The notes under the pieces were generated by a model. The model did not search any database. It was not told the DNA's origin and saw only the letters and a program-made list of their open reading frames with translations. From a bacterium (lineage in GTDB: Bacteria > Patescibacteriota > Patescibacteriia > JACPHY01), in assembly GCA_030646955.1 (NCBI GenBank), contig JAUSKM010000016.1, positions 1 to 35,436 on the forward strand: a stretch of 35,436 nucleotides of DNA, written 5' to 3'. The translations under genes were made by a program, and so were the position numbers. Positions 1 through 35,436 of the stretch are shown in pieces. Positions within the stretch are counted from its first letter, which is position 1. Every line of letters begins with the position of its first letter.

Positions 1-528
1 CAGAGCAACGTGAGGCTCAATGAACTCGGCACAGATGACAAGAAAGAGGTGTTACAGGATTTGAGGCAGATGATGGAAAAAGACGGACGTGACGAAAAGG
101 AAATTAAAGAACTCATTAAGGAGTTGGAGCGCGATGATGTAGGTGCTCTTGAATTACGAGATGTGGGGGGTGGAGATGAGGGGCGAGCGCACGCGGTGGC
201 GGCCACTGCAGCGCGTGGGCAGCTTGATGATGCTGCAACTAAGAATGTCGAGGTCTACAAGAAACTCGAGGATGAATTCAGGGCGATGATGGCCTCGTCA
301 CCGGAAATGAAGCAAGCGAATGACAAGCTTGAACTCGCTGTTGGTGTGACGGCGGGGGTGGGCCCCACTCCATTGCAACTTCGCGAGATGATTGCGCGGA
401 CGATTGCGAATACGAGTGTTGGAGTTGGTGCGGATCCACAGGTATCTGCGCTGATGAGGCGCCAGCTTCGGTTAATGAACTTCGACATGCACAAGCTTTC
501 GAGATTGGATGGTGGCAGTAGTGCGTGA
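1..528 (+). CDS. Hypothetical protein, 5' end probably outside window
   Basis: The frame is open from the first base. A GTG at position 10 could start a 172-residue protein, but no ribosome binding site can be seen, so the gene may begin upstream. The visible protein is charged and mostly helical in appearance: a Lys/Glu-rich N-terminal stretch (about residues 8-45), an Ala/Gly-rich linker, and a second helical part. There is no signal peptide, membrane segment or known motif. It ends four bases before the next gene, so the two are probably co-transcribed and belong with the secretion genes downstream. I do not recognise a family. Confidence 0.6.
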   Translation, partial: QSNVRLNELGTDDKKEVLQDLRQMMEKDGRDEKEIKELIKELERDDVGALELRDVGGGDEGRAHAVAATAARGQLDDAATKNVEVYKKLEDEFRAMMASSPEMKQANDKLELAVGVTAGVGPTPLQLREMIARTIANTSVGVGADPQVSALMRRQLRLMNFDMHKLSRLDGGSSA

Positions 529-531
529 TAT

Positions 532-2190
532 ATGGCTGATACACCGGCGCGGCGCGGGGGAGTGCCTCAAGAAATTCTCGAGGCACTCTACAGCGTTTCC
601 GCCGTGGAGCGCGTCGAGGCAATCGAGGCGGAGCATGGCGTGTCGCTCGCGGTGCCTATTGACCAGCTTGCGACCGGGGACTTGAAGTGGCGTGATTTTG
701 CGGATGCCATCATGCGGCAGGGGAAGACGCCGCAGGAAGCCCAGGAGATTCGGGATCGTGTGTATCGGGAGGTGCTGGCGGACATTTTGCCGAAAATGGA
801 TGCGGATGCCGCGCCACCGACAAAGCCGTTTGCGGACGTGTGTGCGGCGCTCGTGGAGGCGCTGGGTGGGTTGGACGAGCGCCAGCAGAGCCGGTTGCAA
901 GCGATTGCAGAATCATTTCTGCGGAATGCGCGGACAGAGGCACAGACGCGGGATGCGCTCACGCGGAGTCCGAAGATTGGCGGCATCGGACTCTCTGGGA
1001 CGCAGGCAGATGCGACGGTGCAGCTCCTGTCGCAACAGCGCGGATTCGTTGCGTTTGCGGATCACACATCGGTGCAGGAAGTACCGCCAGCAACCTTGCC
1101 GGCGGATGCATTAGCACTCACCGAGGATGAGACGCGGCAGGTTGCGCTGCACGCACGCGAAGTCCCCGCGCGGACGTCGTACGATGCCACAGTGGATAAA
1201 GTGCTCGCGGCAATCGGTGCCACGTTCAAACGGCGTGAAACCGAGCAGCGTTTCCGTGCCGCGCTTGTCGCGCGGTTCCGGGATGTGCGAGACGCGCAGG
1301 AAACCCGTGATTTCCTCACGCGTTCACCCGAGTCCGGCGGTTTGGGCATGCGCGCAGAAACGGCAGCAAAAATCGTGCTCGTCGTGGAGCGTGCATTTCA
1401 GGATCTCCACCACGTCTCCTCGTCCGCACGCAAGCCAGTACCAGCAGCATCGCGGCGCCCATCGTCTGCCGCCGCATCCTTCGTCCCCAGCACGCCAGCA
1501 CCAACCACACCAATCGTGCGCACCCCGCCCGCGCGAACGGTCGTGCCTCCGCCACCACCGCCCTCCTTCTCTCCCCCTCCCCGCGCGGCGGAGGGTGAGG
1601 GAGTGAACACCACCCCTCCCTCCCTCACCCTCCCTCCCCCCGAGTACGCGGAGAGGGAGGGGAACGAAAAATCCTCCTTCTCTCCCCCTCCCCGCGCGGC
1701 GGGGGGAGGGGGAGCTGGAGGGGGAGAGGTGGACCGGAAAGCGGCAATGCCTGCGCTCCCAAGCCAACCGCCCGCAGCAACATCAACTCCCCGGCCCGCA
1801 GGCCCGCAAGCTCTCCGTCCCTCAGGCGGTTCTCCTTCCGGCAAACGGAAAATCGTAGATGTCCGCCCACCGCGCCCGCGGCTCATTGGACCCATTGAAG
1901 AGCTGGAGACGCTCACGGTAGAGGACTTCCGCAAAATTCGGGGAACACCGGCAGAGGTTGCCCAGCGCATCGCACAAAAGCTGGACATCCTGGAGAAGCA
2001 ATCCTACGCCCAGCGCGCCACCGGCCTCCGCGCCCTCCGCGCCAGCCCCCTCATGACCGCCTACGCCGACATCCTCAACACCGCCCTCGCCGAAGGCAAG
2101 AAGGTAGACGACGTGATCGCCGCTGCTGGGACGCTCACCAAAGAAGAATTCTCGGCATTGCGAGAGATGTCCTCTACGATTCGCACCTAA
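532..2190 (+). CDS. Hypothetical protein with internal duplication and repeat-derived Pro-rich linker
   Basis: A 552-residue soluble-looking protein of unknown function. Two related segments (about residues 105-170 and 217-290) share the pattern TRDxLTRSPxxGGxGx, each after an Arg-rich helix, so the N-terminal half is an internal duplication. Residues about 342-400 are Pro/Gly-rich low complexity, encoded by three consecutive copies of the G-rich palindromic repeat found across this window. The C-terminal 110 residues return to a helical, ordered-looking domain. There is no membrane segment. The gene starts four bases after its upstream neighbour and precedes the prgI/virB4 genes, which hints at a role linked to the secretion system. 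That role is inference from position only. Confidence 0.8.
   Translation: MADTPARRGGVPQEILEALYSVSAVERVEAIEAEHGVSLAVPIDQLATGDLKWRDFADAIMRQGKTPQEAQEIRDRVYREVLADILPKMDADAAPPTKPFADVCAALVEALGGLDERQQSRLQAIAESFLRNARTEAQTRDALTRSPKIGGIGLSGTQADATVQLLSQQRGFVAFADHTSVQEVPPATLPADALALTEDETRQVALHAREVPARTSYDATVDKVLAAIGATFKRRETEQRFRAALVARFRDVRDAQETRDFLTRSPESGGLGMRAETAAKIVLVVERAFQDLHHVSSSARKPVPAASRRPSSAAASFVPSTPAPTTPIVRTPPARTVVPPPPPPSFSPPPRAAEGEGVNTTPPSLTLPPPEYAEREGNEKSSFSPPPRAAGGGGAGGGEVDRKAAMPALPSQPPAATSTPRPAGPQALRPSGGSPSGKRKIVDVRPPRPRLIGPIEELETLTVEDFRKIRGTPAEVAQRIAQKLDILEKQSYAQRATGLRALRASPLMTAYADILNTALAEGKKVDDVIAAAGTLTKEEFSALREMSSTIRT
1558..1730 (+). repeat. Three G-rich palindromic repeat units inside a coding region
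   Basis: Three tandem units of the dispersed repeat, with arms of the type CTCCCCCTCCC and GGGAGGGGGAG around short GC-rich loops (near 1567-1601, 1613-1664 and 1678-1729). The reading frame passes through all three without a stop, giving Ser/Pro-rich then Gly/Glu-rich peptide. Confidence 0.85.
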
Positions 2191-2193
2191 CGC

Positions 2194-2336
2194 GAGACTG
2201 TAGAAAAAGTGGATAAGTAGTGTCATTGCGAGCCCGAGTCCTCGAGGGCGTGGCAATCCCGGCGGCTTCGTTGACCGAGATTGCTTCGTCGAAGACTTCT
2301 CGCAATGACAACGCGTGGGTATTTTTCTACGGTCTC
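2194..2336 (+). terminator. Terminator-like stem split by a palindromic element
   Basis: Left arm 2194-2209 (GAGACTGTAGAAAAAG) pairs with right arm 2321-2336 (ATTTTTCTACGGTCTC) at about 14 of 16 positions. The arms are now separated by 111 bases, most of which is the TGTCATTGCGAG element at 2221-2310. It lies directly after the stop of the 552-residue gene. The simplest reading is a rho-independent terminator whose loop received the element. Confidence 0.55.
2221..2310. repeat. Palindromic element with TGTCATTGCGAG ends, copy 1
   Basis: A 90-base element with inverted ends: TGTCATTGCGAG at 2221 and its complement finishing at 2310. Internal GCAATCCCGG-like and GATTGCTTCGTCGA-like segments also pair. 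Related copies lie at 5603-5719 and 10439-10558, with partial relatives at 23608 and 30293. It has no coding capacity and behaves like a REP- or MITE-type element. Confidence 0.8.
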
Positions 2337-2375
2337 AACGCAGAGATCATGGGGAAGCAGTGCATGGCGTTTCGT

Positions 2376-2383
2376 GGTAAACT
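2376..2383 (+). promoter_or_regulatory. Possible extended -10 promoter for prgI operon
   Basis: TGGTAAACT lies about 42 bases before prgI, downstream of the split terminator. It matches the extended -10 pattern (TGnTAnnnT) seen ahead of several other genes here. No good -35 box is visible. Confidence 0.35.
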
Positions 2384-2425
2384 GAGAAAAGATCACCAAG
2401 AAAAGGAAAAAGTCCTCCGTTCCCC

Positions 2426-2854
2426 ATGCAGCAATTCATGGTTCCACAATTCATTGATGCGGAGGATAAGATCTTCGGGCCGATTACGACGCGACAGTTC
2501 CTCATCATACTGGTGGGGGGAGGAGCGATCTTCATCGTGTACAAACTTTTCGCGTTTTGGTCGTTCGCCATCAGCGCACTCGTGATTTTCGCGCTCACCG
2601 GTGCGTTGGCATTCCTGCGCGTGAATGGCATGCCGTTCCACTTTTTTCTCCTGAACCTCGCGCAGACGTTCCGGCATCCGCGCCTGCAGGTGTGGGATAA
2701 ATCACTCACGACTGCCGAGTTGCGTGCCACCGCCAAGGCGCAGGTAGAACCACCGCCCCCCGCACCGCCCAGCAAGCCAGCGCTCTCCGCGACAAAGCTA
2801 CAGGAGCTCTCGCTGGTAGTGAATACTGGGGGTGTGTATCAGGCAGAGACGTGA
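2426..2854 (+). CDS. PrgI-family membrane protein (VirB3-like role)
   Basis: A 142-residue protein with the N-terminal pattern of the PrgI family: a short phrase ending in VPQFIDAEDKIFGPIT, then two hydrophobic helices (about residues 24-40 and 44-64) and a cytosolic C-terminal tail that becomes Pro-rich. PrgI-family proteins lie next to VirB4-like ATPases in Gram-positive conjugation systems and in CPR genomes. They are thought to be small inner-membrane parts analogous to VirB3. The gene is 31 bases upstream of a TraC-like gene and then virB4, as expected. The start has no evident ribosome binding site. The family call is from pattern recognition; function is inferred. Confidence 0.85.
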   Translation: MQQFMVPQFIDAEDKIFGPITTRQFLIILVGGGAIFIVYKLFAFWSFAISALVIFALTGALAFLRVNGMPFHFFLLNLAQTFRHPRLQVWDKSLTTAELRATAKAQVEPPPPAPPSKPALSATKLQELSLVVNTGGVYQAET

Positions 2855-2885
2855 ACGGTATCGCGCTCGTTGCGTGTAGCTTCGT

Positions 2886-3584
2886 ATGGCCAAAGAACCA
2901 AAAAAAGGAGCAGGTGCTCCCAAGAAGAGACCAAAGGCGCCGCCCACGCAGCGGTACCTGGGGTTTCGTGAGATTCGTTCGGATGCGGTCATCATGGGCG
3001 ATGGGACGCTGCGTGCGGTATTGGCGGTATCGAGCATCAACTTTGCATTGAAGTCGGAAGACGAACAGCGGGCGCTCGTCTCGGCGTATGTGCAGTTTCT
3101 CAACGCGTTGGATTACCAGCTCCAGATCGTCGTGCACTCGCGCAAGCTGGATATCAAGCCATACCTCACCAAACTTCAGACCCTGGAAGGGCAGCAGGAG
3201 AATGAGCTACTCAAAGCGCAGATGGCGGACTACCGGTCATTCATCGCGGAGCTGGTGCAGCTGGGCGAAATCATGACGAAATCGTTTTACGTCGTCATCC
3301 CGTACAGCCCGTTCACGGACAAGAAGAAGAGTTTTTACGCGCGGTCGAAAGAGCTGTTCTCTCCGGCACGTTTGGTCCAGATCAAGGAATCGAAGTTCCA
3401 GGAGTACCATCGTGAGCTCATGCAGCGCATCGGGCACGTGCAGGGCGCGCTCAACTCCATCGGCCTCCAGAGTGCGCTGCTGAATACGCAGGCGCTCATT
3501 GAGTTGTTCTACCAGCTCTACAACCCCGTGACCGCCCCCAACGAACCGCTCCAGGAGATGGAACGATATGACGTTGAGCGTTGA
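2886..3584 (+). CDS. TraC/VirB4 N-terminal domain-like protein
   Basis: A 232-residue protein without ATP-binding motifs. After a basic, Pro-rich N-terminus (residues 1-22) comes an alpha/beta region resembling the N-terminal domain of VirB4/TraC ATPases, with the characteristic stretch where a query about cell-surface scaffold is followed by LQIVVHSRKLD and a long helical section. In many bacteria this domain and the ATPase form one VirB4 polypeptide; here they are separate, adjacent genes. Its TGA stop overlaps a possible TTG start of virB4 at 3581, so the two products are probably made together and assemble. It is likely a cytosolic face component of the type IV secretion motor. Confidence 0.8.
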   Translation: MAKEPKKGAGAPKKRPKAPPTQRYLGFREIRSDAVIMGDGTLRAVLAVSSINFALKSEDEQRALVSAYVQFLNALDYQLQIVVHSRKLDIKPYLTKLQTLEGQQENELLKAQMADYRSFIAELVQLGEIMTKSFYVVIPYSPFTDKKKSFYARSKELFSPARLVQIKESKFQEYHRELMQRIGHVQGALNSIGLQSALLNTQALIELFYQLYNPVTAPNEPLQEMERYDVER

Positions 3585-3604
3585 TTGGCAGCAACGGATT
3601 TTCT

Positions 3605-5488
3605 ATGGCCATTGATCCATCATCACTCGCCCCGGCGAGAACGAGCGTTGCACCTTCGGTGCCGCAGACGACACTCCCGGAGGAGCGCATCCTCCTGGAG
3701 GAGGAAAGCGTCTACCGGCAGGGCGTCGTGAGTATTCGGGACCTCATTGCGCCAGCCGCATTGCAGATGCAACCGGATTGCCTTCACCTGGGGGGAAAAT
3801 TTGTGAGTACCGCATTTATCATCGGCTACCCGCGGCATATCGCCGTGGGGTGGTTTGCGCCGATCATAAACATGAATCGGATGCTCGATATCTCGATGTA
3901 CTTCTACCCCGTGAAGACGACCGTCATCCTCAAGCAGCTCCGGAAAAAGGTTGGTGCGCTGGAGGCGCAGATTTTTTCTGATCGCGATTCGGGGAAGCCG
4001 CGCGATGTGAAGAGTGAGACGGCGTTGCGAGATATCGAGCAGCTTCGCGATGACCTTACGCAGGGCACCGAGAAGTTCTTTCAATTCTCGCTCTACATTA
4101 CGATGTACGCGGACACAAAAGATGAACTCAAGCAGGTTGCGGACGATGTGGAACAGCTCATCGGCTCCAAGTCCATCGCGTCCAAGCGCGTGTACTTCCA
4201 GAGCGAGCAGGGGTTCACGTCCACGCTGCCGCTCAATGACGACCAGCTCATGATTTCGTTCAACATGAACTCGTCGCCATGCGCCAGCTCGTTCCCGTTC
4301 ATCTCCAGTGAGCTGACGTCCAACGATGGCGTGCTCTACGGCATCAACCGCCACAACAATTCGCTCATCCTCTTCGATCGGTTCTCGCTGCAGAATGCGA
4401 ACGCGGTGGTGTTTGCCACGTCCGGCGCGGGGAAGAGCTACGCGGTCAAGCTTGAGGTGCTGCGCGCACTCATGCTGGGAACGGACGTCATCGTCATTGA
4501 CCCGGAGATGGAGTACAAACATCTCTCGGATGCGGTGGGCGGCACCTACATTAATATCTCGCTCTCATCTGATGCCAAGGTGAATCCCTTTGACCTCCCG
4601 CGGCCCATCGGGGATGTGGCATTCTCCGTGGATGATATCATCCGCAGCGCGGTGATCACGCTCAAGGGGCTGCTCAAGATCATGATCGGCCCGTTCACCA
4701 CGGAGGAGGACGCGGTTATTGACCGCGGGCTCTTGGAGGTATACGCCAAGCGCGATATCTCACCCATGAGTGACCTGGCCGCGCTGGGGCCGGCGGACAT
4801 GCCAATCATGCAGGACCTCCAGCAGATCCTGGACGGCATGGTGGGCGGGCAAGAGCTTTCGCTGCGGCTCCAGAAGTACACGGACGGAACGTTTGCCGCG
4901 CTTCTGAATGCGCCGACCAATGTGGAGCTTAAGAATCGGCTCGTGGTGTTCTCCGTGCGCGATTTGGAGGACGAGCTGAAGCCCATCGCGATCTACGCGA
5001 TTGTGAATTACATCTGGAACGTCGTGCGGTCCGAGCGCAAGAAGCGCGTGCTGGTGGTGGATGAGGCGTGGTGGCTCATGCAGCGCGAGGACTCTGCCAA
5101 ATTCATCTTTGCGCTCGTGAAGCGGTGCCGAAAGTATTTTCTGGGCGTCACCACCATCACGCAGGATGTCAACGATTTCCTCACCTCGCCGTACGGCCGT
5201 GCGATCGTAACCAATTCGGCGATCCAGCTGCTCCTCAAGCAATCGCCGGCCGCCATTGACCTCGTACAGAAGACCTTCATGCTCACGGAAGGGGAGAAGT
5301 ACCTGCTCCTGGAATCCGGTCCGGGCGAAGGTATCTTCTTTGCCGGCTCTAAGCACGTTGCCATCAAGGTCATCGCCAGCTACACCGAAGACCAGCTCAT
5401 CACCTCTGATCCGCGTCAGCTTCTGGAGATCGAGGCCGCCAAGCAGGAGTTCGACGCGCAGATGGAAGAGCGAAAGATGGGGGAGTGA
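3605..5488 (+). CDS. virB4: VirB4-like type IV secretion ATPase
   Basis: A hexameric AAA+-type ATPase expected to power assembly of, and transport through, a type IV secretion or conjugation channel at the inner membrane. A Walker A motif, SGAGKSYAVKLE, lies near residues 272-283, and a Walker B motif, VLVVDEAWWLM, near 482-492. The DEAWWLM form is typical of VirB4/TraC. The C-terminal segment with QDVNDFL and the following TNSAIQLLLKQ matches the family. I prefer ATG 3605 (627 residues), but an in-frame TTG at 3581 overlaps the previous stop and would add 8 residues. Neither has a clear ribosome binding site. No VirD4 coupling protein is present in the window. Confidence 0.93.
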   Translation: MAIDPSSLAPARTSVAPSVPQTTLPEERILLEEESVYRQGVVSIRDLIAPAALQMQPDCLHLGGKFVSTAFIIGYPRHIAVGWFAPIINMNRMLDISMYFYPVKTTVILKQLRKKVGALEAQIFSDRDSGKPRDVKSETALRDIEQLRDDLTQGTEKFFQFSLYITMYADTKDELKQVADDVEQLIGSKSIASKRVYFQSEQGFTSTLPLNDDQLMISFNMNSSPCASSFPFISSELTSNDGVLYGINRHNNSLILFDRFSLQNANAVVFATSGAGKSYAVKLEVLRALMLGTDVIVIDPEMEYKHLSDAVGGTYINISLSSDAKVNPFDLPRPIGDVAFSVDDIIRSAVITLKGLLKIMIGPFTTEEDAVIDRGLLEVYAKRDISPMSDLAALGPADMPIMQDLQQILDGMVGGQELSLRLQKYTDGTFAALLNAPTNVELKNRLVVFSVRDLEDELKPIAIYAIVNYIWNVVRSERKKRVLVVDEAWWLMQREDSAKFIFALVKRCRKYFLGVTTITQDVNDFLTSPYGRAIVTNSAIQLLLKQSPAAIDLVQKTFMLTEGEKYLLLESGPGEGIFFAGSKHVAIKVIASYTEDQLITSDPRQLLEIEAAKQEFDAQMEERKMGE

Positions 5489-5497
5489 TGATCTGAT

Positions 5498-5549
5498 CCT
5501 CCCCCTCTCCATGTACTCATGGGGAGGGGGAGCGAGAGGGGGAGGGGAT
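5498..5549. repeat. G-rich palindromic repeat
   Basis: CCTCCCCCTCTCC pairs across a short loop with GGGGAGGGGGAG, followed by the usual tail GAGAGGGGGAGGGG. It lies ten bases after the virB4 stop and could act as a transcription stop or RNA-stabilising stem. Confidence 0.85.
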
Positions 5550-5602
5550 CAGGAAGATGGCGGCGAGAAGCATGAAAGCATTACAAGTGATTTTTGTTTC
5601 TC

Positions 5603-5719
5603 TGTCATTGCGGGTCCGCGAAGCAATCCCGGCAACTTGCAGGATCATGCTGCGAACCATCGTGGGGTTGCACTGTGTATGACCGGGATTGTCGCGTCGC
5701 TTCGCTCCTCGCAATGACA
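5603..5719. repeat. Palindromic element with TGTCATTGCG ends, copy 2
   Basis: Inverted ends TGTCATTGCG (5603) and CGCAATGACA (ending 5719). An inner pair of CAATCCCGG and CCGGGATTG is separated by about 50 bases of non-repeat spacer. Same architecture as the copy at 10439-10558. It lies in the 272-base gap between virB4 and the next gene. Confidence 0.85.
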
Positions 5720-5747
5720 CAATACTCGGTCATCACCATCGGATTAG

Positions 5748-5753
5748 TATGAT
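5748..5753 (+). promoter_or_regulatory. Possible -10 box, nearly leaderless start
   Basis: TATGAT ends only seven bases before the ATG at 5761, so a transcript from it would start at or next to the start codon. No ribosome binding site precedes the gene and no good -35 box is seen. Confidence 0.4.
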
Positions 5754-5760
5754 GTAGCTT

Positions 5761-6351
5761 ATGGAAGATCGAACAAAGCGTTTTTTGCTCCTTGGTATCG
5801 GCATCATTGTGCTCATCGCGGTGGTGCTACTCCTCCTGCGTCGAGGCGATGCGCCTGTCTCCGTTACGACACCGAGTGATGATGCTGCCGCGCAGGCCCA
5901 ACCCGTCGTGGGAACTGACGGCCTCACGGGCGCGGGAACTGTTGTGGTGCCAGCGCGGCCATCAGAAGCGACGGCAGTGCGACAGGTGGCGCGGACGTTC
6001 GCGGAGCGACTGGGAAGTTTCTCGAGCGAGGGGGACTTTGTGAATCTAGAGGATCTCTATCCGCTCATGACGGACGCATATCGGCGCGACCGCCAGCAGT
6101 ACGTTGCCGCACAGCGAGCACAGCGCAGCGCCGCAGCTGCGGTGGCATCATCGGCAGTGACCACCGTTGTACTGCAGATTGCCGTTGAGCTTCCAGAAGG
6201 TGATGACTCGAGCACGGCACGCGCAGCGGTAGGAACCCAGCGCACCACGGATGAATTTGGAAAGCCCCCGCGCACGTCCACACAAGATCTCGATCTTGAA
6301 CTTGAAAAAGCAGGGGACCGCTGGCTCGTCAGCAGCGCAGTGTGGAAGTAA
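5761..6351 (+). CDS. Single-pass membrane protein in secretion gene cluster
   Basis: A 196-residue protein of unknown family. A short basic cytosolic N-terminus is followed by one strong hydrophobic helix (about residues 8-26), a Pro/Ala/Thr-rich linker, and an extracellular domain of about 120 residues that ends in an amphipathic strand pattern (DRWLVSSAVWK). The topology and closing strand resemble VirB8-like or other NTF2-like accessory domains, but similarity is too weak to claim. Its position between virB4 and comF suggests a structural subunit of the secretion or uptake apparatus. It may be translated from a leaderless message, because a TATGAT box lies seven bases upstream. Confidence 0.7.
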   Translation: MEDRTKRFLLLGIGIIVLIAVVLLLLRRGDAPVSVTTPSDDAAAQAQPVVGTDGLTGAGTVVVPARPSEATAVRQVARTFAERLGSFSSEGDFVNLEDLYPLMTDAYRRDRQQYVAAQRAQRSAAAAVASSAVTTVVLQIAVELPEGDDSSTARAAVGTQRTTDEFGKPPRTSTQDLDLELEKAGDRWLVSSAVWK

Positions 6352-6363
6352 GGAATGCTCCGG

Positions 6364-6410
6364 TCCTCCCCCTCCCGTTGGGAGGAGGGAGTAAGAGGGG
6401 GTGGGGCATG
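6364..6410. repeat. G-rich palindromic repeat providing the comF start
   Basis: TCCTCCCCCTCCCG pairs with GGGAGGAGGGAG and continues GTAAGAGGGGGTGGGGCATG. The last three bases are the likely comF start codon. The same GTGGGGCATG ending occurs in the copy inside manB at 20487-20496. Confidence 0.85.
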
Positions 6411-7115
6411 GTGAGTGGGGTGCGTGAAACCCTCGCCAACCTCCTCGCCCCCCGCACCTGCGTCGGCTGCGGGATTGAGGGTTCCTGGTGCTGCGTGACA
6501 TGCATTGAGCATATCGCCTGGGATCCCAACACGATCTGCGCCGGATGCGAGCGCCTCTCACCAAACGGCACCACCTGCGAGCGCTGCCGGCCCGACATGG
6601 TGTTCCGCGGCGCGATTGTTGCGGCAACGTACGACGATCCCAACGTGCAGCAGCTCATCCGTTTCGTAAAGTACGCCCCAGCGTACGACATTGCGGGTGC
6701 ATTTGTTCCCCTCATTACGCACACAGTGCACTCCGAGGCAGGCCGTGCACTCCGTGAAGCATTGGGTGAAAACGCACGCATCATTCCCGTGCCACTCCAC
6801 CCCCGCCGTCTGCGCGAACGCGGGTTTAATCAAGCTTCCTGCATCGCGCACGCACTTGCGGAGCAGGGATTTGGTGCTGTGCGTGAGGACGTACTCCGAC
6901 GCACTCGCTTCGGCGCCCCCCAGGCCCGCAAATCTCGGGATGCACGTCGGCAAAGCATGGACGGTGTATTTGCAGCTTCGCCGGATATTGCCGGAGCAAC
7001 GGTGCTGCTCGTGGACGATGTCATAACGACAGGAGTCACCATGTCCGCCGCCGCCCGCACGCTCCGCGACGCCGGCGCCACCACCATCCACGCCTTCGCC
7101 ATCGCGCGGGGATAG
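6408..7115 (+). CDS. comF: ComF family phosphoribosyltransferase-like protein
   Basis: A ComF/GntX-family protein of 235 residues. It has an N-terminal zinc-ribbon-like segment with paired cysteines (CVGC, CVTC, CAGC, CERC) and a C-terminal type I phosphoribosyltransferase fold with the PRPP-binding signature VLLVDDVITTGVT near the end. The IPVPLHPRRLRERGFNQ block is diagnostic for the family. ComF is needed for DNA uptake in several naturally competent bacteria; its biochemical role is unsettled. A longer in-frame ATG at 6342 would add 22 residues translated from the palindromic repeat and overlap the previous gene, so I prefer ATG 6408. A strong hairpin terminator follows the stop. Confidence 0.92.
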   Translation: MVSGVRETLANLLAPRTCVGCGIEGSWCCVTCIEHIAWDPNTICAGCERLSPNGTTCERCRPDMVFRGAIVAATYDDPNVQQLIRFVKYAPAYDIAGAFVPLITHTVHSEAGRALREALGENARIIPVPLHPRRLRERGFNQASCIAHALAEQGFGAVREDVLRRTRFGAPQARKSRDARRQSMDGVFAASPDIAGATVLLVDDVITTGVTMSAAARTLRDAGATTIHAFAIARG

Positions 7116-7117
7116 AA

Positions 7118-7155
7118 CATCAAAACAACCGCGACAAGTCGTGGTTGTTTTGATG
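7118..7155 (+). terminator. Hairpin terminator after comF (bidirectional)
   Basis: A 17-pair stem (7118-7134 with 7139-7155, one G-U) closes a four-base CAAG loop. The right arm ends GGTTGTTTTG and the left arm begins CATCAAAAC, so it offers a U-run on both strands. It can end comF on plus and the tRNA-Ser transcripts on minus. Confidence 0.8.
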
Positions 7156-7190
7156 AAGGGGGATTCGAACCCGCAAGCCCTTTCGGGTGG
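7151..7190 (-). pseudogene. tRNA-Ser-like 3' remnant
   Basis: On the minus strand, CCACCCGAAAGGGCTTGC (a serine-type long variable arm) is followed by GGGTTCGAATCC (a T-arm loop) and an acceptor-like end. The T stem has a C-C mismatch, and no D arm, anticodon loop with T33, or matching 5' acceptor strand can be found in the 90 bases upstream. It is most simply a decayed or partial copy of the neighbouring tRNA-Ser genes. Confidence 0.4.
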
Positions 7191-7239
7191 AAGGTTTCCC
7201 TCCTGCGGCGGATCCGTCGTGTTGTTTTCATGGCAAGGG

Positions 7240-7324
7240 CGGAGGGGGCGAGATTCGAACTCGCGAGACCTTTCGGCCTACCGGTTTTCAAGACCGGCTC
7301 CTTCAACCGCTCGGACACCCCTCC
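7240..7324 (-). tRNA. tRNA-Ser (anticodon TGA)
   Basis: The minus strand folds as a class II tRNA: acceptor GGAGGGG/CCCCTCC with discriminator G, D arm containing GAGCGGTTGAAGG, anticodon loop CTTGAAA (anticodon TGA), a long variable arm AGGCCGAAAGGTCT, and T loop TTCGAAT. CCA is not encoded (the next bases are CCC), so it must be added enzymatically. It reads UCA and UCG/UCU by wobble. Confidence 0.96.
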
Positions 7325-7415
7325 GCTCTTGCATGGAGGCGGACAAGCTCTTGGCTCTCCATACGCCGTACCCCTTCCCCGCGCGTGTTGAGCGAAACAA
7401 TGCAGAATGTAAAAA

Positions 7416-7503
7416 CGGAGAGGGAGGGATTCGAACCCTCGATCCGGTATTCCCAGATACAGGTTTAGCAAACCTGCGCCTTCGGCCACTCGGCCACCTC
7501 TCC
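7416..7503 (-). tRNA. tRNA-Ser (anticodon GCT)
   Basis: A class II tRNA on the minus strand: acceptor GGAGAGG/CCTCTCC, discriminator G, D arm with GAGTGGCCGAAGG, anticodon loop TTGCTAA (anticodon GCT), long variable arm, and T loop TTCGAAT. CCA is not encoded; the gene is followed by TTTTT, which could end transcription. It reads AGC and AGU. It lies about 91 bases upstream of the tRNA-Ser(TGA) gene in transcription order. Confidence 0.96.
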
Positions 7504-7576
7504 ATTCTGGGCGCTCACAACCTTTGGCGCTCACGCGCCAGTTTCGGACAATGTGGCTGGCGGGTAGCTTTTCATG

Positions 7577-7593
7577 CTACGATAGCATCGTAG
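7577..7593 (+). promoter_or_regulatory. Perfect small palindrome overlapping a -10-like box
   Basis: CTACGAT-AGC-ATCGTAG is a perfect inverted repeat. It contains TACGAT (7578-7583) preceded by TG, an extended -10 form used elsewhere in the window, 30-45 bases before the next gene. It may be a promoter with an overlapping operator, or a chance palindrome. Confidence 0.35.
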
Positions 7594-7624
7594 AGGGTTT
7601 TGGGGGGTGTCGTCAACCTGGTTT

Positions 7625-8104
7625 ATGGCACTGGAGCAAGACGCACAGGAATTGCTGGCGTGGGAGTTTGATGCGTACGAGGACCATGAGCGCGGGGTGG
7701 GGTGGTACCTCCTTGCGGGGTTGATTGTGGTTGGACTGCTCATTGCCGCGTTTGTGACCAGGAATTTCCTGTTTGCGGTGATGATCGTTATGCTCGTGGG
7801 GGTGTACTACCTTCGGCACGCAAATCGGCCGAGCCGTGTTCGATGCGTCATTGCGGAGGATGGCATCACGGTGGACGATCGGCATTTTGCATTTGATGAT
7901 GTGGACGAGTTTGCGGTGCTCACGCCTCCACGTGGACGGGCGATGCTCTACCTGAATCCCAGCGGGTGGCGCCTCCGCATGCATGTGCCGATTGAGGGGG
8001 TGGATCCGGAGGATGTGCGCGCACTCCTGGCTCCACGCGTGACCGAGCGGAAGGACCAGGATGAATCGGGCGGGGAGATTGTGAGCAAGCTCTTGCGCTT
8101 GTAG
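7625..8104 (+). CDS. Two-helix membrane protein with PH-like tail
   Basis: A 159-residue protein of unknown function (165 if GTG 7607 is used; neither start has a convincing ribosome binding site). An acidic N-terminus is followed by two adjacent hydrophobic helices (about residues 26-43 and 47-63) and a cytosolic tail of about 95 residues. The tail pattern, with an early EDGITVDDRHFAFDDVDEF segment and later strands, resembles bacterial PH-domain-type membrane proteins, which often share the helix pair plus beta-barrel layout. This is a shape-based suggestion. It stands alone between the tRNA-Ser genes and tRNA-Arg. Confidence 0.7.
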   Translation: MALEQDAQELLAWEFDAYEDHERGVGWYLLAGLIVVGLLIAAFVTRNFLFAVMIVMLVGVYYLRHANRPSRVRCVIAEDGITVDDRHFAFDDVDEFAVLTPPRGRAMLYLNPSGWRLRMHVPIEGVDPEDVRALLAPRVTERKDQDESGGEIVSKLLRL

Positions 8105-8115
8105 GGGGGATGCGG

Positions 8116-8121
8116 TACGAT
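8116..8121 (+). promoter_or_regulatory. Possible -10 box for tRNA-Arg
   Basis: TACGAT preceded by GCGG, 20 bases upstream of the mature tRNA 5' end. It matches the TACGAT boxes ahead of dnaE and thrS. Confidence 0.4.
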
Positions 8122-8141
8122 ACGAATCTGCCATGGCCCAT

Positions 8142-8213
8142 GCCCTCGTAGTTCAATGGATAGAATATAGGCTTGCGGAGCCTGCGATTGAGGTTCGATT
8201 CCTCACGGGGGCA
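8142..8213 (+). tRNA. tRNA-Arg (anticodon GCG)
   Basis: A 72-base cloverleaf: acceptor GCCCTCG/CGGGGGC, D arm GTTC-GAAT, anticodon stem TAGGC/GCCTG with loop TTGCGGA (anticodon GCG), T stem TGAGG/CCTCA, discriminator A, and no encoded CCA. Most bacteria read CGU/CGC with tRNA-Arg(ACG) edited to inosine by TadA; here position 34 is already G. A nearly perfect 14-base inverted repeat (8128-8141 with 8213-8226) continues the acceptor stem into both flanks. Confidence 0.93.
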
Positions 8214-8230
8214 TGGGCGATGGCAGAAAT

Positions 8231-8265
8231 ATGAAGACCGGCGCGTTGAACGCGCCGGTCTTCAT
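8231..8265 (+). terminator. Hairpin terminator after tRNA-Arg
   Basis: A 15-pair perfect stem, ATGAAGACCGGCGCG with CGCGCCGGTCTTCAT, around a TTGAA loop, starting 17 bases after the tRNA. It is followed by TGTTG rather than a long T-run, so its efficiency is uncertain. Confidence 0.75.
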
Positions 8266-8321
8266 TGTTGAGTTGAGCGTTGCTGGGGGATAGTTGATAG
8301 TGAAGAGGAAGGAAGCTGACT

Positions 8322-10406
8322 ATGGCCATCCCGACACTTGATCAATCCGTCGCTGATCTTCACCGCATTGGGAAGCAGCTTGCGACGCGGTTACGGCGGT
8401 TGCAGCTTGCGACCGTGCGGGATTTGTTGCTGTACGTGCCGGTGCGGCATGACGATTTGCGTTCGATGACGGACATCGCGGCGCTTGCGCCTGGGGTGCA
8501 GGCCGTGGTGCGTGGGCGGGTGGTTGCTATCGCGAATCGGCGAGCACATCAGCGCCGTATGCTTCTCACGGAAGCGGTGGTGCAGGACGCGACGGGGAGC
8601 GTCCGGTGCGTGTGGTTCCAGCAGCCGTACGTCGCGCACGCGTATCCGGCGGGAACTGCAGTGGTACTGGCCGGCACGCCGACGGTTGATCGGTACGGGC
8701 TGCAGCTCACCTCGCCGGTGATTGAGCGGGATAGCGAGGTGAACCTGCACGCAGGGCGTCTGGTGCCCATCTACGCGCTCACCGCTGGCGTCACGCAGAA
8801 GCAGCTTCGTTTTCTTGTGTCCCTTGCGCTGCCCGCGGCGGGACAGATGACGGATCCATTGTCAGATACAATTCGCGTGCGCGAAAAGTTGTTGTCGCGC
8901 GCGGATGCTATTCGATCGGTGCATTTCCCGGCGGATGATGCCGAGCGGGCGGCGGCGCAGGAGCGGTTGCTGTTTGATGACATCGTGCGATACATCTTGC
9001 GCGTGCGCGCATCACGGGAGGAGATGGAGGAAGCGTGCGCGCCACGCATTATTGTCAATGCGGCGATGGTGGAGCGCGTGAAGGGTGCGCTGCCGTTTGT
9101 GCTGACAGGGGCGCAGGAGCGGGCGGTGGGGGAGATCTTGGGGGATATGACCGCATCCACCCCCCCTCGCCCCCCCTCCCCGCGGGAGGGGGGGGATTTG
9201 GGAGGGAAGCCGATGCAGCGGCTGCTCAATGGGGATGTGGGGTCGGGGAAGACCGCGGTGGCTGCGGTGGCAGCGGCGGTGGTGGCGGATGCGGGGAGGC
9301 AGGTTGCGTACCTCGCGCCAACGGAGGTCCTGACGGTACAGCAGGCGGCGGTGCTCACGCGGTGGCTGCAGCCGCTTGGCATTTCTGTCGCGTGTTGGAC
9401 ACGGACGACGCGTCGTATTGATGGTACGCCCGTGACGCTTGCCGTGCTTCGCGCTGCCGTACGTAGCGGGGCGGTGCGTGTCGTGGTGGGTACCCATGCC
9501 ATCCTTGCGGATGCGGTGCAGTTTTCAGATCTCGCATTGGCAATCATTGACGAGCAGCATCGTTTTGGGGTTGAGCAGCGTGCGGCGCTCCGCAAGAAGG
9601 CGCGGGTGAGCGATGACGGGGTTGCGTGCATGCCACATCTTCTCTCCATGACCGCAACGCCGATTCCGCGGACGCTCCAGCTCTCGCTGTTGGGCGATCT
9701 TGCGGTGTCTGTGTTGGATGAGCGGCCGCAGGCGCGTCGTCCGGTAGCGACCAGCGTGATTGTGCCGGCGAAGCGGCTGGAGATGACGCATGCGCTCAAA
9801 GAAGAGCTTGCGGCGGGGCATCAGGCGTTCATCGTGTGCGGAAAAATTGATGACGATGGCGGTGGAGAGCTTGCGACTGTCACCGAGGCGTTTGAGCGTG
9901 CGAAGCGCGCGTTCCCGGATGCATGCATCGGATTGTTACACGGCCGGATGAAACCGGTGGAGCAGCAGGCGGCGATGGAAGCATTTGCTATGCACGAGAC
10001 GGATATTCTCGTTGCAACCACCGTCATTGAGGTGGGCGTGGACCAGCCAAACGCCACCCTTATGATTATCGAGGATGCGGAGCGCTTCGGGCACTCGCAA
10101 CTACACCAGCTTCGCGGCCGCGTGGGGCGCGGGGCGGCGCCCGGGCGTTGTTTTTTGGCGACGCGGGTGGATGCGCCGCAGGTGCGAGCGCACTTGTCGC
10201 GTGTTGCGCAGACAACGGATGGATTTGCGCTCGCCGAGTTTGATCTGGCACGGCGCGGCCCGGGTGCAATTTTTGGAACCATGCAGTCGGGGCATGACGT
10301 ATTTCCGATCTGGGAGATGGATCCCGCGCTCCTCGATCGAGCGCGGCGTGTGGCGGGGGAGATCGCTGCAAGCGATGCGGGCGTGACCGCGGCGCATTTG
10401 GAATGA
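8322..10406 (+). CDS. recG: ATP-dependent DNA helicase RecG
   Basis: Branched-DNA translocase that reverses stalled forks and processes recombination intermediates. At 694 residues it is of normal family length. It has an N-terminal OB-fold wedge domain (about residues 50-160), Walker A GDVGSGKT (about 304-311), a DEQH box within IIDEQHRFGVEQR (about 408-420), helicase motif III SMTATPIPRT, and the C-terminal RecG blocks GLLHGRM and QLHQLRGRVGRG. An insertion of about 18 residues (279-297) directly before the Walker A segment is encoded by the G-rich palindromic repeat; relatives normally join these blocks by a short turn. A weak ribosome binding site (GAGGAAGG) lies about nine bases before the ATG. 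It is convergent with radA. Confidence 0.96.
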   Translation: MAIPTLDQSVADLHRIGKQLATRLRRLQLATVRDLLLYVPVRHDDLRSMTDIAALAPGVQAVVRGRVVAIANRRAHQRRMLLTEAVVQDATGSVRCVWFQQPYVAHAYPAGTAVVLAGTPTVDRYGLQLTSPVIERDSEVNLHAGRLVPIYALTAGVTQKQLRFLVSLALPAAGQMTDPLSDTIRVREKLLSRADAIRSVHFPADDAERAAAQERLLFDDIVRYILRVRASREEMEEACAPRIIVNAAMVERVKGALPFVLTGAQERAVGEILGDMTASTPPRPPSPREGGDLGGKPMQRLLNGDVGSGKTAVAAVAAAVVADAGRQVAYLAPTEVLTVQQAAVLTRWLQPLGISVACWTRTTRRIDGTPVTLAVLRAAVRSGAVRVVVGTHAILADAVQFSDLALAIIDEQHRFGVEQRAALRKKARVSDDGVACMPHLLSMTATPIPRTLQLSLLGDLAVSVLDERPQARRPVATSVIVPAKRLEMTHALKEELAAGHQAFIVCGKIDDDGGGELATVTEAFERAKRAFPDACIGLLHGRMKPVEQQAAMEAFAMHETDILVATTVIEVGVDQPNATLMIIEDAERFGHSQLHQLRGRVGRGAAPGRCFLATRVDAPQVRAHLSRVAQTTDGFALAEFDLARRGPGAIFGTMQSGHDVFPIWEMDPALLDRARRVAGEIAASDAGVTAAHLE
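9160..9208. repeat. G-rich palindromic repeat inside recG (inverted orientation)
   Basis: CCCCCCTCGCCCCCCCTCCCC, read with its partner GGGAGGGGGGGA, is the repeat in reverse orientation relative to most copies. The reading frame is kept and gives a Pro/Arg then Gly-rich peptide. Confidence 0.85.
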
Positions 10407-10438
10407 GCATGGCAATGCTCCCTCATACGCACATTCGC

Positions 10439-10558
10439 TGTCATTGCGAGTCCGTTTCTGAACGGACGAAGCAATCCCGGTCATAGCAGGGAGGGACTAT
10501 CGTGTTGGGCGCTGGTGCTGCTCATGACCGGGATTTCTTCGCTTCGCTCGCAATGACA
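10439..10558. repeat. Palindromic element with TGTCATTGCGAG ends, copy 3
   Basis: TGTCATTGCGAG at 10439 and its complement ending at 10558; inner CAATCCCGGTCAT pairs with ATGACCGGGATT across about 45 bases. It fills most of the 176-base gap between the convergent recG and radA genes and could serve both as transcription end. Confidence 0.85.
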
Positions 10559-10582
10559 CGAGATGGGGGGGGCAAGGGCCCC

Positions 10583-11974
10583 TCACGTTTCACGTCTCAG
10601 ATTTCGGGTCAGTGCTTGCACGAGATCGCGGATGTGGTTCACCGTGATGGTGCCCCGCGATGCTTTGGCACCTGGGGGTATGGCGATGCGGGTGCGGCCG
10701 ATGCGGGCTGCGTCCTGGATGCGGCGTTCCGCGCCGCGGCCGGTGCGCACGGTGCCGTCAAGTCCAAGCTCTCCGATGAGCGCGTCGAAGGGGAGTGTCA
10801 CGCCGGCGCTTGCGGAGAGCAGCGCGCCGGCCATCGCGAGGTCTGCGAGCGGATCGTCAATGCGCATGCCGGACGCAGTGGCGGCATGGACATCAGACGA
10901 TGCGAGGGAAACGCCGCCATGCTGTGCCAGGATGGCGAGGAGCACGTGGAGGCGGTTACAATCGAACCCCACCGTCCGGCGCTGCGGCTGTCCGAAGGAT
11001 GTGCGCGTGACGAGTGCTTGAATTTCTACCATGAGCGTGCGGGTTCCGAGGCCAATCGCGGCAACCGCGCTGCCGGGTGATGCACCGGTGCCGGTGAGGA
11101 ATGCGGATGCAGGATCTGCGCACGGTGCGAGGCCGCGCTCCGTCATCGTGAACACGCCAGCGACATCGGTTGCGCCGTAGCGGTTCTTTGTCGTACGCAA
11201 GATGCGGAGATCGCTGTGCGCCTCACCCTCAAAGACGGCAACCTGATCCACGAGGTGTTCTAGCGTCTTTGGTCCCGCGACGGTTCCGTCTTTGGTGACG
11301 TGGCCGATGATGACCGTTGGGATGTCCGCTCCTTTTGCCGCAGCGAGGATCGCGCTGGTGACGGCGCGCACCTGTGTCACGCCACCTGCACCCGTTGGGA
11401 CATCCGGGAGCGAGAGTGTTTGGACAGAGTCCACAATCGCGAGCGCGGGACGCAGTTTCGCAATTGCCGCCGCAGCAACCGCGGCGTCGGGTGTCGCGAG
11501 GATCCGAATGTGTTCCGTGGCAATGCCAAGGCGGTCTGCGCGATGCTTGAGCTGCGCCGCGGTCTCCTCGCCGGTGATGTAGAGGACGTCACCCCCTCCA
11601 GCTCCCCCTCGAGAAGAGGTGGAGTGTCCATGAGCAGCAGCGGCAACGGCTCCGGCGACTTGGAGGATGAGGGTGGATTTGCCGATGCCGGGTTCGCCGG
11701 CAAGGAGGAGGAGGGCGCCGGGAATGAACCCTCCGCCGATGGCGAGGTCAAACTCTCCGATGCCTGTGGGGTGGTGCTGTGCATGCGCGCCCGTCACCGA
11801 GGCGAGCGTGGGGATTTCCGGCACCGCAATGCCTGCCATCGCCGCGGTGCGTGCATGCGATGGTCCTGCGGCCGTCATCGTCCCCCATGCGCCACACTCG
11901 GCACATTGGCCAAGCCATTTCGGCGTCTGCGCATCGCACTTCGTGCACGCGTAGATGGTGGTGGATTTCGGCAT
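10583..11974 (-). CDS. radA: DNA repair protein RadA (Sms)
   Basis: A RecA-related hexameric helicase that extends recombination branches, also during transformation in some bacteria. The 463-residue protein has an N-terminal four-Cys zinc finger (CTKC..CAEC, about residues 10-27), Walker A AGEPGIGKST, the RadA-specific motif KNRYG (usually KNRFG) and a C-terminal Lon-protease-like domain without an expected protease role. I chose ATG 11974 because the zinc finger starts right after it; the longer open frame to 12232 overlaps the upstream gene. About a dozen residues (117-129), between the Walker A region and the GEE block, come from the palindromic repeat. It lies 19 bases after the upstream fusion gene. 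Confidence 0.96.
   Translation of the reverse strand: MPKSTTIYACTKCDAQTPKWLGQCAECGAWGTMTAAGPSHARTAAMAGIAVPEIPTLASVTGAHAQHHPTGIGEFDLAIGGGFIPGALLLLAGEPGIGKSTLILQVAGAVAAAAHGHSTSSRGGAGGGDVLYITGEETAAQLKHRADRLGIATEHIRILATPDAAVAAAAIAKLRPALAIVDSVQTLSLPDVPTGAGGVTQVRAVTSAILAAAKGADIPTVIIGHVTKDGTVAGPKTLEHLVDQVAVFEGEAHSDLRILRTTKNRYGATDVAGVFTMTERGLAPCADPASAFLTGTGASPGSAVAAIGLGTRTLMVEIQALVTRTSFGQPQRRTVGFDCNRLHVLLAILAQHGGVSLASSDVHAATASGMRIDDPLADLAMAGALLSASAGVTLPFDALIGELGLDGTVRTGRGAERRIQDAARIGRTRIAIPPGAKASRGTITVNHIRDLVQALTRNLRRET
11586..11623. repeat. G-rich palindromic repeat inside radA
   Basis: On the coding strand, CACTCCACCTCTTCTCGAGG runs into GGGAGCTGGAGGGGGTG, matching the right half and tail of the repeat. 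It is a shorter or decayed copy, kept in frame. Confidence 0.75.
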
Positions 11975-11993
11975 AGATTTTTTCCGCGGGTCT

Positions 11994-13319
11994 CTAGGTA
12001 CACGGATTGGACATCGGCGTTGATTCAAAGTGCCACGCCTCGCGTTGCCAGTTACAGAAGCCGGCGGCGCGCATCGCTTGGATAACTTTCGCCTGACAAT
12101 CGTTCTGTCTGCACGGATCGTTGGCTGGATTTTTCGTGTCGCACTTCCTTTGACTGATACATTGTCTTCCATTTTTTGCCCCCCAGACGTCAATGGCGTT
12201 CCCCGTCGTGTGCGGGCAGCTTTGGGGGCCACGATAGAGCATGCACGTCGGCGGCTTACAGGATTTTGAGTTCTTGGGGTCGTCGCAGTTTTTGGTGATC
12301 AGCGCTCGTTGTTTTTCCTCGCTGCGGTATCCAGAAGTTACCCAGAGTTCGATGCCGTCATCGCTGAGCCTGAAAGCGGCGACATTCAGCTTAGACAAAA
12401 GTGTCCGATCAATGGTTTGCGGGCCGGAATCCTTGCTTGGAATATTTTTGATGTTTGTCCCCGCGACTTCTACGATGTCACCGGATACCTGTCCGTTTAC
12501 CTCCTCCGGCTCCTCCTCGAGCGTCAAATTCTCGCGCGCGATGAGGTCCACGCGTAGCGCGGTGAGGCGGACGAGATCAGGGTTGACGAGGTTGAGGATG
12601 AAATAGGAACCCACGAGGAGGATGAGGCCGATTGCGGCATTGGTGATCATGCCCTCCGCCTTCGTAATGGATCCCGTTGCGCCGGAAGTCATCCAAATCA
12701 TTCCGCCAATCATCATGATGATGACGGCGAGCACCGCGCCAAACGGAACCGCCCAGCGGTACACGGCCGCGATGTACTGCGCAATCCAGGGGACGGTGAT
12801 GTATTTTCCTCCGTCGTCATTCTCCACCTGGAGTTGTTTGAAGGAGAGGTTGGGCAGCGCGATGTTGATTTTTGGCTGGACAGGGGTGATGACGAAGGCA
12901 TCATTCGGATCTGGCGGTGCAGCGGCCTCTCGGATGACGCAGGTGCCCATGGTCTCAGGGAAGTCGCGGTCCGAGCTGGCGTTGTAGAAGGATGCTGCAT
13001 ATCCCTCGCACGCCATCCCCGCATTGCAGTCACTGTTTGTTCGGCACTGATTCCCGAGACCCCCCATAACCCCAGGACAACCTAATGTCGTTGCGCATGG
13101 CACGAGTTTGCATGATGTAGGAGCGGTCGCGAATGTGTCACATTGGAGTCCTTCGACGCAAGTTTTTCCGCCACCCGCACCTGCGAGGCCGTAGAGTGTG
13201 CATGTGACCGCAGCGATACTAACAGCAGGAACGACCATAAACGCGCCCATCAGGAGGGCGATAGCCATGCGGCTTGCGTTGTACGTCCTGTGTCGTGTGA
13301 TGTTCGGAGTGCGTTTCAT
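11994..13319 (-). CDS. Cys-rich VirB2-like pilin domain fused to M15 (VanY-like) metallopeptidase
   Basis: A 441-residue protein with four parts: an N-terminal signal or anchor helix (about residues 18-38); an extracellular Cys-rich segment with ten cysteines (40-127); two hydrophobic helices (about 187-210 and 224-246) with the Gly-rich spacing of VirB2/TrbC pilins; and a C-terminal D,D-carboxypeptidase-like M15 domain. The last shows SGYRS (329-333) and predicted zinc ligands H370, D377 (in HTTGNAID) and H430 (in EAWHFE). This domain also has ten cysteines. The likely role is a secretion-channel or surface subunit that opens peptidoglycan. A TTG at 13355 overlapping the dsbA-like stop is an alternative start. 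Confidence 0.85.
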   Translation of the reverse strand: MKRTPNITRHRTYNASRMAIALLMGAFMVVPAVSIAAVTCTLYGLAGAGGGKTCVEGLQCDTFATAPTSCKLVPCATTLGCPGVMGGLGNQCRTNSDCNAGMACEGYAASFYNASSDRDFPETMGTCVIREAAAPPDPNDAFVITPVQPKINIALPNLSFKQLQVENDDGGKYITVPWIAQYIAAVYRWAVPFGAVLAVIIMMIGGMIWMTSGATGSITKAEGMITNAAIGLILLVGSYFILNLVNPDLVRLTALRVDLIARENLTLEEEPEEVNGQVSGDIVEVAGTNIKNIPSKDSGPQTIDRTLLSKLNVAAFRLSDDGIELWVTSGYRSEEKQRALITKNCDDPKNSKSCKPPTCMLYRGPQSCPHTTGNAIDVWGAKNGRQCISQRKCDTKNPANDPCRQNDCQAKVIQAMRAAGFCNWQREAWHFESTPMSNPCT

Positions 13320-13351
13320 GGGGTTGGTTGCGAGAGATTTTTGCGTTTTCT

Positions 13352-13969
13352 TCAACGTAGGTTCTTTAGTACTGTGTCGAATGCGCCCGGAGTTGGTGTT
13401 GCCTCGAGGCGCTTGCCATCCACGAAGAATTCCGGCGTTCCGGTGACGCCCACGCGCGCCGCTTCTTGCTCGTTGGCGCGGATGCGGGCGGTGATGCTCG
13501 GATCGCGCTGGCAGGTTGCGAATGCCGTCATGTTGAGGCCGAGCTGTGTCGCGAGCGCGGTAATTTCGGCGTCCGTCCGCGGCTGCTGTTCAAAGAGCGC
13601 GCGGTGGAATGCGGGGAATGCATCTTGGCGTGCTGCGCAGCGAGCGGCAACGTGGCGTGGAAGGGATTGTGCGACACCGGCAAGGTGCGGCAGGTCCTTC
13701 CAGACCACGCGGACATCGTTCCGGCTCTCCAGTATCCCATCGAGCACGCGCTGGATGTCTGCGCACGCAGGGCATGCGTAGTCGCCAAATTCCACGATCG
13801 TGTGCGCGGCGTTGCGTGGGCCAAGAATGAGATCATCTCCCGCGACCGTGGGAGCAGCGGCTGTACGCGGGAGCTGCGGTGCGTCGGGCGTGGTGCGTGT
13901 CGGCGGCCGCATTGCCCAGAGCGCTGCGGCACCGGCGATGATGAGCACCGCAAAGAACGCGCGTCGCAT
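13352..13969 (-). CDS. DsbA/BdbD-like membrane-anchored thiol oxidoreductase
   Basis: A 205-residue protein with an N-terminal signal or anchor helix (about residues 4-19), a short Thr/Pro linker, and a DsbA-type thioredoxin fold. The active site is CPAC (C66, C69) within FGDYACPAC, and the cis-Pro loop is GVTGTPEFFV. Such proteins form or exchange disulfides outside the cytoplasmic membrane; B. subtilis BdbD does so for competence proteins. It is immediately upstream of, and may overlap, a gene for a 20-cysteine membrane protein, its probable substrate. No DsbB/BdbC or VKOR partner gene is seen in the window. It starts five bases after the TolB-like stop. Confidence 0.88.
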   Translation of the reverse strand: MRRAFFAVLIIAGAAALWAMRPPTRTTPDAPQLPRTAAAPTVAGDDLILGPRNAAHTIVEFGDYACPACADIQRVLDGILESRNDVRVVWKDLPHLAGVAQSLPRHVAARCAARQDAFPAFHRALFEQQPRTDAEITALATQLGLNMTAFATCQRDPSITARIRANEQEAARVGVTGTPEFFVDGKRLEATPTPGAFDTVLKNLR

Positions 13970-13974
13970 ACGGG

Positions 13975-15219
13975 TTAGCGTAGCTGCATCTCGTGGAGCA
14001 GTCCGTCGCGTTGTGCAACGAAGTAGAGGGTGGCGCCATCAGGCGAGACGGTGAGCTGCTGAATGCTGGTCGCGTCCTCTGGCCGGCCAACTACATGGCG
14101 CGCGCCGCTTACGAGGTCAATGCGTTCGATGGTATCCGGCACCGTATCTGCAAGCTCTGGCTGGAGTCCGTACCCGCGCTGCAGGGTGTCCGGCACTGCG
14201 CAGAAGAGCGTCGTGTTGCTTCCAAATACGCACTTGTCTGCCCAGGTGTCCACGTGCAAGCGGCGACGGTTCTCGCCGATGCGATCGCCGGAGCCGTCCA
14301 CAATCCAGAGTTCGGGCTTGTAATCGTTTGTGTCGTGGACGGCGCTGTAGAGGAGGTGCTGCCCATCCGGGGACCAGCTGGGGCGGAAATCAAATCCCTC
14401 CACGGTCAGACCGGCAAAGTTCTCTCGGTTGCGCCCGATGGGCAGAATGAACTGCCGGAGGCCGCCGATCGCACGGCCGGTTCGCGAGAAGGCGATGATT
14501 TGCTCGTTGGGGGAGAAGGAGACGGTTACCTTATCCGCGTTTGCGCCCAGGGGCTCAAGCGGTCGGAAGTTTCCGCCGTCCGGATCCGCTTCAAAGAGGA
14601 ATCGGTTTTCCTGATCGAGATCCAGCGTGAGGCCAGCGATGCGATCGCCGCGGCCGGAGAATGAGAATGCAGTCCAATGCGCGGGGAGCGTCACTTGCCG
14701 GTCTGTCGCGAAATCGTAGAAGATGTTTGCGCCATCTGGGAATTCGATGATCGCGCGGTCTGCGTTGGGTGCCCAGGCAATGGTGCGCGCATTGGGGAAC
14801 GTCTGCTCCGAAAGCGCGCGCGCAGTTCCGTCGCGTTCAACGCGATAGAATTGTTCTGTGGTGACATCGTAGTACTGGGGGCGTCCGTCTGGTGCAACGC
14901 GCGTAAAAGCAGCCGGCGTTACCGTGAGTGCGGGCGTTGCGGTGCGGCCGCCATTCGCAGTGGTGGGGAGCACTGCCGCTGTTGGTGCGGCAGTTGGTGC
15001 GCCGGTCACGGGAGTAAGCCCGCCAGGGGATACGGGGATGGGTTGGCCGGACGGTGCAACGGGAAGCGGTTCCACAGGCGTTGGCGGGGTACCACTGGTA
15101 CTTGGCGGTGCGGGTATCGTGGGTTCCGGAACGCGGAAGAACACCGCGTAGAGCGCGTAGCCAAGCAGCGCGACAATCACGAGGAGCCCGGCACCGATGA
15201 AGAGTTTACGGCGATCCAT
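13975..15219 (-). CDS. Membrane-anchored TolB-like beta-propeller protein
   Basis: A 414-residue protein with a short basic start, one hydrophobic helix (about residues 7-28), a Pro/Thr-rich extracellular linker to about residue 110, and then repeated WD40/PD40-type blades. Blades are seen as SxDGxxLxY-like phrases, for example WSPDGQHLLYSA, SPNEQIIAFSR and SPDGATLYFVA. This is the TolB-type propeller fold, likely a surface scaffold rather than an enzyme. It lies between the 184-residue membrane protein and the dsbA-like gene with gaps of 15 and 5 bases, so it belongs to the same operon as the pilin/peptidase fusion. There is no ribosome binding site at the start. Confidence 0.78.
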   Translation of the reverse strand: MDRRKLFIGAGLLVIVALLGYALYAVFFRVPEPTIPAPPSTSGTPPTPVEPLPVAPSGQPIPVSPGGLTPVTGAPTAAPTAAVLPTTANGGRTATPALTVTPAAFTRVAPDGRPQYYDVTTEQFYRVERDGTARALSEQTFPNARTIAWAPNADRAIIEFPDGANIFYDFATDRQVTLPAHWTAFSFSGRGDRIAGLTLDLDQENRFLFEADPDGGNFRPLEPLGANADKVTVSFSPNEQIIAFSRTGRAIGGLRQFILPIGRNRENFAGLTVEGFDFRPSWSPDGQHLLYSAVHDTNDYKPELWIVDGSGDRIGENRRRLHVDTWADKCVFGSNTTLFCAVPDTLQRGYGLQPELADTVPDTIERIDLVSGARHVVGRPEDATSIQQLTVSPDGATLYFVAQRDGLLHEMQLR

Positions 15220-15234
15220 ACGAGAGGGTACACA

Positions 15235-15789
15235 TCACAATGCTTTGCACACATCGGTCACTTTACCCCCAACACCGAGCGCGCTGGCGAGCGTGCAACC
15301 GGCCCCAAGGCCAACGGCGCTGACGAATCCCATCGGATCCGTTATCGCGTAGGCCATGATGCTAATGATCACGAGGATGAGTACGATAATCGCCACAACA
15401 ATGAGGTTGATGACGAGCATCGCCATGATTTCAGCATACTCCGCTGCCTTCCCGATGTCTCCTGCAGGGCCGCCGCTGCTTGCGCTTTTGCTCTTGCCCG
15501 TCGCAAGCAGCTGCCCGAAATTGGAGAACATGCGCGATGACGCGAGGTAGCGGGCGATGAAGTGGAGATTGATGTAGAAGAGCGTGAGGCCGAAGCTGGG
15601 AATGAGGTACTGCCAGGACCACTTGAGGAGTTGGCCGGTGAGCTTGGTGCCGATAGCGTCCACACCAGCCGCGAGCGCCCCCGCTCCTGGAGCCGCCATA
15701 CCGCCTCCGTCTCCAGACGACCCTTCAGGTGCTTGTGCGCCGGGTGGCGCCATGCCGCTCGCTCCCGTGGTTGTTTGCGGCTGTCCCAT
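15235..15789 (-). CDS. Multi-helix membrane protein of secretion cluster
   Basis: A 184-residue protein of unknown family. A long Gly/Pro/Ala-rich N-terminus (1-45) precedes three hydrophobic segments: about 58-78 (aromatic-rich, containing WSWQYLIPSFGLTLFY), about 121-147 (very hydrophobic) and a weaker one about 153-172. Size and context (ClpC upstream, TolB-like propeller and VirB2-like fusion downstream) suggest an inner-membrane part of the type IV secretion system, perhaps filling a VirB6-like place, but sequence alone does not show this. Confidence 0.65.
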   Translation of the reverse strand: MGQPQTTTGASGMAPPGAQAPEGSSGDGGGMAAPGAGALAAGVDAIGTKLTGQLLKWSWQYLIPSFGLTLFYINLHFIARYLASSRMFSNFGQLLATGKSKSASSGGPAGDIGKAAEYAEIMAMLVINLIVVAIIVLILVIISIMAYAITDPMGFVSAVGLGAGCTLASALGVGGKVTDVCKAL

Positions 15790-15813
15790 AGCACTGTGCC
15801 GAGATTCGTGCCG

Positions 15814-18381
15814 CTACGCGTGCTCTTTCTCGCGCTTTTTCGGTGCGCGTGTCACAGTGGCACCGTGTGTACGTTTTGCAACGTTGAGCGCGTTGCCATC
15901 TGGCATCACGCTCACGCGAATCGTGTCGTCGCTCACGAAACGTTCTTCCAGGATGCCCTGCGCGATTGCGTTCTCCAGGTGTTCGTGGAGTAAGCGTCGG
16001 ATTGCACGCGCGCCCTGCGCGGGATCAAAGGCGCGCGCGGCGAACCAGTCGTACGCGGCATCATCTACGATGAGATGCATGCGGTGCTCGCGCTCCAGCC
16101 GCGCGGCGAACGTCGCGGTGTCGTAGCGCGCAATCGTTGCCAAGTGCTCGCGGCCCAGCGGACGATAGACAACCGTCTCGTCAATGCGATTGAGGAGCTC
16201 TGGGCGGAACCGCGAGCGGAGCGCGGCGATGGCATCCGTCTTGATGTCCGCGTACTGTCGGCTCAATGCTTCCGTGGCGTCTGCGCCGTCCAGGAATCCG
16301 ATGTTCGCTTTCGTGAATGCGCCTGCGCCGACGTTGGACGTGAGGATGATGATCGCATTCGTGAACCGCGCCTCGCGGCCCGTGGCATCCGTGAGCCGTC
16401 CGTCCTCCAATATCTGGAGGAGGAGGTTCCAGACATCCGGGTGCGCTTTTTCAATTTCATCGAACAGTACCACGCTCGCCGGACGTTTTCTGATTTCATC
16501 CGTGAGCTTTGATCCTTCGCGGTAGCCCACGTACCCCGCGGGCGCACCGATGAGCTTGCTGATGGTAAATCCTTCCGAGAACTCGGACATATCCAGCCGG
16601 ATGAGCGCATCATTGCGCTGGTAGAGGAGCTCCGCGAGCGCTTTTGCGGTCTCGGTCTTGCCCACGCCGGTGGGGCCCAGGAAGAGGAACGAGGCGAGCG
16701 GCCGGTTGGGGGCAGCCAGGCCGCTCTTTGCGCGTTGGAGCGCGTGCGCAACCGCGGTCACTGCGGCTTCCTGACCCACGATACGATTTCGCAGCGCGTC
16801 GCCAATGCGGAGGAACCGCTCATGTTCCTCCAGCAGCAACTCTTCCAGCGGAATGCCAACCGCTGCCGCGACCACCGCCGCGACATCGCGTTCCGTGATG
16901 TCGCCCACTTGCGCGGTGGAGTGCTGCTTGAGCTGTTCATTGATCTGCGCAAGCTCCTTCGTAATCTTGAGATACTCGCGCTGCAGCGCCGATGCATCGT
17001 CGTAGCGATCGTCACTGACGGCCTGACGTTTTTCGCCATCAATCAGTGCAAGGCGCGCGTCAATCGCGCTCGCGCGACGGATGAGCGGATTATTTTTTGC
17101 CTGCACCCGTACCCGCGCCGACGCCTCATCCAGGAGGTCAATGGCCTTGTCCGGGAATCGGCGATCGGTCACGTAACGCTCCGCAAGCGCGACCGCCGCA
17201 TCCATGGCGCTTTCCGTAATGGTCACGCGGTGGAATTGCTCGTAGTACGGCTTGAGTCCTTGGAGGATTTTGCGCGTCTCTTCCGTGGATGGCTCCTTGA
17301 CGTGCACTTGCTGGAAGCGTCGTTCGAGCGCCGCGTCATTCTCAACGTGTTTCTTGAATTCATCGTACGTCGTCGCGCCGACGCAGCGGATATCGCCGCG
17401 TGCGAGCGCTGGCTTCAGGATGTTTGCTGCGTCGAGCGATCCAGACGCCGCGCCCGCTCCCATGATGGTATGAATCTCATCAATGAACAGGATGAGATTT
17501 CTATCTTGTCGCACCTCATCAAGGATCTGCTTCAGCCGCGATTCAAATTCGCCACGGTAAATCGTCCCTGCGACAAGGAGCGCGAGGTCGAGTGAGAGAA
17601 TGCGTTTGCCTACCAGGATGTCCGGGACATCACGCTCCACGATGCGTCGTGCCAGCCCCTCCACGATCGCGGTTTTACCGACACCAGGATCGCCAACGAG
17701 GATCGGGTTGTTCTTCGTGCGTCGGCACAGGATTTGGATGACGCGCTCAATCTCCGCATCGCGCCCGACGACAGGATCAATGGTGAGGATGGTCTCCGGA
17801 TTCGTAAGGTCCTTCGCGAAGAAATCAAGCGCGGGTGTCTTCTGCGCGCCACTGCCTTCTTCTGCCTGCGTCTCCGCTTCCGCCATGAGCTCCTGCGGAT
17901 CCGTGATCGCCGCGGTGAAGTCCGGGAACTTTGAGGTGCTCTTGAGGACGTTGGCGAGGTGCTGCACGATGGCCGCAGGATCCAGGTGGAGTGATGAGAG
18001 CACGGCTGCGATCTCCGGATCTTCCGTCTCGAGCACGCCGGTCAGGAGGTGTTCGGAGCCGATGTACCGGTGCTCGTGCGCGCTCGCTGCAAGCGCCGCC
18101 TTTTCCAGTGCGCGCTTTGCGCCCGGCGAGAGCTTCCGCAGCTCGGTATCTCCTGATGCTGTGGTATCCGTAATGCCAAGCGCTGAACTGACGGCATCGG
18201 CCCGCACACGCATCTTTGAAAGGATTTCCGCGCCCAGCGATCCGCGCTCAAGCGTGAGCGCAAGGAGGAGGTGCGCGGGACGGATCGCGGCGGCTTCCTG
18301 CATCGTGGCAAACGCGCCCGCACGCTGGAGGATGTGGCGCAAGTGGGCGGTGAATTTATTCGGGATGGACATAGCGGACAT
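15814..18381 (-). CDS. clpC: ClpC-type AAA+ protease ATPase
   Basis: An 855-residue Clp/Hsp100 unfoldase, full length. It has an N-terminal Clp-N repeat domain (about 1-145); a first AAA module with GDPGVGKTA and LILFIDEIH; a short middle coiled coil (about 400-470) as in ClpC rather than the long ClpB propeller; and a second AAA module with GPTGVGKTE and [11 protein letters not shown]. An IGF tripeptide (in KANIGFLDG) lies in the position of the ClpP-docking loop, which points to ClpC/ClpA rather than ClpB. It would feed unfolded proteins to ClpP in the cytosol. ATG 18372 is an alternative start. The gene is 35 bases after htpX. Confidence 0.93.
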
Positions 18382-18416
18382 AAAGGACTTCGATAGTGTG
18401 AAGCGCTACTCCCATT

Positions 18417-19313
18417 CTACATCGCCATGCCGCGGAGCGCTCGTACACGCTCCTCGGCGGGCGGGTGGGTGGAGAAGAGATGCATGAAGCGTTGGCGGCG
18501 TGCGCCGAAAGGGTTGGCAATGAACAGGTGTGCGGTGGCGCCGTTCGCGCGCAGCATCGGCTGATTGGACGCGGCGATTTTTTCCAACGCGCGCGCAAGC
18601 CCCTCCGGGTATCGCGTGAGGAGCGCGCCATCCGCATCCGCGAGGTACTCCCGCTTGCGCGACACGGCAAGCTTGATCAGCTCTGCTGCGAGTGGGGCCA
18701 GGATCGCCAGGACTACGCCAACCACAAGGAGGATAAGGCCTGCTTGTCCGCTCTCTCGATCGCGACGGTTGCCGGCGAACCAGTGCGCGCGGAGGAGGAA
18801 ATCGGAGAGGAGCGCAATGGTGCCTGCAAGCACGATGACCACCGTCATGACGCGAATGTCGTAGTTCTTGACGTGCGAGAGCTCGTGCGCAAGCACCCCC
18901 TCCAGCTCCTGCGGCTCCAACCGCTCGATCGCGCCGGTGGTCACCGCAACGGAAGCGTGCTGCGGATCGCGCCCGGTCGCGAACGCGTTGATCGCGGGGT
19001 CGTGGATGATGTGGACACGCGGCACGGGCATGCCGCTCGTGATCGCGAGATTTTCCACCATGCGGTAGAGTGCCGGCGCATCGCGCTTCTGTACCTCCTT
19101 GGCCCCCGATGACCAGAGCGCGACGCGGTCGCCCTTGTAGTACGACCCCAGTCCCATCGTAATCGCGATGATGCCAGCAATACCAACGCCGCCGATGCCC
19201 GCCCCGCGCCCCATGACGGCATCGTACGCGTATCCCAGCGCCAGGATGACTGCGACGAATGTCCCGATGAGGATCCACGTCTTCCGTTTGTTTGCTGCGA
19301 TGTGGGAGTACAT
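18417..19313 (-). CDS. htpX: Membrane zinc metalloprotease HtpX
   Basis: An M48 family membrane-bound endopeptidase that degrades damaged membrane proteins. The 298 residues hold two N-terminal hydrophobic helices (about 12-30 and 40-57), the catalytic HELSH motif (H143-E144..H147), a further helix pair (about 155-176 and 190-215), and the downstream EYLADADGA segment supplying the third zinc ligand. The length is normal. The lemA gene directly upstream is a classical partner. The start codon is preceded, ten bases away, by a seven-unit heptanucleotide array whose units each contain AGGAG on this strand, so the array may supply or modulate the ribosome binding site. Confidence 0.95.
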
Positions 19314-19323
19314 GGGGGGGAAA

Positions 19324-19372
19324 GCTCCTGGCTTCTAGCTCCTAGCTCCTGGCTCCTAGCTCCTGGCTCCTA
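19324..19372 (-). repeat. Heptanucleotide tandem array (seven units) upstream of htpX
   Basis: Seven units of GCTCCTG/GCTCCTA (one GCTTCTA variant) in exact 7-base register on plus. On the minus strand each reads (C/T)AGGAGC, carrying a Shine-Dalgarno core. It fills most of the 80-base lemA-htpX gap. Such arrays can change length by slippage. Confidence 0.9.
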
Positions 19373-19393
19373 GCGTTCGGATTGGTCTGGCAG

Positions 19394-19963
19394 CTAGAAT
19401 CTCACTTTTGGTACTTCCTTCACGCGGGCCTCAATCGCATCGTCAATGTCGAAGAACTCCTTTTTGGCAAAACGGAAGAGTGCGCCGATGATGTTGGCGG
19501 GGAAGTGTTCGAGTTTCGTGTTGAGGTCGCGCACGTTGGCGTTGGAGAAGCGCCACGCGGCCATGATTTTATCCTCTGCATCGCGCAGCTCGTGCTGGAG
19601 CTCTAGGAAGTTTTGATTCGCTTTGAGATCCGGATAGGCCTCGGATACTGCGAAGAGCGTCTTGAGAGCGCCGGTGAGCATCGTTTCTGCCTGCGCGTGT
19701 TCGGCAAGCGTACCTGCGTGCATCGCGGCATTGCGCGCGGCGGTTACGCGCTCCATCGTGGTCGCCTCGTGCTTCACATATCCCTTCACCGCCTCCATGA
19801 GGTTCGGGATGAGGTTGTAGCGCCGTTGCATCTGCACCTCGACATCCGACCACGCCTCGTCCGCACGGTTGCGGAGCGTGATGAAGCGATTGTAGGTTGC
19901 GACGGCCCACAGGAGCACTACCGCACCCGCGCCAATGATGATCCAGAAAAGTGTCGATGTCAT
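19394..19963 (-). CDS. lemA: LemA family protein
   Basis: A 189-residue LemA family protein. One N-terminal hydrophobic helix (about residues 4-22) is followed by the diagnostic block YNRFITLRNRADEAWSDVEV, then QRRYNLIPNLMEAVKGY and a long four-helix bundle. The molecular role is unknown; LemA and HtpX genes are commonly adjacent, as here. I chose ATG 19963 because it places the helix at the N-terminus; the open frame to 20062 runs through the promoter region shared with the divergent manB gene. A TTGTGC-16-TACAGA promoter candidate lies nine bases upstream, which would give an almost leaderless transcript. Confidence 0.94.
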   Translation of the reverse strand: MTSTLFWIIIGAGAVVLLWAVATYNRFITLRNRADEAWSDVEVQMQRRYNLIPNLMEAVKGYVKHEATTMERVTAARNAAMHAGTLAEHAQAETMLTGALKTLFAVSEAYPDLKANQNFLELQHELRDAEDKIMAAWRFSNANVRDLNTKLEHFPANIIGALFRFAKKEFFDIDDAIEARVKEVPKVRF

Positions 19964-19972
19964 AGCATGATT

Positions 19973-20000
19973 TCTGTATCCAACGATTACGCACGCACAA
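19973..20000 (-). promoter_or_regulatory. Candidate sigma-70 promoter for lemA operon
   Basis: On minus: -35 TTGTGC (19995-20000), 16-base spacer, -10 TACAGA (19973-19978), nine bases before the lemA ATG. It would drive lemA-htpX and perhaps the genes beyond. Confidence 0.45.
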
Positions 20001-20035
20001 TGCTGTTTTCTGTGGCGGTTTTCCACCGCGTTGTG

Positions 20036-20041
20036 TACACT
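20036..20041 (+). promoter_or_regulatory. Possible extended -10 box for manB
   Basis: TACACT preceded by TGTG, 11 bases before the ATG at 20053; no clear -35. A short or absent leader would result. Confidence 0.35.
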
Positions 20042-20052
20042 CACTATACCGT

Positions 20053-21417
20053 ATGCATCCATCCATCTTCAAGGCGTACGACATCCGCGGCGTGTTTGGG
20101 GACGATTTCAATGCGGACGATGCCACGCGCATCGGCAGCGCGGTTGTCGCGCACACGAACGCGCGGCGTGTGTGCGTGGGGCGTGACATGCGCGCGTCGT
20201 CGCCCGTGCTGGCGGACGCGGTGTTGTGCGGCGTGACGGCGGCAGGCGCGGACGCGATGGACATCGGCCTCTGCTCCACGCCGATGTTCAACTTCGCGGT
20301 GGCGACGGATGCAAGCGTGCAGGCAGGCATCATGGTCTCCGCTTCGCACAATCCCGCCAAGTACAACGGCTTCAAACTTGACTACGGCGACGCGCTCCCT
20401 ATCTCCAGCGCGACCGGCATGGAGGAGGTGAAGCGGCTCGCGCTCTCCGGTTCCTCCCCCTCCCGTCGGGAGGGGGAGTTAGAGGGGGTGGGGCATGTCA
20501 CCGCCGCCTCTGTTCTCGATCCCTACCTCGCGCGCGTCACCTCGCTGCTAGATCCAGTGTCCCTCCCACCATTCCGCATGGTCGTGGACTGCGGGAACGG
20601 CATGGGTGGGCTGACAATGCCGCACCTCGCACCGCGCATACGCGGGACGGTGGAGCGGCTCTACTGGGAGCTCGATGGAACATTTCCACATCATGAGCCC
20701 AACCCCATCAAGCCGGAGAACGCGGCGGACCTTATGGCGGCGGTGCGCGAGTCCCGGGCAGACATTGGGTTCGCGTTCGATGGTGACGCGGACCGCATCG
20801 GCGTCGTGGATGAGCGCGGCTCGCTCGTGCGCGGCGATCTCCTCACCGTGCTCTTCGCACGCGCAGCGCTTGCGCGGCATCCCGGTGCAACCATCCTGTA
20901 CGATCTCCGCGCATCCCGCGCGGTGCCGGAGGAGATCCGCGCGGCCGGCGGCGTGCCCGTGGCGACGCGCGTGGGCCATGCGCTCATCAAGAAGCACCTG
21001 CGCGATGTTGGTGGCGTGTTTGCGGGGGAGCTCTCCAATCACTTCTACTTCTCCGAGTTTTCCGAGATGGAGGCCACGGAGTACGCGATGCTCCAACTCC
21101 TCGCCATCATGGGCGCATCTGGGCGAAAACTCTCCGAACTCATCGCACCACTCGAGCGCTACCACCACTCCGGCGAAATCAACTTCCCCGCAGACGACAA
21201 CAACGCCATCTTCGCCGCGCTCCAGGAGCGCTACGCCCCCACCGCGCGCGAGGTGTCTCACCTCGACGGCCTCACCTTTGATATGGGCGCGTGGTGGTTC
21301 AACGTCCGCCCCTCCAACACCGAGCCCCTCATCCGCCTCGTCCTAGAAACTCCCGCCCCGCGCGAAACCGAGAAGATGGTGGCGGAAATTGGGAGGGTGA
21401 TTTCGGGAACAGCGTAA
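20053..21417 (+). CDS. manB: Phosphomannomutase/phosphoglucomutase
   Basis: An alpha-D-phosphohexomutase that interconverts hexose 6- and 1-phosphates for nucleotide-sugar and envelope glycan synthesis. The 454 residues carry all four family loops: catalytic phosphoserine loop SASHNP (about 96-101), metal loop DGDADR (about 243-248), sugar-binding GELSNHFYF, and phosphate-binding RPSNTEP near the C-terminus. The start KAYDIRGVFG is typical. Residues about 133-148 are translated from the G-rich palindromic repeat and interrupt a surface region of domain 1 after the catalytic loop; nothing else is unusual. Substrate preference (mannose or glucose) cannot be told from this. It is divergent from lemA and upstream of rseP. 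Confidence 0.93.
   Translation: MHPSIFKAYDIRGVFGDDFNADDATRIGSAVVAHTNARRVCVGRDMRASSPVLADAVLCGVTAAGADAMDIGLCSTPMFNFAVATDASVQAGIMVSASHNPAKYNGFKLDYGDALPISSATGMEEVKRLALSGSSPSRREGELEGVGHVTAASVLDPYLARVTSLLDPVSLPPFRMVVDCGNGMGGLTMPHLAPRIRGTVERLYWELDGTFPHHEPNPIKPENAADLMAAVRESRADIGFAFDGDADRIGVVDERGSLVRGDLLTVLFARAALARHPGATILYDLRASRAVPEEIRAAGGVPVATRVGHALIKKHLRDVGGVFAGELSNHFYFSEFSEMEATEYAMLQLLAIMGASGRKLSELIAPLERYHHSGEINFPADDNNAIFAALQERYAPTAREVSHLDGLTFDMGAWWFNVRPSNTEPLIRLVLETPAPRETEKMVAEIGRVISGTA
20450..20496. repeat. G-rich palindromic repeat inside manB
   Basis: TCCTCCCCCTCCCG, short loop, CGGGAGGGGGAG, tail TTAGAGGGGGTGGGGCATG. It is a complete, undecayed copy, in frame, and near-identical to the intergenic copies at 6364 and 31573. 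Confidence 0.9.
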
Positions 21418-21449
21418 GGCGACGAGTGGCAATCGGGATTCTGGTGTGG

Positions 21450-21455
21450 TACGTT
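21450..21455 (+). promoter_or_regulatory. Possible extended -10 box for rseP
   Basis: TACGTT preceded by GTGG, nine bases before ATG 21465. It fits the same close-to-start pattern as other genes here. Confidence 0.3.
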
Positions 21456-21464
21456 GGGTGTGTT

Positions 21465-22625
21465 ATGTTTGCGCTCTTCACCTTTCTCATCGTCCTCGGC
21501 CTGCTCGTGTTTGTGCACGAGCTGGGGCATTTTCTTGTTGCGCGGAAATCGGGGATGGATGTGGAGGAGTTTGGATTTGGGTTCCCGCCGCGGTTGGTGG
21601 GATTCCAGCGGCGGGATGGGCGGTGGCATGTGGTGGGTGCGCGGGCGCAGTGGCAGGAGGGCGATCCGACGATCTACTCGATCAACTGGCTCCCGTTGGG
21701 CGGGTTTGTGCGCATTCGGGGTGAGAACGGCGGGGAGGGAGCAAGTCCACGCAGTTTTGTTGGGCAACCGCGTTGGAAGCGCGCGATGGTGCTGGTTGCG
21801 GGTGTTGCGATGAACCTCGTACTCGCCGTCGTACTCTTTACAACCGTGTTCGCGGTGGGTGCGCCGCAGATGGTGGACGATCTGCCGGCATCCGCACGCG
21901 TGCGTGATGTACAGACCACCGTGGTGAGCGTGCTCAAAGCGAGCGCAGCGGATGCAGCGGGCGTGCTGCCGGGCGACGCGGTGCAGCAGATCAATGGGGT
22001 GCCGTTGCCAGATCCCGATGCGGTGCGTGCGTACATTCAGGAGCATCTGGGTCAGGAGCTTGCGGTAACGGTGGTGCGCGATGGCGCGACGCTCGTGGTG
22101 ACGGCAACGCCCGGGCCGCTGCCGGGAACCGATCGCGCGGGGCTGGGCGTAGAGCTGGTGACCACCGGTATCGTTTCGTATCCGCTCCACCGCGCGGCGT
22201 GGGAGGGCGTGCGGACCACGGGATTTGTGGTGGTGGAGATTGCGCGCGCGCTCGGTCGCCTCGTTGTGGGGCTGTTCACGGAGCAAGCCGTGACGGTAGA
22301 TATCGCGGGTCCCATTGGGATTGCGGTGCTCACGGGTCAGGTGGCGCGGCTTGGCATCACGCATCTGCTCCAATTTGCCGCTGTGCTCTCCGCCAACCTC
22401 GCGTTCATCAACATCTTCCCGTTCCCCGCGCTCGATGGCGGCCGGCTGCTTTTCCTTGGTATCGAGGCGATCCGTCGCCGCCCACTCTCGCGGCGCGTCG
22501 AGGGCGCAATCCACGCGGTCGGTTTCGCGTTCCTCATGGGTCTCGTGCTCGTCGTCACGTTCCGCGATATCGCGACGTTCGGCGGCGGATTCCTAGCCGC
22601 GGTGCGGGGTGCAGTGGGGATGTAG
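21465..22625 (+). CDS. rseP: Site-2 intramembrane metalloprotease RseP
   Basis: An M50 family zinc protease that cuts membrane-spanning helices, for example anti-sigma factors or leftover signal peptides. The 386-residue protein shows HELGH (H18-H22) in the first membrane helix, one PDZ domain (about residues 125-215, with the GDAVQQINGVPLP turn), and the second active-site motif FPFPALDGG (about 318-326) in a late helix, plus four or more hydrophobic segments overall. I start at ATG 21465 because the catalytic helix follows immediately; the open frame extends upstream only through the end of manB. No ribosome binding site is visible. The gap to pheS is 138 bases. Confidence 0.93.
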   Translation: MFALFTFLIVLGLLVFVHELGHFLVARKSGMDVEEFGFGFPPRLVGFQRRDGRWHVVGARAQWQEGDPTIYSINWLPLGGFVRIRGENGGEGASPRSFVGQPRWKRAMVLVAGVAMNLVLAVVLFTTVFAVGAPQMVDDLPASARVRDVQTTVVSVLKASAADAAGVLPGDAVQQINGVPLPDPDAVRAYIQEHLGQELAVTVVRDGATLVVTATPGPLPGTDRAGLGVELVTTGIVSYPLHRAAWEGVRTTGFVVVEIARALGRLVVGLFTEQAVTVDIAGPIGIAVLTGQVARLGITHLLQFAAVLSANLAFINIFPFPALDGGRLLFLGIEAIRRRPLSRRVEGAIHAVGFAFLMGLVLVVTFRDIATFGGGFLAAVRGAVGM

Positions 22626-22763
22626 GCGGTGCTCGTCGTATCATCATTATGTTTGTCGTTTCGACGAATCCGGGAGGAGAAATTTCACACATCTCAAAGC
22701 ATTGCAGCAGGTGCGTTTTTTTCGCACGGTTGCAGGGGCGATGTTCTCCTTGAGCGAGGTCGT
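22626..22763 (+). other. Leader region before pheS
   Basis: A 138-base gap with no gene I can support. It holds a TATCAT box (22639-22644) that could be a -10, a small hairpin GTGCG-TTTTTT-CGCAC near 22710-22730, and a GGAGGAGAA/TTCTCC pairing possibility. It might be an attenuation-type leader for pheST, but there is no T-box specifier or tRNA-binding loop I can identify. Confidence 0.3.
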
Positions 22764-23885
22764 ATGCGTGAACAACTCGACCAATTACTCCGCGATGCGC
22801 GCGAGAAGATTCCAATGGCGCCAGACATGGCGGCACTGGATGTATTGGAATTGGAGTGCCTTGGGCGCAAGCAGGGAACATTAACGGCGGTCCTGCGGGG
22901 CCTTGGCGCGCTTTCGGAAGCCGAGCGGAAAGTTGCGGGGCAGCACGGGAACGCGGTGAAGCAGGACATTGAACAACTGCTCGCAGCGAAGCGTGCGGAG
23001 TTGACGCGCGCGCGGATTGCAACGCTCGCGCAGGACGAGTGGGTGGACATGACGGCGCCAGGCACAACACTCCCGCGCGGTGCAGTGCATCCGGTGAGTC
23101 GCGCCATCAGCGAGATCGCAGCGATTTTTGAGCGCATCGGATTCATTCGTTCGCGTCACCCCGAGGTGGACAGCGATTACTACGCGTTCGAAGCGCTCAA
23201 CATGCCCGTCGGTCACCCGGCGCGGGATGAGTGGGAGACGTTTTTTGTCGCTCACGCGACAGGGGGAGGGGGAAAGAAGAAGGAGGGTGGAAGGATCGTC
23301 CTGACACCACACACCAGTAATGGGCAGGTGCGGGAGATGGAGAAGGGGTTGCTGCCGATTCGGATGGTGAATATCGGGAAGTGTTACCGGCGGCAGATCG
23401 ATGCGACGCACACGCCCATGTTTCATCAATTTGAGGGGCTCCTGGTAGACCAGGATGTCTCGGTAACCCATCTCAAGGGGACCATCGATTACTTCGTACG
23501 CGCGTACTTTGGCGAGGAGCGGCGCACGCGTCTACGGCCATATCATTTCCGATTCACAGAACCGTCGTTTGAGATCGATATCTCCTGCGCCGTGTGCGGG
23601 GGGACGGGATTCCTTTCCTCGTCATTCCGAGGAGTCCGCAACGAGGGATCCCGTCCATCGCAGGACCAGGCGACCAAGTGCAAAACCTGCAAATCCGGGT
23701 GGTTGGAGCTTGGCGGCGCGGGCATGGTGCATCCAAATGTATTGGTGTCGGGCGGCATCGATCCCAAACGCCATCGTGGTTTCGCGTTCGGCTGGGGCGT
23801 GGAGCGCGTCCTTATGATGAAGTACGGCATCAGCGATATTCGTCTCCTCTACGGCAACGATGTGCGCTGGCTTCGAGCATGTTAA
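22764..23885 (+). CDS. pheS: Phenylalanine-tRNA ligase alpha subunit
   Basis: The catalytic subunit of the cytosolic PheRS heterotetramer, which charges tRNA-Phe. At 373 residues it is somewhat long. It has an N-terminal coiled coil (about 1-85), class II motif 1 HPVSRAISEI, HPEVDSDYYAFEALN, motif 2 RMVNIGKCYRRQIDATH, FRFTEPSFEIDI, and the closing motif 3 GFAFGWGVERVLMM. Two insertions are visible. Residues about 164-176 (Gly/Lys-rich) resemble a decayed G-rich repeat. Residues about 281-302 fall exactly between the CAVC and CKTC pairs, from a second repeat family. ATG 22764 is chosen over the longer frame to 22629, which only adds leader sequence. The stop overlaps an ATG of pheT. Confidence 0.95.
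   Translation: MREQLDQLLRDAREKIPMAPDMAALDVLELECLGRKQGTLTAVLRGLGALSEAERKVAGQHGNAVKQDIEQLLAAKRAELTRARIATLAQDEWVDMTAPGTTLPRGAVHPVSRAISEIAAIFERIGFIRSRHPEVDSDYYAFEALNMPVGHPARDEWETFFVAHATGGGGKKKEGGRIVLTPHTSNGQVREMEKGLLPIRMVNIGKCYRRQIDATHTPMFHQFEGLLVDQDVSVTHLKGTIDYFVRAYFGEERRTRLRPYHFRFTEPSFEIDISCAVCGGTGFLSSSFRGVRNEGSRPSQDQATKCKTCKSGWLELGGAGMVHPNVLVSGGIDPKRHRGFAFGWGVERVLMMKYGISDIRLLYGNDVRWLRAC
23257..23291. repeat. Decayed G-rich repeat inside pheS
   Basis: CAGGGGGAGGGGGAAAGA followed by AGAAGGAGGGTGG resembles the right half of the G-rich repeat. It encodes the extra Gly/Lys-rich loop just before RIVLTPHTSNGQVR. Confidence 0.5.
23608..23668. repeat. GTCATTCCGAGGAG-type repeat inside pheS
   Basis: CGTCATTCCGAGGAGTCCGC followed by AACGAGGGATCCCGTCC is a variant of the TGTCATTGCGAG family (compare GTCATTGCGAGTCCG and AACGAAGCAATCCCGG elsewhere). 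It is in frame, without stops, and gives a Ser/Arg-rich peptide of about 20 residues between two CxxC pairs. Confidence 0.75.
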
Positions 23886-23890
23886 CGTGT

Positions 23891-26437
23891 ATGGACTTCA
23901 AACTGTCATACCATTGGTTGCGGGAATTTGTGGATACGGACCTTGCGCCGCAGGAACTTGCGGAGCAGTTGTCGTTGCATTCCATGAGCGTGGAGCGCGT
24001 GCACCGCATGGATGAAGGGCTGGATCCCAAGGTGGTAGTTGCGCGTGTAGAAAAAATCGAGCCGCACCCAAACGCGGATAAACTTCGGATTGCGACGGTT
24101 GCAGTGCGCAGTGCGAAGAGTAAGAAGCAGGGGATGGGGGCTGTGCGCGTGGTTTGTGGCGGGGTGAATTTGCGCGAGGGCATGTTGGTTGCGTTTGCCC
24201 CGGTGGGTGCCACGGTGCGCTGGCATGGCGAGGGCGATCCGATCGTACTTGCGCCCGCTACGATCCGCGGCGAGCAGAGCGAAGGCATGATTTGTGCGGC
24301 AAGCGAGATTGGACTCGGCGCGTATTTCGTTGAAGGAGAGCGCGAGATTTTGGATTTGTCCGACGTGCTTTTGGATACGACGGTAGGCATGTCGCTGGCG
24401 AAGGCGCTGGAACTTGATGATGTCGTTCTGGATGTTGAGGTGACGACGAATCGTCCAGATTGTATGAGCGTGATGGGGATGGCGCGCGAGGTGGCGGCGA
24501 TCACGGGTGCGCGGGTGCGCGCGGCAAGCCGCCAGTTGCCAGCATCCAGTCCCAAGCGATCGAAGATGAGCATGCAGCGCGCGGCCGGCAGCTTACAGCT
24601 TTTGGTCCGCGTGAGCGAGCCGAAGCTGTGTCCCATGTACAGCGGGACGGTTATTTCCGGCGTTACCGTTGGCCCGTCGCCGTGGTGGATGCAGCGGCGG
24701 CTGCTTGCGGGTGGCATTCGGCCCATCAATAATGTCGTGGACGTGACGAATTACGTTCTACTGGAAATGGGGCAGCCACTGCACGCGTTTGATGCGAATA
24801 CATTGCAGGAGGGAACGATTGTTGTTCGTTCAGCAAAGAAGGGCGAGGAAGTTGCGGCGCTTGATGGAAAGACATACGCACTCACGCCGGAGATGCTGGT
24901 CATTGCGGATGCGCACGTGCCCATTGCGATCGCTGGTGTTATCGGCGGAGCGGGGAGTGCGGTCACCGCGCAGACAGCCTCGGTCGTCCTTGAGGCAGCG
25001 ACATTTGATCCGATTTCGGTGCGGAAAACGTGGCGCACGCTGGATGTGCGGACGGAATCGTCCTTGCGATACGAGAAGGGCGTTCCCGTGGAGAGCGTGC
25101 CGTCCGCTCGTCTGCGCGCTGTGGCGTTGCTGTGCGCAGTCGCCGGCGGCGTTGAAGCGGGCGCGCCCATCACGCGAGGCAAGATGCCTCCGCCTCTGCG
25201 GGCAGTGGCGGTGGATCTTGTGCGCGCAAGCGAGGCAATTGGCATACCACTGACAGCACCCAGGGCAAAACGTGTGCTGACGGCGTTGGGGTTCCGCGTT
25301 GCTGGAGCGTCGCGTACGGCGCTGCGCGTAACGCCGCCATGGTGGCGTCGGGGCGATGTGGAGCGCGAGCATGATGTGGTGGAAGAATTGGCGCGCATGG
25401 CGGGATACCACGCGCTTCCGTCTGTGCTGCCGGAGGGCGCGCTGCCCGCGGCAGCGTATCCGACGATGCCACCAGCATCGATGTTCCATTGGGAGGATCG
25501 CGCGCGCGATGCATTGGCAGGCGTGGGTGCGGTGGAGGTGATGGCATTTTCCATGACGTCTGCGGCAACGCTCGCCAAGTGCGGGTTTTCCGCAACCGAT
25601 GCCGTGGCACTGGAGAATCCACTTACGGATGAGCTGACGCATCTCCGGCCATCGCTCGTACCCGCGCTCCTCGAGATCGTTGCGCGCAATCAGGGCGAGA
25701 TACCGGAAGGGCTGTTGTTTGAAATGGGGAATGCTTGGGACGAGAAACAAGGAACAGGGAACAAGGAACAGGGGAGGCGGAAGTCGGGGTTGCCGCCAGA
25801 ATCCATGCGACTCACGATTGCGCGATACGGGAACGAACAGTCATCCGGCGAGCTCGTGCGCGAGCTGCGGGGTGCCGTCGATCACCTACTCGTGACCTTG
25901 GGGGTACAACAAGTAAACTCTTCCCCCTCTCCGCGTCCGCGGGGGGAGGGGGAACAAAAGGGGGAGGGGTGGCTCTGGCATCCCGGAAGAAATGCGCAAC
26001 TCATGGTCGATAATGTCCCCATCGCCACCCTCGGAGAGCTGCACCCGACCGTAGCGCGTGCGTTTGGTATCGAGCATCGCGTCGTCGTTGCGGACATCGA
26101 TTGGGCAGTGCTGCTCCCGTTGCTCGGGAAGCGTGGGGCGCCAGCGAGTCCTCCGGAATACCCTGCCGTGAAGCGCGATATCGCGTTCGTCGTTGCTCGC
26201 ATGACACCCTACGCAGACCTCATCACATTCTTTGCGAGTGCAGATCCGCTGCTCGAGTCCGCGACACTCTTTGACGCGTACGAGGGGAAAGGTATCCCCG
26301 CAGGAAAGAAATCCCTGGCATTCCATCTCGCCTACCGCGCGAGCAACCGAACGCTCACCGCTGAAGAAGTGGAGACATCAAACCAAAAAATAATCGCCAC
26401 CCTGCAGGAGCGATTCAGCGCGACGATGCGCGCATAA
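23891..26437 (+). CDS. pheT: Phenylalanine-tRNA ligase beta subunit
   Basis: The tRNA-binding and editing subunit of PheRS, 848 residues, longer than the roughly 800 usual. Landmarks: N-terminal KLSYHWLREFV; EMAP-like tRNA-binding domain with EPHPNADKLRIATV; the B3/B4 editing domain with RPINNVVDVTNYVLLEMGQPLHAFD; the B5 domain; the catalytic-like core; WHPGRNAQL with LGELHP; and the C-terminal anticodon-binding domain starting near FPAVKRDIAF-like YPAVKRDIAFVV. Extra loops come from repeats: a heptanucleotide array (about residues 617-630) and a G-rich palindrome (about 676-693). ATG 23879, overlapping the pheS stop, is an alternative start adding four residues. It is coupled with pheS. Confidence 0.95.
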   Translation: MDFKLSYHWLREFVDTDLAPQELAEQLSLHSMSVERVHRMDEGLDPKVVVARVEKIEPHPNADKLRIATVAVRSAKSKKQGMGAVRVVCGGVNLREGMLVAFAPVGATVRWHGEGDPIVLAPATIRGEQSEGMICAASEIGLGAYFVEGEREILDLSDVLLDTTVGMSLAKALELDDVVLDVEVTTNRPDCMSVMGMAREVAAITGARVRAASRQLPASSPKRSKMSMQRAAGSLQLLVRVSEPKLCPMYSGTVISGVTVGPSPWWMQRRLLAGGIRPINNVVDVTNYVLLEMGQPLHAFDANTLQEGTIVVRSAKKGEEVAALDGKTYALTPEMLVIADAHVPIAIAGVIGGAGSAVTAQTASVVLEAATFDPISVRKTWRTLDVRTESSLRYEKGVPVESVPSARLRAVALLCAVAGGVEAGAPITRGKMPPPLRAVAVDLVRASEAIGIPLTAPRAKRVLTALGFRVAGASRTALRVTPPWWRRGDVEREHDVVEELARMAGYHALPSVLPEGALPAAAYPTMPPASMFHWEDRARDALAGVGAVEVMAFSMTSAATLAKCGFSATDAVALENPLTDELTHLRPSLVPALLEIVARNQGEIPEGLLFEMGNAWDEKQGTGNKEQGRRKSGLPPESMRLTIARYGNEQSSGELVRELRGAVDHLLVTLGVQQVNSSPSPRPRGEGEQKGEGWLWHPGRNAQLMVDNVPIATLGELHPTVARAFGIEHRVVVADIDWAVLLPLLGKRGAPASPPEYPAVKRDIAFVVARMTPYADLITFFASADPLLESATLFDAYEGKGIPAGKKSLAFHLAYRASNRTLTAEEVETSNQKIIATLQERFSATMRA
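25746..25773 (+). repeat. Heptanucleotide array inside pheT
   Basis: AACAAGG-AACAGGG-AACAAGG-AACAGGG: four exact 7-base units, in frame, encoding a Gln/Gly/Asn-rich loop. Because 7 is not a multiple of 3, loss or gain of one unit would break the frame. Confidence 0.85.
25919..25970. repeat. G-rich palindromic repeat inside pheT
   Basis: TCTTCCCCCTCTCCGCG pairs with CGGGGGGAGGGGGAA, tail CAAAAGGGGGAGGGG. It is in frame with the same phase as the manB copy (SSPS..R..EGE peptide pattern). Confidence 0.88.
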
Positions 26438-26444
26438 CGAAAAT

Positions 26445-26680
26445 CCAACTCCCCCTCTCCACGCAGTGGGGAGGGGCACGAATGCCCGTACGCCACCCTA
26501 CCCCTCCTCACCTCCCTTCCCATCGGGAGGGGGGATTGGATATCCGTTTCCCCCCCTCCTGCTAGGAGGGGGAGCGAGAGGGGATGGCGGTGTACAAAGA
26601 CGCTACTCTGCACAGATGGTGCCAGCTCGCGCACCACCCCCTCTTACTCTCCCCCTCCACGATGGAGGTGGAGAAACAGG
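26445..26680. repeat. Cluster of four G-rich palindromic repeats between pheT and dnaE
   Basis: The 354-base pheT-dnaE gap has no gene. It holds four copies of the repeat: about 26448-26476 (forward), 26498-26537 (reverse), 26545-26590 (forward) and 26633-26680 (reverse). The alternating orientation would allow larger stems between neighbours, as in BIME arrays of enterobacteria. A terminator and the dnaE promoter region follow. Confidence 0.85.
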
Positions 26681-26685
26681 AGCGC

Positions 26686-26724
26686 CAAACAGCCACCCCA
26701 ACGTATCGTTGAGGTGGCTGTTTG
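26686..26724 (+). terminator. Hairpin terminator upstream of dnaE
   Basis: CAAACAGCCACCCCAACG pairs with CGTTGAGGTGGCTGTTTG (one mismatch in 18) around a TAT loop. It probably ends the manB/rseP/pheST transcription. It shares its core with the terminator at 31651-31697. Confidence 0.82.
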
Positions 26725-26771
26725 TTCCAATTTGTGATGGTATCGCATGGTATGATGGCGGAGAAATCGGG

Positions 26772-26777
26772 TACGAT
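26772..26777 (+). promoter_or_regulatory. Possible -10 box for dnaE
   Basis: TACGAT preceded by GGG, 14 bases before ATG 26792. A second candidate, TATGAT with TGG ahead, is at 26751-26756. Neither has a clear -35. Confidence 0.4.
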
Positions 26778-26791
26778 AGTGCCACAAGCAT

Positions 26792-29700
26792 ATGGGCATC
26801 GCGCCATCCTTCGTCCACCTCCACAACCACTCCCACTACTCCCTCCTCGATGGCCTTACGCGCATTGGGGAGATGGTGGATGTGGCCAAGCGCGATGGGC
26901 AGCCGGCGGTGGCGCTGACGGATCATGGTGCGCTCTATGGCGCGGTGGAGTTCTACCAGGCGGCCACGAAGGCGGGCATCAAGCCCATCATCGGGGTGGA
27001 GGCGTACTACGCGCCGGATGGGCGGCTGAAGAAGACGCAGGCAGGAGAGAAGCGCACGAATCACCTTATTTTGCTGGCGAAGAACAACGTGGGGTATCAG
27101 AACCTGCTCACGCTCATCTCCGCGGCGAACCTGGAGGGGTTCTACTACAAGCCGCGCATTGATTGGGAGATCCTGGACCGGTATGGCGAGGGGCTTATCG
27201 TGCTCACGGCATGTCTGGGCGGCGAGCTGTCGCAGGCGATTCTCCACGGCAAGCCAGGCGATGATGAGGCGGTGGTCCGGCGGTTTCAGCGACGGTTTGG
27301 TGAGGACTACTTCTTGGAAGTGCACCATCGCTCCAATACGCCGGAGCAGCTCCAGGTGAACGCGCGAATGTTTGAGTTGAGCGCGGCGTTGGGCGTGCCC
27401 ACGGTGGCAACGAATGATTGTCACTACCTGCGCGCGGAGGACGCAGATGCGCAGGACGTATTGCTGTGCCTCCAGACCAAGGCGAAGCAGGACGATGTCG
27501 GTCGGCTCTGCATGATGGACGAGAACTACAGCTTCCGCAAGGCCAAGGAGATGCGGCTGGCATTTGAGGATCACCCAGAGGCGTGCGATGCGACGCTCGC
27601 TATCGCGGAGCGATGCAACGTCACACTGGAGTTGGGGAAGATTCACCTGCCCAGCTACCCCATCCCCAAGGGCACCACATACGACGGGGAGCTCCTCGCG
27701 CTCTGCGATCGCGGGTTTGCACGGCGGTACGACGCCGCATCCAGCACACGGCAGGGCGAGGCGCGCGAGCGTATGGCGTACGAGCTGCGTGTCATCAGCG
27801 AGATGGGGTACTCCTCGTACTTCCTCATCGTGGCGGACTTCGTAAACTGGGCGAAGGAGCAGGGGATCGTCGTTGGTCCGGGCCGCGGGTCTGCGGCGGG
27901 TTCCATCGTTGCGTACCTCTGCAACATCACCAACCTGGATCCGTTGTCGTACGATCTCCTCTTCGAGCGCTTCCTGGCGCCCGGGCGCATCCAGATGCCG
28001 GATATTGACCTTGACTTTGCTGATCATCGGCGCGACGAGGTGCTTGCGTACGTCCGCCAGAAGTATGGCGAGGATCACGTTGCGCAGATTATCACCTTCG
28101 GAACCATGGCCGCACGGGCTTCGCTCCGCGATGTCGGGCGCGTGCTGGACGTCCCGTACACATTTTGTGATCGGTTGGCCAAGCTGGTGCCGTTGGGCGC
28201 AACGTTGGACGAGGCGGAGCGGAAGGAGCCGGAGCTCAAGCAGTTGGTCTCTACTGATGAGACCACGCGTCGCCTTGTGGCGATTGCGAAGCGTCTGGAG
28301 GGTGCTGCACGCCACACGTCCACGCACGCGTGCGGCGTGGTCATCAGCGCAAAGCCGCTCACGGAGCACCTCCCGATCCAGTACGCGTCTGCGGACGACG
28401 CGACCATCGTCACCCAGTACGGGATGCACGCGGTGGAAGACCTGGGTCTCCTCAAGATGGACTTCCTGGGCCTCTCCAACCTCTCCATCATCGAACACAC
28501 GGTGAATCTCATCCACGCGCGCGGGGAGGCGATTGATATTGAGCAACTGGTGTTGGATGATGCGGCGGCGTATCAGCTCCTCCAGCGCGGCGAAACCACG
28601 GGGGTGTTTCAGTTGGAATCTGGTGGGATGAAGCGATACCTCAAAGACCTCAAACCATCCGAATTTGAAGACATTATCGCGATGGTGGCGCTGTACCGGC
28701 CGGGGCCCATGGAGCTGATCCCGGAGTACATTGATCGCAAATTCAACCGCAAGCCGGTGACGTACATCCACCCGAAGCTGGAGCCGATCCTGAAAAACAC
28801 ATATGGCATCATGGTGTACCAGGAGCAGCTCATGCGTCTCGCGCGTGACCTTGCGGGCTTCTCGCTTACCGAGGCAGACGTGCTGCGCAAGGCCGTCGGG
28901 AAGAAGATCAAGAAGCTCTTGGACGAGCAACGTGACAAGCTAGTGGATGGCATGATTGCGCATAGCATTGACGCGGCGATCGCCAAGAACATCTGGGCGT
29001 GGATCGAGCCGTTCGCGCGGTACGGGTTCAACCGGAGCCACGCCGCGTGCTACGCGCTCATTGCGTACCAGACCGCGTACCTCAAGGCGCACTACCCCGC
29101 GGAGTTTATGTGCGCGCTGCTCACGTCCGAGCGGAGCGATACGGATCGGCTGGCGGTGCTGATTCAGGAGTGCCGCGAGATGGATATCGAGGTGCTGGGG
29201 CCGGATGTCAACACGAGCGATGCGGTGTTCATTCCGGAGGCGCGCGATGGGGGGTTGGCGATTCGGTTTGGGCTGGCAGGCGTTAAGAATGTGGGCGAGC
29301 ATATCGTGGAAACGCTGGTAGCCGAGCGTCGGGCGCGCGGGACGTTCGTGGACCTTGAGGACATGCTCACCCGCGTGCAGGATAAGGACTTCAACAAAAA
29401 ATCGCTCGAGTCGTTGATTCGTGCCGGGGCGTTTGATCGGTTTGGCGAGCGCGGGCAGCTTCTTGAAAACCTGGACCGTATGCTCGCGTTCAACCGCGAG
29501 GCCGTGCGTGATGCGATGACGGGGCAGGAGAATCTTTTTGGGTCTGTCGTCACGCGCGTCGCGTTGGAGCTGCGCGCGGCGGATCCCATTCCGCAACGCC
29601 TCCTGCTCGGGTGGGAGAAGGAGCTGCTGGGCCTCTATCTCTCCGCTCACCCGTTTGCGGCATCGGCGGAGGTGTTTGGTGGGGCCATCGCCACGATCGC

Positions 29701-30268
29701 GGCGTGCAAAGATGCGCGGACGGGTGACGGCAGCGAGGTCTTTTTTGGCGGCGTGATTACGCGCACAAAGCGCATCGTGACCAAGAAGGGCGACCCGATG
29801 CTTTTTGGCGAGGTGGAGGATCACACTGCCAGCGTGGAGGTGGTGGTCTTCCCGCGCGTGTTGGAGGCCAGTCCGCAGACATGGATGGACGGGACCACGG
29901 TGCTGGTGCGTGGGAAGCGATCAGACAAAGACGGCACGCCCAAGATTCTGGCAGACCGCGCGGTGCAGGTGCTGCCCGGGCGTGAGCGCGATGCGCTGGA
30001 GCAGTTTGGTGTGCACTCGGGAGGGGACGCTGCGCAGCGGATGCTCCTTTTGGACCTCCCGCCAGCATTCCCGCAGGAGCGGCTTGCGGCACTGCGTACG
30101 CTCCTCCAACAATTCCCCGGAACCGTGCCGGTCCGCCTGCGTTCCGCAGCGGGACACCTCATCTCCACCGGCATCGCTGTTGCGCTCACCGGCGACCTGC
30201 GCGATGCGCTGGAGGCCCAGCTTGGCGCCGCCGCCGTGCATGACGAGGTCCTTATGACAGCAGGATAG
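26792..30268 (+). CDS. dnaE: DNA polymerase III alpha subunit
   Basis: The replicative polymerase of the chromosomal replisome, 1158 residues, normal for bacterial DnaE. It has an N-terminal PHP domain (HLHNHSHYSLLDG, about residues 9-21, then LTDHGALYG); the C-family palm with catalytic aspartates in PDIDLDFADHRRDEV (about 401-415) and the GPGRGSAAGS block before it; the fingers block YRPGPMELIPEY; beta-binding and HhH region (FNRSHAACYALIAYQTAYLKAHYPAEF); and a C-terminal OB fold (about 970-1080). PHP metal-site residues look largely kept, but I did not verify each. Unlike recG, radA, pheS and pheT it has no repeat insertions. No ribosome binding site precedes the ATG. Confidence 0.97.
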   Translation: MGIAPSFVHLHNHSHYSLLDGLTRIGEMVDVAKRDGQPAVALTDHGALYGAVEFYQAATKAGIKPIIGVEAYYAPDGRLKKTQAGEKRTNHLILLAKNNVGYQNLLTLISAANLEGFYYKPRIDWEILDRYGEGLIVLTACLGGELSQAILHGKPGDDEAVVRRFQRRFGEDYFLEVHHRSNTPEQLQVNARMFELSAALGVPTVATNDCHYLRAEDADAQDVLLCLQTKAKQDDVGRLCMMDENYSFRKAKEMRLAFEDHPEACDATLAIAERCNVTLELGKIHLPSYPIPKGTTYDGELLALCDRGFARRYDAASSTRQGEARERMAYELRVISEMGYSSYFLIVADFVNWAKEQGIVVGPGRGSAAGSIVAYLCNITNLDPLSYDLLFERFLAPGRIQMPDIDLDFADHRRDEVLAYVRQKYGEDHVAQIITFGTMAARASLRDVGRVLDVPYTFCDRLAKLVPLGATLDEAERKEPELKQLVSTDETTRRLVAIAKRLEGAARHTSTHACGVVISAKPLTEHLPIQYASADDATIVTQYGMHAVEDLGLLKMDFLGLSNLSIIEHTVNLIHARGEAIDIEQLVLDDAAAYQLLQRGETTGVFQLESGGMKRYLKDLKPSEFEDIIAMVALYRPGPMELIPEYIDRKFNRKPVTYIHPKLEPILKNTYGIMVYQEQLMRLARDLAGFSLTEADVLRKAVGKKIKKLLDEQRDKLVDGMIAHSIDAAIAKNIWAWIEPFARYGFNRSHAACYALIAYQTAYLKAHYPAEFMCALLTSERSDTDRLAVLIQECREMDIEVLGPDVNTSDAVFIPEARDGGLAIRFGLAGVKNVGEHIVETLVAERRARGTFVDLEDMLTRVQDKDFNKKSLESLIRAGAFDRFGERGQLLENLDRMLAFNREAVRDAMTGQENLFGSVVTRVALELRAADPIPQRLLLGWEKELLGLYLSAHPFAASAEVFGGAIATIAACKDARTGDGSEVFFGGVITRTKRIVTKKGDPMLFGEVEDHTASVEVVVFPRVLEASPQTWMDGTTVLVRGKRSDKDGTPKILADRAVQVLPGRERDALEQFGVHSGGDAAQRMLLLDLPPAFPQERLAALRTLLQQFPGTVPVRLRSAAGHLISTGIAVALTGDLRDALEAQLGAAAVHDEVLMTAG

Positions 30269-30280
30269 TAGTGGGTGTGG

Positions 30281-30286
30281 TATACT
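30281..30286 (+). promoter_or_regulatory. Possible extended -10 box upstream of baseplate-J-like gene
   Basis: TATACT preceded by TGTGG, just after the dnaE stop. The leader from here would include the partial palindromic element at 30293-30340. Confidence 0.45.
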
Positions 30287-30292
30287 ATTTTA

Positions 30293-30340
30293 CTCGTCGT
30301 TGCGAGAAGTCCTCGACGAAGCAATCTCCCACGACGCATA
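30293..30340. repeat. Short TCGTTGCGAG/GAAGCAATC element in 5' leader
   Basis: CGTCGTTGCGAG, CGACGAAGCAATCTCCC and ACGACG form a compact relative of the TGTCATTGCGAG family with its own short inverted ends (CGTCGT/ACGACG). It ends about six bases before the next start codon, so its hairpin could affect translation. Confidence 0.6.
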
Positions 30341-30346
30341 CGCAGT

Positions 30347-31564
30347 ATGACCCTTCGCAAGACCCCCAAACGGCCGTTATCCTCATCGCGCAAGCGGCGC
30401 TGGCGGCCTACCACGCGCGCCGAGAAGTTTGCCGTGACATTCCTGGCAATCGTTGGTGCGCTTGGCATCGCGGCGCTCCTGTTCTCACTCGGGCGGGTGG
30501 AGTTGGTCGTGCAGGTGCGCGCAGTGCCGGTGCGGGCGGATTTTGATGTCACCGTGGTTTCGGGTGAGTTGCCGCGCGAGCGGGAGCTTCCCGGGCGCGT
30601 GGTGACGGTAGATGGGACGGCATCGGTCACGGTGCCTGTCGGTGAGGGCGGGGAGACCATTGATCCCGCGTCATTGCCGCCCCGGAAGGCCACGGGAACG
30701 GTGATACTCATGAGCACGCACAGCGCCGATCAGGCGCTTGTGGCAACCACGCGGCTCCTCTCGCCGGATGGTGTGCTGTTCCGTTTGGATCGCGCAGCGG
30801 TGGTGCCCGCGCGCGGAAAGGTGGAGGGGGTTGCGGTCACTGCGGATGCGGTGGGCGCGCAGGGTAATCTCGGGCCCGGAAAGTTCACAATTCCCGGCCT
30901 CTCGCCGTGGATGCAGCAGCGCATCTGGGCAGAGTCCGTCGCGGCGATGGTCGGCGGGCAGGGGTCTGCGGATGGGAAGGCAGCGGTGCCAGTCCATGCG
31001 GTGACGCAGGAGGTGCTGGACCGTGCTGCGCAAGAGGCGACCACGCGCGCGCAACAGGATTTTGACGCACGGGCGCAGGCATTTGGTGACCGCATCACGG
31101 ACGTCCACACGTTTGGGGTGAGCACGGTAGTGGAGCAAGATGCAAAAGTTGGCGATGTGCGGGAAACTGTCACCGCAACCGTGGTGGTGAGCGGAAAAGC
31201 GTTGGTGCTGCCCGGAGGCGATCTCACGGCACGCGCGCAGGAAGCACTGACAGAAGCCGCGCGCGTGCAGGGCCGCACGCTCCTGCGGGTGCACGATGAT
31301 GCGCTGCAATTCCGCGTCGTCAGCAGCGATGAGCGCACCGGTCGCACAACCGTCACCGTGACCGCCACCGGCGATGGGCGCATCGGCCCCACATTGGAAG
31401 CATTTGATGTCTCTCGCATCACCGGATTTACGTCCGACGACGTACGGACGTACCTCCAATCCATCCCCGGCGTAGAAGATGTCCAAGTGACACTTTGGCC
31501 ATCGTGGGTTGATACTGTTCCCGCCAACGGCACCGTGGAAGTGGAAGTCCGTGAGCTTGAGTGA
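30347..31564 (+). CDS. Membrane-anchored baseplate J/gp47-like protein
   Basis: A 405-residue protein with a very basic, Ser/Pro-rich cytosolic N-terminus (1-27), one hydrophobic helix (about 28-47) and a long extracellular beta-rich region. The segment from ATGTVILMSTHSADQ to GNLGPGKFTIPGL, with its V-x-V-T-A repeat, resembles the baseplate J/gp47 domain often annotated in CPR membrane proteins. The C-terminal 90 residues look like a repeating beta domain (TYLQSIPGVEDVQVTLWPSW). The function is unknown; a surface structure is plausible. Start ATG 30347 puts the basic stretch and helix first. It ends before a repeat and a bidirectional terminator. Confidence 0.75.
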   Translation: MTLRKTPKRPLSSSRKRRWRPTTRAEKFAVTFLAIVGALGIAALLFSLGRVELVVQVRAVPVRADFDVTVVSGELPRERELPGRVVTVDGTASVTVPVGEGGETIDPASLPPRKATGTVILMSTHSADQALVATTRLLSPDGVLFRLDRAAVVPARGKVEGVAVTADAVGAQGNLGPGKFTIPGLSPWMQQRIWAESVAAMVGGQGSADGKAAVPVHAVTQEVLDRAAQEATTRAQQDFDARAQAFGDRITDVHTFGVSTVVEQDAKVGDVRETVTATVVVSGKALVLPGGDLTARAQEALTEAARVQGRTLLRVHDDALQFRVVSSDERTGRTTVTVTATGDGRIGPTLEAFDVSRITGFTSDDVRTYLQSIPGVEDVQVTLWPSWVDTVPANGTVEVEVRELE

Positions 31565-31572
31565 AACTTCTT

Positions 31573-31616
31573 ATCCTCCCCCTCCCGCTGGGAGGAGGGA
31601 GTAAGAGGGGGTGGGT
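31573..31616. repeat. G-rich palindromic repeat, intergenic
   Basis: TCCTCCCCCTCCCGC, TGGGAGGAGGGAG, tail TAAGAGGGGGTGGGT. Almost identical to the copy at 6364-6410. It lies in the 158-base gap between convergent genes. Confidence 0.88.
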
Positions 31617-31650
31617 CTGAATGCTGCGATCGCGTCCCCGTATCAATATC

Positions 31651-31697
31651 ACACAAAACGGAAAGCCACCCCGACGTATCGTCGGGGTGGTTGTTTG
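31651..31697. terminator. Bidirectional hairpin terminator
   Basis: CCACCCCGACG (31666-31676) pairs perfectly with CGTCGGGGTGG (31680-31690) around TAT. ACAAAA lies on the left flank and TTGTTTGT on the right, giving U-runs for both the baseplate-J-like (+) and nadD-like (-) transcripts. Confidence 0.85.
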
Positions 31698-31722
31698 TAG
31701 TGCGGGCGGATGTTTCTCCTTC

Positions 31723-32454
31723 CTACATTGCTTTGCGGGCGCTTTCCCAGTTCCAGCGGATCCAATCGCGGTGCGTCCAGGCGCATCGGTAGAGGCGATG
31801 GAGTGCGATGTATCCGAGGACGCGCGGGTGCAGGACAGCCGCCATGTCATGGAGTGTTGCGCCGTCAGCGATGGCCTGTCTGATAGCAGAGCTTGCGATG
31901 TTGGGCAGCGGATCGACGTAGGATCCTACGATGTCGTGGTAGTTCGGCCGCGTACGTGAATCCTGCCAATCGACATATTCTTTGCGTATGATGACGGCAA
32001 TGCGTGCTGCCTCCAGGAGCTTGCGTCCTTGGAACCAGACGGCCTCGATCTCACACATGCCGTCATATCGCTCCTGCGGCTGCAACGCATCGCTGCCGGT
32101 TGCAAACCAGATTTCCGCATCCGGAAATTCGCCTTCGAGCTGCTTGAGCAAGTGGACGGTTGGCGTGGATGTGCCGTACGCATCTGCGTACCGAATTCGG
32201 AGGCGCTTGCCGGACATCGGGTATTCCAGGGGATCGCCGAATGCGATCTGCGTCATGGCGACGCGATGATCCGCGGGCGTGGCGATGTCCTTGTCCGGTC
32301 GGGAACCACTGGGGTACCACAGCACGAGATCGAAGAACGGCATGTCGTCGTCATCGTCATGCGTGAGGAGCGCTTCGATGAACTGCCGATGTCCGATGTG
32401 CGGCGGATCCGCCGCAGATCCCGCAAAGACAATGCGTCGTTTGCGTGTGGGCAT
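31723..32454 (-). CDS. nadD: NadD-like nicotinate/nicotinamide nucleotide adenylyltransferase
   Basis: A 243-residue nucleotidyltransferase of the NMNAT/NadD type, which joins the mononucleotide to AMP in NAD synthesis. It shows the ATP-binding GSAADPPHIGH (about residues 12-22, for the usual GGTFDPxHxGH), PSGSRPDKD with the following HRVAM, an IWFATGSDAL core, a SSAIRQ loop (for SSTxIR) and the closing GYIALHRLY. The departures in the first motif (GSAAD) make substrate choice uncertain, so a related adenylyltransferase is possible. Start ATG 32454 has a strong AAAGGAG five bases upstream. It lies 159 bases after the HicB-like operon and may be read from the same promoter. Confidence 0.82.
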   Translation of the reverse strand: MPTRKRRIVFAGSAADPPHIGHRQFIEALLTHDDDDDMPFFDLVLWYPSGSRPDKDIATPADHRVAMTQIAFGDPLEYPMSGKRLRIRYADAYGTSTPTVHLLKQLEGEFPDAEIWFATGSDALQPQERYDGMCEIEAVWFQGRKLLEAARIAVIIRKEYVDWQDSRTRPNYHDIVGSYVDPLPNIASSAIRQAIADGATLHDMAAVLHPRVLGYIALHRLYRCAWTHRDWIRWNWESARKAM

Positions 32455-32613
32455 GGGAACTCCTTTCATTCGTGCGTGTTCGGTGCGCCACACCGTGTAT
32501 CGTGCGCGTGTATCGCGTGAACCCGTGCGGATCGTCGCCAGCGCGTCCGGGTTGTTCCCCGGCGAATCCCTCCAATCCGGGGGAGGGGCCTTGCTGCCGA
32601 TGACGGTGAGCTT

Positions 32614-33066
32614 CTATGCGCCCGCGGACATCTTTTCTCCGAGCCGCGCACGGATACGGACCGCGCGGGCGCCCTTGTTGCGCAGGTCGCGCTTCGTGGG
32701 CGGGCGATCGTTCGGGAGCGGCTGGGATCCTTGGTCCAGTGCAGTTACGCACCACAGCGCCAGAGCCTCGCGCGCATTCGCCTTCGCCTCGCTCCGCGTC
32801 TTGCCATCCGAGAGTGCGCCGGGAACGCGGGGGAACCATGCCAGGTATCCATCGCCATCCGGCTCGATGACGCACCAGTACGTGATGGTCTTTTTGCCCT
32901 TTTCGTGCATGCTGGCTCTCCTTGTTTCTGTGGCGCGGTGGCTTTTCGCGAGCGCGATCTTCCATGGTTCCGTGGTGGAGATTATCGGCGGGTTGACGTA
33001 GCGGTGTAATTCTTGCAGGGCGCGTTTGGTGAGGCGCTTCGCGCGTGCCGCGCGTTTCGTGTCCAT
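32614..33066 (-). CDS. HicB-like protein A with basic N-terminal extension
   Basis: A 150-residue frame. Residues about 60-110 form a HicB-type antitoxin domain: TYWCVIEPDGDGYLAWFP, then the PG turn and EAKANAREAL helix. The C-terminal part has a basic tail with NDRPPTKRDLRNKGARAVRIRARL-like spacing (shown here in fragments RPPTKRDLR and VRIRARL) shared with the two neighbouring paralogs. The first 52 residues are Arg/Lys-rich without known similarity. Two good starts exist: ATG 33066, overlapping the previous stop (GGAAGGAG upstream), and ATG 32910 with AAGGAG seven bases upstream, giving a 98-residue HicB-only form. No HicA toxin gene is adjacent. Function is unknown; binding of RNA, DNA or a partner protein is possible. 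Confidence 0.78.
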   Translation of the reverse strand: MDTKRAARAKRLTKRALQELHRYVNPPIISTTEPWKIALAKSHRATETRRASMHEKGKKTITYWCVIEPDGDGYLAWFPRVPGALSDGKTRSEAKANAREALALWCVTALDQGSQPLPNDRPPTKRDLRNKGARAVRIRARLGEKMSAGA

Positions 33067-33437
33067 CAGTAGCTCCTTCCGTTGTGGCAGAGGTTGTTGC
33101 GTTGAAGCGGGTGGACGAACGGCTGTGGCGTGAACTCCATACGCACGTAGCGCGGTTGCACCGTCACGCGCACGCGGATTACACGGGCGTCTTCCTTGCG
33201 CAGGTTGCGCCCCGTCGGCTTGCGGTCGGGCGGGTAGGTTCCGGAGACGCTGTGCACCAGGAGCGCGCCGTGCTCAAGATGCTTGCGCACCTCCCGCAGC
33301 AGCGCACGCATGGTGCGGGCCTTCACCTTTTCGCGGGGGAAGGCGGGAAATCGCGCGATGAATCCGATTCCATGCGGCCGGACGACGCAGTGATACGTCA
33401 GGACGCTGCGTTTCAGGGCTCTGGTTGTTCGTCCCAC
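33066..33437 (-). CDS. HicB-like protein B
   Basis: A 123-residue protein. It begins with TYHCVVRPHGIGFIARFP (about residues 14-31), the HicB-like strand pair and turn, then an Arg-rich helix, and the shared C-terminal signature PPDRKPTGRNLRKEDARVIR (about 68-88), followed by a basic tail of 30 residues. It is the most diverged of the three. The GTG start has GAGGAGG four to five bases upstream inside the previous gene (25-base overlap), and its TGA overlaps the ATG of protein A by one base. Both point to translational coupling. No toxin partner is adjacent. Confidence 0.72.
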   Translation of the reverse strand: MGRTTRALKRSVLTYHCVVRPHGIGFIARFPAFPREKVKARTMRALLREVRKHLEHGALLVHSVSGTYPPDRKPTGRNLRKEDARVIRVRVTVQPRYVRMEFTPQPFVHPLQRNNLCHNGRSY

Positions 33438-33643
33438 GGTTCCTCCTCGGTGAAGTAGCGAAAGTTTCCATCCAGACAGTCGCGCACCAGCGCCAAGCCC
33501 ACGAGCATCGGCGTGCTTGCGCCGAGCACTGCAAACGTGACAAGCGTGTGTACGGGCGACATCTCCCCGTCATCGAGTGCGGTCGAGCAGGCATCTGCCA
33601 CTGTCTCCCAGAATGCCTCGATGAGATCAAGCTCGGTATCCAT
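33413..33643 (-). CDS. Small acidic single-helix membrane protein
   Basis: A 76-residue protein. An acidic amphipathic N-terminus (residues 1-30, LDLIEAFWETVADA) and an acidic C-terminus (EEEPWDEQPEP) flank one hydrophobic segment (about 32-53). The N-terminus resembles that of the 55-residue protein at 34280-34447 (shared [LI]x[LI][IV]..[EA]F.ET pattern), suggesting duplication. A strong GAGGAG lies seven bases before ATG 33643. It sits between two HicB-like genes and overlaps the second. No family is recognised. Confidence 0.68.
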   Translation of the reverse strand: MDTELDLIEAFWETVADACSTALDDGEMSPVHTLVTFAVLGASTPMLVGLALVRDCLDGNFRYFTEEEPWDEQPEP

Positions 33644-33655
33644 GGCGGCTCTCCT

Positions 33656-34111
33656 CTACGTCGAGCGCCGGGTGTGCGAGAATGGATCCCACGACTTTGT
33701 CAGAGGTCTCCGTCGCTTTGCGCGGTAGTTCAGCTTCGCGCGGATGCGCTGCACGAGAACGCTCTTCTTGTTCCGTTCACGCTGCGTCGGTGCGCGGTCC
33801 GGTCGGAGCTTGCCGTCGCGAATGATGTCCATCTTGCAGCGCGCCGCGAGTTCCCTCCGCGCCTGCGCTAGTGCCTCTTGTGGCGATGTGTGCCTTTCGG
33901 CGAACATGTCGCTGCCCTTGGGGTCGAACGCGGGGAGCATCGCGGTGTACGTGCCATCCCTGCCCTTCGTGATGACGCACCAGTACGTGGCCGTCTTTGG
34001 CCAGAGTCTGCTGTTTCGGGGTTCGAACGCGAAGACGGTTGCCACGAGCGGCGCTCTTCTTCTTGGGGGGATCATCGAATGCATTCTTCTTCGGGGGGTC
34101 ATCGAGTGCAT
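33656..34111 (-). CDS. HicB-like protein C
   Basis: A 151-residue protein with a HicB-like domain (about residues 40-95: ATYWCVITKGRDGTYTAMLP, EALAQARREL) and the family C-terminal signature RPDRAPTQRERNKKSV with QRIRAKL, followed by a basic tail. The first 20 residues are a Met/Pro/Arg-rich duplicate encoded by a 27-base tandem repeat. ATG 34111 has AAAGGAG five bases upstream. The stop is 12 bases before the next small membrane gene, whose ribosome binding site overlaps it. Together with A and B it makes a tandem family of three without a HicA gene. Confidence 0.74.
   Translation of the reverse strand: MHSMTPRRRMHSMIPPRRRAPLVATVFAFEPRNSRLWPKTATYWCVITKGRDGTYTAMLPAFDPKGSDMFAERHTSPQEALAQARRELAARCKMDIIRDGKLRPDRAPTQRERNKKSVLVQRIRAKLNYRAKRRRPLTKSWDPFSHTRRST
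34057..34110 (-). repeat. 27-base tandem duplication at start of HicB-like C
   Basis: Units 34057-34083 and 34084-34110 match at 24 of 27 bases. They encode the two MHSM(T/I)P(P)RRR-like stretches at the N-terminus of protein C. The unit length is a multiple of three, so the duplication kept the frame. Confidence 0.85.
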
Positions 34112-34126
34112 GTCTGCTCCTTTCTC

Positions 34127-34270
34127 CTATCGCGCGAGTGACCAGACGAGTGCGCCCAGGATGAGCGCGCCGATGGTGACGCCGATCACCTTGAGGTAGA
34201 GGACGAAGATGCTTCCGATGTGCTTGAGCGTCAACAATTCACGGATCGAAGGCACTTTGGATTCCTGCAT
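34127..34270 (-). CDS. Very small membrane protein (47 residues)
   Basis: A 47-residue protein that starts MQESKVPSIRELLTLKH and continues into a hydrophobic helix (about residues 19-44) closing in WSLAR. AGGAG lies six bases before the ATG, and that site overlaps the stop of the upstream 55-residue gene. It lies 15 bases before HicB-like C. The tight packing, clean ribosome binding site and conserved-looking topology make it a probable gene despite its size. No family is recognised. Confidence 0.62.
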   Translation of the reverse strand: MQESKVPSIRELLTLKHIGSIFVLYLKVIGVTIGALILGALVWSLAR

Positions 34271-34279
34271 GCCTTTCTC

Positions 34280-34447
34280 CTACCACACGATGTACAGCCA
34301 AACGAGCGTGCCGATGCCGACGGCTGCAAGGAGCACGCCGAGCACTGCACATCCGGCACCGGAGCGCCGGTCGGATGCGGCATCTGCGCCGACCTCCACG
34401 GCCGTTTCCGCAAACTCCTCGACGACAATGCCGATGAGGTCATCCAC
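34280..34447 (-). CDS. Very small membrane protein (55 residues), first gene of operon
   Basis: A 55-residue protein with an acidic N-terminus (MDDLIGIVVEEFAETAVEVG), a short basic hinge (SDRRSG) and a hydrophobic helix (about residues 31-54) ending in VWLYIVW. The GTG start has GAGGT five bases upstream and about 26 bases of leader from a strong promoter. Its N-terminus resembles the 76-residue protein at 33413. It opens the six-gene operon. Function is unknown. Confidence 0.62.
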   Translation of the reverse strand: MDDLIGIVVEEFAETAVEVGADAASDRRSGAGCAVLGVLLAAVGIGTLVWLYIVW

Positions 34448-34479
34448 GGGTCACCTCAATTGGGAAGGTACTTGCAGCC

Positions 34480-34508
34480 ACTGTAACGCCTGCAACCTTG
34501 CGTGTCAA
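34480..34508 (-). promoter_or_regulatory. Consensus-like sigma-70 promoter of the small-protein operon
   Basis: On minus: -35 TTGACA (34503-34508), exactly 17 bases of spacer, -10 TACAGT (34480-34485), then about 26 bases to the GTG of the first gene with a ribosome binding site. It is the best promoter in the window. Its -35 lies inside the thrS promoter spacer on the other strand. Confidence 0.8.
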
Positions 34509-34526
34509 TGGCCGGGCGGATACGAT
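34498..34526 (+). promoter_or_regulatory. thrS promoter, overlapping the divergent operon promoter
   Basis: -35 TTGCGT (34498-34503), 17-base spacer, -10 TACGAT (34521-34526), 11 bases before the thrS ATG. GGAGG (34527-34531) follows the -10, but would lie upstream of the expected transcript start. Confidence 0.6.
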
Positions 34527-34537
34527 GGAGGCACACT

Positions 34538-35436
34538 ATGTCAGCACCAACTATCGACATGATTCGTCATTCCACCGCCCACCTTTTGGCTGCGGCGGTC
34601 TTGGAACGCTACCCCAAAACTCGTCTTGGCGTCGGGCCGGTGATCGAGCACGGATTTTATTACGATCTCGATGTGCGTGATGCGGAGGGTGCACCCGTGC
34701 GACTCTCGCCAGAGGATTTTGTTGCGCTCGAGGAAGGCATGCGTGCCATCATTGCACGCAACGAGCCGTTCCGTCGCGAGGAGCATACGCTGGACGACGC
34801 CATCGCGTTCTTCCGTGAGCGCGGACAGGATTTTAAAGTGGAACTCCTGACGGACCTCAAAGAGAAGGGGACCACGGCGGTGAAGGCGGAGGAACAGCAG
34901 GATGTGGGCGAGCGTCCTGATGTCGCATCGCTCTACTGGACGGGCGAGGGGTTTGTGGACCTCTGCCGTGGGCCGCACGTTGCCAGCACGGCGGAGCTTG
35001 GTGCGTTCACGCTGACGAAGCTCGCCGGTGCGTACTGGCGCGGCAAGGACACCAATCCGCAGCTTCAGCGCATCTACGGCGTTGCATTCATCACGCAGGA
35101 GGAACTGGATGCGCACCTGCACATGCTTGCGGAGGCAGAGAAGCGGGATCATAAAAAACTGGGACCCCAGCTGGATCTTTTCACGTTCTCGGATCTCGTG
35201 GGCAGCGGACTGCCGCTCTGGACGCCGCGCGGTACCATCCTCCGTGTGCTCCTGGACGATTTTGTGTGGGAGCTACGCCGCGCGAAGGGGTATGACCGCG
35301 TGGAGATCCCGCACATCACCAAGAAGGACCTCTACGAGCGTTCGGGTCATTGGGAGAAGTACAAGGATGACCTCTTCAAGATCGTGACGCGCGAAGGGCA
35401 CGTGTTTGCGATGAAGCCCATGAACTGTCCGCATCA
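34538..35436 (+). CDS. thrS: Threonine-tRNA ligase, 3' end outside window
   Basis: Threonyl-tRNA synthetase, first 299 residues. It begins directly with the editing (SAD) domain: HSTAH (H11, H15) and GVGPVIEHGFYYD, later DLCRGPHV with its zinc-site cysteine and histidine. Then come a linker, DHKKLGPQLDLF, and the class II catalytic core with motif 1 region and FAMKPMNCPH at the window edge. The usual N-terminal TGS domain of about 60 residues is missing, as is known for several reduced or CPR-type enzymes. The start at ATG 34538 fits the promoter and the near-immediate HSTAH; no upstream frame could hold a TGS domain. It is divergent from the small-protein operon. Confidence 0.95.
   Translation, partial: MSAPTIDMIRHSTAHLLAAAVLERYPKTRLGVGPVIEHGFYYDLDVRDAEGAPVRLSPEDFVALEEGMRAIIARNEPFRREEHTLDDAIAFFRERGQDFKVELLTDLKEKGTTAVKAEEQQDVGERPDVASLYWTGEGFVDLCRGPHVASTAELGAFTLTKLAGAYWRGKDTNPQLQRIYGVAFITQEELDAHLHMLAEAEKRDHKKLGPQLDLFTFSDLVGSGLPLWTPRGTILRVLLDDFVWELRRAKGYDRVEIPHITKKDLYERSGHWEKYKDDLFKIVTREGHVFAMKPMNCPH

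Follow-up and report, generated by a model that had tools for sequence, protein, structure and literature searches.

Does a wall-cutting enzyme built into a pilin-like protein serve a type IV secretion system (T4SS), taking the place of the separate hydrolase used elsewhere? The window, i.e. the whole 35,436-nt stretch of DNA analysed here, raises this question because one of its minus-strand genes joins a VirB2-like hairpin to a predicted M15 peptidase (Table 1; residue numbers follow the ATG start). The Patescibacteria that carry this fusion are ultra-small and probably host-dependent. According to the main text of PMC12102498, most Patescibacteria with VirB2 lack VirB1, with PF18895 proteins being counted as VirB2, and the rarity of VirB1 led to the conclusion that the pilus can do without a wall hydrolase. 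PMC11665869 describes what the T4SS does in Patescibacteria as completely unknown.

Table 1. Features of the fusion gene and of its locus in the window
Feature	Positions	Strand	Basis or remark
Pilin-anchored M15 peptidase fusion, 441 aa (ATG)	11994..13319	-	alternative TTG start at 13355 (11994-13355)
Putative signal peptide / N-terminal hydrophobic helix, residues ~1-36	13212..13319	-	sequence; AlphaFold2 helix 10-28
Cys-rich N-terminal part, predicted extracellular, residues ~37-171, 10 Cys	12807..13211	-	
T4SS_pilin / VirB2-like two-helix hairpin, residues 172-262, 0 Cys	12534..12806	-	PF18895, AlphaFold2 helices, relatives
Predicted M15 (VanY/VanX/LdcB-like) zinc peptidase, residues 305-441, 10 Cys	11997..12407	-	Pfam, profile, Foldseek
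DsbA-like thioredoxin-fold oxidoreductase (CPAC), directly upstream	13352..13969	-	PF13462 3.3e-23, PF01323 8.6e-20; synteny
TM-anchored PD40 / TolB-like beta-propeller, conserved slot partner	13975..15219	-	PF07676 2.5e-12; synteny
Conserved gene preceding PrgI in T4SS operon	532..2190	+	synteny
PrgI (VirB3-like)	2426..2854	+	PF12666 7.3e-9
TraC/TrsD-like VirB4 N-terminal part, separate gene	2886..3584	+	profile matches
VirB4 ATPase (CD1110 family)	3581..5488	+	NF045971 2.1e-103, above cut-off
Single-TM protein beside VirB4, conserved	5761..6351	+	synteny
RecG, conserved boundary gene facing slot	8322..10406	+	own sequence; synteny

The initial annotation had described a VirB2-like double helix and an M15 domain with complete-looking zinc ligands as parts of a single chain, with ten cysteines in each extracellular part. 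The first claim is borne out by Pfam, Foldseek, an AlphaFold2 model built on nine relatives and conservation of the fusion; the second was confirmed by counting 10 cysteines before the hairpin, none within it and 10 after. The single sequence matches T4SS_pilin (PF18895) with E=5e-4 and 20.5 bits, under the curated threshold of 26.6, and we term it pilin-like and not a PF18895 member by its own score; PF18895 was found at E≤0.001 in 49 of 62 fusions, relatives reaching 1.8e-10. Behind the signal helix the model places helices at residues 176-211 and 217-245, giving the predicted signal peptide and two-helix hydrophobic hairpin of a T4SS_pilin, a layout that, like the T4SS locus, is shared with VirB2/TrbC and PF18895 pilins. 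Short pilins fill most Patescibacterial arrays, being mostly single-domain proteins of 100-150 aa (main text of PMC12102498), whereas the fusion carries large, presumably disulfide-rich parts at both ends, one of them a predicted enzyme. For the N-terminal Cys-rich part no fold was predicted by AlphaFold2 (mean pLDDT 57 over residues 27-179).

The M15 assignment was approached with single-sequence, profile and structure comparisons. VanY (PF02557) matches the fusion just under its curated cut-off (24.3 bits against 25, E=3e-5; Pfam, single sequence) and is detected in 27 of 62 fusions, the best at 1e-12. Searching the PDB with a profile built from six M15 domains of fusions gave VanX (1r44) first at 1.5e-7, followed by YodJ and LdcB. 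In the AlphaFold2 model, pLDDT is mostly 77-91 over residues 281-440, with a dip to 68-69 at 351-370, and the predicted structure has the M15 fold: when it was compared with PDB structures by Foldseek, the first 14 matches were without exception M15 enzymes, including VanX, Ply500, LdcB and VanYB (best E=3.9e-6). The zinc ligands first proposed, H370, D377 and H430, stand; the catalytic glutamate, E427, had been missing from that proposal. With H/D/H ligands, the glutamate and the fold in place, peptidase activity (D,D- or L,D-) is predicted. Fold, ligands and glutamate are common to VanX, VanY, LdcB/YodJ and Ply500, from which the fusion is set apart by ten extra cysteines, the pilin anchor and the T4SS context.

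The window contains two groups of genes that may belong together, with PrgI, a split VirB4 and the single-TM gene at 2426-6351 on the plus strand and the PD40, DsbA and fusion genes at 11994-15219 on the minus strand. They are separated by ComF, RecG and tRNA genes, which leaves the fusion and the VirB4 operon about 6.5 kb apart; a VirB8-like role for the single-TM gene is a guess. The PD40-DsbA-fusion order facing RecG recurs over about 75 loci, at some of which DsbA was undetected, and PrgI-VirB4 falls inside the extracted locus stretch at 19 loci. At L043, L140, L144-L148, L160 and L174 the order is joined directly to X-PrgI-VirB4-TM-pilin, where X is the gene before PrgI, so that the window arrangement looks like the split form of a single operon. 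Synteny thus puts the gene in or beside a T4SS operon, as is the case for VirB1-type hydrolases. Named relatives with the fusion include Uhrbacteria, Veblenbacteria and Kerfeldbacteria, which we take to belong to class ABY1. This placement is supported by the comF-recG-radA neighbourhood, which fits the ABY1 T4SS locus of PMC12102498 and identifies it as the locus of the window; the main text of that paper leaves fused hydrolases, DsbA and the slot unmentioned. At the directly joined loci, the pilin genes between VirB4 and PD40 have Cys-rich C-terminal parts with even cysteine counts that matched no Pfam family; they are possible adhesins.

To see what else the slot holds, pilin fusions whose C-terminal parts are at least 100 aa long were clustered by sequence; the 120 fusions fell into 50 clusters. 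Pfam recognised M15, SLT, M23, C39, Amidase_2 and M15_4 over or near the cut-offs in these parts and NlpC/P60 just under, and two further clusters resemble Cys peptidases without having a Pfam name. The second of these had no match in a profile search of the PDB, and its odd cysteine count supports a catalytic cysteine. Fisher tests, which ignore relatedness, contrasted 58 Pfam-recognised hydrolases among 95 genes behind DsbA/PD40 with none among 19 pilin genes before PD40 (p=2e-7); as twenty loci had been picked through an M15 match, we also give the figure for loci picked by the pilin match alone (24/55 vs 0/15, p=0.001). On the pilin-domain tree, 36 enzyme changes were counted as compared to 41.5 after shuffling of the labels, the lowest of 200 shuffles giving 37. 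Because trees of 90 residues resolve poorly, we relied on comparisons within families. In family f31, pilin parts 51-54% identical across three genera carry unrelated C-terminal parts, SLT-like, M15 and NlpC/P60, the M15 part being recognisably shared with another family; in f29, pilin parts 60% identical are followed by M15 or by a Cys enzyme without a Pfam name.

Comparable chains occur beyond the class. At L186, which belongs to another class, each chain has a pilin with SLT and either an amidase or GDSL, the pilin and at least one enzyme scoring over curated cut-offs: the pilin reaches 44-45 bits (cut-off 26.6) together with Amidase_2 at 76.5 (26) or SLT at 34.5 (21.3). Also outside the class, a pilin next to VirB4 at L191 contains what by eye is an M15-like motif. 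As far as sequence comparison goes, the window protein thus belongs to a wider set that the initial annotation had missed, with one kind of anchor, in one genomic slot, joined to several unrelated putative wall hydrolases. Three further observations concern the range of domains. The GDSL esterase domain stands behind a transglycosylase in pilin fusions at L125 and L186, perhaps for wall or polysaccharide deacetylation. At locus L132 (6142-11447) five pilin fusions stand in tandem, and at least four kinds of enzyme-like domain follow their hairpins. A domain with GSCGNT and PGD...G.HA motifs and an odd cysteine count (alignment A5: L120, L122, L123, L131, L136, L139, L155) is a candidate new Cys-peptidase family on the pilin anchor.

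The cysteines follow the type of enzyme. C-terminal parts with a metal or glycan (non-Cys) enzyme have an even count in 55 of 57 fusions and an odd count in 2, whereas all 17 with an enzyme that is, or resembles, a Cys nucleophile are odd (p=7e-15); two Cys-like clusters among the latter were grouped by motif inspection before the count, and without them the numbers are 0 even and 8 odd. In cytoplasmic control genes, where 36 counts are even and 51 odd, this bias is absent. This parity suggests that the odd cysteine is the catalytic one and that nearly all others in the enzyme part are probably paired, although the Cys columns appear as a block and individual disulfide pairs cannot be named. 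The adjacent DsbA gene and a VKOR gene in the window's genome fit the disulfide reading, lending support to the many disulfides that the initial annotation had proposed; cysteine content did not differ clearly with DsbA presence (p=0.12). Beside the fusions, all 55 PD40 propeller genes of the slot have an even cysteine count, 2.1 on average, which suggests one disulfide in each. The window's genome and a sister species also have a second DsbA-pilin pair with an unassigned Cys-rich C-terminal part (L045, G000:C40 11710-12876, and L046). In the window's genome, L048 (G000:C25) encodes two pilin-domain proteins of great length, of which one has 36 cysteines after the hairpin.

In the reading that we regard as probable, the protein is a peptidoglycan hydrolase that is secreted and stays anchored in the membrane, tethered to the chromosomal Patescibacterial T4SS by its pilin-derived anchor and replacing a separate VirB1. 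What carries this reading can be seen in the genes themselves: the fusion, the apparently intact site, the conserved slot, the link to the T4SS operon, the enzyme swaps and the cysteine parity. The fusion would be exported by Sec, its hairpin would span the membrane with both ends outside, and DsbA, recycled by VKOR, would close the disulfides of both outer parts. Co-assembled with the T4SS, the M15 domain would then cut stem peptides of the peptidoglycan close to the secretion machinery, a job done elsewhere by VirB1. Against this reading count the distance and opposite strand of the VirB4 operon in the window, the sub-threshold pilin score and the loci without a detected DsbA. A further point against it is that some M15 enzymes merely trim terminal D-Ala as carboxypeptidases, whereas opening a wall needs endopeptidase activity. 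The subunit that the initial annotation had proposed, one that would join the channel and open the wall, is partly supported. If the job of the slot is wall cutting, whichever bond is cut, many enzyme folds would be tolerated there. VirB1-type hydrolases (VirB1, TraG of pIP501, PrgK, CD419) likewise have genes linked to a T4SS, and the slot shares SLT and NlpC/CHAP-like activities with them, SLT having been found there in other genomes. Unlike the fusion, in which M15 or a swapped enzyme is joined to a pilin-like anchor, they are separate proteins without a pilin domain. The window enzyme lacks the lytic transglycosylase domain of VirB1, alone or with CHAP, and we count it as working like VirB1 and not as a member of that family.

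As to which wall is cut, we lean slightly towards the host wall or contact zone over the cell's own wall, because the enzyme type turns over fast. A stronger version of this, compatible with the tethered hydrolase, has the enzymes displayed outward to breach the host wall in epibiosis or predation, with swaps tracking host wall chemistry; we hold it tentatively, as a serious possibility. It would account for enzymes that change quickly while the anchor is conserved, and in Southlakia the T4SS is essential for epibiotic growth (PMC10633639). D-Ala-D-Ala ligase (Ddl, PF07478) was not found in searches of the window's genome (G000) or of its two nearest relatives (G001, G002), and is rarer in genomes with an M15 fusion (13/27 vs 26/33, p=0.017), indicating that the cell's own D-Ala-D-Ala is not an obvious substrate. 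However, when signs of a wall-less lifestyle were sought to tell own wall from host wall, each of the 60 genomes examined proved to have Mur ligases and transpeptidases, Ddl being patchy, and these cells thus retain a wall of their own to cross.

Two other readings concern what the hairpin does, and we doubt both. The protein could be a VirB2-derived pilin with an exchangeable, disulfide-armoured hydrolase, located in the pilus or at its base and swapped to suit the wall of the attacked host, which seems unlikely. The hairpin could also have become a membrane anchor only, its enzyme serving wall upkeep or division without a physical T4SS link. The diverged pilin domain, scoring below the family threshold, and the long extensions at both ends, foreign to the short pilins of the arrays, would fit such an origin, as would the many fusion copies that are not right beside VirB4 in the extracted locus stretch and the presence of the cell's own wall genes. 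Yet adjacency to PrgI-VirB4 is repeated, the same locus is kept across the whole class, the hairpin is still recognisable as PF18895 in most fusions and such a range of enzymes is seen on this anchor alone, making this reading improbable.

Conservation of the chain bears on two further readings. Full-length relatives (49% in the same genus, 46% in the same family) occur in other families as well, and when 381 genomes of the class were searched with a profile of the M15 part, 93 had a match; among the best 30 of these 93, nearly all have the same pilin-like hairpin fused. A catalytically dead, peptidoglycan-binding M15 module would be in keeping with the low similarity to known M15 enzymes and a Pfam score slightly below the cut-off, but H370, D377, E427 and H430 are invariant in all 33 complete copies among 34 fused M15 parts despite low overall identity (R332 being kept in the 34), and other occupants of the slot are enzymes too, leaving this very improbable. 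Both caveats of the initial annotation, on active-site geometry and on read-through, are answered: the M15 fold is predicted, and in relatives the hairpin and the M15 domain are not separate genes. The same fusion was found in other CPR T4SS clusters with a conserved locus order across genomes. A joining of two genes by read-through, misassembly or chance is excluded for practical purposes by the same one-chain fusion in about 34 genomes from many families of the class, without internal stops.

A search of open-access papers turned up no earlier report of the fusion: the main text of PMC12102498 names no pilin-hydrolase fusion, and none appears in the searched passages of PMC12857230 and PMC11665869. 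In Paceibacteria, T4SS pilins and peptidoglycan-binding enzymes are highly expressed and are listed as separate items (PMC10936435). A wall hydrolase fused to a pilin domain supplies actual genes in answer to the missing VirB1, and the reading can be tested through the enzyme swaps and the cysteine parity. Counts of VirB2-like genes in Patescibacteria would include surface enzymes, and the fusion may explain how the Patescibacterial secretion machine passes a cell wall.

Follow-up and report, generated by a model that had tools for sequence, protein, structure and literature searches.

Introduction

Repeats built of seven-base units are known from several bacteria, among them cyanobacteria (PMC4692102; PMC4679880), a point which a first-pass annotation of the locus treated here had also made and on which the available parts of both sources agree. 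For Xanthomonas, the reported heptamer patterns number 186 and 183. They are perfect or heterogeneous (GGGANTN) and dispersed over the two strands, about 90% of them are intergenic, and 70 and 75 facing pairs were counted; in the accessible portion of that account no regulatory role was found for them, and a proposal is cited according to which heptamers are favoured owing to the stretch of DNA that the polymerase holds (PMC4692102). The TAACTGA repeats of Beggiatoaceae, as far as the available text of their description goes, lie near start codons, and the genome that carries them has few Shine-Dalgarno sites (PMC4679880). No account of heptamer repeats in Patescibacteria was found in the literature searched, the coverage of which was partial.

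The window, that is, the whole stretch of 35,436 nucleotides that was analysed, is contig C11 of a patescibacterial genome of 1.03 Mb in 45 contigs (G000), whose size and gene content likewise point to such an organism, and it carries a heptamer array ahead of the gene htpX. It is likely, in our judgement, that this array is not a ladder of ribosome sites specific to htpX but belongs to a degenerate AGNAGCY/RGCTNCT heptamer family, mainly intergenic and present on both strands, and that the array grew by slippage.

The array upstream of htpX

The features of the locus are as follows:

18417..19313, minus strand: htpX, M48 peptidase, the downstream gene (Peptidase_M48, E 4.4e-32, Pfam)
19314..19323, minus strand: spacer TTTCCCCCCC of ten bases from the last unit of the array to the htpX ATG, containing a C7 run
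19324..19372, minus strand: tandem heptamer array, 49 bases, seven 7-bp units, read from the sequence
19391..19405, plus strand: short copy of the unit in facing orientation (CTGGCAGCTAGAATC), overlapping the lemA stop codon
19394..20062, minus strand: lemA, the upstream gene (E 4.3e-52, Pfam)

On the coding strand the units read TAGGAGC, CAGGAGC, TAGGAGC, CAGGAGC, TAGGAGC, TAGAAGC and CAGGAGC, and the TAG stop of lemA (19394-19396) adjoins the array. The first-pass annotation had located the seven units at exactly these positions, with the final one ten bases from the htpX ATG, and both readings are correct; the start itself is real, since its Met-Tyr-Ser is conserved in a genome of the same genus (G001). 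The same annotation had given every unit as (C/T)AGGAGC, which holds for six of the seven, with their AGGAG core, and fails for the sixth, where the core is AGAAG. Its reading of the sequence is nearly exact.

The array is real. Its 14-base pattern YAGGAGCYAGGAGC has five matches genome-wide, four of them within the array, against none for the reversed control, and chance can therefore be set aside. Tandem Repeats Finder (TRF) gave it a score of 76 at period 7, with 7.4 copies, and a score of 84 at period 21, the latter ranking second among the 25 rows of the window. Furthermore, a 14-bp dimer, TAGGAGCCAGGAGC (TAGGAGC CAGGAGC), occurs twice in succession and is followed by TAGGAGC and then by TAGAAGC CAGGAGC, which suggests growth by 14-bp steps; slipped-strand replication, adding 7 and 14 bases at a time, would be the process by which the array grew, and bacterial genomes seem to be prone to such steps.

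Several minor features accompany the array. The C7 homopolymer of the coding strand, at 19314-19320, separates it from the htpX ATG, and slippage there could be easier than for heptamers. The facing copy CTGGCAGCTAGAATC at the lemA stop may be due to chance, and folding gave no support to it. Moreover, lemA, htpX and a ClpB/ClpC-type AAA gene follow one another on the minus strand (15814-20062), and the highest TRF score of the window (89) belongs to a 27-bp unit in two tandem copies at 34057-34111, with 89% matches.

A dispersed family of degenerate heptamers

What the first-pass annotation overlooked is that the motif is present at many further sites of the genome, the array being one of some two dozen copies that lie between genes. 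The two-unit motif AGNAGCYAGNAGC has 32 exact sites (13 forward and 19 reverse), compared with two for the reversed pattern (one on each strand), and four consecutive RGCYNNN units with at most one mismatch give 54 genome matches against six for the control. When one mismatch is allowed in AGNAGCYAGNAGC, no excess over the control is seen genome-wide (83 versus 77), and the signal of this short motif therefore sits in its exact matches. The copies are mainly intergenic: genes were called at the positions of only two of the 21 script-found elements, a count based on our own gene calls with a simple codon model and on fetched stretches picked by the motif. Their neighbours are unrelated genes, some of them essential, including glycosyltransferases, RuvB, the small subunit of ExoVII, DnaJ, EF-G, ClpP and dCTP deaminase. 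Contamination of the bin by array-bearing contigs was rejected, their base composition being no different.

The variable position of AGNAGC is occupied in the window array by G in six units and A in one, whereas the other elements have C there in 21 cases, G in 12, A in eight and T in four. With G in just 12 of these 45 motifs, the resemblance to Shine-Dalgarno sites is a local one, for which homogenisation of units carrying G at this position is probably responsible. The consensus common to the copies of one genome would stem from copying between sites or from a shared bias. In this respect, 188 kb of the genome, taken from regions with hardly any hits or none in the motif searches, contained a single period-7 array, and of a different unit, so that slippage alone does not explain one dominant consensus.

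With respect to the described systems, the array is of the same kind as the heterogeneous intergenic heptamers of Xanthomonas, in a different family. As with GGGAATC/GGGANTN in that genus and GGGGA(C/T)T in Nostoc, the period is 7, the unit has fixed and free positions, and the copies are dispersed on both strands; as in the available portion of that description, they are mostly intergenic, at times in facing pairs, adjoin unrelated genes and vary in length among relatives (PMC4692102). The differences are that AGNAGCY lacks the G-tract of a quadruplex, no unit of the array having GGG, that copies are fewer and that the lineage is another (PMC4692102, in part). The likeness to the tandem heptanucleotides of the cyanobacterium Calothrix lies in the tandem arrangement of seven-base units (as cited in PMC4692102). 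The family shares with the Beggiatoaceae TAACTGA repeats the intergenic location, the frequent placement right before starts and what may be a genome with few ordinary ribosome sites; unlike that single fixed heptamer, the unit here is AGNAGCY, it is degenerate, and it has no overall preference for starts (PMC4679880, in part).

Shine-Dalgarno use and position relative to start codons

The functional proposal of the first-pass annotation was that the units offer repeated candidate ribosome sites, the number and spacing of which slippage would change, and with them possibly the HtpX level. Six AGGAG cores, the last of them ten bases from a real start, speak in its favour, as does the fact that tandem repeats can slip, which the neighbouring C7 run could also do. 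Against it stands the apparently weak use of Shine-Dalgarno-like motifs in this genome: such four-mers precede 29 of 135 starts, compared with a mean of 22.0 and a maximum of 34 in 200 shuffles, while a control position taken farther upstream gave 13 of 135, so that their use would be weak at most. The family elsewhere, moreover, is mostly not AGGAG, and neither G001 nor G002 has the array before htpX. An action of the array on htpX translation is thus possible as judged from its sequence, and initiation may be altered as a side effect; the family context makes a translation role unlikely as the reason for the existence of the array, and we regard a translational rheostat as an improbable account of it. 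A tandem array of AGGAG cores should accordingly not be taken for a ribosome-site switch until the rest of the genome has been checked.

Another role near starts could be conceived by analogy with the proposal made for the TAACTGA repeats, namely that the units might be sites recognised by a regulator that binds RNA or DNA. Many copies of the family end 3-13 bases ahead of a start codon, and essential genes are found among the neighbours, both of which would suit such sites. Position was evaluated with 114 elements from 18 genomes, 64 of them in co-directional gaps (57 usable) and the other 50 inside called genes (31), in divergent gaps (12), in convergent gaps (3) or at stretch ends (4). No preference for the start over the stop was seen in the co-directional gaps (57 usable gaps, mean 0.467, p=0.66), and the sequence of the unit changes from genome to genome, which together argue against regulator sites, an explanation that we consider extremely unlikely. 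Anchoring at start codons, striking by eye, was dropped on the same result for the 64 elements. By hand count, the start lies within 16 bases in 30 of the 64 and the stop within 16 bases in 21. As for this genome alone, ten of its 16 co-directional copies are nearer the start, five nearer the stop and one is a tie (hand count), a slight lean that would fit a translation role, but the number is too small.

The htpX locus in related genomes

A match was obtained in 42 genomes, of which 30 yielded loci (that of G000 and those of 29 relatives), and these were examined. In G001, whose htpX is 78% identical, the gap before htpX measures 21 bp and is devoid of the array; in G002, of the same family, an array was looked for in the gap before htpX and none was present. 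Among the 30 loci, runs of period 7 or 8 precede htpX in L046, L049 and L040, and weaker ones in L043, L045, L054 and L065, in all cases with other units.

Folding and the Y1 transposase

The facing arms AGCTNCT and AGNAGCT found in some copies (C10:16060-16157, C45:1711-1766, C33:20127-20214 and C23, and also in G196) would be the stem of a regulating or mobilising hairpin, either an RNA leader or an element like REP sequences, and the genome does have one Y1 (IS200/REP-type) transposase gene, at G000:C18:6143-6472 (L333). The folding results point the other way. Twenty elements of this genome had a median z of -1.5, compared with -2.05 for 40 array-free gaps (p=0.72). Facing arms, though present at several sites, give no ground for taking a hairpin as general; the window array itself, evaluated as a folded leader, folds worse than its shuffles (z +1.4 and +1.5). 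Furthermore, no three-unit array lies beside the Y1 gene within the fetched 3.4 kb, and Y1 was found in eight of 12 hand-picked array-bearing genomes and in three of six others, one of these below the cut-off, counts that give no clear link to the transposase. The hairpin element, which we hold to be very unlikely, was rejected because the elements fold no better than array-free gaps.

The resemblance to REP elements with Y1, within the available text of their description, lies in dispersed and extragenic copies, occasional facing arms and a single Y1 gene (PMC3733652). The fold test and the flanks of the Y1 gene revealed no fixed palindrome of 20-40 bp near the transposase; the copies consist of tandem 7-bp units, and the Y1 gene has no adjoining array (PMC3733652, in part).

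Heptamer arrays in the class and in other bacteria

Arrays are common in the class, and their core is not limited to palindromes. Of 380 genomes, 56 have five consecutive RGCYNNN units and 13 have the form with period 8; the reversed control YCGRNNN gave 21 of 380 (hand count), and its matches proved to be genuine arrays built on a different unit, in family f22 among other places. The non-palindromic core RGCR gave, at five units, 32 of 380, and its reverse RCGR 40 of 380 (hand count). A grammar of a palindromic core (RGCY plus three free bases) was consequently dropped as a rule, as non-palindromic cores also give arrays.

The period was further assessed in 39 stretches of related genomes that had been taken without regard to repeats and that comprise 616 kb and 246 gaps. 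Intergenic autocorrelation was high at lag 7 (z 6.3), echoed at lags 14 and 21, and at lag 8 (z 5.8), and the short lags 1-4 were likewise high. Gaps bearing a period-7 array numbered 11, where 0.45 were expected; for period 8 there were none, for period 12 three (0.45 expected) and for period 14, a harmonic, eight (0.45 expected), the remaining periods being at about chance level. In the intergenic gaps of other bacteria, at loci picked by a repeat scan and with the array masked, lag 7 reached z 10, and the period-7 bias is thus not peculiar to this class. The GTDB-wide scan says little on degenerate families: among the matches listed (at least 116 stretches), 34 of the 80 examined were uniform satellites of one distinct unit (hand count).

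It is conceivable, albeit doubtful, that throughout the class intergenic DNA is shaped by a process working preferentially in steps of seven bases (eight in some genomes), with a repeat dialect proper to each genome copied between its sites. If so, both the frequency of the 7-bp unit among bacterial tandem repeats and the dominance of one unit sequence per genome would become testable questions.

Among the array-bearing relatives the unit sequence varies from genome to genome, being GGCTTAN in G196, TCGAATN in G321 and the octamer AGCTAANA in G055 and G261. The arrays of this octamer, which stand in place of heptamers, are those of L327-L329 (G055) and L324-L326 (G261). Arrays with a TCGA-type core were seen at L302-L310 (G326) and L291-L301 (G321), several of them within long called reading frames, and in G326 most of the arrays examined fall within called genes.
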